Shown one piece after another: positions 1 to 64,000 of a stretch of DNA of 64,000 nt (position 1 is the first letter of the stretch; each line of letters starts with the position of its first letter). The position numbers were made by a program, and so were the translations under genes. Under the pieces are notes generated by a model. It worked only from the letters and a program-made list of their open reading frames with translations, did not search any database and was not told where the DNA came from. Location of the stretch: NCBI GenBank assembly GCA_025201365.1, contig JAIXMF010000005.1:124001-188000 (forward strand), in the 5' to 3' direction. The stretch comes from Syncephalis plumigaleata (lineage: Eukaryota; Zoopagomycota; Zoopagomycetes; Zoopagales; Piptocephalidaceae).

Positions 1-1
1 A

Positions 2-1258
2 ACGAGTATATTCCCTGATCATGATATGGATGCATTAGTGGAGGCATTGATGCAATGTCATTTAAAAGTGGACGCTGCCATCAACCATGTACTAGCAAAT
101 AACAAGTCGAACAAGAAGACTAGTAAACCAACATCTTGGAAGAATACACCGAAAGCAAATAGTACTAAGCAGCAACAGCAGCAGCAACATCTACCTGAAC
201 CAATACAAAGCCCACGGGCACAAAAGATGACACAACAACAACGAGATTTTTGGACAGCACATCGATATCAACGAAAAGCAAATGAAGAAGGAAAAGAAGT
301 AGCAACTCGATCTACATCAGCAAAGAATACAGTAAATACATCAGTATCATTGGTCATCATCAACATCATCAACGTTCTTCCACTTCAAATCAATCCACTT
401 TGTCTGTAAAACAATCAACCTGGCAGACAGTCGGTAGTAATACTAGTCAGTATGATCGTATTCTTGAATCTAAACTAGAATATCATAATGATGATGATCA
501 ACATCAACATTATCCTACGACCATTGGTGGCGATGATCCTGATGTATGTGCACAGTATGCATTGAGTTTTTACGAGAAACGAAATGAAGCATTTAAACGT
601 GCAGCCCAGGCATTTCGTGCTCGTAATCGTAATGGCGCTTTTGGTGCGGCACTTGCCTCGTTTTATGCCTCAGAGGTAAAGATAGACTAGTAGATTGGTA
701 CTTAACAAGATATTAACTAGTACGCTTTAAATCAACCAGGGTCGTGACTATAATGAATCCATGCGTCGATGGAATACACGCGCAGCCATCGGTGTATTAA
801 GGTCATTTCAGTAAGTTGTCAGTTGATTATACATAGACTATGCAATCATTAAACAATATACACACACATATATATGAATATATATGAATATAGAAAACAA
901 TGGATCAAGGATTATGTGGTTGATTTGCATTACATGACTGTGGATCAAGCACTCGAGGTAGCTCTACTGGCTGTACAAGACTGGTCAGTCATTGAAAAGA
1001 AAGTAATGGGTAAGCCATTTTACAGCAATAATAGCGTACATATACATAACCATGTCTATTGAAATAGTCTCTACCGGTAAATCGACACCACGTCCATTGC
1101 GTATAGTAACGGGAGCAGGTTCACACTCGCATGATGGTCGTGCCAAACTATTTCCACGAGTACAACGTGCATTACGTGAAGCAGGCTGGCAAGTGACCGC
1201 AGTCGATAAAGGCTCCTTTATGGTAACCAGTATTCAATCGACGAGTAATCATTATTAA
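2..1258 (+). CDS. CUE-DUF1771-Smr domain protein, Cue2-like (5' partial)
   Basis: Likely no-go-decay endonuclease of the yeast Cue2/N4BP2 type, which acts at collided ribosomes. The reading frame is open through the left edge: IFPDHDMDALVEAL then VDAAINHVL is a CUE (ubiquitin-binding) motif, so the true start lies outside the window. A Gln-rich linker is followed by a DUF1771 helix region (YEKRNEAFKRAAQAFRARN, about 560-670) and, after spliced exons, an Smr domain with the catalytic-type DLH motif (VDLHYMTVDQALEV, about 917-960) and the GAGSHSHDGRAK loop (about 1110-1150). Clear introns lie at about 676-737, 811-890 and 1008-1070, with gtaa/gtaag donors. The frame changes once between about 300 and 345; this could be a very short intron or a one-base assembly gap. 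Function comes from domain order; catalytic activity is inferred. Confidence 0.8.
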
Positions 1259-1532
1259 TTCATTAATTCATTGTGTACTCTTCAACATTATCATCATCTT
1301 ATACACATACACAATATTTGCATGTATTTGTAACGCGCTTAGTTGTTGTTGTTTCTTTTCTGTGAATGACCATTATTTACGGTTTCATTTATATTTTTAT
1401 TGTTGCGCGTAATAAATATACGTATTGGTCAAGCATGTCTTTCTTTTTGTTTGTTTGTTTGTCTGTTTATACTCTTAACTCTACATCATTACTATAGTAT
1501 GATATATATATAATTGTCCCTCTCTCTCTCTC

Positions 1533-1981
1533 TCAATGAACTACTTTTATGCCCATTGATCGTGCAGATCCGATAATTGCCCCGCAAATAGCCTTCAATG
1601 ATAGATGCGACATACTCTGATCCTTTTGCTTCATCTCGGCAATGGCATAGACGTGTTTCAACGACACCTGACCTACTGTCGCGTGTCCCGCGGTCGATGA
1701 ACCCTTCTCAATACCGGCCGCGTTCTTTAATAGAAATGCCGTGGGCGGTGACTTTACCACAAAGCTAAATGTACGATTGGCACCGATAGTAATACGTACC
1801 GGTAACGGTGTACCCGGTTGAATCTTGCTCGTTCGCTCGTTGAACTGCTTACAGAAATCCATAGCTTTTATACCACGCTGACCAAGTGCTGGACCCACCG
1901 ATCCCGACGGAGTGGCCTGACCTGCTGCCACCATAATCTTGATTAGATTGGAGGTGGTGCTGCTGCTTTACGCGATGCCAT
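1533..1981 (-). CDS. Mitochondrial large-subunit ribosomal protein uL11m
   Basis: Component of the GTPase-associated stalk base of the mitochondrial ribosome (bacterial L11, yeast Mrpl19). The sequence IMVAAGQATPSGSVGPALGQ followed by RGIKAMDFCKQFNERT is the family's N-terminal signature; SLKAICGAIIGSARSMGI near the end is the rRNA-binding C-terminal part. About 145 residues, usual for the family. The conserved part is open from 1533 to about 1945. The only sensible ATG upstream (1981, MASRKAAAPPP) is one base out of frame with it at about 1944-1950, with no room for an intron, so a missing base in the assembly is likely. No cleavable presequence can be defined with confidence. Confidence 0.9.
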
Positions 1982-2284
1982 TATGACGAATGCTTAAACA
2001 AGTCAACGAGACAAAGAAAGGTAATTCGTCGTTAATCAAGTATAGAGAATAGAAAAAAACAAGAGAGAGAGAGAATTTGCAAAATATCAAATCAATTATT
2101 TATTATTCCAATGCTTCAACCTTTATCAGTTTGTTCTTGTGACCTCACTCACTCACCTCCTACTTTCTATCCTTTATCCTTTCTTCTTCTTGCAAGCTAT
2201 TGTCGTCATCCCACTTTACTTGCGTTTCTTCATCACGTTCATTCCTCGCTTGTTTCTAGGTGTACTTACAACTTTCTATTAAAC

Positions 2285-2670
2285 ATGGGTTTCGGAACTA
2301 TCATTTTAGTTGGATTTATTACAGCAGGGTTTGCTGCCACAGGCTATATGCTTAGTCCTAAAGGACCAAACCAAATGTAAGTGACAACCACTAGTTATCT
2401 TGTATAACAAGTATGTAGTAAACTAGCTAACTAGTTGATGTGATATAGCTTGTATCGTACTATGGTGCTTATGACATTGGTGTGCATGTATCTAATGTAA
2501 GCTACAATATACGAGAGTAATAATGATACAATGGCTAATCTCATATATTTGATTGACAATATGTTTATAGGTGGGCCATTACTTATCTCGCGCAATTACA
2601 TCCGTTAATCGTGCCACGTCGATCCGACCTTAAACCTGAACACTTTAATCATCATACTCCGGATTTGTAG
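2285..2670 (+). CDS. VMA9: V-type H+-ATPase subunit e (Vma9-like)
   Basis: Tiny membrane subunit of the V0 sector of the vacuolar proton pump. Three exons, 2285-2376, 2449-2496 and 2571-2670, join in frame to a 79-residue protein; both introns have gtaag donors and ag acceptors. The protein is MGFGTIILVGFITAGFAATG, then a short SPKGPNQ loop, a second hydrophobic helix (TMVLMTLVCMYLMWAITYLA) and a polar tail with LHPLIVPRR. Two transmembrane helices and about 75-80 residues match Vma9/ATP6V0E. ATG at 2285 is chosen because the conserved MGFG-type start follows directly and upstream sequence in the same frame is T/C-rich leader. The first intron has a textbook gctaact branch site. Confidence 0.9.
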
Positions 2671-2853
2671 ATCTTGACTTGTATGTAAGAAGGGATATCC
2701 TATCCTTCTACAATACAAGCATGATCACATCATTTGACGTACAAATTGATAATATCATAATGATTGTTGTGGATGTTGTCTATGAATGAATGGACTACAT
2801 TGGTTATATAAATGTTTATTTGGTGCCTTTTTCTTTGTCTCTCTCTCTACAAT

Positions 2854-3908
<1,055 letters not shown>

Positions 3909-4013
3909 AGTTAATGAGTAAGACGTCAAGCAATAATATACTAGTATCAATAGGTGGTTACAGAATGAGAAAAGTAAACAAATAAATGAGGAAATAATGT
4001 TTTTATTTATTTA

Positions 4014-5568
4014 TCACGTACATTGTTCAGGTTTAGCAAGTTGAATAACCGCGTATTCACCATTGACCATCCATTCAGGACAGGATTGCGATAAATGTTC
4101 AGCCTTGCCAGTCTCCAAGCCAACTACAACGTCTGCCTTACACGTACGTAATGCCACCAGTGGAGGTGCATTCAATGCTGTGTATAGTGGACCGATAGCC
4201 TTAATAAACGGTGTATCCGGTGACCACGTACAATCATACACTAGTTTACGATAGTTGAGGTCACCTTTATAGATGCATAGCGACGATTGCTGTAGTGCTT
4301 GCCATAATAATGGAGCATGCGAGGGCAGATGCCAAAATGCATAAGGTGTCGTCCAGAAGTTGTCCACATCAATACACCAACGACCATTATTCAGATGGGT
4401 TTGCCAACGATCTACCATCTCGAGTAAGGTGTTGTAATGCGATAGCTTAGTGAAACATTCGGATTTGCGTAATGCCTCGATTGTCCAGTGGAAATCGGTT
4501 CGAGTAACATCGGAAACGAACCATGGTATTTGTTTAACGTGAAAGTGAAGAGTTTCGCTCGACCACTTGTACTAGCCAGTCAGCCAAGAGTAAATCGCAG
4601 AATAACTCGAAACCTAGCATGAAATTACTATCGCCATACTTTAGATCTTTGTATTCTTCCAATCATTTACCTGCATTATCTAGAATAATATCCATACGCG
4701 TGTTGCTTAATGGTTTAACCAATTCCCAAAGCGCGGGTAGATCGTTGGCCACCGTATGATGATGTGCATCTTCAGCGGTCATGGCTGCTTGTATATCCGC
4801 TGTTTGTTCCGCATTGAGATTAGGTAAAAGCGAGAGATCAGTACGATTACCCCATAGACTGACGTTAACAAGTTCCGCGAATACTGTCGATGTCGTGTCA
4901 TCATCACTAGTAGTAGTAGTAGTAGTAGTGCTAGTCGATGCATCGCGTAACACGCCATTAAATCGTTCAACGAGTGAATTGACCGCGGTTGCGCTATTAT
5001 ATAATGCGTCTTGCTTCTGACGAGCAAATGGATCATAGGCGCGCCAATAAGTTGATCGAGCAAATATACTGCGCACTAAACGATACATGTAGCATTCGCT
5101 TACTAGCCACGGTGTATTCAACCAAGTACCATCGGGGAAATAAGTGTCAAGTAGTTGATTCCAATGATCACTATCATTATTACTATCATTATCAGTTGGT
5201 ATAGGTCTATATAACATTGACACGTAAGCATAGTGTTATTAGTAATATGCGTATAACAGATAGAATCATGATAATCCGTGTACTTGCTTTAACTTTCGGT
5301 CTCGTTGTAATTCGTAGCGAATCTCACCTAGCTGGTTTATTAGTTGTTTTGCTTCCTCACGCTTAGCTTGTATAGTATGTTTGTCGTCGTCGTTTGCCGC
5401 TGTATTATTGCTACAAAGTTCATAGTTTGTTCGAACTAAATCATCCACTGCATTCGCCAAGATTACCGGAAGTCGCTTGGTAATGGTGGTGAATGCAAAG
5501 GAATCACGCTCCTTCCCACATAAAGGTGGGCATGGTGGCGTACTAGGAGTAGGCGTAGGCGTAGTCAT
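4014..5568 (-). CDS. DUF89 damage-control phosphatase (ARMT1/YMR027W-like)
   Basis: Metal-dependent phosphatase of the DUF89/ARMT1 fold, thought to remove damaged or excess phosphometabolites. Visible family motifs are FGxx-type helical N-terminal region with WLVSECYMYRLVR, the metal-site segment MDIILDNAG, FELFCDLLLADWL, HVKQIPWFVSDV, DNFWTTPYAFW and CIYKGDLNYRKLVYDCTW near the C-terminus. The usual G of the KLVGD motif is Y here. First exon ends near 5278; introns lie at about 5220-5275 and about 4625-4670. At about 4553-4560 (aaa/ttt run) the frame moves by one base between ADWLVQVVE and TLHFHVKQIPWFV, most simply one extra base in the assembly. A low-complexity Thr/Asp run (TTTTTTTSDDD) is encoded at about 4900-4930. 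Confidence 0.88.
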
Positions 5569-6199
5569 AGTTGTTTACCTATAGAACACGAATAAATATA
5601 GAACGGAATCGATAAAGGTGAATGAAATAGAAATCACGGATATAGTGAATGATCAAGTAGATTCTATTCCTGCTTCTATTTGCTTCTACTACTATCATCA
5701 CTTGGAAATAAACATTTTATTAGTAGTTGCAATAATACACTGTCATCATCATGATATGAATTGATTACATTCAACTATACTCGTATGCATGTTGTTCAGT
5801 ACAATCATTTCAATAGAATATAACCAGCTATGATGATTGTAACAGGTGTACGCGTCATTATTGATGAAGTATTCTAAAATGATGATGTGGATTTAGATAA
5901 TTGACAGAGCATGCGATTACACGACATGACAGGCACTTATCGTACATCTAATTGGTACTTACTTGCTCAGCGTTCTACTTACAAGCAATGGATTGACAAC
6001 TCGCCTATACCAATATTCGCCATCAGCATCATCTCGGCTATAAATCGAGCAATTTGACACACTCGACTTGTCATCTTCATACTCGCTCTTCTATTCTATT
6101 CTACTCTAGCTACTACTATCTACTACTCGTATATATTATTGTTCTGTATCCTCGTTCTATTCTATTTACTTGTCTATATTTCACTAAACTAATATCAAC
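5569..6199. promoter_or_regulatory. Divergent intergenic region with TATA box
   Basis: This 630 bp gap separates the DUF89 gene (leftward) from the small secreted-protein gene (rightward). A TATAAAT box at 6039-6045 followed by a T/C-rich tract (6060-6175) and ATG at 6200 is a plausible core promoter for the rightward gene; the leader is about 120-130 nt. Nothing else coding is apparent. Confidence 0.5.
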
Positions 6200-6376
6200 A
6201 TGAAGTTCTCTGCCATTATCGCTATTGCCGTCGCCGTTGTCGCTCTCACCAGTATGGTCGCCGTTGAAGCCAGGCCCGTCCTGGATCGTCGTGCTCCACA
6301 ATTCCAACATAACCATAATGCTGTTGCTTCTGGAACGCAAGGACTTCTTAATAAGATTGCCTTTGGTGTTTTTTGA
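6200..6376 (+). CDS. Small secreted protein, 58 aa
   Basis: Not recognised. The ATG at 6200 opens a strong signal peptide (MKFSAIIAIAVAVVALTSM then VAVEA) with predicted cleavage after VEA, leaving about 34 residues (RPVLDRRAPQFQHNHNAV..., ending KIAFGVF). The codon use in the signal peptide is C-rich and unlike the AT-rich flanks, a sign of high expression. A consensus TATA box lies about 155 bp upstream. The stop follows a run of six T, and another frame stays open beyond it to about 6539, so the mature protein could be longer if that run is miscalled. Could be a peptide effector, pheromone-like precursor or cell-wall peptide; no evidence separates these. Confidence 0.6.
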   Translation: MKFSAIIAIAVAVVALTSMVAVEARPVLDRRAPQFQHNHNAVASGTQGLLNKIAFGVF

Positions 6377-6629
6377 GCAAGACAAGGACATCATCAATAG
6401 ATATTATAGGTATTCAAGTCAAGAATGGATTGGTGCAAGACCCTTTAGTGTCCATGCCATTCAAGTCATTATTCCTTGGACCAAGAAATATATCTTCCAA
6501 ATCATTCAACATTTATTGAATAAACATGTCCTATTCTGACCATAATACATATTGAATGATCAAGCAGATGATATGCTGGAATTGTTTACATTTAAGAAAC
6601 AATACTAAAGTGTATCACATCTAATTTAT

Positions 6630-8503
6630 TCAACGAATAAGCTGATTACGTTCCGGTTCTAAGAGACCCTCCACCACTGCTTCCACAATAGTCGCCAATT
6701 CTTCATCCACTCGATTGACATCTTCACCGTAATGCTCGATATACCATTTGATCTTTGGCTCGGTACCACTAGTACGCAATGTAATACGACTGCCGTGTTC
6801 CAATTCAAATGTGATCATTTGTGTACTAGTCGATACGGGTAATGTCGGTTGACCATCAGGCTGTTTAGAATCATAGCCAATGGTCAAATCGCGTGTACGC
6901 GTTACTCGATGTCCTCCTATGGCTGTGGGATAGCGTAGAGCATGCGGGTAACGTTGTAGTATCGGTGAATCCATCGGCGATGGTTGTGGCTCCTCGCCAT
7001 ATCGTATACGGTTGAATAGTTGACGTACAATGATGGGATCGTAACATTTAACGTAAGCATTATTTGAGCGGAAGTAGCCGTATTTCTCGTAAAGTGCGGC
7101 CAAATGGTCGGCCAACGTCGTGCCCTTTGCATATAGTCTAGCGGTTAATTGAGCGAAATAGCCAAGTGCACTAATACCGTCCTTGTCGGGCACAATATCA
7201 CCAATCATATAGCCGATGGCTTCCTCGTAAGCAAATGGCACGGTGTAGCCATCAGCCTTCAAACTAATCGCACGATTACCGATCCATTTGAATCCAGTCA
7301 AACATTCCTCGACGTGGAATCCCTCCACCGAACCGATACGCGCTAGCATTTGCGACGACACAGCCGTGCATATCATGGCAATCTTTGACAGTTCGATATG
7401 CTGACGATCAACGCAGTCACGCCATAGTGCATCGGCAAATAGTACGCCTAGTTCGTTACCGGTAAATGTGCGCCACGTACCATCCTTGGCTTGTCGTTCA
7501 GCAGCCGTGAATCGATCGGCATCGGGATCATTCGCTAGGATGACCGTAGCGTTAATTGATTCGGCGGTGGCTTGTGCCACGTCCAATGCACCACGCTCCT
7601 CGGGATTGGGGAAGCTCACAGTAGGAAAGTCGGGATCGGGTTCGCATTGTACGCTAATGGGTTTATACGCCGGTAGCGAGAAGCATTCAAACACTTGTTG
7701 CGCGTAGGGATGGCCTACACCATGCATCGCAGTATAGGCGAATGTGACGGGACAGCTGGCATTAAGGGTTGGATCACCCACGAGTGCACTCAATGCCTTG
7801 TAGTAAGCCGGTAAGATTTGATCAATTGGATCCATGCACAAATCAGCAGTGGCACTATCAACTAGTGTCTTATCCCATAGCCATGGCTCTAGATTATCCT
7901 CGATCGCTTTAGAGATGCCACGATCATGCGGTGAGATAATCTGGCACGCGTTGTCCCAGTACACCTTATAGCCGTTGTCGTCCTTTGGATTATGCGATGC
8001 CGTGATCATAACACCACAGGCGGCATTTAGATGTGCCACACCGAATGGCACTAATGGTGTATGCACTAAACGACGATAATAGTAAACGCGTACACCTCGA
8101 TGCAGGAATGCAGATGCAGTTAAACGAGCGAACGACTCGGAATGATGACGATGATCGTGACCGATAACAATGCCACGGGTAGCGGCGTCTTTAATGGTGC
8201 GCAACACGTAGTCACATAGTCCTTGAGATGCTTGCAACACGGTCAACTCGTTCATATTAGCGAAGCCAGGTGCCATACGTGCACGTAGACCTAATAACGC
8301 AGCATGTCTTAGCGATATTCCTTCTTTTGTTTATCGAAATATGGAATACCTGCTGTGCCAAATGCAATACGCGGTGTCATGAGTGACGTGAGAGCTGACG
8401 TGTCACCTGCATCTGCGAGTGTTTGTACCGCCGCTCTAGTCTCCTCATTCTGATCCATACGCAACCACTGCTGCGTCAATAAGTTAACAGCGTCAGTATT
8501 CAT
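6630..8503 (-). CDS. Phosphoglucomutase/phosphopentomutase (PGM2 family)
   Basis: Alpha-D-phosphohexomutase family member, of the Pgm2/yeast Pgm3 (PRM15) branch that interconverts ribose-1- and ribose-5-phosphate and can act on hexoses. Two exons, 8503-8350 and 8290-6630, joined across a GT-AG intron inside FGTAG|LRARMAPGF, the family's first signature. Phosphoserine loop TASHNPKDDNGYKVYW, metal loop NDPDADRF, sugar-binding EEAIGYM and C-terminal phosphate loop RTSGTEPKIKWY are all intact. About 600 residues, the family norm, with no frame break. ATG at 8503 is in frame and gives a normal N-terminus (MNTDAVNLLTQQWLRMDQ). Confidence 0.93.
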
Positions 8504-8784
8504 GCTGAGACAGTAAAGTGAAGAGGGTAGATCCGATATAACAAGAAAGAAAGAGAGTTGACTGTAGATAAAGGAATCAATTTATTCGACACTTTATAAT
8601 ACAAAGAAATGAACTCAATAACCAAGTCATCATCAACCATTTTTTAACAGTATAAACAATAATAAATAACACAGTAGAAATAATTGTAATAGTAATGCAC
8701 GTTGTTAATGTAGATAATCAATTACTTGTGAGTTTATTCATTCATTCATTGATTATATATTACTAGTAGTAGTAGTAATATTGA

Positions 8785-11700
8785 TTATGACCATGCTACG
8801 AGTGATATACCACGTTGCGCTACAAATGCTCGTTCGGTGGTGGGTGCTGGTAAAGGTAAGCTGAATAGCAATTCGTGTCGATCGCTGTTCAAGTAAACGG
8901 GTAATACGACAGTCGTGGCGGTAGATGGAGTAACATCCGATTTACGTACCCATCTAATTTGAGATGTACCCAGCTTAGTGGCAGGATCATTCGACAATTG
9001 AATACCGCCCTCGTGCCAGCGTGCACCTTCAATGGAGAGACCGGATATGGCGAAAGCATTTGCATTGCTGCTGTCCACTTGTTCCAGGTCCAATTCCATT
9101 TGCAACTCTTCGAGTGACCAGCCATTACGTTGAGCGACCACTTGTCGTGTAGCGGTAACGAACGCTTCAGGAATGAACAAACCGCCCAGCCAGATCTGAC
9201 CGGATGCCAACTCGTCCTCGCTATTCTCGGCGATACGTGTCACTTGTTGTAGACGTACGTTCAAATCGGCGATCCATTGCGTGAGTGTGGCATGTTTAGA
9301 CACGGTGTAACGACGCCAGTGATTCGGTATTAATCCCTTGGTGAAGCAGTTCATGAGCATACGTAAATGATTCGTTTGCTTGAGTTGACCCTCGCACACG
9401 AGTATAAGATCGGCGAGATCCTTTTGAATGGTGGCGAGTAAGGCGCGTCCAATTTGGTTTTCACGATCGAATACGCGGAACAACGGGTTCTTGATACTCT
9501 CCGTGGTACGAGGCAGTTCCGGTACCGATGACGGCAACATTTGCTGCCAGTTTTGTACGTTCGCGTAGAGTGTACGCATCCAGCCGGGTTGTTGCGATCC
9601 AGCGGCACGTGGCCATCACTGCCGTCCGAGTCCTCGTCGTCATCTGCGAGACTTTGCATACGACGTACCTTTGACAACAAGGTATTACCTGATAATGATT
9701 GTAGTTAGTATACCACTCACAATTAATAACGGAATAAAGTGTGCTTACCTTTGGTGGTGAGAAGAACGCGTTCGGCATTGGCGGGTAGTCCAAGCCATGA
9801 AGGTGGTTCACGTTCTGGCAGTTTACTGACCCAGTCCATAAAGTGTTCCATCTTGGTGCCCTCCGGAATAGTCACCGGTTTACCGTCATCGCCTGCCTTC
9901 ACCAAGGCAAAGTCGAGATCGTAGCTGGACGGCGTGAACAGCGTGTTAACGAAGGAGTCAAGTAGTTTCTGATCGAATTCATTATCGATACGACCACCGT
10001 AGACGGATTCGCTGAGCAGTGTACGAATGGCATCCCATGGAATCTTCTCGGGTGAAATGTTGGCACGTCCTTGAGCCACGACATCCAACCAGCTATCGAT
10101 GGTGTTAAGCGCGCAGTCTTGATCCGAGTCGTTGAACTCGTAGATCTTGGTCCAACCGAGTGGCACGTAGCGTAAACGTTCCTGAACGGTGGCGTGTAGC
10201 CAGGCCAACAAGAAGTAGAGACGAGCACGTTCGGTGGGACCTTTACTGAGACGAGATGCGGGAATACCACGCAATGAATCGTATAAATTGGCCTTAATAC
10301 CTGGTGGCGGTTCGAATAGGAGCACACGCGACATACGCAATAGATTCACCGGCACCTTAGGATTGGTCTCCATCGTGAGAAATAGACGGAATGAACGATG
10401 CGGTTTCAAGCTGTGTAGACGCTTCTCTAGTTGACCGAGCCATGACGGTGCTAGATGCACGTTCTTCAATAGAACCCATGTGCCCGTCTTAATGGCCGTG
10501 GTGATGGCTTGATCGGCCAGCGTAAAGCCTTCCGCCGATCCCATGGCCACAGAGGTGCAGCGCACGCTGACCTCGGCCGCCAAATTGTCAACACGATAAC
10601 TGGCGTCGTAGCCGGGAATGGAGCATAGCGCGACCGGTGTACCTGCCTTGACTTCCTCCATCACGAGACTCTTGAAGTTCAACTCGCTTTGATTCACGAA
10701 GCTGTCATCGAACACGCATTCCACGTAGAGTGAAGCGGCGGGCAACATACGATCAGGTCTTAGACACTTGATCATCATTAGACGACGGAACATATCCGAT
10801 GGTGCATCTAACAACAATAAAAAATAGTATTATCACATATATTAGTGTCGAGTCTTTTATGCTTACTTATGCCTCCTTCCTAGGCATGATGAACTTACCG
10901 CCTTCCACTGATCCCTCCCAGCATACGGGCACGCATTGTTCGGGCTCGCTGCTATCCATGAACGCTTGCCAGTCCGGTTCATTATCGCCCATATGATCGA
11001 TGAGCGTACGGAAGCAGGGTAGTTTCGTGTATTCGCGTACGCGTGCTGCTCGTTCATCGTCCACCAAGCCTGATGGTAGACCGATTTCACTCGCTGTCAC
11101 CTTATTACCCGGTACTACTTCACCGCCACTAAGCAAGAAATCGTACTCGCTGTCATCAATCTGGAATGGTGTGCCGCGTGTCTTGATCTGCGCCAACACC
11201 AAGGCGAACGTCAAGTGATCCTCGTGCAGTAGAGTATGCGTGACACGTTGATACGTGACGTTAAATAAATCACGCGCGAGTATTTCGAGACGTGCATCGG
11301 GATCGGTGAGTTGTTTGAGGTGTGGATTCTCATTAAGAATATAGTTGAAGATGTCGTAGAAGAAGTCCAATGAGAATTGGTAAAAGTGATGCAACAAGTT
11401 CAACTGTTCCATGACAAAGTAGAGCGAGCTACACGCTTGCGCTAATGGTGTGTAGATCTTTGTCGTGTCGTCCACCTCTTGCATGATACTATCGGTCTCT
11501 TCGACCTTACGCGATACCTCGGCCGCTTCCTTCTTCAGCGTCTCGAGCGTGGTGATGATGTTGTCGTCATCAAGAATGTTACCGGTGGTCTCGCTCAACG
11601 CTTGCAACAACGATTTCTCCAAATGACGTAGACGTAGCTTGAATTCACCTTGTAGCTTAATGAGATCTGTACGTTTCTTGTCGACATCGGGTCGTTCCAC

Positions 11701-14700
11701 CTTTAGCACCTTGTTCAAGCATTGACTTTGCAAACTGCCGCGTGTCACGGTAAAGTTCACGAAGGTAACACGACTGCACACGTCTGGCGGGAAGTTCACC
11801 GATGGATCGCGTGTCGATAGGAATAGCGTGAAACTAGGCGAGAAATCGATATCTTGTCCGCCGAGTCGAATGAGCACACGTCCACCCGTACGACGTAGTT
11901 CCTTATTGAGCACCGGGTTAAGGATAGGATCGAGATTCTCGACGTCTTGAATGAGCAACGGATTACCGAAACGTAGGGCGCTTTCGAGATTCTTAAGGAA
12001 TGCGTCATCCAAGAAACTAGTGACGGTAATCTTACGATCCTTGTACTCGTTCACCAAGAATGCCGTTGCTTGACCGGACGGATCGATAATTAACGGGTAG
12101 CGATTGAATCGCTTCAACATGATGGCATTCTCCGTGCACAGATCATCTGCTGGTAACGAGTTGGCCTGCCAGCCTAGACGTTCGTCGGCACTCGATAGAT
12201 ACTCGGTCAGTGATAGATCCTTCTTGAACGAGATGCACGATTCCACCAAATGTTCCGTCCAAATGCTTTGTAGCAATTCACGATAGTGCTGATCAAAGTA
12301 ACCGCCATAGGCCATGAATGCAGCCGACAACAGCACGTCACCAACGATGGTGGCCATTTGCGTTTCGAACGTCTGACTACCCGCCTCCCAGCGTTCCTTC
12401 TCCGAGGATAAACTATCGAGTAACATGACACTACGATCGACCTTGGATTTCACGCGTTCCATCTCCAGCTTAATCGCTTGCACCTCACTAATGAGCATGG
12501 CGTATTCGTCCTTGTAACGAGCGATACTCGCCTCTAGTTCACCGATCATCTTCTCGATGGAGGCAGCCTGTACCTTGGTGTCTTCGGCACTTTGTTCCAA
12601 GTCGTACACCTCTTGACGGAGTGGACCCACGCGGTCAAGGATTTCCGAGTAGTTCACCTGGGCGATGGCCCATTTCACGAGTGGACCACAGGCACGCGAG
12701 GCACGATTCACTACTTCAAAGTTGTAATTAGGATTGCTCAAGTAGTCGCGCTTCATCTTTTCACGTAGCGCGCGTTGCATGCAACCTTCCGTGTCATAAT
12801 GTAGAATACTCGAGATAAAGTCATCACGACGAATCAACTGCTGAATAGACTTCCATCCATCGATCTTGTGCCCAAGCAGCGTGCACACCGACTCCATGGC
12901 AAGTTTAACGGGCACGGGCGGGTTGGCCATGGAACGCACCTCCGACAACTGTTTCTTTTGAATACCGCTGACGGCATTCTGCGCTTCTAACACGGCTGGT
13001 TCGGCATTCGCTAGATCGCACATGACCACTTGACGACGTTCCTCGATCTTCTTATTCTGTACTTTAAGCGCTTCCTGGAACTTGATGGAATCGGCCTTCT
13101 TTTGCTCGGCCTCTTGTTGATCGGCCACCATCTTCTTTAGCTTCTCGTTAGCCTCGCGATTCTTCGCCTCCAATTCGTTATTCTTAATGGCGAGACTTTT
13201 GCGTAGTTCCTCCACTTGCACGACCGTGTCGCGTAACTTCTCCAAACCGATATTCAAATGGCGCTGTTGCTCCTCCAGGTCATCACGTTTCTCATTGAAT
13301 AGTCGTACGTAGTGATTAATGAAATCGAGGAAGTGACGTGGAGTTGCGTAGTTGTAACGACCTTGTCGCTTACTGACTTTAGCGTTAATCTCATACAACG
13401 ACTGGTGCACGAACACGAATGCATTCACAATGGCATCACGATAGGTGGCGGCATTGGTAGGTCGCGATAAGCAACTTGTAGTGTGCTAGGTGCCGTGTAC
13501 AACGGTTGATCAAGATCGAGATTATTCGTGAACTCCTTGCCCACTTGGAAGAACGCTTGATCGGACCAATCGCCGAACCAATCGAGTACACATCGATTGA
13601 ACAAGGCGGGCGAGGTGGCAGCGCGTGATCCTAGACCACCTTCAGGAGGATTCATGGTGAACACGACGTGTAGATTCTTCATTACTTGATGCGTGAACCA
13701 TTTGTACAATTCATCGTGCGAGTCCAGCATTAAACCTTCCTTTTGCGCGCCTTCCTTGCATTGCGTCATAAGGGCGGAGTACTCGTCGCCCTCGAATAGA
13801 CCGGGTACTTCGGCATTGGCGAGAAGCGTGTTCATTCTCTCGAGGAAACCAGAGTCAAGCACGTTCGACTCGTCCATAATGAAACAGATCTTTTCGCTCT
13901 TACAGCCGGCACGACGTAGCACGGTACGCAAGTCCTCGTCAAAGTCATCGCCCGTGTACTTGTTGTGCGCCTTGATTTGGAACACACTTAGACCGTTCAT
14001 CCAAGCGCAGAATCTAGAGAGTGTTGTCTAAAGAAACAGTGAATAAACAATAACTACTTGTACTACTATATAAATATACTTACTTTGCCTGATCCTGATA
14101 CACCGATTAATAGCAAGTGACCTTGCATCTGACGGAACACACGATCGATACGTAGTACATGCTCGAGTACGTCATTGAACAACACGAGTGGCACGTCCAA
14201 CTCTTCTTCGTAGAACACTTTAAGACGTGCTTTAACGAAATCTCGTAATTCCTCACGCTCCACCGGAATGTAATCCTTGGATAACCAAGTGGAATAGAGA
14301 ATCGGTCGATGTAACGCTTCATTCTGATTGATACCGGGGAAGTGACGCATTGCCACTTGATCGATATTGTCGTCGGTCCATTTGCGTTCCTCCTCCGTAA
14401 CTAGACGATCCTGGAATAGACGTAGAGCTTCGTGTGCCCATATGCGTACCAGGCCCTCGACGCTAAGTACTTCGAGTGGTTTAATCGCCTCGAATATACC
14501 ACGCATCCATCGGGTTAATTCACGCGGCGAGTAAATGTAATGCGCTTGAATATCCGGTGTAAAGTGTTTCTGCGACATTAGATAGAACTCGACCATGGCA
14601 TTCGTCAATGGTTCCGCGTAACCGCGTAGGGTTGGCACCACTTTAAGCATGGCACGCGTGAATGTGCCATAAATTTGACGTAGCGATATTTCACCTGGAT

Positions 14701-17700
14701 AATCGACCATCACCAATGGGGAATGACGTAGGAATCGATGCGATAATGGTACACGACCAGGATCGGTAGGCGGGTTACAAGCACCTACAAATTGAATGCG
14801 TTCAAGTGACACCCATGCCTTGTCGGTGGTACGCCAGAAACCGTTACACTCGATCAATTGACGCAAGAACGAGATCACCCGTTGTGTGCCGTATTTATCC
14901 GTGGCAGGTAAGTTAATCTCGTCGCAGAATACCACCAACCATTTACCGATGAGAATAGGCGACAGTATAACACCGTTGGGTGTCTTGCGATACTCGCAGT
15001 ATTGCTCGAACGTCTTGAGAATGAGTTCAGGTGTCGTGGCGCTAGAGAAGTTAAGGCCGACCACCTCCATATCGGGCAGTTTACGTAGTGCACTGAATAA
15101 TGTCATCGTTTTACCGGAACCAGGTGGACCGCATAGCATGAGCGGTTTATGCTCGGACAACCACGAGTATAGCACTTCCTCGTGTCGTACCGTGTCCATG
15201 GTGGGGATGACCACGTCGCTTGTGATACGGTTTGCGTTTCGATTTCAATGGTGGGCACCTTGCCTTCCCATGCCACCCATTCGGCCGTTTTAATATCGAC
15301 ATCGTAGTCTAGTACGGAACCACCGCCAGATGGTAGTTCAATGGTGGTGATACCGCGTAGATATTCGCCTAGTTGAGCACGAATATCAAGTTTGCCATCA
15401 CCGGAGAAACTCCAAATGATCGAGTAGACTAGACGACGCGACACGTAAGTCTCCAAGTGTTCCGCTGCCATTGGGAAATCAACATGTTGCACATTGTACT
15501 CGACAATATTACGAATTGTCTTGTTGAGGAGCGAGAACAACGTGGTCATTACACGCATTCTAGTAAAGTCCATGATGTGTACGAGTGTATTGGCATGTTG
15601 CAATGCTTTGGCAATCATACCATCCACGGTAAAGTAAGATTCTAGTACGGCAGCTACTGCACGCTGTGCCACCATGGCGGGAGTCATGATGGATCGTCGA
15701 CATCCTTGCGACGTGATGACGACACGTTCATGTCTTCGTCGACATCGTCGAGTGGCTCGGCTAGAATGGACGACAAGTAATGGTTGAAGATCATGGGTAG
15801 CGTGACCACCTCTTCGCTGAACCACACCATACCACATCGACTGACGGTGGCCAGTGTGGCATATCGCAAATTCTCCACTTCAAACATGATACGCACATTA
15901 GGCGGGAGACCGAGACGTTCACCATTTGGCAGTGTTAATAGACGATTATCATCGAGTACACTAGCATTATTATTAGCAAGTTGCATTGAATAACAGCAAT
16001 CGTCGACTTACCTATTCAAATTCTCCACCCATTCAGGATCGACATCACCGTCAAAGATGATCCAGTGGCGTTTTGAACTTTCACCACGCACGTTATCCAC
16101 GATCTTACGTAGAATATGCGTGAATAGACCGTCTGTCCATTCACGAGTGGTTGGATCAAGTGTACCGTAGAGCAATTCCTTAGACATTGCCTTCGGATCA
16201 ATGACATAGGAGACGCCTTCCACATTCTCGACACGCTCCATGGCTTCGAGTAGGATTTGCCATGCCTTTGTCTTGCCGGAACCAGACGGGCCCACCATCA
16301 TTAGACCATGATTGATGTTTTGAATCTGATAGACTTGCAACACCTTCTCCATCCATAGATCACCTGGCAATAATGACGTTCCTTGCACACGTTCTTGATC
16401 TCAGTACGTAGCTTATCAAGATCCACCGGTTTATACTCGACACCCGGGAAGACATCCGATAATAGACTAGATACGAATAGATCAGTATTGTACTAGATAA
16501 TTACATATTAGAGGTCGACTTACCTTTGCAGTAATGGAATATCGTCTGCCACTAGTTTAGGCACCATAGTTTCACGGATACTTTGAATGAGAATCTCTTG
16601 TTCCGAGGTGCCTTCCGACATCTGGTCGACACCGCCATCTTCGACATTACCGGACTCGAGGGCAGCACGCATATTTTGTAATCGATCACGCTTCAGATTA
16701 CCCGCGGTGACTAGTACACTCTTTAGGGCACGTAGACCGAAATCATAATGAGATTGCGGCGATAACTGTTCGGCACATAGATTGAAGAGCGGCACCACTT
16801 TAGAGGCGAGTAATTCAGCGGTACGGAAACCTTGCGAGTACAACATGACTTGTGCGATAAGTTCACGATCCGGCTTAGTCATGGCCATGCTACGGAATAG
16901 CTTCTTCAAGTTGTCCGGCAGATTGGATCGACCGGCATAACCAGGATTCATCGTAATAAAGATACCTGATTATTTGTAATAATGATGAGTAAATAATAAT
17001 AATAATAGTGTTGTAATTAAACGCAAACATACCAGTATCGGGACTGATCTTGATGCTCTTATCAACGAGTTCAACCTCGTGATTAGGATTCGTCTTCAAT
17101 TCCTTGAGACCAAGCTGAATACTTTGCACTTGTTGAGATACTGCACTAAGAATTCGTTCCTCTAGACGATTGAACTCGTCGAAGCAACCCCATGCGCCCA
17201 CCATGCAAAGACCGACGAAAATACGGCCCATCGCTTGGAAGTCGAATGTTTCATCGCAACAGAACACGAGTACGAATCGACCAAGTTGCACGCCCAATGC
17301 CTTGACTGATTCCGTTTTACTAAATAGATCATAATAATAATAATAATAATAATAGAGATTAGTTTGCACTTGTCTATAATGACTACTACACATTGTTAAA
17401 TTGCTTACCCTGTACCGGCTGGACCAAATGGTGATCCACCAAGACGGCCCTCCAATGCTTGAGTGAGTGTCAAGTAGCATCGATCGGTCAATGGTGTTTG
17501 CACCAATCGATCGGGTACGCCTAGATATTCGTAACCGTAGAAGAAGGTGGCATTGGCCATATTAATCGTGAGTCGTTGCAATGGATCCTCCGTGTTCGGT
17601 GTATAGTAGAATCGCATTTGATATAGCCAGCGGAAATCTTTTGGTGATTGCACTTTATCGCGAATCATCAATCGAATGACATCACGTTGATGCACGAGTT

Positions 17701-20700
17701 CCGTGATGAGATGCTCGCACTTGCAACGTTTAATGGCAGGTAGATTCGTTAACACGGTGTCGGCCAGTAGATTAAGACCACGTGCCACCATGCCAAGTGC
17801 CTCGTCAAGTGGAGCCGTGTCGCTGGCATTGCTCGAGTCGGACATGGTCGTTAATGCCTTCTCGACGGATTGCGTCCATACAGCTTGCGCCGCCAACACG
17901 ACCAATTGAGCCGGGTAACGATCGATCCATTCGAGGAAGGCGGACGTGCCGAGTTCCGATCCCAGGAAGAAACCGTTCATCTCGACTACCGCCTCGCCTA
18001 GAAGGACGGCCAACGACATGCGCATCTCCTTCTCAAGTAGGGCTAGCCAGTCATTGATCTTCTCGTTGTCCTTGATGGAGATCGGTGTACGGAACATTAC
18101 TTCCTCGCCTTCACGCGATGACATGCCAAGAATAGTGGACAGGTCCTCGTTAAGTACGATGCTATTGATACCGGCGAACATCTTCTTGAAGTGCTTCTGA
18201 ATACGCATGATATCCTTGCTATTACCGATGATCTCGAGTAGATCTTCATCACCGACAAAGTAGAAACGAGGGAAGCTGGATCGTTCCCGTTCCAAGTATT
18301 CGCCGAGTGCCTTCTGGATCTTACTCAATAGATCGGCGAGTCGTTCGAGTGACTTTTGGATGTTTTGAATATTTAGAATATCCAATACGAATGGCGACTT
18401 GTACACCTTCTTCATGACAGTCAAGAATTCCGTGTTGATATTCTGGAAGCGTGATGTCTCCACCGGCATTAGATGCTTAATGGCGGCACTGCCCGTGAAG
18501 ATACCTTCAAGATTGGCCCATTGTCGTTGCACGTCAATCCAGACATCGAACAATACGTGGATGCGATTCAGCTTCTCTTCCCAGCTGGACGCTTCCTCCT
18601 CGAACACCTTGTAGTAGGGCGAGAGACGCATCGCTTGTAGAGAGTTCAAGTGTTCACCGCATTTGGCAAATAGTTCATCCCAACCTTTGATAAGACGACA
18701 CCTAAATAAACAATACTTAGTAAATCGCGATAGATAAAAGATATAGTTGTTGCACTTACTTGTTCTGGAAGTTGACCAATTCCAACACGTAATTCGTCCA
18801 GGTTTCCTTGACTTGCTTCAAGAATTCCTCAAGTGCCATTTCACCTTGAGCTACCGTGATCACTTCCCGTACCACTGCTTCATTGGTCTTTAGGTCAAAG
18901 TCCCATAAATGGCCAACTGTCATCTCCGAGAGTAGTATCGTTTTGTCGGCACGTAGCATCTTGAACAATTGACGCCAATGACGTTCGCGTAGTGCATCCG
19001 ACTTCAACTCGGTCAGTAGCACGTTCACCTTAATATAGCCACGGATCGTTTCTTGCATGTACTCAAAGGCAGCATATTGCCGCATGCGATTCGGCATTTC
19101 TTTGGTGGAGTTCATTAGATTGTTCAATTGTTCTCGCACCTTACGTGGAACAACACTCGTCCATAGCGTGTCCTTGATCTCGTAGATGGATTGCCATACA
19201 TTAGCCAGTGCAGACCAGACCGATTTGAGATCGCGTAATTCCTCGAGTACCGGTTCTAGTCGATTATCGCTGGTGAGTTCAAGATCCAATGCTTCCTTGG
19301 CACGACACAACGCATCGTATTCATCCTTGGATCGAGTGACACGTCCTTCAAAGATGTTCAGCGTATTGGTGGCGATATCCGGCTTAATATCGCCTTGAAC
19401 CGGTTTGTTCGACTCCCATTCACTGACTAGAGCGCGAATCTTCTCCTCGATAACCTTATCCTCTGCGATAATCTTCATTTGCAGTCCAGCTATCAATGGA
19501 GAGAACAGCAACAACAGTATAAACGAGTTAATCATCTAGTGAAATACTAGTGCCACTACCACAAATACTTACCGACTTGTTCTTGAATGGCATTATTCTT
19601 ACGAGTGAGTATTTCATTGAATGCACTCCACTCGCCTTCGATCTGATCCACATAGAGCCAGTCGTTGGGAATTGATATCGCTGGCGTTCCAGCGTCTTTT
19701 GTCCTTGACGGAACAGTTCAACGTCGACCGACCACTTGCTTACTTTCTTCTTCAAGTCTTGCAACAACGTAATGAACGACACAGCCTCACTAGTGGCAGC
19801 ACTGTCCACCGAGTGTTGCTCCAAGTCGAATCGCGCCTTCGACACGGACGAGTGGAATTCACGCATGCCATTACCAAGCATAGTACCGAACTTGTTAAGC
19901 AATTCACGTTGCCATGAATCGTACTTGGCGTTAACCTTGCTTTGCACCTGTTCGTAATCAATAATCATTGGACCGAATGACTTTTCCGTTTCAGAGTTGT
20001 CGAAAGTGCCGCGCGCCTTCTTAATCTCCAATAGAATTTGTTGCCATTGCGATAGATCGTCGCCTAGTCGTGTTTGCACGTAGTTCGACTCGAGATCCCA
20101 GAGCGATTGGTATTGCAGCCAGATGTTAACGTATTCGCCGACTTGTTTCACCTTGTTCTCGATCATCTCGTACACTCGCTCCAACGAGTCATCACCCATA
20201 CGCATTAGTAGGCTGGCGTAAGTTTGATCCTGCTCATGGATACCGTGCACGTTCAAACCGAGATCGTAGCGTGTACTCTGCACGCGTGGTAGATGGCAAA
20301 CGATAGCAAGCCACGAGTGTAGCTGATGATACCAACTGGCACGAGCCTGTTCGATGGGTGGATCCAGGTACATGATCTGATTACGAATACGAATCTCGTG
20401 TACGAGCACTTTCAATGCTGGACGTGCTGCATCCGTTTCACCATCGGCATCATCGTCTATGGCTAGATTGCCACCGCCAGCACCACGACGACGTAGCTTC
20501 TTCTTGGCATTCAGTTCACGTTCAAGATTGTCGTCTTCGCTGGCATTTTGGAATTCGTGCATCCACACCTTAACCGCTTGTTGTAGACGCATGTTAAGCA
20601 CGGATTCGACCTTACGATCGAGAGCGGCCACCCAGTCATTAAGATTGGAGTAACCTTCGATGTTCAATCGATCCACGAGCTTCTGAATACGATCCAATAG

Positions 20701-23700
20701 TTCGGCCAGTTTCTCGTTATTATACGAGCAGTGCTGCAATTCCTCCACGGCACTGGCGATACTCTCGTAGTAATCGATGAGCGCATCGACCTTGTCGCGA
20801 TAAATGCTAACCACATTAGCAAATTCTCGAACAAACATCACATGACGACTTTCACGACCATCCGTGTTAGCTCCGTAAGTGACGGCGAGAGAGCGATGCG
20901 TTTCGAACGTATTAACAAAGTAGTCCCAGCGTAGCGTGATACCTTTGCTAATCATTTGCTGCACATCACGATGATAGCCGGCCACCAAAGCGGTAATATC
21001 GCCATGACTATCGACTTTATGCACGGTTTGCGTGTAGGTACGCGTAGTCTCCATTAGACTGACGGCAAATGGATAGACTCGCTTGGCATCCTTGGCGATG
21101 TTGTTAATGGAGTGCGGCACTTGGAAACCAAGCCATAATAGATTGCGCACCTCCTTGAATAGCGTGATTACTTGAGCATCAAAGTTTACACCCAATTGTA
21201 GCGCGTTATTCATGGCGCGATTACGTGTAATGGCGAAAATACGACCAGAGATCTTGAGATCACGATTCGATATCTCGACAACCCAGCCGTCAAACACTTT
21301 ACGCGTATCGAGCTTCTGTCGGAAGCCATTACTTTCATTCTGTAGACGCTGACCCTCGGCGTACATCTCCCAGCCCTTGCCTAGAACATCCTCGACACGT
21401 TTCATGTACGTCTTTAGTTGACGTTCAATCTGACGCGCCCAGATAATTGCACCGGAAATGGGCGGCAAGTCACGCAGCTGACCCATGTGGTAAGCCTCGG
21501 AGCTACGATAGTTTTGCGTGAACTTTTCGTGTAGTCGCTTAATATCGTCCTTGACACTATCGATAAGCTGCGTTTGATACTCTTGAATGGCACCACGAAT
21601 CTTGGGACGAACGAATAGTGCGTTGAATTTGGAGAAGACGCGGAACATTTCATTGGCGTTCTTGGCCGTACCAAGACGATCACGTAGACTGGCGATCATC
21701 TGGTTCTCGACACGGGAGACTCGCTCGTTATAGGCATTCTCAGCAGCGACCCACATCTCCGTGCCTTCGGCAGAGACATCCAATACGTCGATGTTCTTCA
21801 CCGATTCATAGGCCAGCACGACTTCTTCAACTGCGTCGATATCCTCGGCAGCAATGGGTTCCACGGTAGCTTCACCCTTGGTGGCAACAACTGGACGAGC
21901 CATTACACGTACGATTGTTTGATGCAACTGTTCGTGTTGTTTACGGAATGTACACACGATGGAAACACGTTGTCGAAGCATGTTATGCGCTGCATTAATC
22001 TTGATGGGCAAGAATTTTTCGTTACGTCTACGAGTGACTTCACGAGCCACAGCGGTAAAACCACTGATAAGCTCATCCCATGTGCTAAACACCTTTTCTG
22101 CACCGGCAGTCGCCTAGGAACAATCGTAGATTACGTTAGAATGGCTAAAAGAAAGAGAATAAAACCATTTACCTTGTCAAAGTCATCGTAATCCATATAC
22201 ATAAGACGTCGACTACCAAGAACACGAAGTAGTTGATCGTTCAAATCACGAGAGATAGCCTCGACCAAGGGTAGAGCACGTCGAATTGGATAAGGCCTAG
22301 TTATACCGGTGTATTAGTTGATGCTCATGAAGTGTAATAAGCAAGTGATGCAATCATGTTTACTTACGATAAACGTAGCTTTCGATTCAAATGACTAAAG
22401 ATCATATCCAATGCCACACGACAACGATCGACATCGGTGGCCGATAAAAGCTCGTTCAACGGGAAATCCTTCATCAATTGATTATACTTGAAGACTATTG
22501 ACCATTATTATTATTATTTAATAATCATAGCATATGAATGTTACTTACCTTTCTCCATGCCTTCTTCAAACCGGTATCCGCCAAGAAACTAACAGTAGCG
22601 TGGAATCGTTTGGCATGCTTCAAAATATCCAACGTAAGCTCTAGAGTGATGTAATCAGTAAACGTGTAGTAATACAGCTAGAATAACTAACTACTTACGA
22701 ATCTGATCGCTCTTCAGCTGTTCATCAATACGTTCAAGTGCACGCTCCATACTAAGCCAAAAGTTGATTTCTTGAATGGCTTGTCCGGATGCTGGATCAC
22801 GCGACAATTTGGTAACACGTTGGATTTCCTTGATCCAACCATTGACATCGGCCTGCAAACGATTAAGGAAAGACGAATCGCTGAGAAGGGATTGATCGAT
22901 GGCATCGACCATTACTCGTCGACCTTGTTCGCGACACTATAATGAATGAATAGGGGAAGAAGAGAACGGTAAGTGCACAATTACTTATTATTATAGATAG
23001 ATTATGTGTAGATGTACAACATGCATTACCTTGTCAACTACACGCTGAACCACGGGATGGATTAAAAGATTAATCTCGGGGATTTCAACGTTCTGTTGTA
23101 AATGCAACAGCGACAATTCCAATTCGGCAAACTTCTTCTTTGCCATTGGAATACCCATTCGTGCATCCTTCTCTGGATCACGCTTACTAGCACCGGAATT
23201 GGTCACTAGTTCTTGCTTGCTCTTGGAACTGACATAGGCATTGAAGTAAGGACTAACGGCAAGATGGATATACGCGTGTAATGCCTCGTATGGGCTGACC
23301 ATGGTGGTGGTGCCCACGTTGTTTGGCATACCCGCTTCATCGGCCGATTCCACTGTGGGCGATGTAGGCAATGGTGTGGCGGCCGTGGCATCCGACTCAT
23401 CCTCCGAGGCTGGACCTGGTAAGTTGATGAATTGCAATTGAGACTGCAAAGGACGTGCTGCCTCCAGAATAGACTGACGCTTGATCAATGCCAATGATGC
23501 TACCAACGAGTTGGAGTAGGTTATTTCCGACTTGATGGCATAGCTAAAAGTGAAACGAGATGACGATTCTATCAATGACAGGTAATAAAGTATTAGCAAA
23601 CGGTGTCATTGCTACAAGCTATTATCACACACTAACCATCATTACTCTCATCGGCTCGTTCAACACGCTCCTTGATCACATAGATCACTTGACATTGCGG

Positions 23701-23913
23701 ATCACTGATAAAACGACGACATAAATCCTGTGCATCCGGATAGGAGAAGAGCGAGGTGGACACGTCCTCGGTGCATGCACTAAGTACTAGAGGAAGTAGA
23801 CGCTCTAGATACTCACGTAGCATGTACGGCTCGGCAGGTGTGGTGGCTGCTGCTGCCGCTGCCTCCAATGCTTCCGTACTTACAGTACTGGCCAGTACCG
23901 TATCATCCTCCAT
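8785..23913 (-). CDS. DYN1: Cytoplasmic dynein 1 heavy chain
   Basis: Minus-end-directed microtubule motor, moving nuclei, spindles and organelles. About 15.1 kb with some 17-20 exons, coding for roughly 4,600-4,700 residues, the usual dynein size. Order from the start (ATG 23913): tail/dimerisation region (to about 20.0 kb), linker (about 19.5-17.5 kb), AAA1 with P-loop [15 protein letters not shown] split by the intron at 17.32-17.41 kb and Walker B CFDEFNR, AAA2 GPSGSGKT (about 16.28 kb), AAA3 GPPGSGKT (about 15.12 kb), AAA4 GVSGSGK at an exon end (about 14.09 kb) with FIMDESNVL, stalk coiled coils flanking the microtubule-binding domain (about 12.64-12.85 kb, [14 protein letters not shown] and [12 protein letters not shown]), then AAA5, AAA6 and the C-terminal domain. 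Functional P-loops in AAA1-AAA4 and the single tail type indicate cytoplasmic rather than axonemal dynein. Six single-base frame breaks occur, at about 9.60, 13.46, 15.23, 15.69, 16.39 and 19.67 kb; each is repaired in meaning by one missing base and homology continues at once, so they look like assembly deletions. Confidence 0.95.
17332..17355. repeat. (AAT)n microsatellite in dynein intron
   Basis: About eight ATA/AAT units inside the intron that splits the AAA1 P-loop of the dynein gene. Likely length-variable; no function visible. Confidence 0.8.
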
Positions 23914-24580
23914 TATAGACGAGATTGATGGCGTATAGACTGTATACGCTCGCTTTAACTAAGTAAAAAAAATGAAATACACAATAGCCTGCGGAATAGT
24001 AGTAGAGTTAATCAGCTATGCTTCTTTATTATTGGATGAATACTTACGCGTTGCAATGTGTCTTCATACAATAACGCACACACACGTCAATACACGCACA
24101 TGTATTTACACGTATATCGTGCTTCAACTAGAATCAACAGTAGTTGTTCACCTTGTAGAATAGAAGAATAAGATGAACAGATGAAGATGAAGATGATGAT
24201 AATGACGTGGAGGGTTAAGTAATAAAGAAAGGTAAAGATGGAGACGACAAACGGTGGGGCGGTGTTTTATGAGTTCTGTAATTGTCCGCAAATAGCCATT
24301 GGGACACATCATCATTTACACTATCATTATCACTAATCGCTACTACGCAATGAATCACATCAGTATCCCCTGCAATCCTTCTTACGTTGCAAATGGATTG
24401 CTACATTGATTGATTGGTCAGTGGGTGTGCTCCACATCATTCTGATTGGTTCAATGCATTGCACGTGTCATTCTATGGATATCAACTATGTCATACGCGT
24501 TGCTTATAGCCTATATAGTATTACATTTTATTGATTATGAGTGTAGCAAGTAAAGAAATGCTACAAGAGTACAGACACAA
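23914..24580. promoter_or_regulatory. Dynein upstream region / intergenic
   Basis: A 670 bp stretch between the dynein start and the 3' end of the next leftward gene. It contains CA/AC-rich tracts (about 24080-24115) and purine-rich sequence (24160-24260). No coding region, RNA gene or clear TATA box was found. Confidence 0.4.
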
Positions 24581-25412
24581 TCATTTATCACGCTCTCGCC
24601 ATAGTTCGGCCATTCGTTGAGCACCACGCCAGGCAACGCGGAATGCCTCACCATCAATGGCATGCTGGTAGAACTGCCAAAGAATACGCTGTTGCGTTCC
24701 ATTCTCCCAACTCTCCATATAGCGTTGACCCATATTCAATACAGGTGTAAATAGACGATTCGTCATGTTTTTACCTTAACAATACAGCATAAATGAGCGA
24801 TTATGAGCATATCAAGTAACAATGACACTTACCATATTTTAAATAAACATCAGTAGCTAGCCATGGTTCCATAATCTCATACTGATAATCATCAGGCATT
24901 GATTCCTCACATCTAACGAAAAGTGTAATCTTATGATTAGTCATTCATGTTCATGTATCATTGTTACTACTGCTACTTACTGTACACGTCGATTACGTTC
25001 CTCCCAGGTTAATATCATAGGCTTTGCCGTATCTATCGGTCATCAATAATAGCATTCGTATTTTATCGTATTCAATACTCACTAGCTTCATCGCGTAAAC
25101 AAGCTGGTGTACCACGTAAAAAGCGTAGAAACCATCGATGCTCCCAGGATAGAAACTGCCTCTCGCTAGCTGGTTTCTACACATATCATTGACTTATAGT
25201 CTATGTAATTATTTCTATTGTAGAATAAGACTTACAAATTCACGACGTAAACAATATCGATTACAGTGAGGAACCTTTTTCCTCTCCGGATCTACATAAC
25301 AAACCGTGACACACCACTGCTTCGAACCATCGCTTCCTCGACGCTGACCACGATTGACCGGAGATCGCTGGTCCGATGACGACGATACTGGCGGTGGTGT
25401 AAACAATGACAT
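24581..25412 (-). CDS. Hypothetical Trp-rich protein, about 200 aa
   Basis: Not recognised. Five exons can be read from ATG 25412: a Ser/Pro/Arg-rich, disordered N-terminus (MSLFTPPPVSSSSDQRSP...), CNRYCLRREF, then after a GT-AG intron KPASERQFLSWEHRWFLRFL, RGTPACLRDEA, ILTWEERNRRVQ, ESMPDDYQYEIMEPWLATDV and a C-terminal helical block MTNRLFTPVLNMGQRYMESW through WRGAQRMAELWRERDK. Splice signals are ordinary (gtaag/gtgag, tag). It is rich in Trp and Arg and lacks membrane segments or a signal peptide. Size and charge would suit a small mitochondrial or ribonucleoprotein factor, but that is a guess. Confidence 0.65.
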
Positions 25413-25671
25413 ATTGGAAAAAAGGAAAGAATGTGCTTGCTCTCCTTTTAAAATAATTGTATTAGACTCACTATTTGTTAGAATTAACAGGAATCACGTG
25501 CACTCATTCAAACGCGCGCATGTGAGTCATCTACGTCATCTACATCATATATACTCTTTCTTCTCCAAAATCTTTCTGTTCCCATTTACATTACTTTTAT
25601 TTACTACATTATAGCTCCTTTCTACTTCATTTAAATTGCTCTCTTATTTATTATCTATCTATCAACAGCGT

Positions 25672-25700
25672 GCACTGTAGTTAATGAACAACTACAGTGC
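25672..25700 (+). promoter_or_regulatory. Perfect 11-bp hairpin in 5' leader
   Basis: GCACTGTAGTT (25672-25682) and AACTACAGTGC (25690-25700) are perfect reverse complements with a 7-nt loop. It ends 15 nt before a canonical gtaagt donor at 25716, so in the pre-mRNA it would sit in the last part of the first exon. Confidence 0.7.
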
Positions 25701-25792
25701 TTATTAATTAACAAGGTAAGTTAATTATTATTAGGACACGACATTTCATATTTGCTGTTAGGTACACCCTTTTAAATGCTGTATCAAAAACT

Positions 25793-25994
25793 TGCATCGC
25801 CAACGTGACTAGACCGCAAGGTGACAGACGGAAATCCTATGCCGCGGGACTTTAAAAGGCATGGGGTGTGTGATATCCCGTCACGAGTAGGCCAATAGCT
25901 TGCGTATCGTCCCAGGTACCGACCAATTGTTTTCAGCATACAATAGTGTATATCACTGTTGTTGTTGAAAGCTGTTATTGGTCTGCGAGATGCA
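25793..25994 (+). ncRNA. Structured RNA unit 1 of a tandem pair
   Basis: Core blocks: 25802-25831 (AACGTGACTAGACCG start), 25840-25865 (TGCCGCGGGACTTTAAAAGG start), CCCGTCACGA at 25877-25886 and TCGTCCCAGGTACCGAC at 25907-25923. Pairings visible: hairpin ACC-GCAA-GGT (GNRA loop, 25813-25822); TGCC/GGCA (25840-25843 with 25858-25861); CGGGA/TCCCG (25845-25849 with 25876-25880), which crosses the previous stem and so forms a pseudoknot; GTGAC/GTCAC (25821-25825 with 25880-25884); long-range GGCCAATA/TATTGGTC (25890-25897 with 25976-25983, one G-U); closing TGCATCGC with GCGAGATGCA (25793-25800, 25985-25994). GACGG (25827-25831) could pair with CCGTC in competition with GTGAC/GTCAC, a switch-like alternative. 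No known eukaryotic riboswitch signature recognised. Confidence 0.7.
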
Positions 25995-26001
25995 GTAAAT
26001 G

Positions 26002-26170
26002 AACGTGACTAGACCGTAAGGTGACAGACGGTACTCGCATGCCGCGGGACTTTAAAAGGCATGGGACACATACAGCCCGTCACGAATAGATTTGATGACT
26101 AGGGTGTCGTCTCAGGTACCGACAACAACGCGCGGTAGGTGACGATCTGCCGTGCGCCGTTATCAAATCT
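26002..26170 (+). ncRNA. Structured RNA unit 2 of a tandem pair
   Basis: Starts exactly 200 bp after unit 1. The first 30-nt block (26002-26031) differs from unit 1 by one base, which turns the GCAA loop to GTAA, still a GNRA loop. The 26-nt second block (26040-26065) is identical. CCCGTCACGA (26076-26085) and TCGTCTCAGGTACCGAC (26107-26123, one change) are kept. The long-range helix is replaced by unrelated sequence that pairs perfectly over 9 bp: AGATTTGAT (26088-26096) with ATCAAATCT (26162-26170). Conserved loops with a re-sequenced but preserved helix are the pattern expected of a selected RNA fold. Confidence 0.7.
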
Positions 26171-26187
26171 GTTTTGTCATTTACTAG

Positions 26188-26954
26188 ATGTTTGATACTA
26201 ATGAGCATGGGGTCTTCTTTCTTAAAGGTAAGTCTTTATTATCTATTAACTAATAGCTTTACTAACACACAGCAATAGCACAAATGATTAGAATTTATTT
26301 AATGATGTGCTACCTTCTATTAATTACAAAGCTACTACTTGGAATGCTACACCTAGCTTTTACTAATAAAATTCGATACAACATTATTACATCGTTATAG
26401 ATTGATCATTATTGCATTATTATTCATTAATAATACAATCTCGACTTATCGCAGTCCACAATTGTCTAGTAGTGAAAAGTTTACGATTGAAGAGATGGAA
26501 GGTAATGTCAAGTAGATAGACATATAGATGGGTGATGATGTTCATACAGCTGAATAACATATTAATTCGTATCATATTAGTTTGGTGTGTGCAAGAACGC
26601 GTATCGGATGAGGATGATGAGCAACAACAGCCATCTGTCTCGATTCTTGATCGAAATCCCATGCTACTGCATTGCTGGAGATGGCTGGACGTACGATGTA
26701 TTCCAAGCAAGTTCGTGATCCTGATATGGATTGGATGATTAAGCCTGGTTGCTGTACAACAGGAGTGTTCCAACAGGTATTGCTTGAATAAACTGCACTA
26801 GCCATTTACATACTATTGTCTGTGTCCATTCTAGTCTGCTGTAATCATGGCACCTATTCATGTCCAATACATAGTTTATTGTCTGTGGTACAAAGATAAT
26901 AGATGGTACAAGTGCATTATGACGTATAGACAAGCCAGGAGAAATGGCTACTAA
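26188..26954 (+). CDS. Hypothetical protein downstream of the tandem RNA
   Basis: Not recognised, and exon structure is provisional. Best-supported coding exons are 26455-26501, 26581-26776 and 26835-26954 with gtaatg/gtattg donors and cag/tag acceptors; they read LSSSEKFTIEEMEVWCVQER, SDEDDEQQQPSVSILDRNPM, then YSKQVRDPDMDWMIKPGCC, FQQSAVIMAPIHVQYIVYC, LWYKDNRWYKCIMTYRQA. One frame change at about 26685 is needed, consistent with a missing base. Translation may start at ATG 26495 (MEVWCVQER), or at 26188 with exon 26188-26227 spliced to 26273 (a short open frame to 26400 with a hydrophobic stretch). The Asp/Glu/Gln linker and Cys/Trp/Tyr-rich C-terminus match nothing I know. Its interest lies in being the likely target of the upstream RNA. 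Confidence 0.4.
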
Positions 26955-27540
26955 TGGCTACTAACGGCTAATGTGTATATTGTCGTGTCAATCGAACTTC
27001 CATTAGTTTACAAGGACATTTCCGTACAATATGTGATTGCTATTTTCCCGAATGTCACTTCCCTAATTAGCCGTTAGACCTCCATGGACGCACGATACAG
27101 CAAGATGATCGAAAGCGGGACAAATCGAGTCATATCATCATGAGAAAATAGAGCGGAATAAGGGTAGGATTGCAAATGCGGTAATAATGCCTCAATTTGA
27201 TGTGCGCAAATAGATGTCTAGACGTTGACTGTTTAATAACTCGTACCATTCTAATCGTGGTATATTTCACATCTAATCATTGCTGGTATAATAATGGCAG
27301 TAATATAAAAGTATGCATTGATCTAGTGGAGGCATCGGTATCGGTATTATGCTATACCACCATTCTGCTTGTCTATACTGTTCTATCTTGCCTATCAACT
27401 CGAACCACTTTACTGTTCATAATTAATTAGTGTGTTCCACGGCAATAATAGCAACATATTCAATTGCTTTATTTAATTCTAATCCACTGTCAATTGCATT
27501 AGCTTGACATTATTACATTACACTTACACTTGCTATAATC
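26955..27540. other. Intergenic, no feature seen
   Basis: About 585 bp between the unknown gene and the ceramidase. A short tandem of ggctacta/acggcta-type units (26945-26972) follows the stop codon. No coding region or RNA gene is supported; the ceramidase promoter should lie at the right end. Confidence 0.4.
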
Positions 27541-30149
27541 ATGTTTGGCTCCATCTCTCGCTCGGCCCTTGCCTGCGTGGCATTGACTTTGGCATCTGCT
27601 GCCATAGGAGTTGGTGCCGACTATAATGTAACTACATCATAGATGAGATGATCCATCATGCTAACCATTAGAATGGACATGTACACCATGTAGATTGGAG
27701 CGGGTATTGCCGACATTACTGGGTAAGTGAGAATGCAATCAGTATATATCATTGCTGCCATGCTAATCTACATGTATCACAATGCTTACCTAATCCATCA
27801 ACAAATGACAGACCTATTGGTAAGTGTATTCGACATCACAGTCATTACTGCACAATGTGTCGTACTAATATCCTATCCCATTCTGTTGCACTACTATTTA
27901 GCGGAAGTCAACTTCATGGGATATGCCAATCTCGAGCAGAAGGGTGCCGGTCTTCGTCAGCGTACCTACTCGCGCGCCTTCATCGTCCACGACACCACCA
28001 CTAATAAGCGTGTCGTGCATGTCACCACCGACACCGGTATGATGTCGCAGTTTGTGCGACAGCGTGTGCTAGACAATCTGGAGAAGAAGTTTGGCACGGG
28101 TGTGTACACACGCGAAAACGTAATGATCACCGGAACGCATAGTCATTCTGGACCCGGTGGCTTCCTTGGCTATGTGCTCTACGATATCAGTATCCTTGGC
28201 TGGATCGAGCAGACGGCGCAAGCAATCACCACGGGTGTCGTGTTGTCGATTGAACTGCGCATCAACGCTTGCAGGCAGGAAGCATCACGCTCAGTGTTGG
28301 CGAGTTGCTCGAGGCAAGCATCAATCGCTCGCCATCCTCGTACGAGTTTAATCCAGCGGAGGAACGTGCTCGCTACAAGTACAACACCGAAAGGACATGA
28401 CGTTGCTGCGATTCAACGATGCATCCGGCAAAGGTATTGGCATGCTTAATTGGTTTGCCACTCATGGCACCAGTATGAACAATACCAATCTGCTGGTGTC
28501 CGGTGACAACAAAGGGTGAGTATGCCAGCTGGACTACTCGAATAGAATGTCGATACTTACCACACTGCGATACATAGATACGCGGCCATCAAGTTCGAGC
28601 AGACCATGAATCCGGCAGAAAGCAAGACCGGCCTATCGAATGGCTTCGTGGCTGCCTTCAGTCAGTCCAACATGGGCGACGTGTCTCCGAACATCGAGGG
28701 CGCCAAGTGTCTCGACACCGGTCTGCCATGCGACTACGACAGGAGTACTTGCAACGGAAAGAACGAGTTGTGTGTTGCTCGGTACGTAGAACATACATGA
28801 TATTTTGGTATGACATGCTAACTGACTGGCCATTAGTGGTCCTGGATGGCGACAAGGTGACTTTGCCAGCAATCAGATCATCGGTGATCGTCAGTACAAC
28901 AAGGCACGCGAGTTGTATGATGGCACGCCGCAACGAACACTTTCTGGTCCGGTTGACTTTCGTCACATCTACCTCGACATATCCAATGCACCGTTCACCT
29001 ATGACAATGGCACCACTGGCACCACTTGCAAACCAGCCATGGGATACGCGTTTGCCGCTGGCACAACAGATGGTAATAGTAGTATTACATAGTAGCAGCA
29101 ATGTGTCACATCTAATGCAATGCTTTATTGCTCATAGGTCCCGGTCAGTTTGACTTTTATCAAGGACAGAATTCATCCAATCTATTCTGGAATCTAGTTG
29201 GTTCTGTTGTCACTAAGCCACCAAGCAAGGAACAAGCTAAATGCCATTATCCAAAGCCTATTCTCTTCAATACTGGCGAAGCAACAACACCGTTCCCCTG
29301 GCAACCAGCCATTGTTGAGCTACAAGTATTCCGCATTGGCCAGCTGTTTATCGTGGGTGTCCCAGCCGAATTCACCACCATGTCCGGTCGTCGTATGCGC
29401 GATGCCGTAAAGAAGGCGGCAATTGCCCAGGGTATCGCCGATGAGAATGCCACCATTGTCATCTCGGGACCAAGCAACACCTACTCGAGCTACACCACCA
29501 CACCCGAGGAATACGCGGTCCAGCGCTACGAGGCAGGCTCCACCATCTACGGACCAGGCACGCTTCCGGCCTACATCCAGAATGCCGTCCAACTAGTGGA
29601 GGCCATGGCTAACAACACGCGCGTGGCTTCCGCTCCAGCTCCACCCGACTTTTCAAGCAAGTTCATGACACTGCAGACCGATGTCGTCTTTGACGCAGTT
29701 CCCATCGGCAAGTCGTTTGGCGATGTTAGCACGAATGTCAAGTCATCCTACACGCGTGGCAGTACCGTGCAAGTCATCTTCTGGACCGGTCATCCCAAGA
29801 ACAACCTACTGCTCGAGGAGACCTACATCTCCGTTGAACGTCTCGATACCACCACGAACACATGGATCCGTGTACGCGACGATGGCTACTGGAGCACTCG
29901 CTACAAGTGGGACAAGGTCAATGGCGTCGGACAGAATCGCGCTATCATCGAATGGGATATCGAGTCAGACACCATATGTAAGTCGACACTATCTAATAAC
30001 ACAGAGTAGCATGACATTAAGCACACATACTGTACATGTATCTATTAGTGGGCACCTATAGGATTCGTCATTTTGGTCATCATCGTACATTGTTCCAACA
30101 TGTTGTCGCACACACTGGTACTTCAGCCACATTCCAAGTGATCGCGTAA
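27541..30149 (+). CDS. Neutral ceramidase
   Basis: Hydrolyses ceramide to sphingosine and fatty acid; secreted or at the cell surface. ATG 27541 opens a signal peptide (MFGSISRSALACVALTLASA). Exons 27541-27627, 27694-27722, an 8-nt microexon 27812-27819, 27902-28515 and four or five more. Signatures: GAGIADITGPIAEVNFMGYA, THSHSGPGGF (zinc-site histidines), HGTSMNNTN, SGDNKG, SNMGDVSPN (nucleophile serine motif) and GPGQFDFYQGQ, with the C-terminal Ig-like domain (FWTGHPKNNLL, YWSTRYKW, IEWDI, RIRHFGHHR). About 740 residues, the family norm. Two one-base frame breaks at about 28255 (before LQAGSITLSVGELLEASI) and about 28395 (NTE|KDMTLLRF, an aaa run) are most simply missing bases. Functionally paired with the ketosphinganine reductase at the right edge. 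Confidence 0.93.
27812..27819 (+). other. 8-nt microexon of the ceramidase gene
   Basis: ACCTATTG flanked by ag (27810-27811) and gtaagt (27820). It joins ..ACT GG | A CCT ATT G | CG GAA.. to give ITGPIAEVN, exactly the conserved ceramidase motif; omitting it breaks both frame and motif. Confidence 0.85.
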
Positions 30150-30447
30150 TACTTGCATACTATTATGATGATTGCAATATGAGTTAATATAGTAACGACG
30201 TAATGTTATAATGTCCTTTTAATAATAATAACGATCTAATAAACAGCAATGATATCGTATATCGCATTAACAAATAGAATAATGCATTTAACGTGGCGGT
30301 TTCGTGAAATCTTGCGAGCCAATCACCTATCACCACATTTGGCGTTAGGACCTGAACGCACAGTCAATAAAAGGAATGGCATTTCTGATATTGCTACCAC
30401 GTCTCTTTACAATACTTGTTCTTCTTTGTGTCACTTTGAAATACATT

Positions 30448-31291
30448 ATGGATCTTCCTTCCGTGTTGCGCGACCCGTTAGTGGCTCTAATTACACCCGC
30501 ATGCTACACCGACCTCTTCCTCAACTTTAACCTGTCCAATGTTGACTGCATCAAGTTGCTCATCTCAAAGGGTCTAGGCATGGGCTTAGTTGCAGGCGGT
30601 GCACTATTGAAATTGCCACAGATTGCGAAAATAGTTAATGCACGCAGTGGCGAGGGACTCAGCGTCAATTCTTTGATTATCGAGACGTTAGGCTTCGGTC
30701 TAATGCTCGCGTATAATTTGCGTTTGAATAATGCATTTAGTACTTACGGCGAGGGTTTCTTCATTTTCGGACAGAATCTGATTATTCTAATGCTTATCTA
30801 CAAGTATAGCGGTAACTTGCTCACGGGACTAGCGCTGGTACTTGCCTGTGTGGCATCCTTCTTTGCACTGCATTTTGAGAGTATCACGTCGCTTTCCGTA
30901 CTCGCCATGTTCCAAGCCGGATCTATACCGTTGCTTTTGGCAGGTAAAATACCACAAATCATTCAGAATCATCAGGATAAGAGCACGGGACAACTGTCGG
31001 CATTCACCGTATTCGCTATGTTTCTGGGTGCTGCAGCCCGTGTATTCACGACATTGCAAGAAGTCGATGATCTGGTAGGTTCATTGATGATTAACAATGG
31101 TAACATGATTGGATTGGTGTCTAACAAATGCACTGCTCTCCTCCTCATCTCCTTTCATCTAGATTCTCATTGTTGGAGTTGTATTGTCCGCCACACTCAA
31201 TGGTGTAGTAGCAATGCAAATGCTCGCCTACTGGAATACCGATGCTTCAAAGGCTCAAACGAAGAAGAAGAAGAAGAAGAAGGCACACTAA
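30448..31291 (+). CDS. MPDU1: MPDU1-like PQ-loop protein (dolichol-P-mannose utilisation)
   Basis: ER membrane protein needed for use of dolichol-phosphate mannose and glucose in N-glycan and GPI-anchor assembly. Two exons, 30448-31074 and 31163-31291, give 251 residues (human MPDU1 has 247). Family features in order: CIKLLISKGLGMGLVAGGAL, the first PQ loop LKLPQIAKIVNARSGEGLS, several hydrophobic helices, the second PQ loop GKIPQIIQNHQDKSTGQLSA, FLGAAARVFTTLQEVDD, and after the intron VLSATLNGVVAMQMLAYWN with a poly-Lys tail (seven Lys, a GAA/AAG repeat at 31259-31282), which resembles an ER-retention type ending. ATG 30448 gives MDLPSVL; an in-frame ATG at 30376 adds a hydrophobic stretch and is less likely. 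Confidence 0.92.
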
Positions 31292-31412
31292 TTTATTGTG
31301 ATAGTTTAATAAACTCGTTTATAATTACTAGTGCATTATCTGGTTGGAGTATAATCCTACAATGAAGACGATGTATAACTAGTGAGTGTTTTAAAGAAAA
31401 TAGGAAAGCAAA

Positions 31413-33075
31413 TTATTCGCAGGCAAGCTTGGCATCAAAACTACTTAGAGCAATGCCGAATGCTTGTAGAAGGCACATTGGATACTGAAAGTCCATGGTG
31501 AAATGATCACGAGCAATACGACCAAATTGCATGATAATATAGTCCACTATAATTATTAAGATTTGTTAAACGATCAATAAATGAATGAATGCTTGTGTAT
31601 GTATGTAAATCACTTACAATCATTTGGATGCACTACTTGAAATTCTTAACTGATGCCAGTGTGACTCGTCCGTTAAAGTTGAGCACGTACGATTGAGTTT
31701 CCTCATTCCATTGCGGCGACTTGTTATGCAACTCTAATGAGTCCTTGTTATTTTTACATTATACCGTCCTAGTAACGTGTCTTCTTTCTAATTACAACAC
31801 ATCATATCATATCATATCCTATTAGGTATACAGCAACGAGTATCATATTAGTGATAGACTTACTTTGGTTGGACGATGTGGAATACGTTGCTCATCTGGT
31901 CCCATACGACGCATTAGAATAGTCATACGGCGAGGTCCCTTGAATCCTAGTATATTGGGTTCCTATACAATAATAATAATAATAATGCATCATAGTCAAT
32001 ACTCTCTATCCAGCATTACTATTACTCATATATATATATTGTATCTCATTCCTTACATAAATGATACCCGCTAATTCTTGGCGTATACTATCGTTTTCCT
32101 TGCTAGTTTCTTTGTCATTTCGGAATGGATTACGTCCATCATCGTAGACAACAAATGCCGTACCAATGAAATTAGATCTAGTTTGCATTAATAAACAAGC
32201 CAATTCATGTAATATCAATCATGAGCTTACCGCACTTTACCGACAACTCGTTCCTGTTGATCCTGATCACATACGATAATTTCATAACGAGAGCCACCTG
32301 TTTGTCGACATTTCCGCGCTTTTAACAATGGAACACCATGATCCTGATGATCATCGCGGTATAGTTCGTACGTTGGATAGAATCGATTTTTACCATCTCG
32401 TTTACGTACGATACTACATAACAATCGTTCACCCTGACTAATCGGTCTAATAAAGCAGTAATATTAAATAGGTTCTAATGAGTAGCCATTCCATTACATT
32501 ATCACATACTAACTCACCGGTATAGCATGGCATCCACACTCGCTGCATCTCCCGTAAGTGATAATGGCACGTATTCATTCAGCATAATACTAGGCAATAA
32601 TGAAGTCCTATTCTCATTCTGATCTTGTTGTCCATTTATACCGCCATTTTGATTAGTTGTAGTAGTGTAGTACTTTCATTGGGTAATGGTCCAACTGCTG
32701 CTTCATTCGATTCATTCTGCTAGATGATGATTAACTATTAAGGCGATCATCATCATCATCATGTAATCAATTAATAAAAATACATACCAATCCCTCCATC
32801 GAATGGAGTGTATTTCCCGCTAACGTATCAGCCAGTCCCGTTGATGTATCGGTAATGGCACTTGACTCTGTATTTGTCGGTTGCATAGACGGTGATTCCA
32901 CGGATACTGCACCATTACTACCGTTGTCCGAGTTAGAGGTCGACGACAAACCAGATATCGATAGTGGTCGTGATACGGGTGTTGTACCCCCTACAGCTGC
33001 TGTTTCCGTGACCATACTATGCAATGATAAAGAAGGGGCAAGTGTAGATGAATTGGATACAGGAAGTGAAGTCAT
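31413..33075 (-). CDS. Tubby-like protein
   Basis: Phosphoinositide-binding beta-barrel protein of the TUB/TULP family. From ATG 33075, a Ser/Thr/Gly-rich disordered N-terminus (about 110 residues) leads to the tubby domain: [105 protein letters not shown] and the classic end [20 protein letters not shown], then [19 protein letters not shown]. The terminal SSFDxKLACE is diagnostic. Around eight short exons. Family members bind PI(4,5)P2 and in animals act in ciliary trafficking; here the cellular role is unknown. Tubby genes are absent from most Dikarya. Confidence 0.9.
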
Positions 33076-33627
33076 TACGATAAGCGGAATAAAGGAAAGG
33101 TTTGCGTCTACTTTACTTGTTGTTATGTTCAAGGACAAACAGAGACGAGTACAATGTTTACAGTTAACTATATTGTTTTTGCTTACGCAATGTTGTTACT
33201 AGATGTACAATACACTAATAATATTGCTAGCAGATGATATTAGAGAAGGTGAACCCTAATGAAGAAGGTATAAAATAGGCCAAATGCGAAATTGAGAAGA
33301 AAGAGGTGAATAGCCGCAAATTGTCTGTGACGGCACTTGTGTGGCAAGTTATTAATATGTGTATGTGTGTGACATTAATATTGAGCTGTATGATAATCGT
33401 AATAGGATAAGGTCACATTCCTATCATACGTCTATAGGTTGAACGAGTCTCAAGCAACATGCTTAATTACTTGTATATTGTATTGTACTATTACTATGAG
33501 AATACGATAAATCTGTGAATAAAACGTAATTGTTTACTTGTAGTCATTTACAATCATGTCAGTTAATAATATACTAGCAAGTAATGTAATATTTACTCGC
33601 CAAGCTTTCATCTTCACATCATTTTAA
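33076..33627. other. Intergenic between tubby-like and NTMT1 genes
   Basis: About 550 bp holding the tubby-like promoter and the 3' end of the methyltransferase gene. AT-rich; no coding region or RNA gene seen. Confidence 0.4.
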
Positions 33628-34757
<1,130 letters not shown>

Positions 34758-35084
34758 TATTGTTGTGTTGAGTGTATCTAGTTAAACATGCAACAAAGTA
34801 AGGAAAAAAGCAAAGCAAAGAAGCAAGCAAACAAGCAGAATGCCACGTGGATTCTCGTCAGGCCTCTCTGACGATGCTTCTTATGGCTACATTTCATACA
34901 CCATCATCATGCACCAACAACAACAACAACTACTACTACTTGTGTGCTAGTCATAACACCGCACTACTTTTCGCGTTGTCGCGTCCACATCATCTCTTTC
35001 TCTCTTTCTCTCTTTCCGTGAACTACACCTTTATTCTGTCTATCTCTTTAGTTATTACTCAAAGCGCTACAACTCCTTTTCATC
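34758..35084. promoter_or_regulatory. Divergent promoter, NTMT1 / coactosin
   Basis: About 330 bp between two divergent starts. Contains an AGC/AAGCAA-rich tract (34800-34840) and a T/C-rich tract (34990-35050) typical of leaders in this window. No TATA box is clear. Confidence 0.4.
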
Positions 35085-36103
35085 ATGTCGCCAACCAGTG
35101 CTAATGTAAGTAGCCATAGTAATAATAATTATATAACCAACTTATGATGGCACTATTTCCTTAGAAAGATGCCATTACTGAAGCGTATGAACTAGTGCGT
35201 TCAGGTAAGTGCCAATAGAGTATAAGTGTCTTTATTTAACTAACTGTATACTACATGGATATTTAGATAGTTCCGACATTGACTGGTGGGATATTTATAT
35301 ATATATTAAAATAGTTATGCTCTATTATTAACAGGTTAATAATCAACTATAACATCAATGCTTGTAATATAGGCTTTTGTTAGAATATGAAGGAGCACGC
35401 TCGGATTCCCTTAAAGTGGCCAATACAGGTAATAGATAAGAAGTGAAGATGTAAATAAATAGGCCTCATTGATGATAACATTGTATGATGAACGTGGATC
35501 ACGCTTAGGCACTGGTGGTTTGGCGGAATTGAAAACGTATTTAAAACACGATATGGCAGGTTACGCTTATGTTCGGTAATATTTTACACTTATTATTTAT
35601 GCAAATATGTACATAATAACTAACTAGTCTGTTGTAGCATGCCTTTCTCCAATGATGAATTGTCATTGCGTACCAAATTCGTAGTTATTTGCTGGTGTGG
35701 TGAAGGGGTTGGCGTGATGCGTAAAGCAAAGATGAGCGTATGTATCTATATCTGTATATTGTATATCTGTATATGCTATATTGACCATATTATTGTCTAA
35801 TAGATCCATTACTCGGATGTCAGCGAGATTATCAAACACATGGCGATTAAGCGAGATGCCTCCACGCTCTCTGAATTGAATGAAGATGACATTAACCAAG
35901 AATTACGTAAAGCAGCAGGTAATACAAGTGCAACTATTGTTGAATCAACAACTCATGCTAATTATATCAATGATCCTTGTATTCAGGTGCCAATTATGAT
36001 CGGTAAGTACGTGTAATGAATGAGACTAAATGACTAACATGTTATATGTACAAATTATATAGGCAACAAAGTAATTATTAAATTGGAGGATATGCCGGAG
36101 TGA
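35085..36103 (+). CDS. Coactosin-like ADF-H actin-binding protein
   Basis: F-actin-binding protein of the ADF/cofilin fold, coactosin branch. Seven or eight very short exons: MSPTSAN, KDAITEAYELVRS, SSDIDW, LLLEYEGARSDSLKVANTG, TGGLAELKTYLKHDMAGYAY, VRMPFSNDELSLRTKFVVIC, WCGEGVGVMRKAKMS, IHYSDVSEIIKHMAIKRDAS, ELNEDDINQELRKAAGANYD and a C-terminal NKVIIKLEDMPE. The AGANYD ending and the WxGExVxxxxxAK segment are coactosin hallmarks (human COTL1 has GGANYD). About 145 residues, right for the family. ATG 35085 follows a T/C-rich leader. Confidence 0.9.
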
Positions 36104-36252
36104 ATGTAAACATTTCTATTACTTTATCGAATACAGTAAATAAAAGTGTTTTAATACGCCGAATGAAATGAAATGGATATGTATATATAATTTACATTTA
36201 TCTAAAAGGATTATAGTATAGTATAATGGTAGATCTATAACTACTCTACTAC

Positions 36253-37806
36253 TAATCATCTACCGCGTCTGGATCAATAATGGGTGAGCCATTAAGTGGA
36301 GATGTAAGCATGGCTAATGGCGTACTAGTATGCGATAATGGTCGATGTGGCATTTCATCAGGTGATTCCGCATAATGCCCATAGAGTAGTATATCTGGAT
36401 GTGGTGCTACCATCTCCATAGGTATTTCTTCCTCTCTCCTCCTCCTCCTCCTCTTCTTCATCCTCTTCATCCTCTTCTCCTCTTGTTCATGATGTGGTTC
36501 AGGTCCAACTAGATCTACTGAACTATAACATGGAAATACAAGATCTTGATCGACAATTTGTCGTAATAAATCAACGACAAATCGTTCTACCTTGCCTACA
36601 TTCTTGAGTACTAAATGTTCGTGTTAATGATCATGTAAATAGAGATGAGCTACATGTATATATATATACCATGTTTACGTGCATCGCCAATTTGTGATTC
36701 AACGCGTAAATCCTTGATTAAACTTTGGCCTTTTTCCTCTGGTTCCAAGAAACAGAAATTGACACGATCATGCAAATAAGCAATGACAGCAGTTCCTGTT
36801 CATAGTTTGACATAAGCAATCAAAGAGAAATACTTTGTAAGTATCATCATTGCTAGTATCGCTTACCTGAAAATGAAAACGATGTTACTGTTAATTCGAT
36901 AGGCAATGAAAGAAATGACATTGACGGGAAATTAAGTCGTAATTCCGTGGCAATTGTCAGTTGTAGATTGCCCTCATAAGATACGCGTACTTGTAGTTGC
37001 ACATCAGTGTCGCGTTTCTCTGGTCCTAACATAGTTGCCACTTTACTATTACTATTACCATTACTATTATTTGATTCTAAACTAGGATTACGATTGATAT
37101 GATTTACTTTACGGTAATCATTATTGCCATGATTACTATTATGTTGATGACTATGCGTTGTATCAGTCACTTCTTCGTTGTAGGATGTCGTTGGATACAA
37201 CTGATGATCGTCCTGATCCTCGTTCATCTGTTCTTCCGCCATAGCAGCCTCCCATCGATCGATAGGAAGTTCGAATGAATGATGTGGTGATAATCCTCCT
37301 GTCGATGGTCCCGTTGTCTCTCCCGTCGTCGTCATATAATGATCATGTTCCTCGTGAAGCGATTGATTTGCTAGCACGCCAGCATTTGTTGTCGTGGTGA
37401 TGGTGGGCAGTGTGCGATGATGTAGCGTATTACCACCATGTCGTGGATGATATCCCACCGGTGAACTGGTTGTCGTGTAGACGGCAAGTCCATTATCCAG
37501 CGATGTATCGTGTTGCATGCCAACTGGATCATACCCGTAGATATGCGGCTCTTCCTCGTCTACTGTTGGTGTGCTATGAACGGAACCTGCTAATATATGC
37601 GGATCTGGTAGGTAGAATTCGGGAAATGGATCGGTCACGTCAACAATCTCTATTTCCGGTGACTGTGAGCCGAAATCCAAGTGAGTACATACGAGATCAC
37701 CGATAACATCAGGTTTAGGCGCACTACGAAATCGGCTATTTAGTAATTCCTGGGCCATAAGGGCCACTTCACGATCTAGTTTGTCCCAGAATACTTCGAG
37801 TGACAT
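36253..37806 (-). CDS. MDM12: Mdm12, ERMES complex subunit (SMP domain)
   Basis: Cytosolic SMP-domain subunit of the ER-mitochondria encounter structure, which moves phospholipids between the two membranes; ERMES is essentially fungal. The N-terminus MSLEVFWDKLDREVALMAQE followed by LLNSRF, CTHLDFGSQSPEIEIVDVTD and DPFPEFY is the Mdm12 signature. The SMP fold continues with VQLQVRVSYEGNLQLTIATE, LRLNFPSMSFLSLPIELTVT, VIAYLHDRVNFCFLEPE and IKDLRVESQIGD. A low-complexity insert of about 170 residues (His/Asn/Thr/Ser-rich, about 37060-37600) interrupts the SMP domain, as in several fungal Mdm12 proteins. The C-terminal tail contains a run of Arg and Glu (36430-36480) and a disordered Pro/Ser end. 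Confidence 0.9.
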
Positions 37807-37932
37807 GGTAAATAAATAAACAATAGAAGGAGGAGAGGGGAAAGTGTAATGAGAGTATCCTTATAAATCCAATTTAATTGTTTAAAAATTCACTCATTCA
37901 TTCACGCATTACAGCCTTATTATCATAGTTAT

Positions 37933-40376
37933 TTAAACGGCTGCTGCTTGTGCTGTTGTGGCACCAGAACCAGCATTCGTTGACTGTTTGTGCTGGCCTT
38001 CTACAAATGCTGCCGTGCATCGTGCCATAGTTGTGGAGGCACGACTAATAGGATCGGTCTGGTAAAAGTTTTCAATGGTATGACGTGATAGAGGAATGGT
38101 AGACGATGGTGCCTTGGCAGTTGCTCCTGCTGATGCCGCCAATACTTCAATGCCTAGATCGGGGAATGCGGCCGTCTCTACCGTGTCGTGTCTCACTAGG
38201 CTAGGCGCAATCTGTGCCATACGATAGCGTAGACCGTCAATACTAGCATAAGGAAGGGATTTGCCCGTCACCTCGGATAGGGCACGAATGATTTGCCAGT
38301 CTTCACGACTTGCACCGGGTGCAGCCACGGCAGCTCGCGTCATTTGCGTGCGACCCTCCGTCGATACAAACGTGGCATCCTTCTCCGTGTAGGCTAGACC
38401 CGGTAGGATAACATCGGCTAGATGAGCACCACGATCACCATGATGTCCCTGGTAGACGACGAAGGCGTCTTTAGGCGTGTCAGCAGCGGTGATGTCGTCG
38501 GCATTAAGTAGATAGACAAACTTGGCCGGAGTAGTCGATGGTGCAGCGGTGGATGGTACAAATCCAATATCGTAAGCGGCAATACGACTGGCAGCCTATG
38601 ATGAAGTAAGTATCATTTGCGCACACACACACACACATATATACATGATAAATATACGATTATTGCACTTTGTTATTCACTTCAATGTACTTACTCGTTG
38701 CAGGACATTATAACCGTTCCAGTCATCACGTAGGAATTTATCCTTATGTTGCGCTACTAGTTTAGCCACGCGTCCATAAACGTAAGCGGCTTCGTTGTGT
38801 TCGGTGATACCGCTACCTACGATGATCAATGGTCGTTGTGCCTCGGCAAGACGTTTAGCAAATGGATGAGATCCCGCCAAAATGTCATCGAGTACCGTGA
38901 GATTAGCGCCCAAATGATCGTACTCGTAGTTCAACTTGGTCTCCGGTCCGATAAGCGCGAAATCCGTATGATTCTTCTGGTACGCTTTACGTAGACGTGT
39001 ATTAAGCACGGCTGCTTCATGGCGTGGATTGGTGCCCACGAGTAGAACTAGATCGGCTTGTTCAGCACCGGTGATGGTTGCATTAAACAAGTAGTTGCCA
39101 CGTAGATCAATGCCATGTGCTGGTACACGATCTCCATGAGCCCCGTCCACGGTAAGTGTCTCGGCGTCCAAACGATGGAACCAGTCGCGTAGGGCAACCA
39201 TACTCTCCGCATCGGCATGTTGACCGGCTACCGCTTTCATCTCCTCCGGACGAACCTGGCTCACTTGATTACTGATGAGCTCGAGTGCCTCGGGCCAAGT
39301 GGCCGCCATAAACTTATCGCCACGGCGTACTAGCGGTGTCGTTAGACGTTGTCGCTTCAAACCATCATACGCAAATCGTGTCTTGTCGGAAATCCATTCC
39401 TCGTTAATATCCTCGTTCAAACGGGGTAGCACGCGCATCACCTCGAGTCCACGCGAGTCCACGCGAATACTACTGCCCAATGCGTCCATAACATCGACGG
39501 ACTCGGTCGACTTTAGCTCCCATGGCCGCGAGGTAAACGTGTAAGGTTTGGAGGTGAGCGCGCCCACCGGGCATAGATCGATGACATTCGCGGACATTTC
39601 CGAGTCTAGCATCGATTCGATATACATGCCGATTTGCATATCATTACCACGACCGCTAGTGCCGAGTTCAGGAGCACCGGCTACATCGTTCGCGAAACGA
39701 ACACAACGCGTACAATGAATGCAACGCGTCATTTCCGTACGAATAAGCGGGCCGAAGTTCTTGTTCTCGACCGCTCGTTTACCGGCAAATTCCGCGAATC
39801 GACCTCGATCTGCGCCGTAACGCACCGACTGATCTTGTAGGTCGCATTCACCGCCCTGATCGCAAATTGGACAATCCAACGGATGATTGGCCAATAGAAA
39901 CTCCATCACACCTTCGCGTGCCTTATGAACGAGTGGCGTATTCGTTTTAATCTTCATACCGGGTGTTACGGGGAAAGCACAGGATGCCACAGGTTTAGGG
40001 GAACGCTCCACTTCCACTAGACACATACGACAATTGCCCGCCACGGCTAAACGATCATGGTAGCAAAAGCGTGGAATATCGACGTTGGCTTTGTCGCACG
40101 CTTGAATAATGGCCGAGCCTTGCTCAATCATGACCGATTTGCCATCGACGAAGACTTCAACATCGGCATGACGTTGACTTGATACGGAAAATCCACGAGT
40201 AGCTACTATGGCAAACAACAAGTGGATCCCAATTAGTTTTATGATTTATGACGTTACTATGTCTATTTCTGTATCCGTTGATCCTGCAGTCTATCTTAGC
40301 AAGCATACGTACCTTGGGCAGCAATAGATCGTGGAGTCACGATCCGACTCTTATTACGCGCTAATGCACGAATCAT
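37933..40376 (-). CDS. NADH:ubiquinone oxidoreductase 75 kDa subunit, mitochondrial
   Basis: Largest peripheral-arm subunit of complex I (NDUFS1/NUAM/NuoG), carrying three iron-sulfur clusters. Three exons: MIRALARNKSRIVTPRSIAA (mitochondrial presequence, from ATG 40376), the main exon 40221-38697, and 38596-37933. Cluster ligands: CYHDRLAVAGNCRMC (2Fe-2S, N1b), HPLDCPICDQGGECDLQD (N5 side) and MTRCIHCTRCVRFANDVAG (4Fe-4S), with VIDLCPVGALTSKPY. The molybdopterin-like domain follows (VGTNPRHEAAVLNTRLRKAY; LPGLAYTEKDATFVSTEGRT). About 730 residues, the family norm, and no frame breaks. It shows that the organism respires aerobically with complex I. Confidence 0.95.
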
Positions 40377-40895
40377 TGTAAGTTAACAAGGTAATAGTGA
40401 TTGCGATAATGCTCCAATAAACTGCTGTGAAATTGACGATAATCCTCCTGAGCAATAATAGCTACTAGTAATCCAGCACACTCTACCGTGTAGCAGCAGT
40501 AGGCGTAGCAGCAATCTTAGTAAACCTAAGATGAGATGGAGAAAACAAGGAACAAATAGCCTTGTGGATAGAATGGAAATATGGAAAAGAGAGTGAGCGA
40601 ATGAGTGTGAGTGAGCGAGAGAAGGGAAGAAAAGGAGGGCAAACAACGCGTAGAATCATTATTGAAATCCATTATGATCGTGCTTGTTTTGTTTGCACAG
40701 TTTCAGTTTACTAATAAATAGATTTACTCAATAGTTAACATCATTATCATCGTAGATATGCCAATTGATATAGCATGATAATAATAACAACTCAGTATTC
40801 AATAATGGATCATTTATTGATAGCGATAACTATCATCATCAATTCTATAAGGTAGATGATACAAGTGTACTAGTATAGTTGGATATTGCCATGTC
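40377..40895. other. Intergenic, complex I upstream region
   Basis: About 520 bp: the complex I 75 kDa gene promoter on the left, then AT-rich sequence. No gene supported. Confidence 0.4.
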
Positions 40896-41093
40896 ATGTA
40901 CTTACAAGTAGCTATTGATTATCGTTTATGGAATCGGGATATGGCTGCATGTCTGAATTTTATTCAGATTATTCTCAGTGCTCGCAATGGAAGTCGTATT
41001 CCAACACAATTCCAACGAGGTGCCGTTCCTTCTAAGCGTTCAAAGAAAGAAGGACAAGGACAACGGGGGTCCAAACAACGAAAATCAAATTAA
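40896..41093 (+). mobile_element. Fragment resembling the C-terminus of a TnpB/Fanzor-like nuclease
   Basis: A 65-codon frame reads AIDYRLWNRDMAACLNFIQI, then ILSARNGSRIPTQFQRG and a Lys/Arg-rich tail. The block LWNRDxAACLNF resembles the last catalytic segment (D-R-D-x-N-A-A-x-N) of IS607/TnpB and eukaryotic Fanzor proteins, where the Asp is the third RuvC residue. Nothing upstream in the 500 bp gap matches the rest of such a protein, and the zinc-ribbon cysteines usually just before this motif are absent, so this is at most a 3' scrap. It could also be a short exon of an unknown host gene. Low confidence. Confidence 0.3.
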
Positions 41094-41389
41094 CCGTGGA
41101 GTTATCGCTGCCACACCACAAAATACGTAAGTGTTATTATAACTATTATTTATTCGTAACAACAAATGGCTAACTGCGCAAATTGGATGGAAATGGTCTG
41201 TAATCGTTGACTATATCAGCACACTTGCATTACCAAAATAATGACACAATCTTACGATCTTCATAATGAAATAACCAATAACCACAGCATAGTATCAAGT
41301 AAATACGCGTAAATATCGTGAAATATCAATACTCGTTTATTATCAATGAATCAGAGTATGCTCTATTGAGTAATTAAGCTTTAAGAGTT

Positions 41390-42515
41390 TTATGCAACAA
41401 ATGTATCGGTGCTAGACATAGAACCGCGTCGACTGCCAGAGATAGAATTGCGTCGACTTCCAGAAGGAGAGGAAGGAGAAGAAGAAGGGATAAAATATTT
41501 CACTAGTTTAGTTTTCTCAACTGCACTCCAATAGGCGCCTTCATCAGTACCAGTATAGAGAATAGATTCAATAAACTGAACTGTATTCTGCATGGCAACA
41601 TCAGCCATACGCTTCTGATGATCTGATGCAAGCTTCGTAGGGATTGTACTTTCGAGTCTGTATACTAACGGATTACCTATGGCATCGAAGCAGATATCTA
41701 TGATAACAAGCATAAATAAATGTTAGGAATAAATATTCTAATGTAAATTTTATTAGAATAAAACTTACCATTCACGGAAAAGTTGAGTAGCAAACCTTTA
41801 GCTTGTACGTATTTTACCGCTAATTGGAGATAGATTAGCATGAAATGACATGTGGACACAATGCTATATTACACGTTTACCTTTAACAATATCGTCACCT
41901 TTCGCTTCGCTAAAACGCAATCCTTTTCCGTAGTCCATATTTTTAATCACTTCGCTTTGTTTGAAAAAGTCGTGCTTGCACGCATTATCAATGACGTAAC
42001 ATTGTCTGCCAAATTTCGCGGGAGCCGCTACGACATTTCCAAAGTACCTGGCTCCTTCTTTGGTTTGCTCGTCAACCGGTCCTTGGTAATTCGACAAGGT
42101 ATGTCGCTACAATACTCCTTGTTAGCACCAAACAGGATGGTTATACTTATTGAATTATTATCTTACAGTGTAGAAGAGTTCAACTGCCTTTCCCGCTTGA
42201 TGATTCAAATATGCACATGTAACGGTGGCAGGTTTACCATCCCACTTTCCTTTTAGATAGTGAACGGGACCTTGCTCATTAATAACCTCGACGAGCTCTA
42301 GTTTTGGCAAACCAAGTGCACCCTTTCCGCTTATCGTTTCACCTTGATACACGACCTTGTCTATTTGATTACCATTCAATTAGCATGCCGATAATAAATG
42401 ATGATAGTATGTTGTACTTACTGCTAAACAAACCCATACTCTCAGCTGATTCTATTGAGGCTAGAAGCAATGCAGCAACTGCGGTAGTACTGATAATATT
42501 CATATTGAAATGCAT
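41390..42515 (-). CDS. Secreted protein of a tandem pair, copy A
   Basis: Family not recognised. First exon (42515 to about 42430) encodes a signal peptide (MNIISTTAVAALLLASIESA, possibly preceded by MHFN) and a short linker. Later exons give KGALGLPKLELVEVINEQGP, HYLKGKWDGKPATVTC, GARYFGNVVAAPAKFGRQCY followed by VIDNACKHDFF, then ICFDAIGNPLVYRLES, a helical region, and a Ser-rich C-terminus with repeated GSRRNSISGSRRGS. Two Cys near the middle may form a disulfide. It shares layout with copy B at 43083-44159: about 45% identity in the exon-2 segment, against near-identity in signal peptide, intron 1 and upstream DNA. Likely secreted; function unknown. Confidence 0.65.
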
Positions 42516-42993
42516 GATAAATGACAGATATCTAGTGGTGTAGCCTTGTAATCGTAAGTAAGCAAGCAAGCAAGTAACGTTAAACGAGCGTAGTAGAAAG
42601 CAATGAAGGCGAGGATATAGATTATGTGGCCATATTGCTGGAAATATCCCATGTATTTATAATGGCTGTCTACTCAATGACCCATGTACTTCCGAGTTGA
42701 GTTTGGTTTGTAGCAACACGATGCTATTGTTTTTTCTGTTACATCTTGCCATGTGGTTATTCCTAATATAAGGTGAATCATGTCCATATTGAGCAATAAT
42801 ACCATCACCGCTCAAACTATTCTGCATCTGATTATGTATTTCCAATTTGGACAGCATAGAAATATCAATTGGAACAGTTTTTTGTTTCCAGTGCATGATT
42901 GCTTTCCCCGTCAAACAAATTTGACATTGCCATTGGAAACGCTTCCATGTTTGTCATATACTTCACTTTAGCCGATGTCATGATGGAATAACA
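42374..42993. repeat. Duplicated 5' region, copy A
   Basis: About 620 bp covering intron 1, the signal-peptide exon and upstream DNA of the copy A secreted gene. It is very similar (my eye: well above 90%) to 44018-44640. A shorter similarity also joins the 3' UTRs (about 41330-41390 and 43020-43083), showing that the whole gene was duplicated in tandem. Confidence 0.85.
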
Positions 42994-43082
42994 AATATTG
43001 ACTAAATCAATTCTAATATCAATACTTATTTATTCTCAATGAATCAGAATATGCTCTAATAAGTGATTGAGCTTTAAGAATT

Positions 43083-44159
43083 TTATTGTGGAGGTAGGCT
43101 GGTGCCGGAGATAGAGTTGCGTCGACTGCCAGAAGGAGAGGAAGAAGGAGACTCAGGGTACAAAATAGGCTGAGTGATACGCTTTACTTTGTCATTAATC
43201 GCTTCACTGTTAACCTGACCATTCACCGCCCCTTCAAGATTAAGGATTGCATTTTGAATGTTGGTATTGACCTGGCTTCGCTGGCGTGGTATTGTCTGCT
43301 CAATAGGAAGTACTATATTATGTCGTAGCATCAGTAAACTCTCATTGGCATCGAAGCACATATCTATAGTAAGTGGCCAGGTTAGATTAATGTAAACACT
43401 ATCAGTTGGGAATTGCTTACTTTCAGAAGAAAAGTCGTATAGCAATCCTTTGGTCTGTACATATTTTACGGCTATTTACAAATGTTAGCATAATGTAGGA
43501 TACGCATAACTATATTGTCAAGTTTACCTGCAACGATTTGCATAATAGTCTTGTCAAAAGAAGCTCGTTTCTTGACAAGCTTTTCGCTAAGGTTCTTTAC
43601 ATGCTGCTCGTAGGTGTACTTGCATGCATTATCAATGACATAGCATTGCTTTCCAGATTCCGAAGGAGTCGCTACAACATTTCCAAAGTACTTGGCTCCT
43701 TTTCTAACTGGAGGGCGGCTCGAACCTGAAGAAATGGCCAAGATATGCCGCTACGATACTTCTTGTTAGCACCAGGCAGGATGGCTATAATTTTTGAGTT
43801 ATTCACTTACCTCGTAGACGGAGTGAACGATTTTTCCTTCTGGTTTACTTGGATCCAGACATGTAATAGTGGCAGGTTTACCATCCCACATTCCTTCTAT
43901 ATAGTCAACAATATCATTCTTCTCTATGATCGTGGATAGCTCAAGTCTCGGCTGCTTAAATGCACCCTTTACACCCATTGGATAATTAAGATACGTTTTT
44001 GGCACTTGTGGATCAATATTCAATTAGCATACTGATAATAAATGATGATAGTATATTATACTTACTATTGGATGGATCCACACTCTCAGCTGATTCGATT
44101 GAGGCTAGAAGCAATGCAGCCACTGCGGTAGTACTGATAATATTCATATTGAAATGCAT
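43083..44159 (-). CDS. Secreted protein of a tandem pair, copy B
   Basis: Paralogue of the neighbouring copy A, same strand and exon layout. Signal-peptide exon from ATG 44159 (second ATG 44147), then KGAFKQPRLELSTIIEKND, DYIEGMWDGKPATITC, GAKYFGNVVATPSESGKQCY, VIDNACKYTYEQHVKNLSEK, DMCFDANESLLMLRHNIVLP, QTIPRQRSQVNTNIQNAILN and a Ser-rich end PSGSRRNSISGTSLPPQ. Shared blocks with copy A are WDGKPAT(V/I)TC, Y(F)GNVVA(A/T)P, QCYVIDNACK, CFDA and SRRNSISG. No domain recognised. The mature region is far more diverged than the flanking non-coding DNA. Confidence 0.65.
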
Positions 44160-44640
44160 GATAAATGACAGATATCTAGTGGTGTAGCCTTGTAATCGTA
44201 AGTAAGCAAGCAAGCAAGTAACGTTAAACGAGCGTAGTAGAAAGCAATGAAGGCGAGGATATAGATTATGTGGCCATATTGCTGGAAATATCCCATGTAT
44301 TTATAATGGCTGTCTACTCAATGACCCATGTACTTCCGAGTTGAGTTTGGTTTGTAGCAACACGATGCTATTGTTGTTTTTTGCTACATCTTGCCATGTG
44401 GTTATTCCTAATATAAGGTGAATCATGTCCGTATTGAGCAGTAATACCATCATCGCTCAAACTATTCTGCGTCCGATTATGTATTTCCAATTTGGACAGC
44501 ATAGAAATATCAATTGGAACAGTTTTTTGTTTCCACAAAGCATGATTGCTTTCCCCGTCAAACAAATTTGACATTGCCATTGGAAACGCTTCCATGTTTG
44601 TCATATACTTCACATTAGTCGATGTCATGATGGAATAACA
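44018..44640. repeat. Duplicated 5' region, copy B
   Basis: Partner of 42374-42993; see that entry. Small differences include a 2-bp length change at about 44536 versus 42895 and a changed A/T run at about 44374 versus 42732. Confidence 0.85.
44368..44628 (-). CDS. Possible 86-aa protein upstream of copy B
   Basis: Open frame from ATG 44628: MTSTNVKYMTNMEAFPMAMS, NLFDGESNHALWKQKTVPID, ISMLSKLEIHNRTQNSLSDD, ending MARCSKKQQ. The same sequence upstream of copy A (42981 leftward) is interrupted by a 2-bp deletion at about 42895 and ends after about 38 codons. Either a real small gene with a broken duplicate, or a chance frame in duplicated promoter DNA. No homology recognised and no signal peptide. 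Confidence 0.3.
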   Translation of the reverse strand: MTSTNVKYMTNMEAFPMAMSNLFDGESNHALWKQKTVPIDISMLSKLEIHNRTQNSLSDDGITAQYGHDSPYIRNNHMARCSKKQQ

Positions 44641-44861
44641 ATAACTATATGCTATACCATTTGGAGATGTATTCAATAGATACCGCAACATGATAGCATT
44701 ACAAGTGTATTCTCTTTCTTTTTAGCATTACTATCATAGCACTCTAATAAACAAAAGTAAGCAATTTAATAAAATGATAATATTTAAGATATAAAAGAAA
44801 GCATGTGTCCGGCAATTATAAATGTGTTCCATTCTAAACGATTGCTGCATTCCCCCGTGTA

Positions 44862-46586
44862 TCAATCGTCGCAGTCCATTGCATTTGATGCGGATTCCTT
44901 GCTACTTTTACCATTGGTAGTTGCATCATCGGGATTACGAGAGCCGCGTTGTTCATTGTCTTTTTTGGATTTGTGATTGGTGGCAGTAGATGATTTGGGC
45001 GAGGAAGTCGCTGCCTCCCATGTCATATCTTGATTATCCTTTGTCCGTTTGCGATCGGGAGTTGACTTTGAGATTGGCGTCGCATCTCGTCGTTTACCAT
45101 TGCTATGATTGTCGCGGGTTGTACCCTTTGACTTTTCATCTCTGGATCGATCTCGTCTACGACTATGATCTCGTGATCGACTCGATGACCGATGTCGTCT
45201 CTCATCCCGTTCACGATACCGATCTCTATCCCCGTCTCTATCTCGATCCCGGTCTCTTCCACGATCACGATCCCGGTCTCTATCCCTTCCACGGTCTCTG
45301 TCTCGATCTCGATCCCGGTCACGATGTCTGTCACTTCTTCGTTCATGATCACGTTCTCGACTGCGACGACTTCTTGATACGGAGCGTCGTCGCCAATGTC
45401 GATCTCGTGAACGGGATCGTGATCGTGACCGCGAACGAGATGATCTACGCCGTCCACTGGTGGAGGGTCGATAGTGGCGTGAGCGTGACGTTGAGCGCGA
45501 AGGTGAACGTGAACGCGAACGCGAGCGTGTTTTCGACGTTCTGCGCACGGATCGACTACGTGATCGCGATTGCTCAGGAGTTTTACGCGATTCCTCGCTT
45601 TCTTTGTACTTCTTTTCGATGTTTTTCTGCGCTTCGAGTACCTTTCGCATTGCATCGTCTAGGGTGGGTTTGACGATGGTACGATGTGGTCGGGTGATGC
45701 CATTCTTCGAGTAGTTGATCCTAGTGGCAATTCAAGCAACGTTAATCGATTGATTGATAATCATCATCACTCGAGTAGTAGTAGTAGTCGTGCCATCACA
45801 CGTAGACTTACTTTACTTGACGATCCTTGAACATAATACCCGACATCTGTACAGCACGATGTGTGCCGCTAATCTCGGTAAACTCGACAAATCCATACCG
45901 GGTAGCCTGAGTGATATCACCCGCCAATTTAACATAAGAGACTGTACCGCAGGGTTTCAATAATTCACGCAACTCCATATCAGTGATATCTCGCGGCAGA
46001 TTGCCTACGTAAACGGTTCGTGCCACCTCCTCTGCCTTCATTGGATCATATTGTAATAAAGTGGGATTAATATACGGATTATGTTGTAAGCTTGCTATCA
46101 AATGGGGAGATAAGTTAGACGAGGTTGTAATGGATGACATACTTGTGAGCATGTTGTTAGAGGACGCCAACGAGCCACCTGTCGACCCGGTCGACGATAA
46201 ATTGGATGCAGGATGATTCGTTGACACCATAAGGGTGCAGTCACCCAGTTCAGTTCCTGTCAAGTAGAGCGCGGTTGCCGCAGCTCGTGGATCTTTGAAG
46301 CGTATCAGACATTCTTGCATACCTGCCTGCTCGGGACTGACAACACCATTAGATGGATGTACGCATAAATACATACATGCACGTAAGCCTAGTCTACGCT
46401 AGGAAAACTCACCTGGGATAAACGTCAAACTGTTCGATCTCTCCCAGTATATCGAATAATCCGCGTAGAACCTCGTTGCCTACCAAGCTGGACACGTTGG
46501 CCACCTAATATTGATTGAGCATAAGCACTGATGATAACAGTATGTCAGCAACATCATCTACGTACCTTGACGCTACAGTGCGCCAT
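44862..46586 (-). CDS. SR-type splicing factor with two RRMs (SREK1-like)
   Basis: Nuclear RNA-binding protein. ATG 46586: MAHCSVKVANVSSLVGNEVL, RGLFDILGEIEQFDVYP, then CLIRFKDPRAAATALYLTGT (first RRM), a Ser/Thr/Asn linker, and a second RRM with RNP2 RTVYVGNLPRDI and RNP1 RYGFVEFTE, GIMFKDRQVK. After an intron at about 45710-45820: IVKPTLDDAMRKVLEAQKNI, then a long RS/RD/RE-repeat domain (about 45100-45560: RSRSRS..., DRDRDRGRDRDRDR...) and an acidic end (MDCDD). RRM-linker-RRM followed by LDDAMRKVxEAQ and an RS tail resembles animal SREK1 and plant SCL-type factors. Likely splice-site selection in this intron-rich genome. Confidence 0.85.
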
Positions 46587-49500
46587 AGCTAGTAAACGAG
46601 TAAGCCACTCGTCCAGGCCCAAGTGTGTATGCCTATCTTAATAGGAATAGAAAAGGTAAAGGTAGATAAGGTATACGAATCAGTTCAGGATCAAACTCTA
46701 TTTACCGATCAGCTAAAGCAAAGATGACGCGTCTACCCAGATGCTGCTATACTACTTACTGATTTATAATAATAAAATAGAATTTACGAAGCTTATGCAA
46801 TGATACGAGTAATACAAATCAACTGGTCAATTTATAGATGAAGATCGTGTGGAATTAAGGAAAAGAAACGTGGTGTGATCACATTGTTGTAAACTTACCA
46901 ACCGACGACATACTTTTTAGATTACGCACTGTACAATCCACTAATTGACAATTACTTGAACACCATTATACTAGCCACTATAGACATGATACTTGTACTG
47001 AGTTGTCAAGGCAACAATGCTACAATCGAATGTATTGTCATTATCCATTGCTCAACAACTCAATCATATGATTGACCTATTAGGCATGAACACGTAGAAG
47101 ATAATGTAGACATACACATACACATCTCTACCTGTTTCTTTAGATGGATGATTAACAACACGTGACCCATACGTCAGACTAGAAATACGGTGTGTTCATC
47201 GAGTGGTTACATGCTTAATATCGAGTTACTAGCATTCAGGAGTGTAAAACGACTAAAATGTGGGGTAAATCTACTGCGGCATGGCAGTTGTCAATGATGT
47301 TCATGCCATGCCATACAGTCTTTCCTTCTCTTCCTCCTCTCCTTCTCTACTGTTCTTACCTTACAACACACACTATATATGCCTGTATGTCTGTATGCAT
47401 GTATTATCAATCTATTTGTAGTGATTGTAATCGATGATTAAATAGTAACTAATTAAATTATACTACGTTATCTGACTGTAGTCACTGTTATTATTGATTA
47501 TTGTCAACGTCACTATTACCATCCTCGTCATCATTGTCATATCATTCTAACTCTTTATCTATTCTTAGTATATACATACAAGTAACATTACCAGTGGTAC
47601 CTTTCTTTATATCTCACTTTACGTATCATCATTGTATGCCTTTAATTGCTTCGGCATTTCTATCACAGAATTCTATCTAGTTATTACTCGGTGCGTGTGT
47701 GTGTGTCACCTTGCCAGTCGCTACATTAGCAAAGTGAATAAGCCTTTTACATTCTTCAATCCACCGCTCATTGCTGTTCTTTCTTGCTTTCTCTTTTTTA
47801 ATTATTCTTATTACTACTATTGCTATACAACATCGTTAAGTTCCTCGTTCTCTTTGTCTTGACACATCATATTAAAGGTAAGTTGTATTGTAACTATTTG
47901 CAATAATCCTTGTAAATGCATTCTCAATGAATATATATATGCGATGTTCACACTTGTCTCGTTACTCTTTCGGTGTATATGATGATACTATCATGACTAT
48001 GACATGTATTGTATCAATGGTGATGAGCCTAGTTAGTTATGGCCACGTCAGCGCTATTTCTCTATCCCCACAGGAATAGATACCACGTGCTTGGCAGTTT
48101 TACGAGTCAGCTTCGCCACCTTTTTGTTCCTTTACTGCTTCCACATTCCACATCTCAGCTCCGAAGTATAGACAAACAGAATGTAGCGCAGTATGAATGG
48201 GAATGGATGTGACGGCCTGTCTCCATTATAATCCGCGCACTTCCTGTTTTATCGTTTATATTGCCTTGTCGCTACAGTTTACTTTATATGCCACTTGTTC
48301 CTCTTCCTCTTCTTCTTGTTGTTTATTCTTTATCGTTTTACTAACTATATTTCTTATTCATTTCATCTATATTACTATTACTACTGCTTCCACTGATTGT
48401 AGCAGACATACAGGTAATTATTCGTAGTGTTAGTTATATGCATCCATATATATATATATATATTATGTTGTATAGCATATGAATGAATAGTTGCATTGCT
48501 TTTATTACGTTTATACCGCTCTTCTATGCTGGTTGAAGTATATGCATATATGCAGATAGATGTACGTGTATGTTTATGTGTATGTGATGGTCAATAGACA
48601 AAAATCAATTTGATAATACACTCTCATATTGACACACTTGCCCAACATCATATCCAATATTTACACCATCTCCCCTTTTCTTCAACGCATTTTCCCGTCT
48701 CTTTTCCGTTGTTCGTTCATTCCGTTCATTTGTCTCTTTCTCCTTCATTGTTCGCTTACGCAGGCAATCGTCGTATTACTCGTTCCATTACTCATCCTTC
48801 CATACTATTGCCACCCACAGTTACACCTTCAATCTGGCCTTTGTTGATTATTGCCAGTTGTCCAATTACCACCACCCTTGTAGCGATTGTCTTTTTGTCC
48901 TATTCCTACGTATTCTAGTGTAGTACACTGCGTCTCCACCCTCGTTGACACTCGTCTACTACTTGTTCCTATTTCGTCGTGCATATTGACAGATCAGTAA
49001 GTGTTCAACCTTTGTTATTACAAATATGCCATGGATCTCGATTAGGTGTTTTGTTCCTATGTCGAGTAGACAACAATCATTGTTGATTTGGATGTTGAGA
49101 TTGTGGAGAAGGAAGGATGTCCATTTAACTTGGCATAACGAGAAAAGGAGTAGTGCAAGAAGGGTTACCTTACTCTTTCTTACGGTAGATATTGTTTTAT
49201 TGGCAGCAATACTGATAACTAATAACTACTATGAGTTTGCGCTCAAGTAAGAAAGACCAATACTGAAACAGATGAGCATACTGATTCTTGTTATACACTT
49301 GCCTATTCCTTCTATGCATGGATGGAGTATAGTTGTGATAAGGCCATACATAATGGATATGAGGGTTATGGGCTGGTTAAACAAAAAGAGTGCATGCTAT
49401 TGCGGCAGTAAAGCATGCTTTTCATTTTGACATGCACTTATTCCATTACTTTATTGGATGATAGAGGACATCATCGGTACAGAACAACGTGTCATCATTA

Positions 49501-50641
49501 CACGCTTGATTAATGGATGATATCTCATTTATTCCATTAATTTCTATTAATTTCTATGAATGCATCTAGTTGTAGTATTAATCTTTCTTTTTAGTTTTCA
49601 GCTAGTTAGTTAGTTAGTCAACATCAGATATCTTCCTTCTAGTGGTTCTTTCGTGGTGGAAATACATTGCTGATAATATTAGTATTGGTAATATCAATAG
49701 TGGGATCTAAGCATATTATTGCAACGTGTAGGCAAGTGAGTATAACATGGCGATAGTTTCTATTTTGATTGATCTAGACAATTGCGCATTATCAAATATC
49801 GGGTTGTTGTTCTTATTACTGATGTATACACGCTATTGAATCTAATCTTTCTTATATAACTAACATTTACTTTTTGTTTTTCTTTCTAGTTCACGACAAG
49901 GATATTTCAATATTTTGTTGTATTTGCTCACACACTTGATTGACATCACTGTCATACAATCTATTATTGAGCAATCAGAATTAGCATTGATCCACTACAA
50001 GTATAATTGTCACGTCAAACCTCGACAGTAGCAGCAAACTATTCATTGGACGACATTAGGTCATTGTTAGTTTAAGAAGAAAGAATAGGAATAGTACATA
50101 GCAACCTTATTATTTCATTTCAATTTCATTATTATCATTATCACCGATACATTTGTCAACAACAACAACAACAACAGAAGCAGCAGTAAGAAGACGAAGA
50201 AGACGAAGAATAAGCGGTAATACATTCAATTACGGTATCGTTAAGGGTTGATAATTTATTTCTGCATTTTAACGAGAGCTGATCTACATTTCGACGTTTG
50301 TTACGCGTTGTTTCTCATCATTCCGACCTTGAACTAAACAATATTGGTGTGCACATATATATTCCTCTCTCTCTCTCTCTCTCTCGTTCACCATCTGTAC
50401 ACCACGTAGCTATCGATATTTTCATATCTTGAGGACGTGTCCCTACCTACATCACCCTTGGATCTTCGTTATAACGTGTTGATATACCCACTATTACCGC
50501 TATTCAATTTCAATCCTGAGCGGTGTTACTCTTTTTATTTTGCGTTCTTATTATTGTTGTAATTAATTATTGCAACATTTGTAGCAGTAGTAGTCGTAGT
50601 AGCAGTATTATTCGGCATTCATCAATCATATTCCATAAATT
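46587..50641. other. 4-kb gene-poor region upstream of PPZ
   Basis: No convincing gene. Long T/C-rich stretches (47300-47360, 47760-47860, 48290-48370, 48650-48780), GT repeats (47694-47707), AT repeats (48449-48462), ACA repeats (50158-50174) and a (TC)n run (50366-50386). Several gtaag sites follow T/C-rich stretches (47879, 49000, 49248), so part of this could be spliced 5' leader of the PPZ gene. Open frames here are low-complexity and not supported. Confidence 0.4.
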
Positions 50642-52141
50642 ATGGGCAACAATCCATCTAAAAAGAGCGGGAATTTGCCGCGAGCTACTTCCACGGGTAA
50701 TACCGCATTGGCTCGTTTTCCAAGTCTCAGCACCAATCCTACCGTTTCCAATATTCCCGAGGAAGTCATCGCGGCACATGAATCCGAGCCAACGGACTCA
50801 ATTCTAATTCGACCACTAAATGCCATCGATGAAGTACCGGCAAGTAATGGCGAGATCACCGCATCGCCTATTGCAACCGAGTCAAGTAGTACGGACACTA
50901 AATCATCCAGTAAAGAGCGAGGAGGCGGTGTTGCAAATATTGACACAGTTCAAGCACGTTCCTTGAGCTCATTAAATGGCACGCTTGGCTCGCCTAAACC
51001 GTTCGATAATGATCTGGATTTGAAACGATCATCTACCGTGGATGTGTTGAATGGCATGGCCGGAGGATTGTCAATGTCAGCGGATAAGCTCAACATTGAC
51101 GATATGATTCATCGATTATTGGAGGCGGGCTATAGCGGTAAAATATCGAAATCGGCACCATTAAAGAACGCGGAGATTATGGCCATTTGTCAGGTGGCAC
51201 GCGAGGTGCTTCTTTCCCAGCCATCGCTTATAGAACTATCGGCTCCCGTCAAGATTGTAGGTGACATTCATGGACAATACCACGATCTACTACGTCTATT
51301 CGAGATGTGTGGCTATCCACCGAGTGCAAACTTTCTATTCCTAGGCGACTACGTGGATCGAGGCAAACAGAGTCTAGAGACAATATTGCTGTTGCTGTGC
51401 TATAAGATCAAACATCCCGAGAACTTTTTCATACTTCGAGGTAATCACGAATGCGCGAATGTCACACGAGTCTACGGCTTCTACGACGAGTGCAAACGGC
51501 GGTGTAATGTAAAAATCTGGAAAACATTTATCAGCGTGTTCAACTGTCTTCCCATTGCTGCCGTAGTTGCCGGAAAGATTTTCTGCGTTCATGGAGGATT
51601 GTCACCACATATGCGTTCGTTGGATGATGTACGCGCACTGGAACGACCATGCGAAGTGCCCGACTATGGCCTACTTAACGACTTACTATGGTCCGATCCC
51701 TCGGAGACGGCAATCGAATGGGAGGACAACGAGCGTGGCGTGAGCTACTGTTTCGGGAAACGTGTAGTGGCCGATTTCCTACAACAATACGACTTGGATC
51801 TAGTATGTCGTGCGCATATGGTAGTGGAGGATGGATATGAATTCTTTGGCGACAGACAACTTGTTACTATATTCTCAGCACCTAATTACTGCGGTGAATT
51901 CGACAATTACGGCGGTGTGATGGGCGTTAGCGATGAGCTGTTATGTAGTTTTGAGTTGCTTAAACCCGTGGAGGAACCATTCCGTCATCGTAAATCCATT
52001 ACACCTACGCCCAATCATGTGAATGAAAGTAAATCTGATATCGACACTAAAGATGCAGCACCTACTGCTTCAGATACTACCAATGGTGTAAGCACACGAC
52101 GACCATCACCACCTCTAATTAGCGAGCCTCAATCAGCCTAG
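50642..52141 (+). CDS. PPZ1: PPZ-type serine/threonine protein phosphatase
   Basis: Fungal-specific PP1-like phosphatase controlling salt tolerance, K+ transport and cell integrity. 499 residues in one exon. N-terminus [11 protein letters not shown] has the Gly-2 myristoylation signal typical of Ppz; residues 2-150 are a Ser/Thr/Asn-rich regulatory tail. The catalytic domain starts at [17 protein letters not shown] and holds all metal and active-site motifs: [59 protein letters not shown] and [16 protein letters not shown]. The phrase [10 protein letters not shown] and the long N-terminal extension favour PPZ over PP1. Intronless, unlike almost every other gene here. It lies downstream of a 4 kb pyrimidine-rich region that may be its leader. 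Confidence 0.93.
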
Positions 52142-53422
52142 TTACTAGGATATATGTATATATACACATATGCCTATTGATAGAGTAGTGATCATGGTAA
52201 TGGTATACTTGGGTCAACTGGAGGACTGTATCCCCTATTTTATTCATTGGAATCATACTGGATGATGAATGATACGCAAGACAACAAGACATTACAATAT
52301 GTGTAGACAGATGGAGAATAGTTTGTCCATCTAGTCTAGGCACATATACATATATATATATGCACAAGTGCATACATGCATGATGACATGGTTCTAAATT
52401 AACACACACATATATATATGTGTAGACTGCTAACCGGTTCAACTTTTCGCGTTATACTATTATTATACCATTACCATTACCATATCAATCACTATTATAT
52501 TATGAACCAGGTTAATCATCCTCTTATTATTTCCACATTTCTCTTCTCTCAATCTATTTGGATTCAACTCCAACTATATTTCATGAAACAGATACCATTG
52601 TCTCTAGTCAGTTTGTGTTATAGACATGGTATGGTTTCACTGTTCAATGTAGAATGTATACGTTGTATTCGCATTTCCTATGCCTACTTGTCTACTTGTA
52701 CGCGCTTACTTGATTCTCTCTCTCTCTCTCTCTTCCTCTTTCCCTTTAATCCGACCATTTCCATTTCCTATTCCTTTCCTTTCCTTTTCATTTCATTTCA
52801 TTTCATTTTTATACATGCAGACTCGCGTGTGCACGCATTGCTTCTTCTTCTTCTTCTTTTTCTTCTTATATTCCGTGTTGTCATTTACTCTGTGTCAATT
52901 GTTGCCATCCTATGAGTGTAACAATTGATAAGTATGTGTATGTGCCCATCTTCAATGTCATTATTCATCCATCATGCTATTTTGTGTCTGCTCTGTACGT
53001 TTTCACGACATTGATTATGGCAATATTTGTTGGTCTATTTGATTTGAAGACAAAAATGATGATTAACGCATCTACGTGTTAGTAGATATGACATTAATCA
53101 TTCTATTCATGATCTTATCATTCATGGATTACATGCATGCATGCATTCACTGTGCTCTCATTCAAATTAAACTAATTGTCTTTTTTAAAAGATGTACAGG
53201 CTTATCATTAAGCATGATCATTTGATGTTCACATTATTAATTATAAATTATTGTCGGAAAAAAACAAATAAATATTTTTCTTATTTTTTCCATCTTGCAC
53301 GTCATTTCTTACTCTATCTCATTATACACTGACTGGGATCCTACTCTATCTTACTTCACTTATATTCGGAATTACATGACATGCCCTATTTTATCGTTAT
53401 TTATTATCTGTAATTGAACGTC
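52142..53422. other. Intergenic, low-complexity
   Basis: 1.28 kb between the PPZ and TFB genes. Contains AT-rich repeats (52340-52360, 52406-52420), a (TC)n run (52714-52732), pyrimidine tracts with TTCCTTTTC and ATTTC units (52765-52810) and a (CTT)n run (52843-52867). No coding region or RNA gene supported. Confidence 0.5.
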
Positions 53423-55008
53423 ATGTTTTGTGCATGTAAATCATTGAGTCAACGTACATTACGCCATTACATACGTGCTATTACTACAAAAGCTAAAGCT
53501 AAACGAGTGCTTACCCTTCCTAAGCAAGAGAATTGGAAGACTGTGTATGAATCAGCAAAGCGTATTAAGCGTAATTGTCTAGCTGATCCTGACTATGCCG
53601 GTAAGTGTGTAATTAGAGGAAGTAGAGTGAATGAACAATAGTCTGTGTTATTCGCTATATACTGCGAATACGGATCTCGAATCTAATCATATATACAACT
53701 ATTACTAGACTATTTTGTGAATCAGTTCCTCGGTGGAGAAGCCAATATACGAAATAAAACAGTGCTAGAATATATGCCAGGTAGATTATATGATATAGCA
53801 TTTGTTTAATAATGTGCTAATCTATGATAAACGCAACTATAGGACCGGGAGTACTTACCAAGTCATTGTTACGCCATAATGCAAAGGGTGTCATTGTACT
53901 TGAATACGAACCAAACTTCTTGCAAACCAATATAGTAAGTTGGTCTAATGACACGTAAGAGCGGTTACTTACTCTTATTTAGAATTTGGCCAAGCAACAT
54001 TCTAAAGATATGTTAACGGTATTGCCATATCATTCGAGTATGACGGTGGATGCATGGCGTTCTTCCAATGGCATATTTGGCAAGATACCCAAAACTAATT
54101 GGAATACATGTAAGTGTCATTTATATGCTAGTTATATCGTGTATATACATACATAGGTACTTTGCTAATATCATTGATTTACTATTAAATAGTACGATCT
54201 GATCTATTAGTCACGGGTATGTTGAATATGGGTCGATTTCAAATATTGTCCCGTTTCCTGCACAACATCCTAGCTCGTCAGCATATATTTCATTTTGGTC
54301 GTGTTGAAGCAATCGTGGTGTGTGATGAGAAAACCATCGAGGTAAGTTATCCTCATCTACTACATTCTCTACTTGTATTTAACAATTGCAACTACAATTA
54401 GACGGCTCAAGTAGAACTCGGTCATAAGGATTGTCGTCCATTGTCGATATGGACACGTGGTAGTGCCACGATTGAAGTACTCGATGATCATGTACCAAAT
54501 GATGTGTTCTGGCTAAAGGTAACTATTACTTGCCTGTGACAATGTCTATTTACTTACACTATGATTGTTACTTGTCTAGGTGGCAACACCGTTAAAAGTA
54601 ATTAGAATTACACCACTCGTCGAACCATTACTATTTGGTAAGCTATGCAATATTATATATATGTAATGTAAACAATAGTAGCTCATTAGATGATGTATTC
54701 ATTAGCATCACCGGAAGTACTACACTACGTAATGACCATGTTATTCACTAGAAAGCGTCAACCACTCTCTACAGCTATTCGGTAAGCAATTATTATGATT
54801 ATTACTAATGAATAATGATCATTAATTACCGTGTATTCTATTTAGATCATTGGCTCCCGATGCCATAGAACTACTAGATGATTTCCAAGGTGATCCCAAT
54901 ATACTTGTCTATCAAATGACTATGGAACAAGTAAATCAGATTACCGTGAAATTCGACACATGGAGTAAACGACCACTCATACTAAATGAAACATTATCGA
55001 TGGCTTAA
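53423..55008 (+). CDS. Mitochondrial transcription factor B / rRNA adenine dimethylase family
   Basis: KsgA/Dim1-fold protein of the mtTFB/Mtf1 group, which melts mitochondrial promoters or dimethylates the small rRNA. ATG 53423 gives a presequence-like N-terminus (MFCACKSLSQRTLRHYIRAI, basic and Ser/Thr-rich). About nine short exons: VNQFLGGEANIRNKTVLEYM, PGPGVLTKSLLRHNAKGVIV, LEYEPNFLQ (end of SAM site I), IFGKIPKTNWNT, LLVTGMLNMGRFQILSRFLH, HFGRVEAIVV, VEPLLFG, HYVMTMLFTRKRQP. The usual catalytic (N/S)-(L/I)-P-(Y/F) motif is not evident, and the N-terminal GQN(F)L signature reads as VNQFLGG. This favours a transcription-factor (Mtf1-like) role over an active methylase, but the assignment is tentative. 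Confidence 0.75.
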
Positions 55009-55130
55009 GAAAAATAGACTATTTAAAAGTATTCATGTGCATTTATAATAAACGAGTAAATAAGAAAAGGACATCGTTACTATTGTTATTGTTATAGTAG
55101 GATCTATTTTACGTTTATGCCTCTTGATGA

Positions 55131-56522
55131 TTATTCATCATGATCACGCTGATGATTCCAAGCGACACAATCAGCGAATTTAACTGTACTACCTCCAAAT
55201 AGATCCAGTGCACTGAATAGCACAATTATTAAGTGTAAATAATGATCTCGAATGGAGTTGTCCTTACCTGCCAAATGTTAAGTCGACTTTACCGCCAGAT
55301 AATCGATTTACTAGTTGAAGATCATTGATGTCTACATGTAGTATTGGCAACATCAATGTCTAGTTAGTAAATGGCATTATCTACTCCTATACAAATATAT
55401 ATATATATAAGTGATCTAATTACCATTGGCACCACCAGCATATGTTGTAGGAATGGTAGTCCATTCACCAAGACCTGATAGAACAAATAAAGTATTTACA
55501 TTAGTAGAGTAGAATCGTTTACTTGTATCAATCCTACATTTCACTAATTCCTCGTCAATACCACGACAAAGACCTTCGACGTCAGCTGCATGAATTAGAA
55601 ATTCACTAGATTACGTTGTTTAATTAGTAGGACTAGCTTGTATCGTCAATATTTAGTATAATACTTGCCTGCAGTAATTAGCTAAACGATGCAGTGTATC
55701 TATATCATCAATCTTGTTAATATTGAGTAGTGTATATTAGCACGTTACTATTGCATTACCTGCATTCACTTCAGTGTCGGTAATACGACGCCATCTATCC
55801 ATGGCTACCATCCATGTATTGCCTTGTCGACGACAACTAATCATATGCCAGTGTTAGTGAGCTCGTCATCGCATTGAACAACCTATCAATACACTGTAGT
55901 CTTACCTGAGATCCACCACCAATCGTTCACGTCCAATCTCCTTGGACAATGCTTCCAATCGATCCATAGATAGTTGTCCATTTGGAAATAGCCAACTCGT
56001 AACAATGACCTATAATGATACGTTAATAAATAAGAATATAAATTGCAATCTATCTACCTTAGAAGCACCTAGATCTAACCAACGACGAGCATTATCAATT
56101 GTTACTTGACCGCCCAGTTGTAAACCACCTAGATATGCACATGTATACATAATTATGCTTCTAGAAATGCATCAAGTTACTGCGAAATAAAAACGATACC
56201 TGGCCAAGCTTGTAGTGCTTGCACAGCTGCTTCTTCGTTACCAGTGCCCAATTGAATCACGTGTCCACCCGTAAGTTCATGCTGTCGATATAACTGAGCG
56301 TAATAGGCGGCAGATTCACTAAAGAGAACGCGTAATCATAGCTAGTCAGTATGATACGAGTATAGCTGTTAGTCCCCATTACCTTGCTACGAAATTAGTA
56401 CGTAACGCATTGGGATTATGGTCATCCAGAGTACCGCCTACTATCTGTTTGACGTGTCCGTCGTGTAGATCGATACAAGGACGGAAACAAGAACGATACG
56501 CGGTAGGTGCGGTAGTAGTCAT
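55131..56522 (-). CDS. HIS6: HIS6: ProFAR isomerase (HisA family), histidine biosynthesis
   Basis: Isomerises the formimino-AICAR ribotide, fourth step of histidine synthesis; TIM barrel. ATG 56522: [146 protein letters not shown] and [36 protein letters not shown]. CIDLHxGxVKQIVGG and [10 protein letters not shown] are HIS6 signatures of the eukaryotic single-function type. At least nine introns in 1.4 kb, the most fragmented gene in the window. Confidence 0.93.
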
Positions 56523-57240
56523 TGACAAGTCAATAGAAATAACAACAGTTGCTAGAATAAGTAAGGAGGTGAATTATCTACACACTTTTATCCTGTTTGT
56601 TTTGTAATAAACGATTCATACAGAGTGAATAATAATGTAAACATTTATTTATTATTATGTTATCAAATTACTATGTTCGCGTGAAAGACAAAGAAAAGAT
56701 CACCTTTGGATTTGATTGTATAAATAACTAGAAGGATTTAGTTAGATTAGTTTGTATTAATGCCGAACTTACTGCTATTGCGATTGACATTATAATTGAG
56801 TAAATAATAAATTCAAAGAAATATGGGAGCATATGCATTGTCTCTATTGTCACGACGTATCATGTCGTCTAACGTTCAGAGGAAGGAATGGAGTTCAATG
56901 TGTTTACGTATGCTAGTTACACAAAGAATGATGTTCGGTTGTTTTCGGATAGAGTATTAGTTTTTTGGTAGCATCCAGCTCCGTTGTGCCGTAACATACT
57001 AGCAGGGAATGGACGGCACTGCGTTGCAGTTGCGTGATGCAAAAGAACAAGGCATAGTCTGGCCTGTTCCAACAATATACGTGCATGTCTGCGTATACAA
57101 CGCCCATTTTTGGCATGGGTTCGGTGAACGCCCTATTACAGGCTTGCCGAACAAGTAGAGGACAGAAAAATGCACAAGGTTCAAATAAAAGTGAAAAAAA
57201 TTTATTTCTCCTTTAAAATGCTATTAGAACCTCCAACACA
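56523..57240. other. Intergenic, no feature seen
   Basis: About 700 bp; AT-rich HIS6 promoter side, then mixed sequence with a GCA/TGC-rich patch (57000-57060). No coding region or tRNA gene is supported. Confidence 0.4.
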
Positions 57241-57720
57241 TTAACATTTGCATATTTTCGTAGAATGGATGGTTATAGCGAACTCTGTGCTGCTGCTTTC
57301 TTAAACGATTTCCACTTAATGCCTCCGCCTGTCGGAGTTAGTTGCTATTAACCTTAACGGGTCATAACAACGGTGCTTATGTGTTTCCTGGAAGCTACGT
57401 CTTGAGATACTTTGCGTAGGATAGAGGGACATCCTACGCAAGTATACTGTCGCTCGCTTTTGTCGGCTGGGCTATTGCGCTCGCCGACGTTGTTTTTCTT
57501 CTAGTCCTGGTGGGTGCCCGCCGCTCTATGTTTTTCCGGTTTACCTCGGGTCCTTAGCTACGGTTCGGTAGAAGAAATAGACGATAAAACGATATATTCT
57601 TTCGCCGGCCGACGCCGGAGACCGTTAAACGAAGACAAAAGGAAAAGTACGAACAGCATTTTAGCGAATAAAATGTTTATTAAAAATTATAACAGTTTGA
57701 AAGCGTGTTGAATCTTATAA
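57241..57720. other. GC-rich cluster of short inverted repeats
   Basis: Base composition and CpG content differ from the flanks. Perfect short inverted repeats: TTGCGTAGGAT/ATCCTACGCAA (about 57411-57440), GTCGGC/GCCGAC (about 57464-57493), CTCCG/CGGAG (about 57328-57342), CTAC/GTAG (about 57559-57572) and CCGGC/GCCGG (about 57604-57619). Could be a structured non-coding RNA or part of an old inserted element; no known RNA family (snRNA, SRP, RNase P) matches by eye. A frame at 57514-57711 has no recognisable product. Confidence 0.4.
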
Positions 57721-58640
57721 ACTGATACTACCATTTGAGATTGTTGTATTATATGGAGGGAAATAAATGGGCGTGTACTGAATTATCGTAACTATTACAA
57801 CACACGTATTTTGACCGTTAACGCTGCGCGAACAATGGTTACAGTAAAATCAATAGTCATCTAAGATGTTCGAGGCTCCAAAGGCAACACCTATGCATAC
57901 ATGTACAAGAACAATGACCGGAGAAGGAAAAACAACGCGAATGCCTGTCGTACGTCAATGGTTTGGACGTCAATGGCTCATTGATGTCCGTTGCATTCAA
58001 ACGAATAAGGCATGCTATGTACAATGTACCATTGACACGTAGAAGAATGCATGTGCGCGCATGAATAGAATGGACGACATGTTGTGGAACGGCTTCGACG
58101 GCCAATATAATAGGCGAAAGCACGGGTTTAACTCGAATACTACTAATAACTAGACTAGATTATTTATCCATCATCTGCACGGGCCAGTTCTTGGCATTGG
58201 ATAACAAGTTATTGCGGTTGGCAATGCATGCTATAGAAATGTAAGATGTATAGTTTTGTTTCACCATATGGTAGCGCATTACTGATGTAGCAATAGCAGT
58301 AGACACTTGTTTAATCGTAATTCGTTCAATAAAGCATGCAAGTGGAAGAATTTATTAATAGTTGTAACGATGCTGATTGATTGGTATCTCAATGGCAACA
58401 ATGTTTTATTCGGCGGTAAGGTTACAACATTTTTTTACAACTAATGCGTTAAGGAATATGCGCACCATGTAACGTGTCCCTGTACAATAACAACATCATT
58501 CAGTACGTGAATGTACTTGGTAGATGTATAGAGGGCGTTGAATATGCTAGCGACTGCAATACTGAACGAGCGTATGAGATCATAGACGAATATTTCTGTT
58601 ACTTTAGTTTGTTCATAGCACGAGTGATTCGAAACATTCG
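57721..58640. other. Intergenic, no feature seen
   Basis: About 900 bp of mixed sequence without supported genes; short open frames here look accidental. Confidence 0.4.
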
Positions 58641-58642
58641 CT

Positions 58643-58650
58643 TATAAATA
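58643..58650 (+). promoter_or_regulatory. TATA box
   Basis: TATAAATA, 117 bp upstream of ATG 58767, with a (TCA)n repeat (about 58676-58700) in between. Confidence 0.5.
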
Positions 58651-58766
58651 AGTGATATATACGGTACAAGATTATCATCATCATCATCATCATCATCATT
58701 GTCATCATTACATTCATACCGATATCAACAAGCCAGTGCTTACCAGACAAGCCATACTTTTTTAAA

Positions 58767-58952
58767 ATGCCGCAACACATAGGAGGATTTATATTTTTAC
58801 TACTGCTAGTATTATTAGCAGAATCAATTTACAATTATATCCGTCGTAGGTATCTCATCTTCGTTTTTGGATGGAACGTCCCGCAGGAGCCGCCGCTGCA
58901 CCGACCGCAGTTCATTTTTTATTTCGCTTTTGGTCTCCAAAACATTCCATAA
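58767..58952 (+). CDS. Possible small secreted or membrane protein
   Basis: Not recognised. ATG 58767 opens MPQHIGGFIFLLLLVLLAES, a strong signal peptide or membrane anchor, then YNYIRRRYLIFVFGWNVPQE and PPLHRPQFIFYFAFG to a stop at 58950. A gtaggt site at about 58846 could start an intron and give a different C-terminus; a gtaagc donor follows at about 59004. Support is the consensus TATA box upstream and the hydrophobic leader. Layout resembles the small secreted gene at 6200. Confidence 0.35.
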   Translation: MPQHIGGFIFLLLLVLLAESIYNYIRRRYLIFVFGWNVPQEPPLHRPQFIFYFAFGLQNIP

Positions 58953-59125
58953 AGGAGGCACCACTGGTCGACATATCAAGGACGTCCATTGGTGGATAAT
59001 CGAGGTAAGCAAACTTACACTTTATTATAACAATCTTAACTAACAATACTATCATAGGTTAACAAGTAATATTATAAAATGTCCTATTGATACACGTTAA
59101 TAAGTTTTGTATTATTATCTTTATA

Positions 59126-59226
59126 CAGTCAGTAAAATAGTTGGACACACTAGTCTTTAGGGATATTCGCGTTCTTGAGAAATACGAATACCCCTAAGGC
59201 CTAGTGTGTCCAACTATTTTACTGCC
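59126..59226. mobile_element. Tc1/mariner-like MITE (foldback element)
   Basis: About 101 bp with near-perfect terminal inverted repeats of about 40 nt: CAGTAAAATAGTTGGACACA (left arm from 59130) against its reverse complement ending at 59224, with a few mismatches and a 15-20 nt loop. TA dinucleotides flank both ends (59124-59125, 59227-59228). The CAGT terminus, TTGGACAC block and TA target are typical of Tc1/mariner/pogo ends. No transposase inside: a non-autonomous element. The near-perfect arms suggest recent insertion. Confidence 0.75.
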
Positions 59227-59228
59227 TA

Positions 59229-60276
59229 TGTAATTGTTATATATACAATAGCCACTCGTCAATTTACCCAATCCTTTGATATGTCACTTGGATAAGCAAT
59301 CTTCTTTTTATTAACATTTAACTGCTTCAATTATATTTATAATGATAATGTCTACGTTTTAATAAGTATTGATATGTCCATTTATAACTACATGAACTAT
59401 CACGGTTATTGTTGCTATACTAGTTACGATGATCATCGACCATGTGCCATTCGCGATGATGATGATGATGATGGTGTACATAAGGATTTGAATGTAGAAT
59501 AGCTCAGCACACATGGTAGCGTGGCATGCCATTCTAATTTTGACATCACATGGACTAAATGATGCCTGTCGGTTAGCACCACGCGTTCAAGTCATCGATT
59601 AAAGAAACGACAACTATCGCTGCAGCTATAGTAGGTTGATGATATCCAGATGTGTGTACGTGTGTACGTTCGTGCGTGGGTGCGCGTGTATATGTGTGTA
59701 CGTGCGTATATGGAGTAGGAGAGAGGTGAATAGTAACGCGAATGTTCTTTATCATACTATTTTTTTTTACGTATGGACGCTAATCCAATCAATGAAGCCA
59801 CCTCTTGCTATACACGCGCTCATACTTCACGCACACTTTACCATACACTCTCATCATTCACTCTCATCATTCATACAATTGCCACTGACAGATATATCCA
59901 TCATCAAATTGCTATCTCTTTACTACTAACCACGCTCTCTCTCTCTCTCTCGGTCCAAGTCATTACTTCTCATCTCACACTTTCTTTCTCCTCCTTCTCC
60001 TCCACTTACTATTGTAAACCCAGTCTACTTTCTTCTACGTTCGGTTATTTACACTGATATCCACACTTTAGCCGCGGCCAACTTGTGACTATACACCTGT
60101 TATTAGTGTGTTTATTATTATCATTATTATCACTACAGGCAAGTGATGTAGCCGTAGTCGCCTACTCGACCGAGGATGAAATACACGCTTAATACGTCTA
60201 GCGACTAGTTATGCTAACAAGTATATGATTGCACAACTATAGATTGAGACTAGTATCCATATTATACACGTTCATC
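59229..60276. other. Intergenic / MOB1 upstream region
   Basis: About 1 kb. Contains (GAT)n (59455-59472), a GT-rich tract (59651-59710), T/C-rich tracts and a (TC)n run (59935-59951). A cag acceptor-like site at about 60140 suggests part could be spliced MOB1 leader. No coding gene supported. Confidence 0.4.
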
Positions 60277-61291
60277 ATGAGTTTCATCAGGTAACGAGTC
60301 CTCCATTTCCCTTCCCTCCTTTATAGAAAGCAATAGCTCGTCTTACTCGTGTTGCTTTCGCTCCTCTCTAGTAAACTGACTTCCAAGTCCAAGTCGAAAC
60401 GACCCGACTTATCGTCGTCACAGCCGCTCTTTTTGCAGCGGCCATTCGTAAATGCCTCGGTGGCCAATGGTAGTTTCCGTAAATTCGTTGGCTTACCCAA
60501 ATATGTGGATAGCAACGAATGGCTAGCCACCAATAGTAAGTAGCAAATGATCGCCTTGTTACTAAATCGATAGAGCAGCACTGAGAGTGTAACATATTCG
60601 CTAATCTTTTTCTATCTATCTATCTATTTCTACATTTCTCTGTTAGCCTTTGATTTCTTCCACAATCTCAATCTATTCTACGCGTCAGTTTCCGAGTTTT
60701 GCAGTCCACATGATTGCGCGATAATGGGCGCTGGACCAGGGTAAGTTTATGCAACGTAATCAATGTCTAATCTATCATGCAATACGCTAAACAATACCAT
60801 CACCATTTATTCTATGCATTTATCATGTATGCTTCATCGATATGCTTTCCATTAGAATCGAATATACGTGGACCGATTCTCAACGACGTAATGTCAAATT
60901 GCCCGCACCACACTACATCGATTATGTTACAACTTGGATTCAAAACCTATTGGACGACGAGTCTGTATTTCCAACGCGTGCTGGTAAGTAGAATAGTTGC
61001 CACAGATGCAATAACTAATGCATTCTCTATTACTTATCATTAGGCCATGATTTCCCTCGTGATTTCTCCACCACGGTACATCAAATCTTTAAACAATTGT
61101 TCCGTGTATTCGCCCATATCTACTGGTCACACTACGACAAGTTGATCCATCTTCGTCTAGAGGGCCATTTCAACTCGTTATTCGCGCACTTTATGGCTTT
61201 CTCTCGTGAATTCGATCTGCTAGAGAAAAAGGAACTCGTACCACTAAACGAGCTTATCGCCGAGATGGAAGCTGCCGGTAAACTCGGCTAA
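60277..61291 (+). CDS. MOB kinase activator (Mob1 family)
   Basis: Binds and activates NDR/LATS-type kinases in mitotic exit, septation or cell polarity networks. Exons: 60277-60290 (MSFI), from 60372 (SKLTSKSKSKRPDLSSSQPL, FVGLPKYVDSNEWLATN), TFDFFHNLNLFYASVSEFCS then PHDCAIMGAGPG, EYTWTDSQRRNVKLPAPHYI, DYVTTWIQNLLDDESVFPTR, and GHDFPRDFSTTVHQIFKQLF, RVFAHIYWSHYDKLIHLRLE, GHFNSLFAHFMAFSREFDLL. The zinc ligands Cys/Cys (EFCSPHDC) and His/His (AHIYWSHY) are present. About 230 residues, the family size. Sequence alone does not decide between Mob1 and Mob2 subfamilies; the splice junction ATC AG|T AAA places the start. Confidence 0.9.
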
Positions 61292-61523
61292 TGCTACATT
61301 CATTTATTTTAATAATAGGATACTATAATGTATCAGTGATCGATGTTGCTATGCTAGTATGAAAGATGCTCGAGTTGAATAAAAACGGCTAATAAACAAC
61401 AATCGTCGTGTTACGACTAGAATGTCATACGATTATATGATTATGCTAACATTCTTATTAGATCAATGACATGCTGTTTCTTTATTGATTCATGTCTTGT
61501 CAATAGGATCGCATTACGCGCCA

Positions 61524-62156
61524 TTACTCCGATGCATTCTCGGCCTCGGTCAATGCTTCTTGCGCGGCAGTCTTGATTTCCTCATCCACTACAGATGGAT
61601 CATTCTAATCAATAGTGCCATCCAGATTAGAATGGCATTATAGTCAATACAAGTTACATGTCGATAATTGTATCTAGTATACTTGCCAGCAGTGATGTAA
61701 CCTTTTCACGCATCTCGCTAATACGACGCTGTGTATCTGGAAACATTTGCAAAGTATCATCCAATACCTCACGCTATAATATAATTATTAGTTAGTTATT
61801 CAAATTAGAATGGATTGCCAATAATTGCTACTAGCAGCTATTACGCGACAAGTAGCATATTAATGGTTACGTATAACTGGTAACTTGCCTGTTTCTTCAC
61901 GACATATGGATCGGCATTCTCCGCCACCAATTCCTCGATCTTTGTAGTTTGCGCCGATGCCTCTGATACATAGTACCTATAGTCCTTGACGAGACTAGTA
62001 GTAGACAATATTGCAAGATTTATTCAGTTCATTAGCATCTGTTTATACAGCAGCCATAATAGAGAGAAATAATAATCTCTTCTCTCCGCTCGTTTGTTAT
62101 CTCGTGTATTTACCGCTTCAAAGCACTGGTCTTAATTTTCAACTCGCGTTCCGCCA
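61524..62156 (-). CDS. TBCA: Tubulin-specific chaperone A (cofactor A, Rbl2-like)
   Basis: Three-helix-bundle chaperone that binds beta-tubulin in the tubulin folding pathway. ATG 62156: MAERELKIKTSALKR, then YYVSEASAQTTKIEELVAEN, ADPYVVKKQ, REVLDDTLQMFPDTQRRISE, MREKVTSLL and NDPSVVDEEIKTAAQEALTE to ENASE. The pattern IKTxxxKR, DPYxxKKQ, LxxxxxMxPDxxRR is the TBCA signature. About 110 residues in four exons, right for the family. Lies tail-to-tail with MOB1. Confidence 0.9.
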
Positions 62157-62307
62157 TAATAATAACAATACTGAAAGTAGTAATAACAATGATAGTACTA
62201 AAGTAAAAGACTAGAGATGAGTAAAGAAGTGGAAAACTTGTAGTAGACTACACCAAGAAGGCAACAATCATTCATCACTAATAAATTTATTAGAGAGATA
62301 CTATCAC

Positions 62308-62333
62308 CATTCATTCATTCATTCATTCATTCA
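62308..62333. repeat. (ATTC)n tetranucleotide repeat
   Basis: Six ATTC units immediately downstream of, and touching, the stop codon of the reductase gene. Confidence 0.8.
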
Positions 62334-63981
62334 GGAATCGATAATACCAGATACGAGTGAATCACCGCGTGGTTGATTATCAGCCAATTGTTGTCGTATG
62401 TGTTCGGCATGTTGCACGCTAAGTTCTTTGCCCAGAATACGAGCGCGTTTATCGATACTAGTTCGCCAAAAGAATGATGCCACCTTACGTGTAAAGAATC
62501 ATCACCATTAGTATGTAGATAGATTATATCATAGTAATACACTTACCCATCCTATAACAGCGAGAGTAGCATCAATAAACTTGTTATTACCAGGTACATT
62601 GCCTAGTGTCATATTAAATGATTGTTATTAGTATTGTTTATTGCGACAATGACATGCACTTACCTGAGCTGAGTACGCGGAATAGATTAGATTCAAATTC
62701 ATTTGCAATAAATGTATAGCCGTTTTCAACACCTCGAATTAGATTGCTTGCCACTACTTGTGGTGACTTCGTTTCGCTATCGCCATCGAGTTCACGGGTG
62801 AATGTCGGTTTCATCGAGTTTTCAACCACATAGCCAGGACTATCGATATTGCCGGGGAAATGACAATGAACACTAATGCCATAGAAGAGTAGTTCATGTC
62901 GTAGCGTTTCAGCGAGGGCTATTCATGATTACAACAGTAGCAGTACCAATAATAGCAATAGTTAATACACGCGTATTCATCATCATCATCATCATAATAG
63001 ATAGAATAAGCATTAGCTAGTTACATACCACGTACGGCATACTTAGTCGGTGCGTACTGAGCATAGCCGGCAAATCCCAGGAAACCTAGTGTTGAGCTTA
63101 CCATAACGATTTTACCGCGAATACCCTCGACTACCATTAAACGCGCTGCTTCCTAGATATCAAATGGTTAGAATGCAAATAACTTGATTTGCCTTGCATC
63201 GTGTAACATCACTAACATGTGTCGTGTAGAGCGTGCCCATATAATTGACTTGCATGAGCATGTCGAATTCCTTCAATTCTTGCGTGACAAAATAGCGTGG
63301 ATAGGCTAGACCTGTGATGTACACATACATAGCGTGTACATAGAATAAATTGATGTCAATGATTAGAATGTAGTTCAATCAATGAATAACCATCAGCATT
63401 ATTACCGGCACAAGTAAAGATATACTCGGGTGTAAGTCCATCAAATCCTGATTTCGCTCGATGTAGTGCACTTGTTGCTTGTTCCGCAACACCGACATCG
63501 GCTGATATCCATTGCACGCGTTGTGTACTAGGTGATCGACATGCTGCCTAGTAAGAAGTGATCATAGTATCAGTATTCAAACTAGCCATCATATCGCGCT
63601 TTCTATATAGTAATAGTAATTACTTTAATGGCTTGTGCTGCTTCAATAAGAGTTGCCTCCTTACGCGCCACAATAGTAATATGAGCACCGCGACTAGCAA
63701 GTTGCTTAGCAAGTTCAAGTCCCAACCCGGTACTACCACCTGTAATATAGCAATGCTGCAATAGAACCAATGATGTCCAAGTCAGACACTGTTGTATTAT
63801 TAGATTAGACCACTTTTACCTTGCCTTCGGGATTAAAGTCAGATGATTTACCAAAACCCAACATGTTAACTACAGTATTGGTAGCAATAGCAATAACTAA
63901 TAGTGTCACTACTCCTGCAACAATGTTAAAACTAGTGATATTCTGAGGAGATATATTGAATAAAGTAGCGAAATAGTCCAT
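62331..63981 (-). CDS. TSC10: 3-ketodihydrosphingosine reductase (KDSR/Tsc10)
   Basis: NADPH-dependent short-chain dehydrogenase of the ER; second step of sphingoid base synthesis. ATG 63981: NITSFNIVAGVVTLLVIAIA (N-terminal membrane anchor), HCYITGGSTGLGLELAKQLA (cofactor loop), SRGAHITIVARKEATLIEAA, WISADVG, YIFTCAGLAYPRYF, MQVNYMGTLYTTH, GKIVMVSSTLGFLGFAGYAQ, YAPTKYAVRALAETLRHELL (catalytic Ser-Tyr-x3-Lys), YGISVHCHFPGNIDSPG, and a C-terminal membrane region (ATLAVIGWVASFFWRTSI) before the end. These match KDSR rather than other SDRs. Seven or eight exons. Shares the sphingolipid pathway with the neutral ceramidase at 27.5 kb, but the genes are not adjacent. Confidence 0.92.
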
Positions 63982-64000
63982 ATTGTTCAGATAGGTTGAT

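Follow-up and report, generated by a model that had tools for sequence, protein, structure and literature searches.

The glycine riboswitch is a tandem riboswitch of bacteria, and SAM-II/SAM-V reportedly form another bacterial tandem pair. Spliced noncoding transcripts can serve as hosts of small RNAs, as in the snoRNA host genes. To our knowledge, few RNAs outside bacteria and the housekeeping machinery are at once large, intricately folded and internally repeated. Guanidine aptamers are said to occur in vertebrate RNAs, according to a title from 2025 which suggests that the eukaryotic list may be growing. Fungal TPP riboswitches (RF00059) are intronic and involve alternative 5' splice sites; in the part of PMC5882874 consulted, the RNA lies between donors and ahead of the acceptor, a layout close to the one described here. 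Li and Breaker (2017, PMC5640933) report structured RNAs from noncoding parts of fungal genomes, a number of them with unknown function.

The RNA described here lies in a window of 64 kb, the whole stretch of DNA analysed, which corresponds to C329:124001-188000 of a 32.6-Mb eukaryotic assembly in 383 contigs; this assembly was the genome searched. It is made up of two tandem units exactly 200 nt apart, unit 1 starting at 25802 and unit 2 at 26002. As in the fungal TPP riboswitches, a structured RNA in a fungal nuclear genome stands between two donors and before one acceptor, and the resemblance in layout that the earlier note had pointed out is borne out by the donors on either side of the RNA and the acceptor behind it. 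Unlike those riboswitches, it has tandem units, no RF00059 match in the window or among the genome candidates scored, no CUGA in 25519-26403 and no thiamin gene seen nearby. With the tandem bacterial riboswitches (glycine, SAM-II/SAM-V) it shares two folded units in series and a possible pseudoknot, but it is eukaryotic, has splice sites and no Rfam match, and no common regulated gene was found. It resembles the snoRNA-type host transcripts in its putative noncoding exons, short introns and structured RNA cargo, but the structured RNA seems to be exonic and Rfam finds no snoRNA. None of the motifs in PMC5640933, compared by the 15 motif headings only, evidently fits. The words tandem and Zoopagomycota are absent from the main text of PMC5640933, and no such tandem RNA is mentioned in the consulted parts of that paper and of PMC5882874. 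No similar tandem RNA was found in the open-licence literature among the matches listed.

Comparison with Rfam 15, a check proposed in the earlier note, gave no match to a known family in the 64 kb at the gathering score. At E<=10 the search with two copies of the RNA gave only two weak hits for each, all of them outside the units and on the opposite strand. TPP (RF00059) was not matched at the gathering score or at E<=10, nor in the own genome at E<=0.001 among the 49 of 835 first-look candidates that were scored; in the control search 10 of 14 control genomes gave matches. The CUGAGA core motif of TPP, named as absent in the earlier note, is indeed missing, CTGA being absent from 25519-26403.

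Several other candidates were rejected. A box C/D snoRNA would need a C box and a D box (CUGA), and no CTGA occurs in 25519-26403; UGAUGA at 26093 lies inside a helical arm (B1, below). For telomerase RNA, neither CCCTAA nor TTAGGG is present on the plus strand of 25519-26403. A group I intron and an HDV-like ribozyme were considered for GACUAGA and CGGGA and had no Rfam support. One pattern match in IMG/VR, in surroundings that by eye are protein-coding, was not listed by the covariance model and was taken as chance; the other IMG/VR pattern scans gave no matches. Four stretches of prokaryote contigs were also discarded: the model gave E 3.9-5.6 for three of them and did not list the fourth, and L057 and L058 are by eye coding repeats.

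The RNA is classed as a new structured RNA and not as a riboswitch. The preferred explanation, given about an even chance, is a small noncoding transcription unit on the plus strand, with a new tandem structured RNA as its central exon, which is possibly optional. That it is a noncoding RNA is more likely than that it senses a metabolite on behalf of a neighbouring gene. Its transcription and splicing, the pseudoknot and any function are predictions from the DNA. A tandem RNA maintained through compensatory change in an early-diverging fungus offers a definite sequence, structure and splice map for testing.

The two units and their fold

The two units agree in four blocks with identities of 29/30, 26/26, 10/10 and 16/17 (in unit 1 at 25802-25831, 25839-25864, 25877-25886 and 25907-25923), which reproduces the earlier counts exactly. 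The spacing of exactly 200 bp holds in the window and also in two further copies, L007 and L008. The intervening spacers, described before as unrelated, are unrelated or nearly so: 3/7, 3/11, 10/21 and 29/79 of their columns are identical. A window search for the core of block 1 allowing up to 3 mismatches gave two matches where chance predicts 0.05, and the match of the blocks between the units is not explained by chance. The duplicated module, 25519-26403, exceeds the span given in the earlier note. The elements of the proposed fold are as follows.

25672-25700, plus strand: perfect hairpin of 11 bp in the putative first exon, identical in three copies (1 of 2000 shuffles has one as long)
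25781-26198, plus strand: tentative outer helix closing both units (25781-25788/26191-26198)
25792-25995, plus strand: unit 1 with tentative closing helix P0.1 (25792-25798/25989-25995)
25804-25885, plus strand: domain A of unit 1, with P1 25804-25809/25880-25885, P2 25813-25815/25820-25822 (GCAA loop) and P3 25838-25843/25858-25863
25846-25848 with 25877-25879, plus strand: possible pseudoknot of unit 1, GGG with CCC
25887-25986, plus strand: domain B of unit 1, with B1 25887-25899/25974-25986, B2 25904-25908/25915-25919 and B3 25929-25948/25954-25972
25994-26185, plus strand: unit 2 with tentative closing helix P0.2 (25994-26002/26177-26185)
26004-26084, plus strand: domain A of unit 2, with P1 26004-26009/26079-26084, P2 with a GUAA loop, and P3
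26046-26048 with 26076-26078, plus strand: possible pseudoknot of unit 2, GGG with CCC
26087-26171, plus strand: domain B of unit 2, with B1 26087-26099/26159-26171, B2 26104-26108/26115-26119 and B3 26129-26140/26145-26156

Domain A of each unit contains P1 (CGUGAC/GUCACG), a GNRA hairpin and the hairpin P3 with a loop of 14 nt, which carries GGG facing a CCC just before the 3' strand of P1. Domain B has three parts: the arm B1, then a conserved short stem-loop (GURUC GUCYCA GGUAC), and a long hairpin which is different in unit 1 and unit 2. The GNRA-capped hairpin (ACC-GCAA or GUAA-GGU) recognised in the earlier note is present in all six units of the three copies. The UGCC/GGCA stem is likewise found in all six, with the variant UGUC in unit 2 of L008, and so is the CGGG/CCCG complementarity. 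The earlier proposal of a TGCC/GGCA stem crossed by CGGG(A)/CCCG stands as far as the complementarity goes; the final G of CCCG is also a partner in the helix CGUGAC/GUCACG, so that only GGG/CCC is free for a knot, and a GGG/CCC pseudoknot is what the sequence would allow. The letters of the domain A motifs hardly vary and the motifs therefore give almost no covariation evidence. Long-range helices, of which one had been proposed per unit, do exist, the 13-pair arm B1 being by far the best. P0.1, P0.2 and the outer helix are proposals only, since helices as long were found in 200, 122 and 645 of 2000 shuffles, respectively, which makes all three weak alone.

Base pairing, folding and substitution on the plus strand

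Arm B1 is the best evidence for an RNA. All 13 pairs are possible in each unit and in the same register (5' strands 25887-25899 and 26087-26099). Between unit 1 and unit 2, eight of the 13 pairs are changed on both sides, two on one side and three are unchanged. In shuffles of the B1 stretches of the two units a 13-pair helix appeared 75 and 78 times in 100000. Compensatory base changes, as required of a functional structured RNA, are present in this arm.

The central 466 nt have a folding z of -5.98 on the plus strand against -1.98 on the minus strand, which together with the pairing of B1 gives good support, for the plus strand, to the folded tandem RNA suggested before. For single units z is -3.7 to -4.0 on the plus strand and -0.67 and -2.33 on the minus strand; of the other copies, L007 has -3.03, a value equalled by 1 shuffle of 60, and L008 has -4.72. 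Among 640 windows and strands scanned, unit 1 ranks second lowest and unit 2 sixth, with one other lower than unit 1 and four others lower than unit 2, so that, composition allowed for, equally good folding is found elsewhere too. The lowest value in the scan, -5.3, belongs to 23001-23200 on the plus strand; this 200-nt window is the antisense of frame 22991-23599 on the minus strand, which is presumably dynein.

Twenty-eight columns of 25768-26213 vary among the three loci. Fifteen lie in blocks swapped between units and the remaining 13 comprise four unpaired columns, one deletion and eight paired substitutions. Scored on the window's own fold plus the named helices, which favours the window, six of the eight paired substitutions keep the pair, each via G-U on the plus strand, and two (25946 and 26103) break it. 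The deletion, at 25781, breaks one pair of the tentative outer helix, and one of the unpaired changes converts the GUAA loop to GCAA, both of them GNRA. In unit 2 of L007 the substitutions at 26103 and 26106 and the unpaired one at 26112 also match unit 1 and may stem from conversion; with 26103 and 26106 set aside as one more converted stretch, five of six substitutions would be pair-keeping. Only one of the eight, 26042 in P3, falls in domain A, the helices of which are nearly invariant.

The alleles of seven letters at 25832-25838 and 26032-26038 occur in mixed combinations across units and loci, and by their sequence the exchanges between unit 1, unit 2 and the loci have the character of concerted evolution by short conversion tracts. 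The identity of the core overstates selection because domain A letters are exchanged between the units. Exchanged short alleles were noted at 25832-25838, 26032-26038 and 26066-26077 and at their equivalents in L007 and L008.

With conversion blocks set aside, substitutions are fewer inside 25668-26213 than in the flanks (25560-25667 and 26214-26400, gaps left out): 11/518 against 22/295 for window-L007 (p 3e-4), 10/517 against 19/295 for window-L008 (p 1e-3) and 7/518 against 24/298 for L007-L008 (p 3e-6), three comparisons that are not independent. When the blocks are included, the p values are 0.002 for window-L007 and 0.017 for L007-L008, and for window-L008 the inside is not significantly slower (21/545 against 19/295, p 0.13). 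The structured part is significantly slower than its flanks in all three comparisons only with the unit-to-unit conversion blocks set aside.

Splice signals and the proposed transcription unit

The units are surrounded by splice-like signals, from which the following parts of a transcription unit are proposed (commas mark splice borders).

25519-26403, plus strand: whole duplicated module, from the promoter-like region to the 3' exon; 25780-26230 is found at three genomic places
25547-25553, plus strand: TATA-like stretch, putative promoter, in three copies
25716-25761, plus strand: candidate intron A, 46 nt, AAG,GTAAGT...TTAG,G, lacking a UACUAAC branch point
25762-26227, plus strand: structured central exon with both units, 466 nt
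26228-26272, plus strand: candidate intron B, 45 nt, AAAG,GTAAGT...TACTAACACACAG,C, fitting the strict donor-branch-acceptor pattern
26273-26403, plus strand: putative third exon with a hairpin 26276-26282/26306-26312

The donors stand at 25716 and 26228, the GT of the second starting at 26228, and the acceptor, UACUAAC...ACACAG, ends at 26272. The elements had been placed between a gtaagt donor and an AG,GTAAGT site, and both donors are indeed present, as is the acceptor. The signals are kept in L007; L008 is without the CAG acceptor of intron B and has an AG 4 nt further on. In the window the strict donor-branch-acceptor pattern has three matches on the plus strand and two on the minus strand, intron B included. 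The rarity of this pattern is not the rarity of introns, because the ceramidase and dynein introns do not fit it. These are 55 nt (ceramidase, 28782-28836) and 56 nt (dynein, 14083-14028) long; a third dynein intron (10866 or 10898 to 10808; 59 or 91 nt) has an ambiguous donor and was excluded from the lengths.

An intron reaching from 25716 to 26272 would be 557 nt long, about ten times the two gene introns. With gene introns of 55 and 56 nt, and with intron-like stretches of 46 and 45 nt on its two sides, the RNA looks more like an exon of 466 nt than like intron content, and its placement inside a 5' intron in the earlier note is doubtful. Retention of the RNA as an exon appears at least as likely as its removal with an intron. 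From putative exon 1 to exon 3 the G+C content is 0.29, 0.28, 0.47, 0.27 and 0.28; the putative outer exons are as A+T-rich as the introns, and the step in G+C marks the structured part and not the exon borders.

The preferred transcription unit would run on the plus strand from about 25.55 to 26.4 kb, most likely with three exons and two minimal introns. Its central exon would fold into two copies of one unit, each with domain A followed by domain B: in domain A, P1 would close the GNRA hairpin and a second hairpin whose loop may form the GGG/CCC pseudoknot, and domain B would consist of a long arm ending in the short conserved stem-loop together with a long variable hairpin. Both units probably work jointly as a single folded body, the RNA acting in trans or binding protein. 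Use of the outer splice sites, 25716 to 26272, is possible; it would skip the folded exon, and splicing could in this way switch the RNA on or off.

Copies, surroundings and rival explanations

Searching the genome for the core ATGCCGCGGGACTTTAAAAGGCATGGG with up to 3 mismatches gave six matches, which form three pairs each exactly 200 nt apart (reversed control 0). Two further core patterns recovered the same six units and none more (reversed controls 0 and 3). The intact copies are those of the window, L007 and L008, the latter two being 118 kb apart on contig C318. By BLAST the window is 94.5-94.7% identical to L007 and L008 over the module, and the ends of the match are abrupt. At a fourth place, L059 (also on C318), the 3' exon region remains at 88% identity; of the units only a short piece of one hairpin is left. 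The second donor there is GATAAG and the branch point TACTACAC; in this single case the splice signals look as if they had decayed once the RNA was lost.

A dispersed repeat adjoins the module in L007, L008 and L059. It occurs at no fewer than 37 further places (40 of 341 first-look candidates were scored) and also lies next to protein-kinase fragments in L062, L065 and L066, where Pfam PF00069 was found. Inverted pairs longer than 100 nt are present in four of 12 loci checked (L062, L059, L065 and L066), and the arms in L062, of 873 bp, are 99.4% alike. The upstream block of L007 matches the same repeated cassettes. To judge from their sequence context, the C318 copies are embedded in cassettes that recombine. 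None of the 64 kb of the window contains the repeat, and between 20001-34000 of the window and L007 only the module matches, neither flanking block being shared.

Genes close to the tandem RNA in the window are those for dynein heavy chain (minus strand), neutral ceramidase (plus strand, about 27.5-30.0 kb) and a PQ-loop protein. The ceramidase gene is the first nameable one downstream of the module and has the same sense; its start is predicted near 27541, about 1.1-1.3 kb on. Further away, a phosphoglucomutase frame (6630-8276, minus strand) has a metagenome protein as its top match (89% identity over 89% of the query), and its best organism-named relative is from Syncephalis fuscata, at 72% over the whole length; the source is accordingly very likely a zoopagomycete similar to Syncephalis. 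When 10 frames were compared with Pfam, no downstream gene common to the three intact copies was found, three being a small number, and no recurrent link of the RNA to one gene or pathway was seen among the frames tested. Behind the acceptor, L007, L008 and L059 have an open frame of 80 codons, which is shifted in the window copy. Its pN/pS values of 0.53, 0.90 and 0.73, from only 3 to 6 synonymous changes, give no clear coding constraint.

The earlier note had read the elements as a riboswitch or cis switch for a gene. In the form of a cis-acting riboswitch or protein-bound switch in the leader of the downstream gene, choosing donor 25716 or 26228 for acceptor 26272 and responding to a ligand other than TPP, this explanation is unlikely. 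It agrees with the two donors around a tandem RNA and the one acceptor, as in the TPP layout in the consulted part of PMC5882874, with the same-sense ceramidase gene and with competing pairings that can be drawn (GACGG with CCGUC of P1). It has against it the length of the intron, far above that of the two introns read, and the lack of a gene common to the copies: beyond L007 come the dispersed repeat and two minus-strand frames with no Pfam families, and beyond L008 the same repeat and then Mad3/BUB1, about 2.9 kb on. A stand-alone RNA is favoured over a leader switch because no common downstream gene was found among the frames tested and the frame after the acceptor is under no clear coding constraint. 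A sensor could also act on the noncoding RNA itself, the tandem units responding to a metabolite, an ion or an RNA and deciding whether the structured exon is kept or skipped. This is quite improbable; if true, a fungal nuclear genome would encode a riboswitch-like switch of a kind other than TPP, in the form of an exon that can be removed from a noncoding RNA.

That the module belongs to a selfish or mobile element, spreading with the dispersed cassettes while the folded RNA serves the element in replication, protection or translation, is rather unlikely. The repeat beside three of the four places, its many further copies, the kinase fragments, the nearly identical inverted arms and the cassette-like block upstream of L007 fit such an origin, but both blocks are missing around the window copy, no more than three copies and a remnant turned up, inspection by eye revealed no target-site duplication and the module contains no replication gene. 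Very improbable is a non-functional leftover, in which chance pairing and gene conversion in duplicated DNA mimic a conserved RNA. The conversion blocks between the units, the mostly deleted remnant at L059 and the pair-breaking changes at 25946 and 26103 with the deletion at 25781 would suit it; the two-sided changes of B1, with all 13 pairs kept, and the mostly pair-preserving changes between loci argue against it and for the preferred structured noncoding RNA.

Some further features of the surroundings were noted. The dispersed repeat is C/T-rich (L007:3496-4445, L062:2635-3507 and L062:8638-9510) and possibly represents the ends of a non-autonomous DNA transposon; as long inverted arms it encloses, in L062, a cassette with kinase fragments and, in L059, a frame that resembles a gene. 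Protein-kinase-like gene fragments lie in repeated cassettes in L061, L062, L063, L065 and L066. The frame between the inverted arms in L059 (2268-2965), beside the RNA remnant, is by eye a putative cysteine-rich secreted protein with a hydrophobic C-terminus, and a long frame near a repeat copy in L066 (6872-9499) resembles a retroelement reverse transcriptase.
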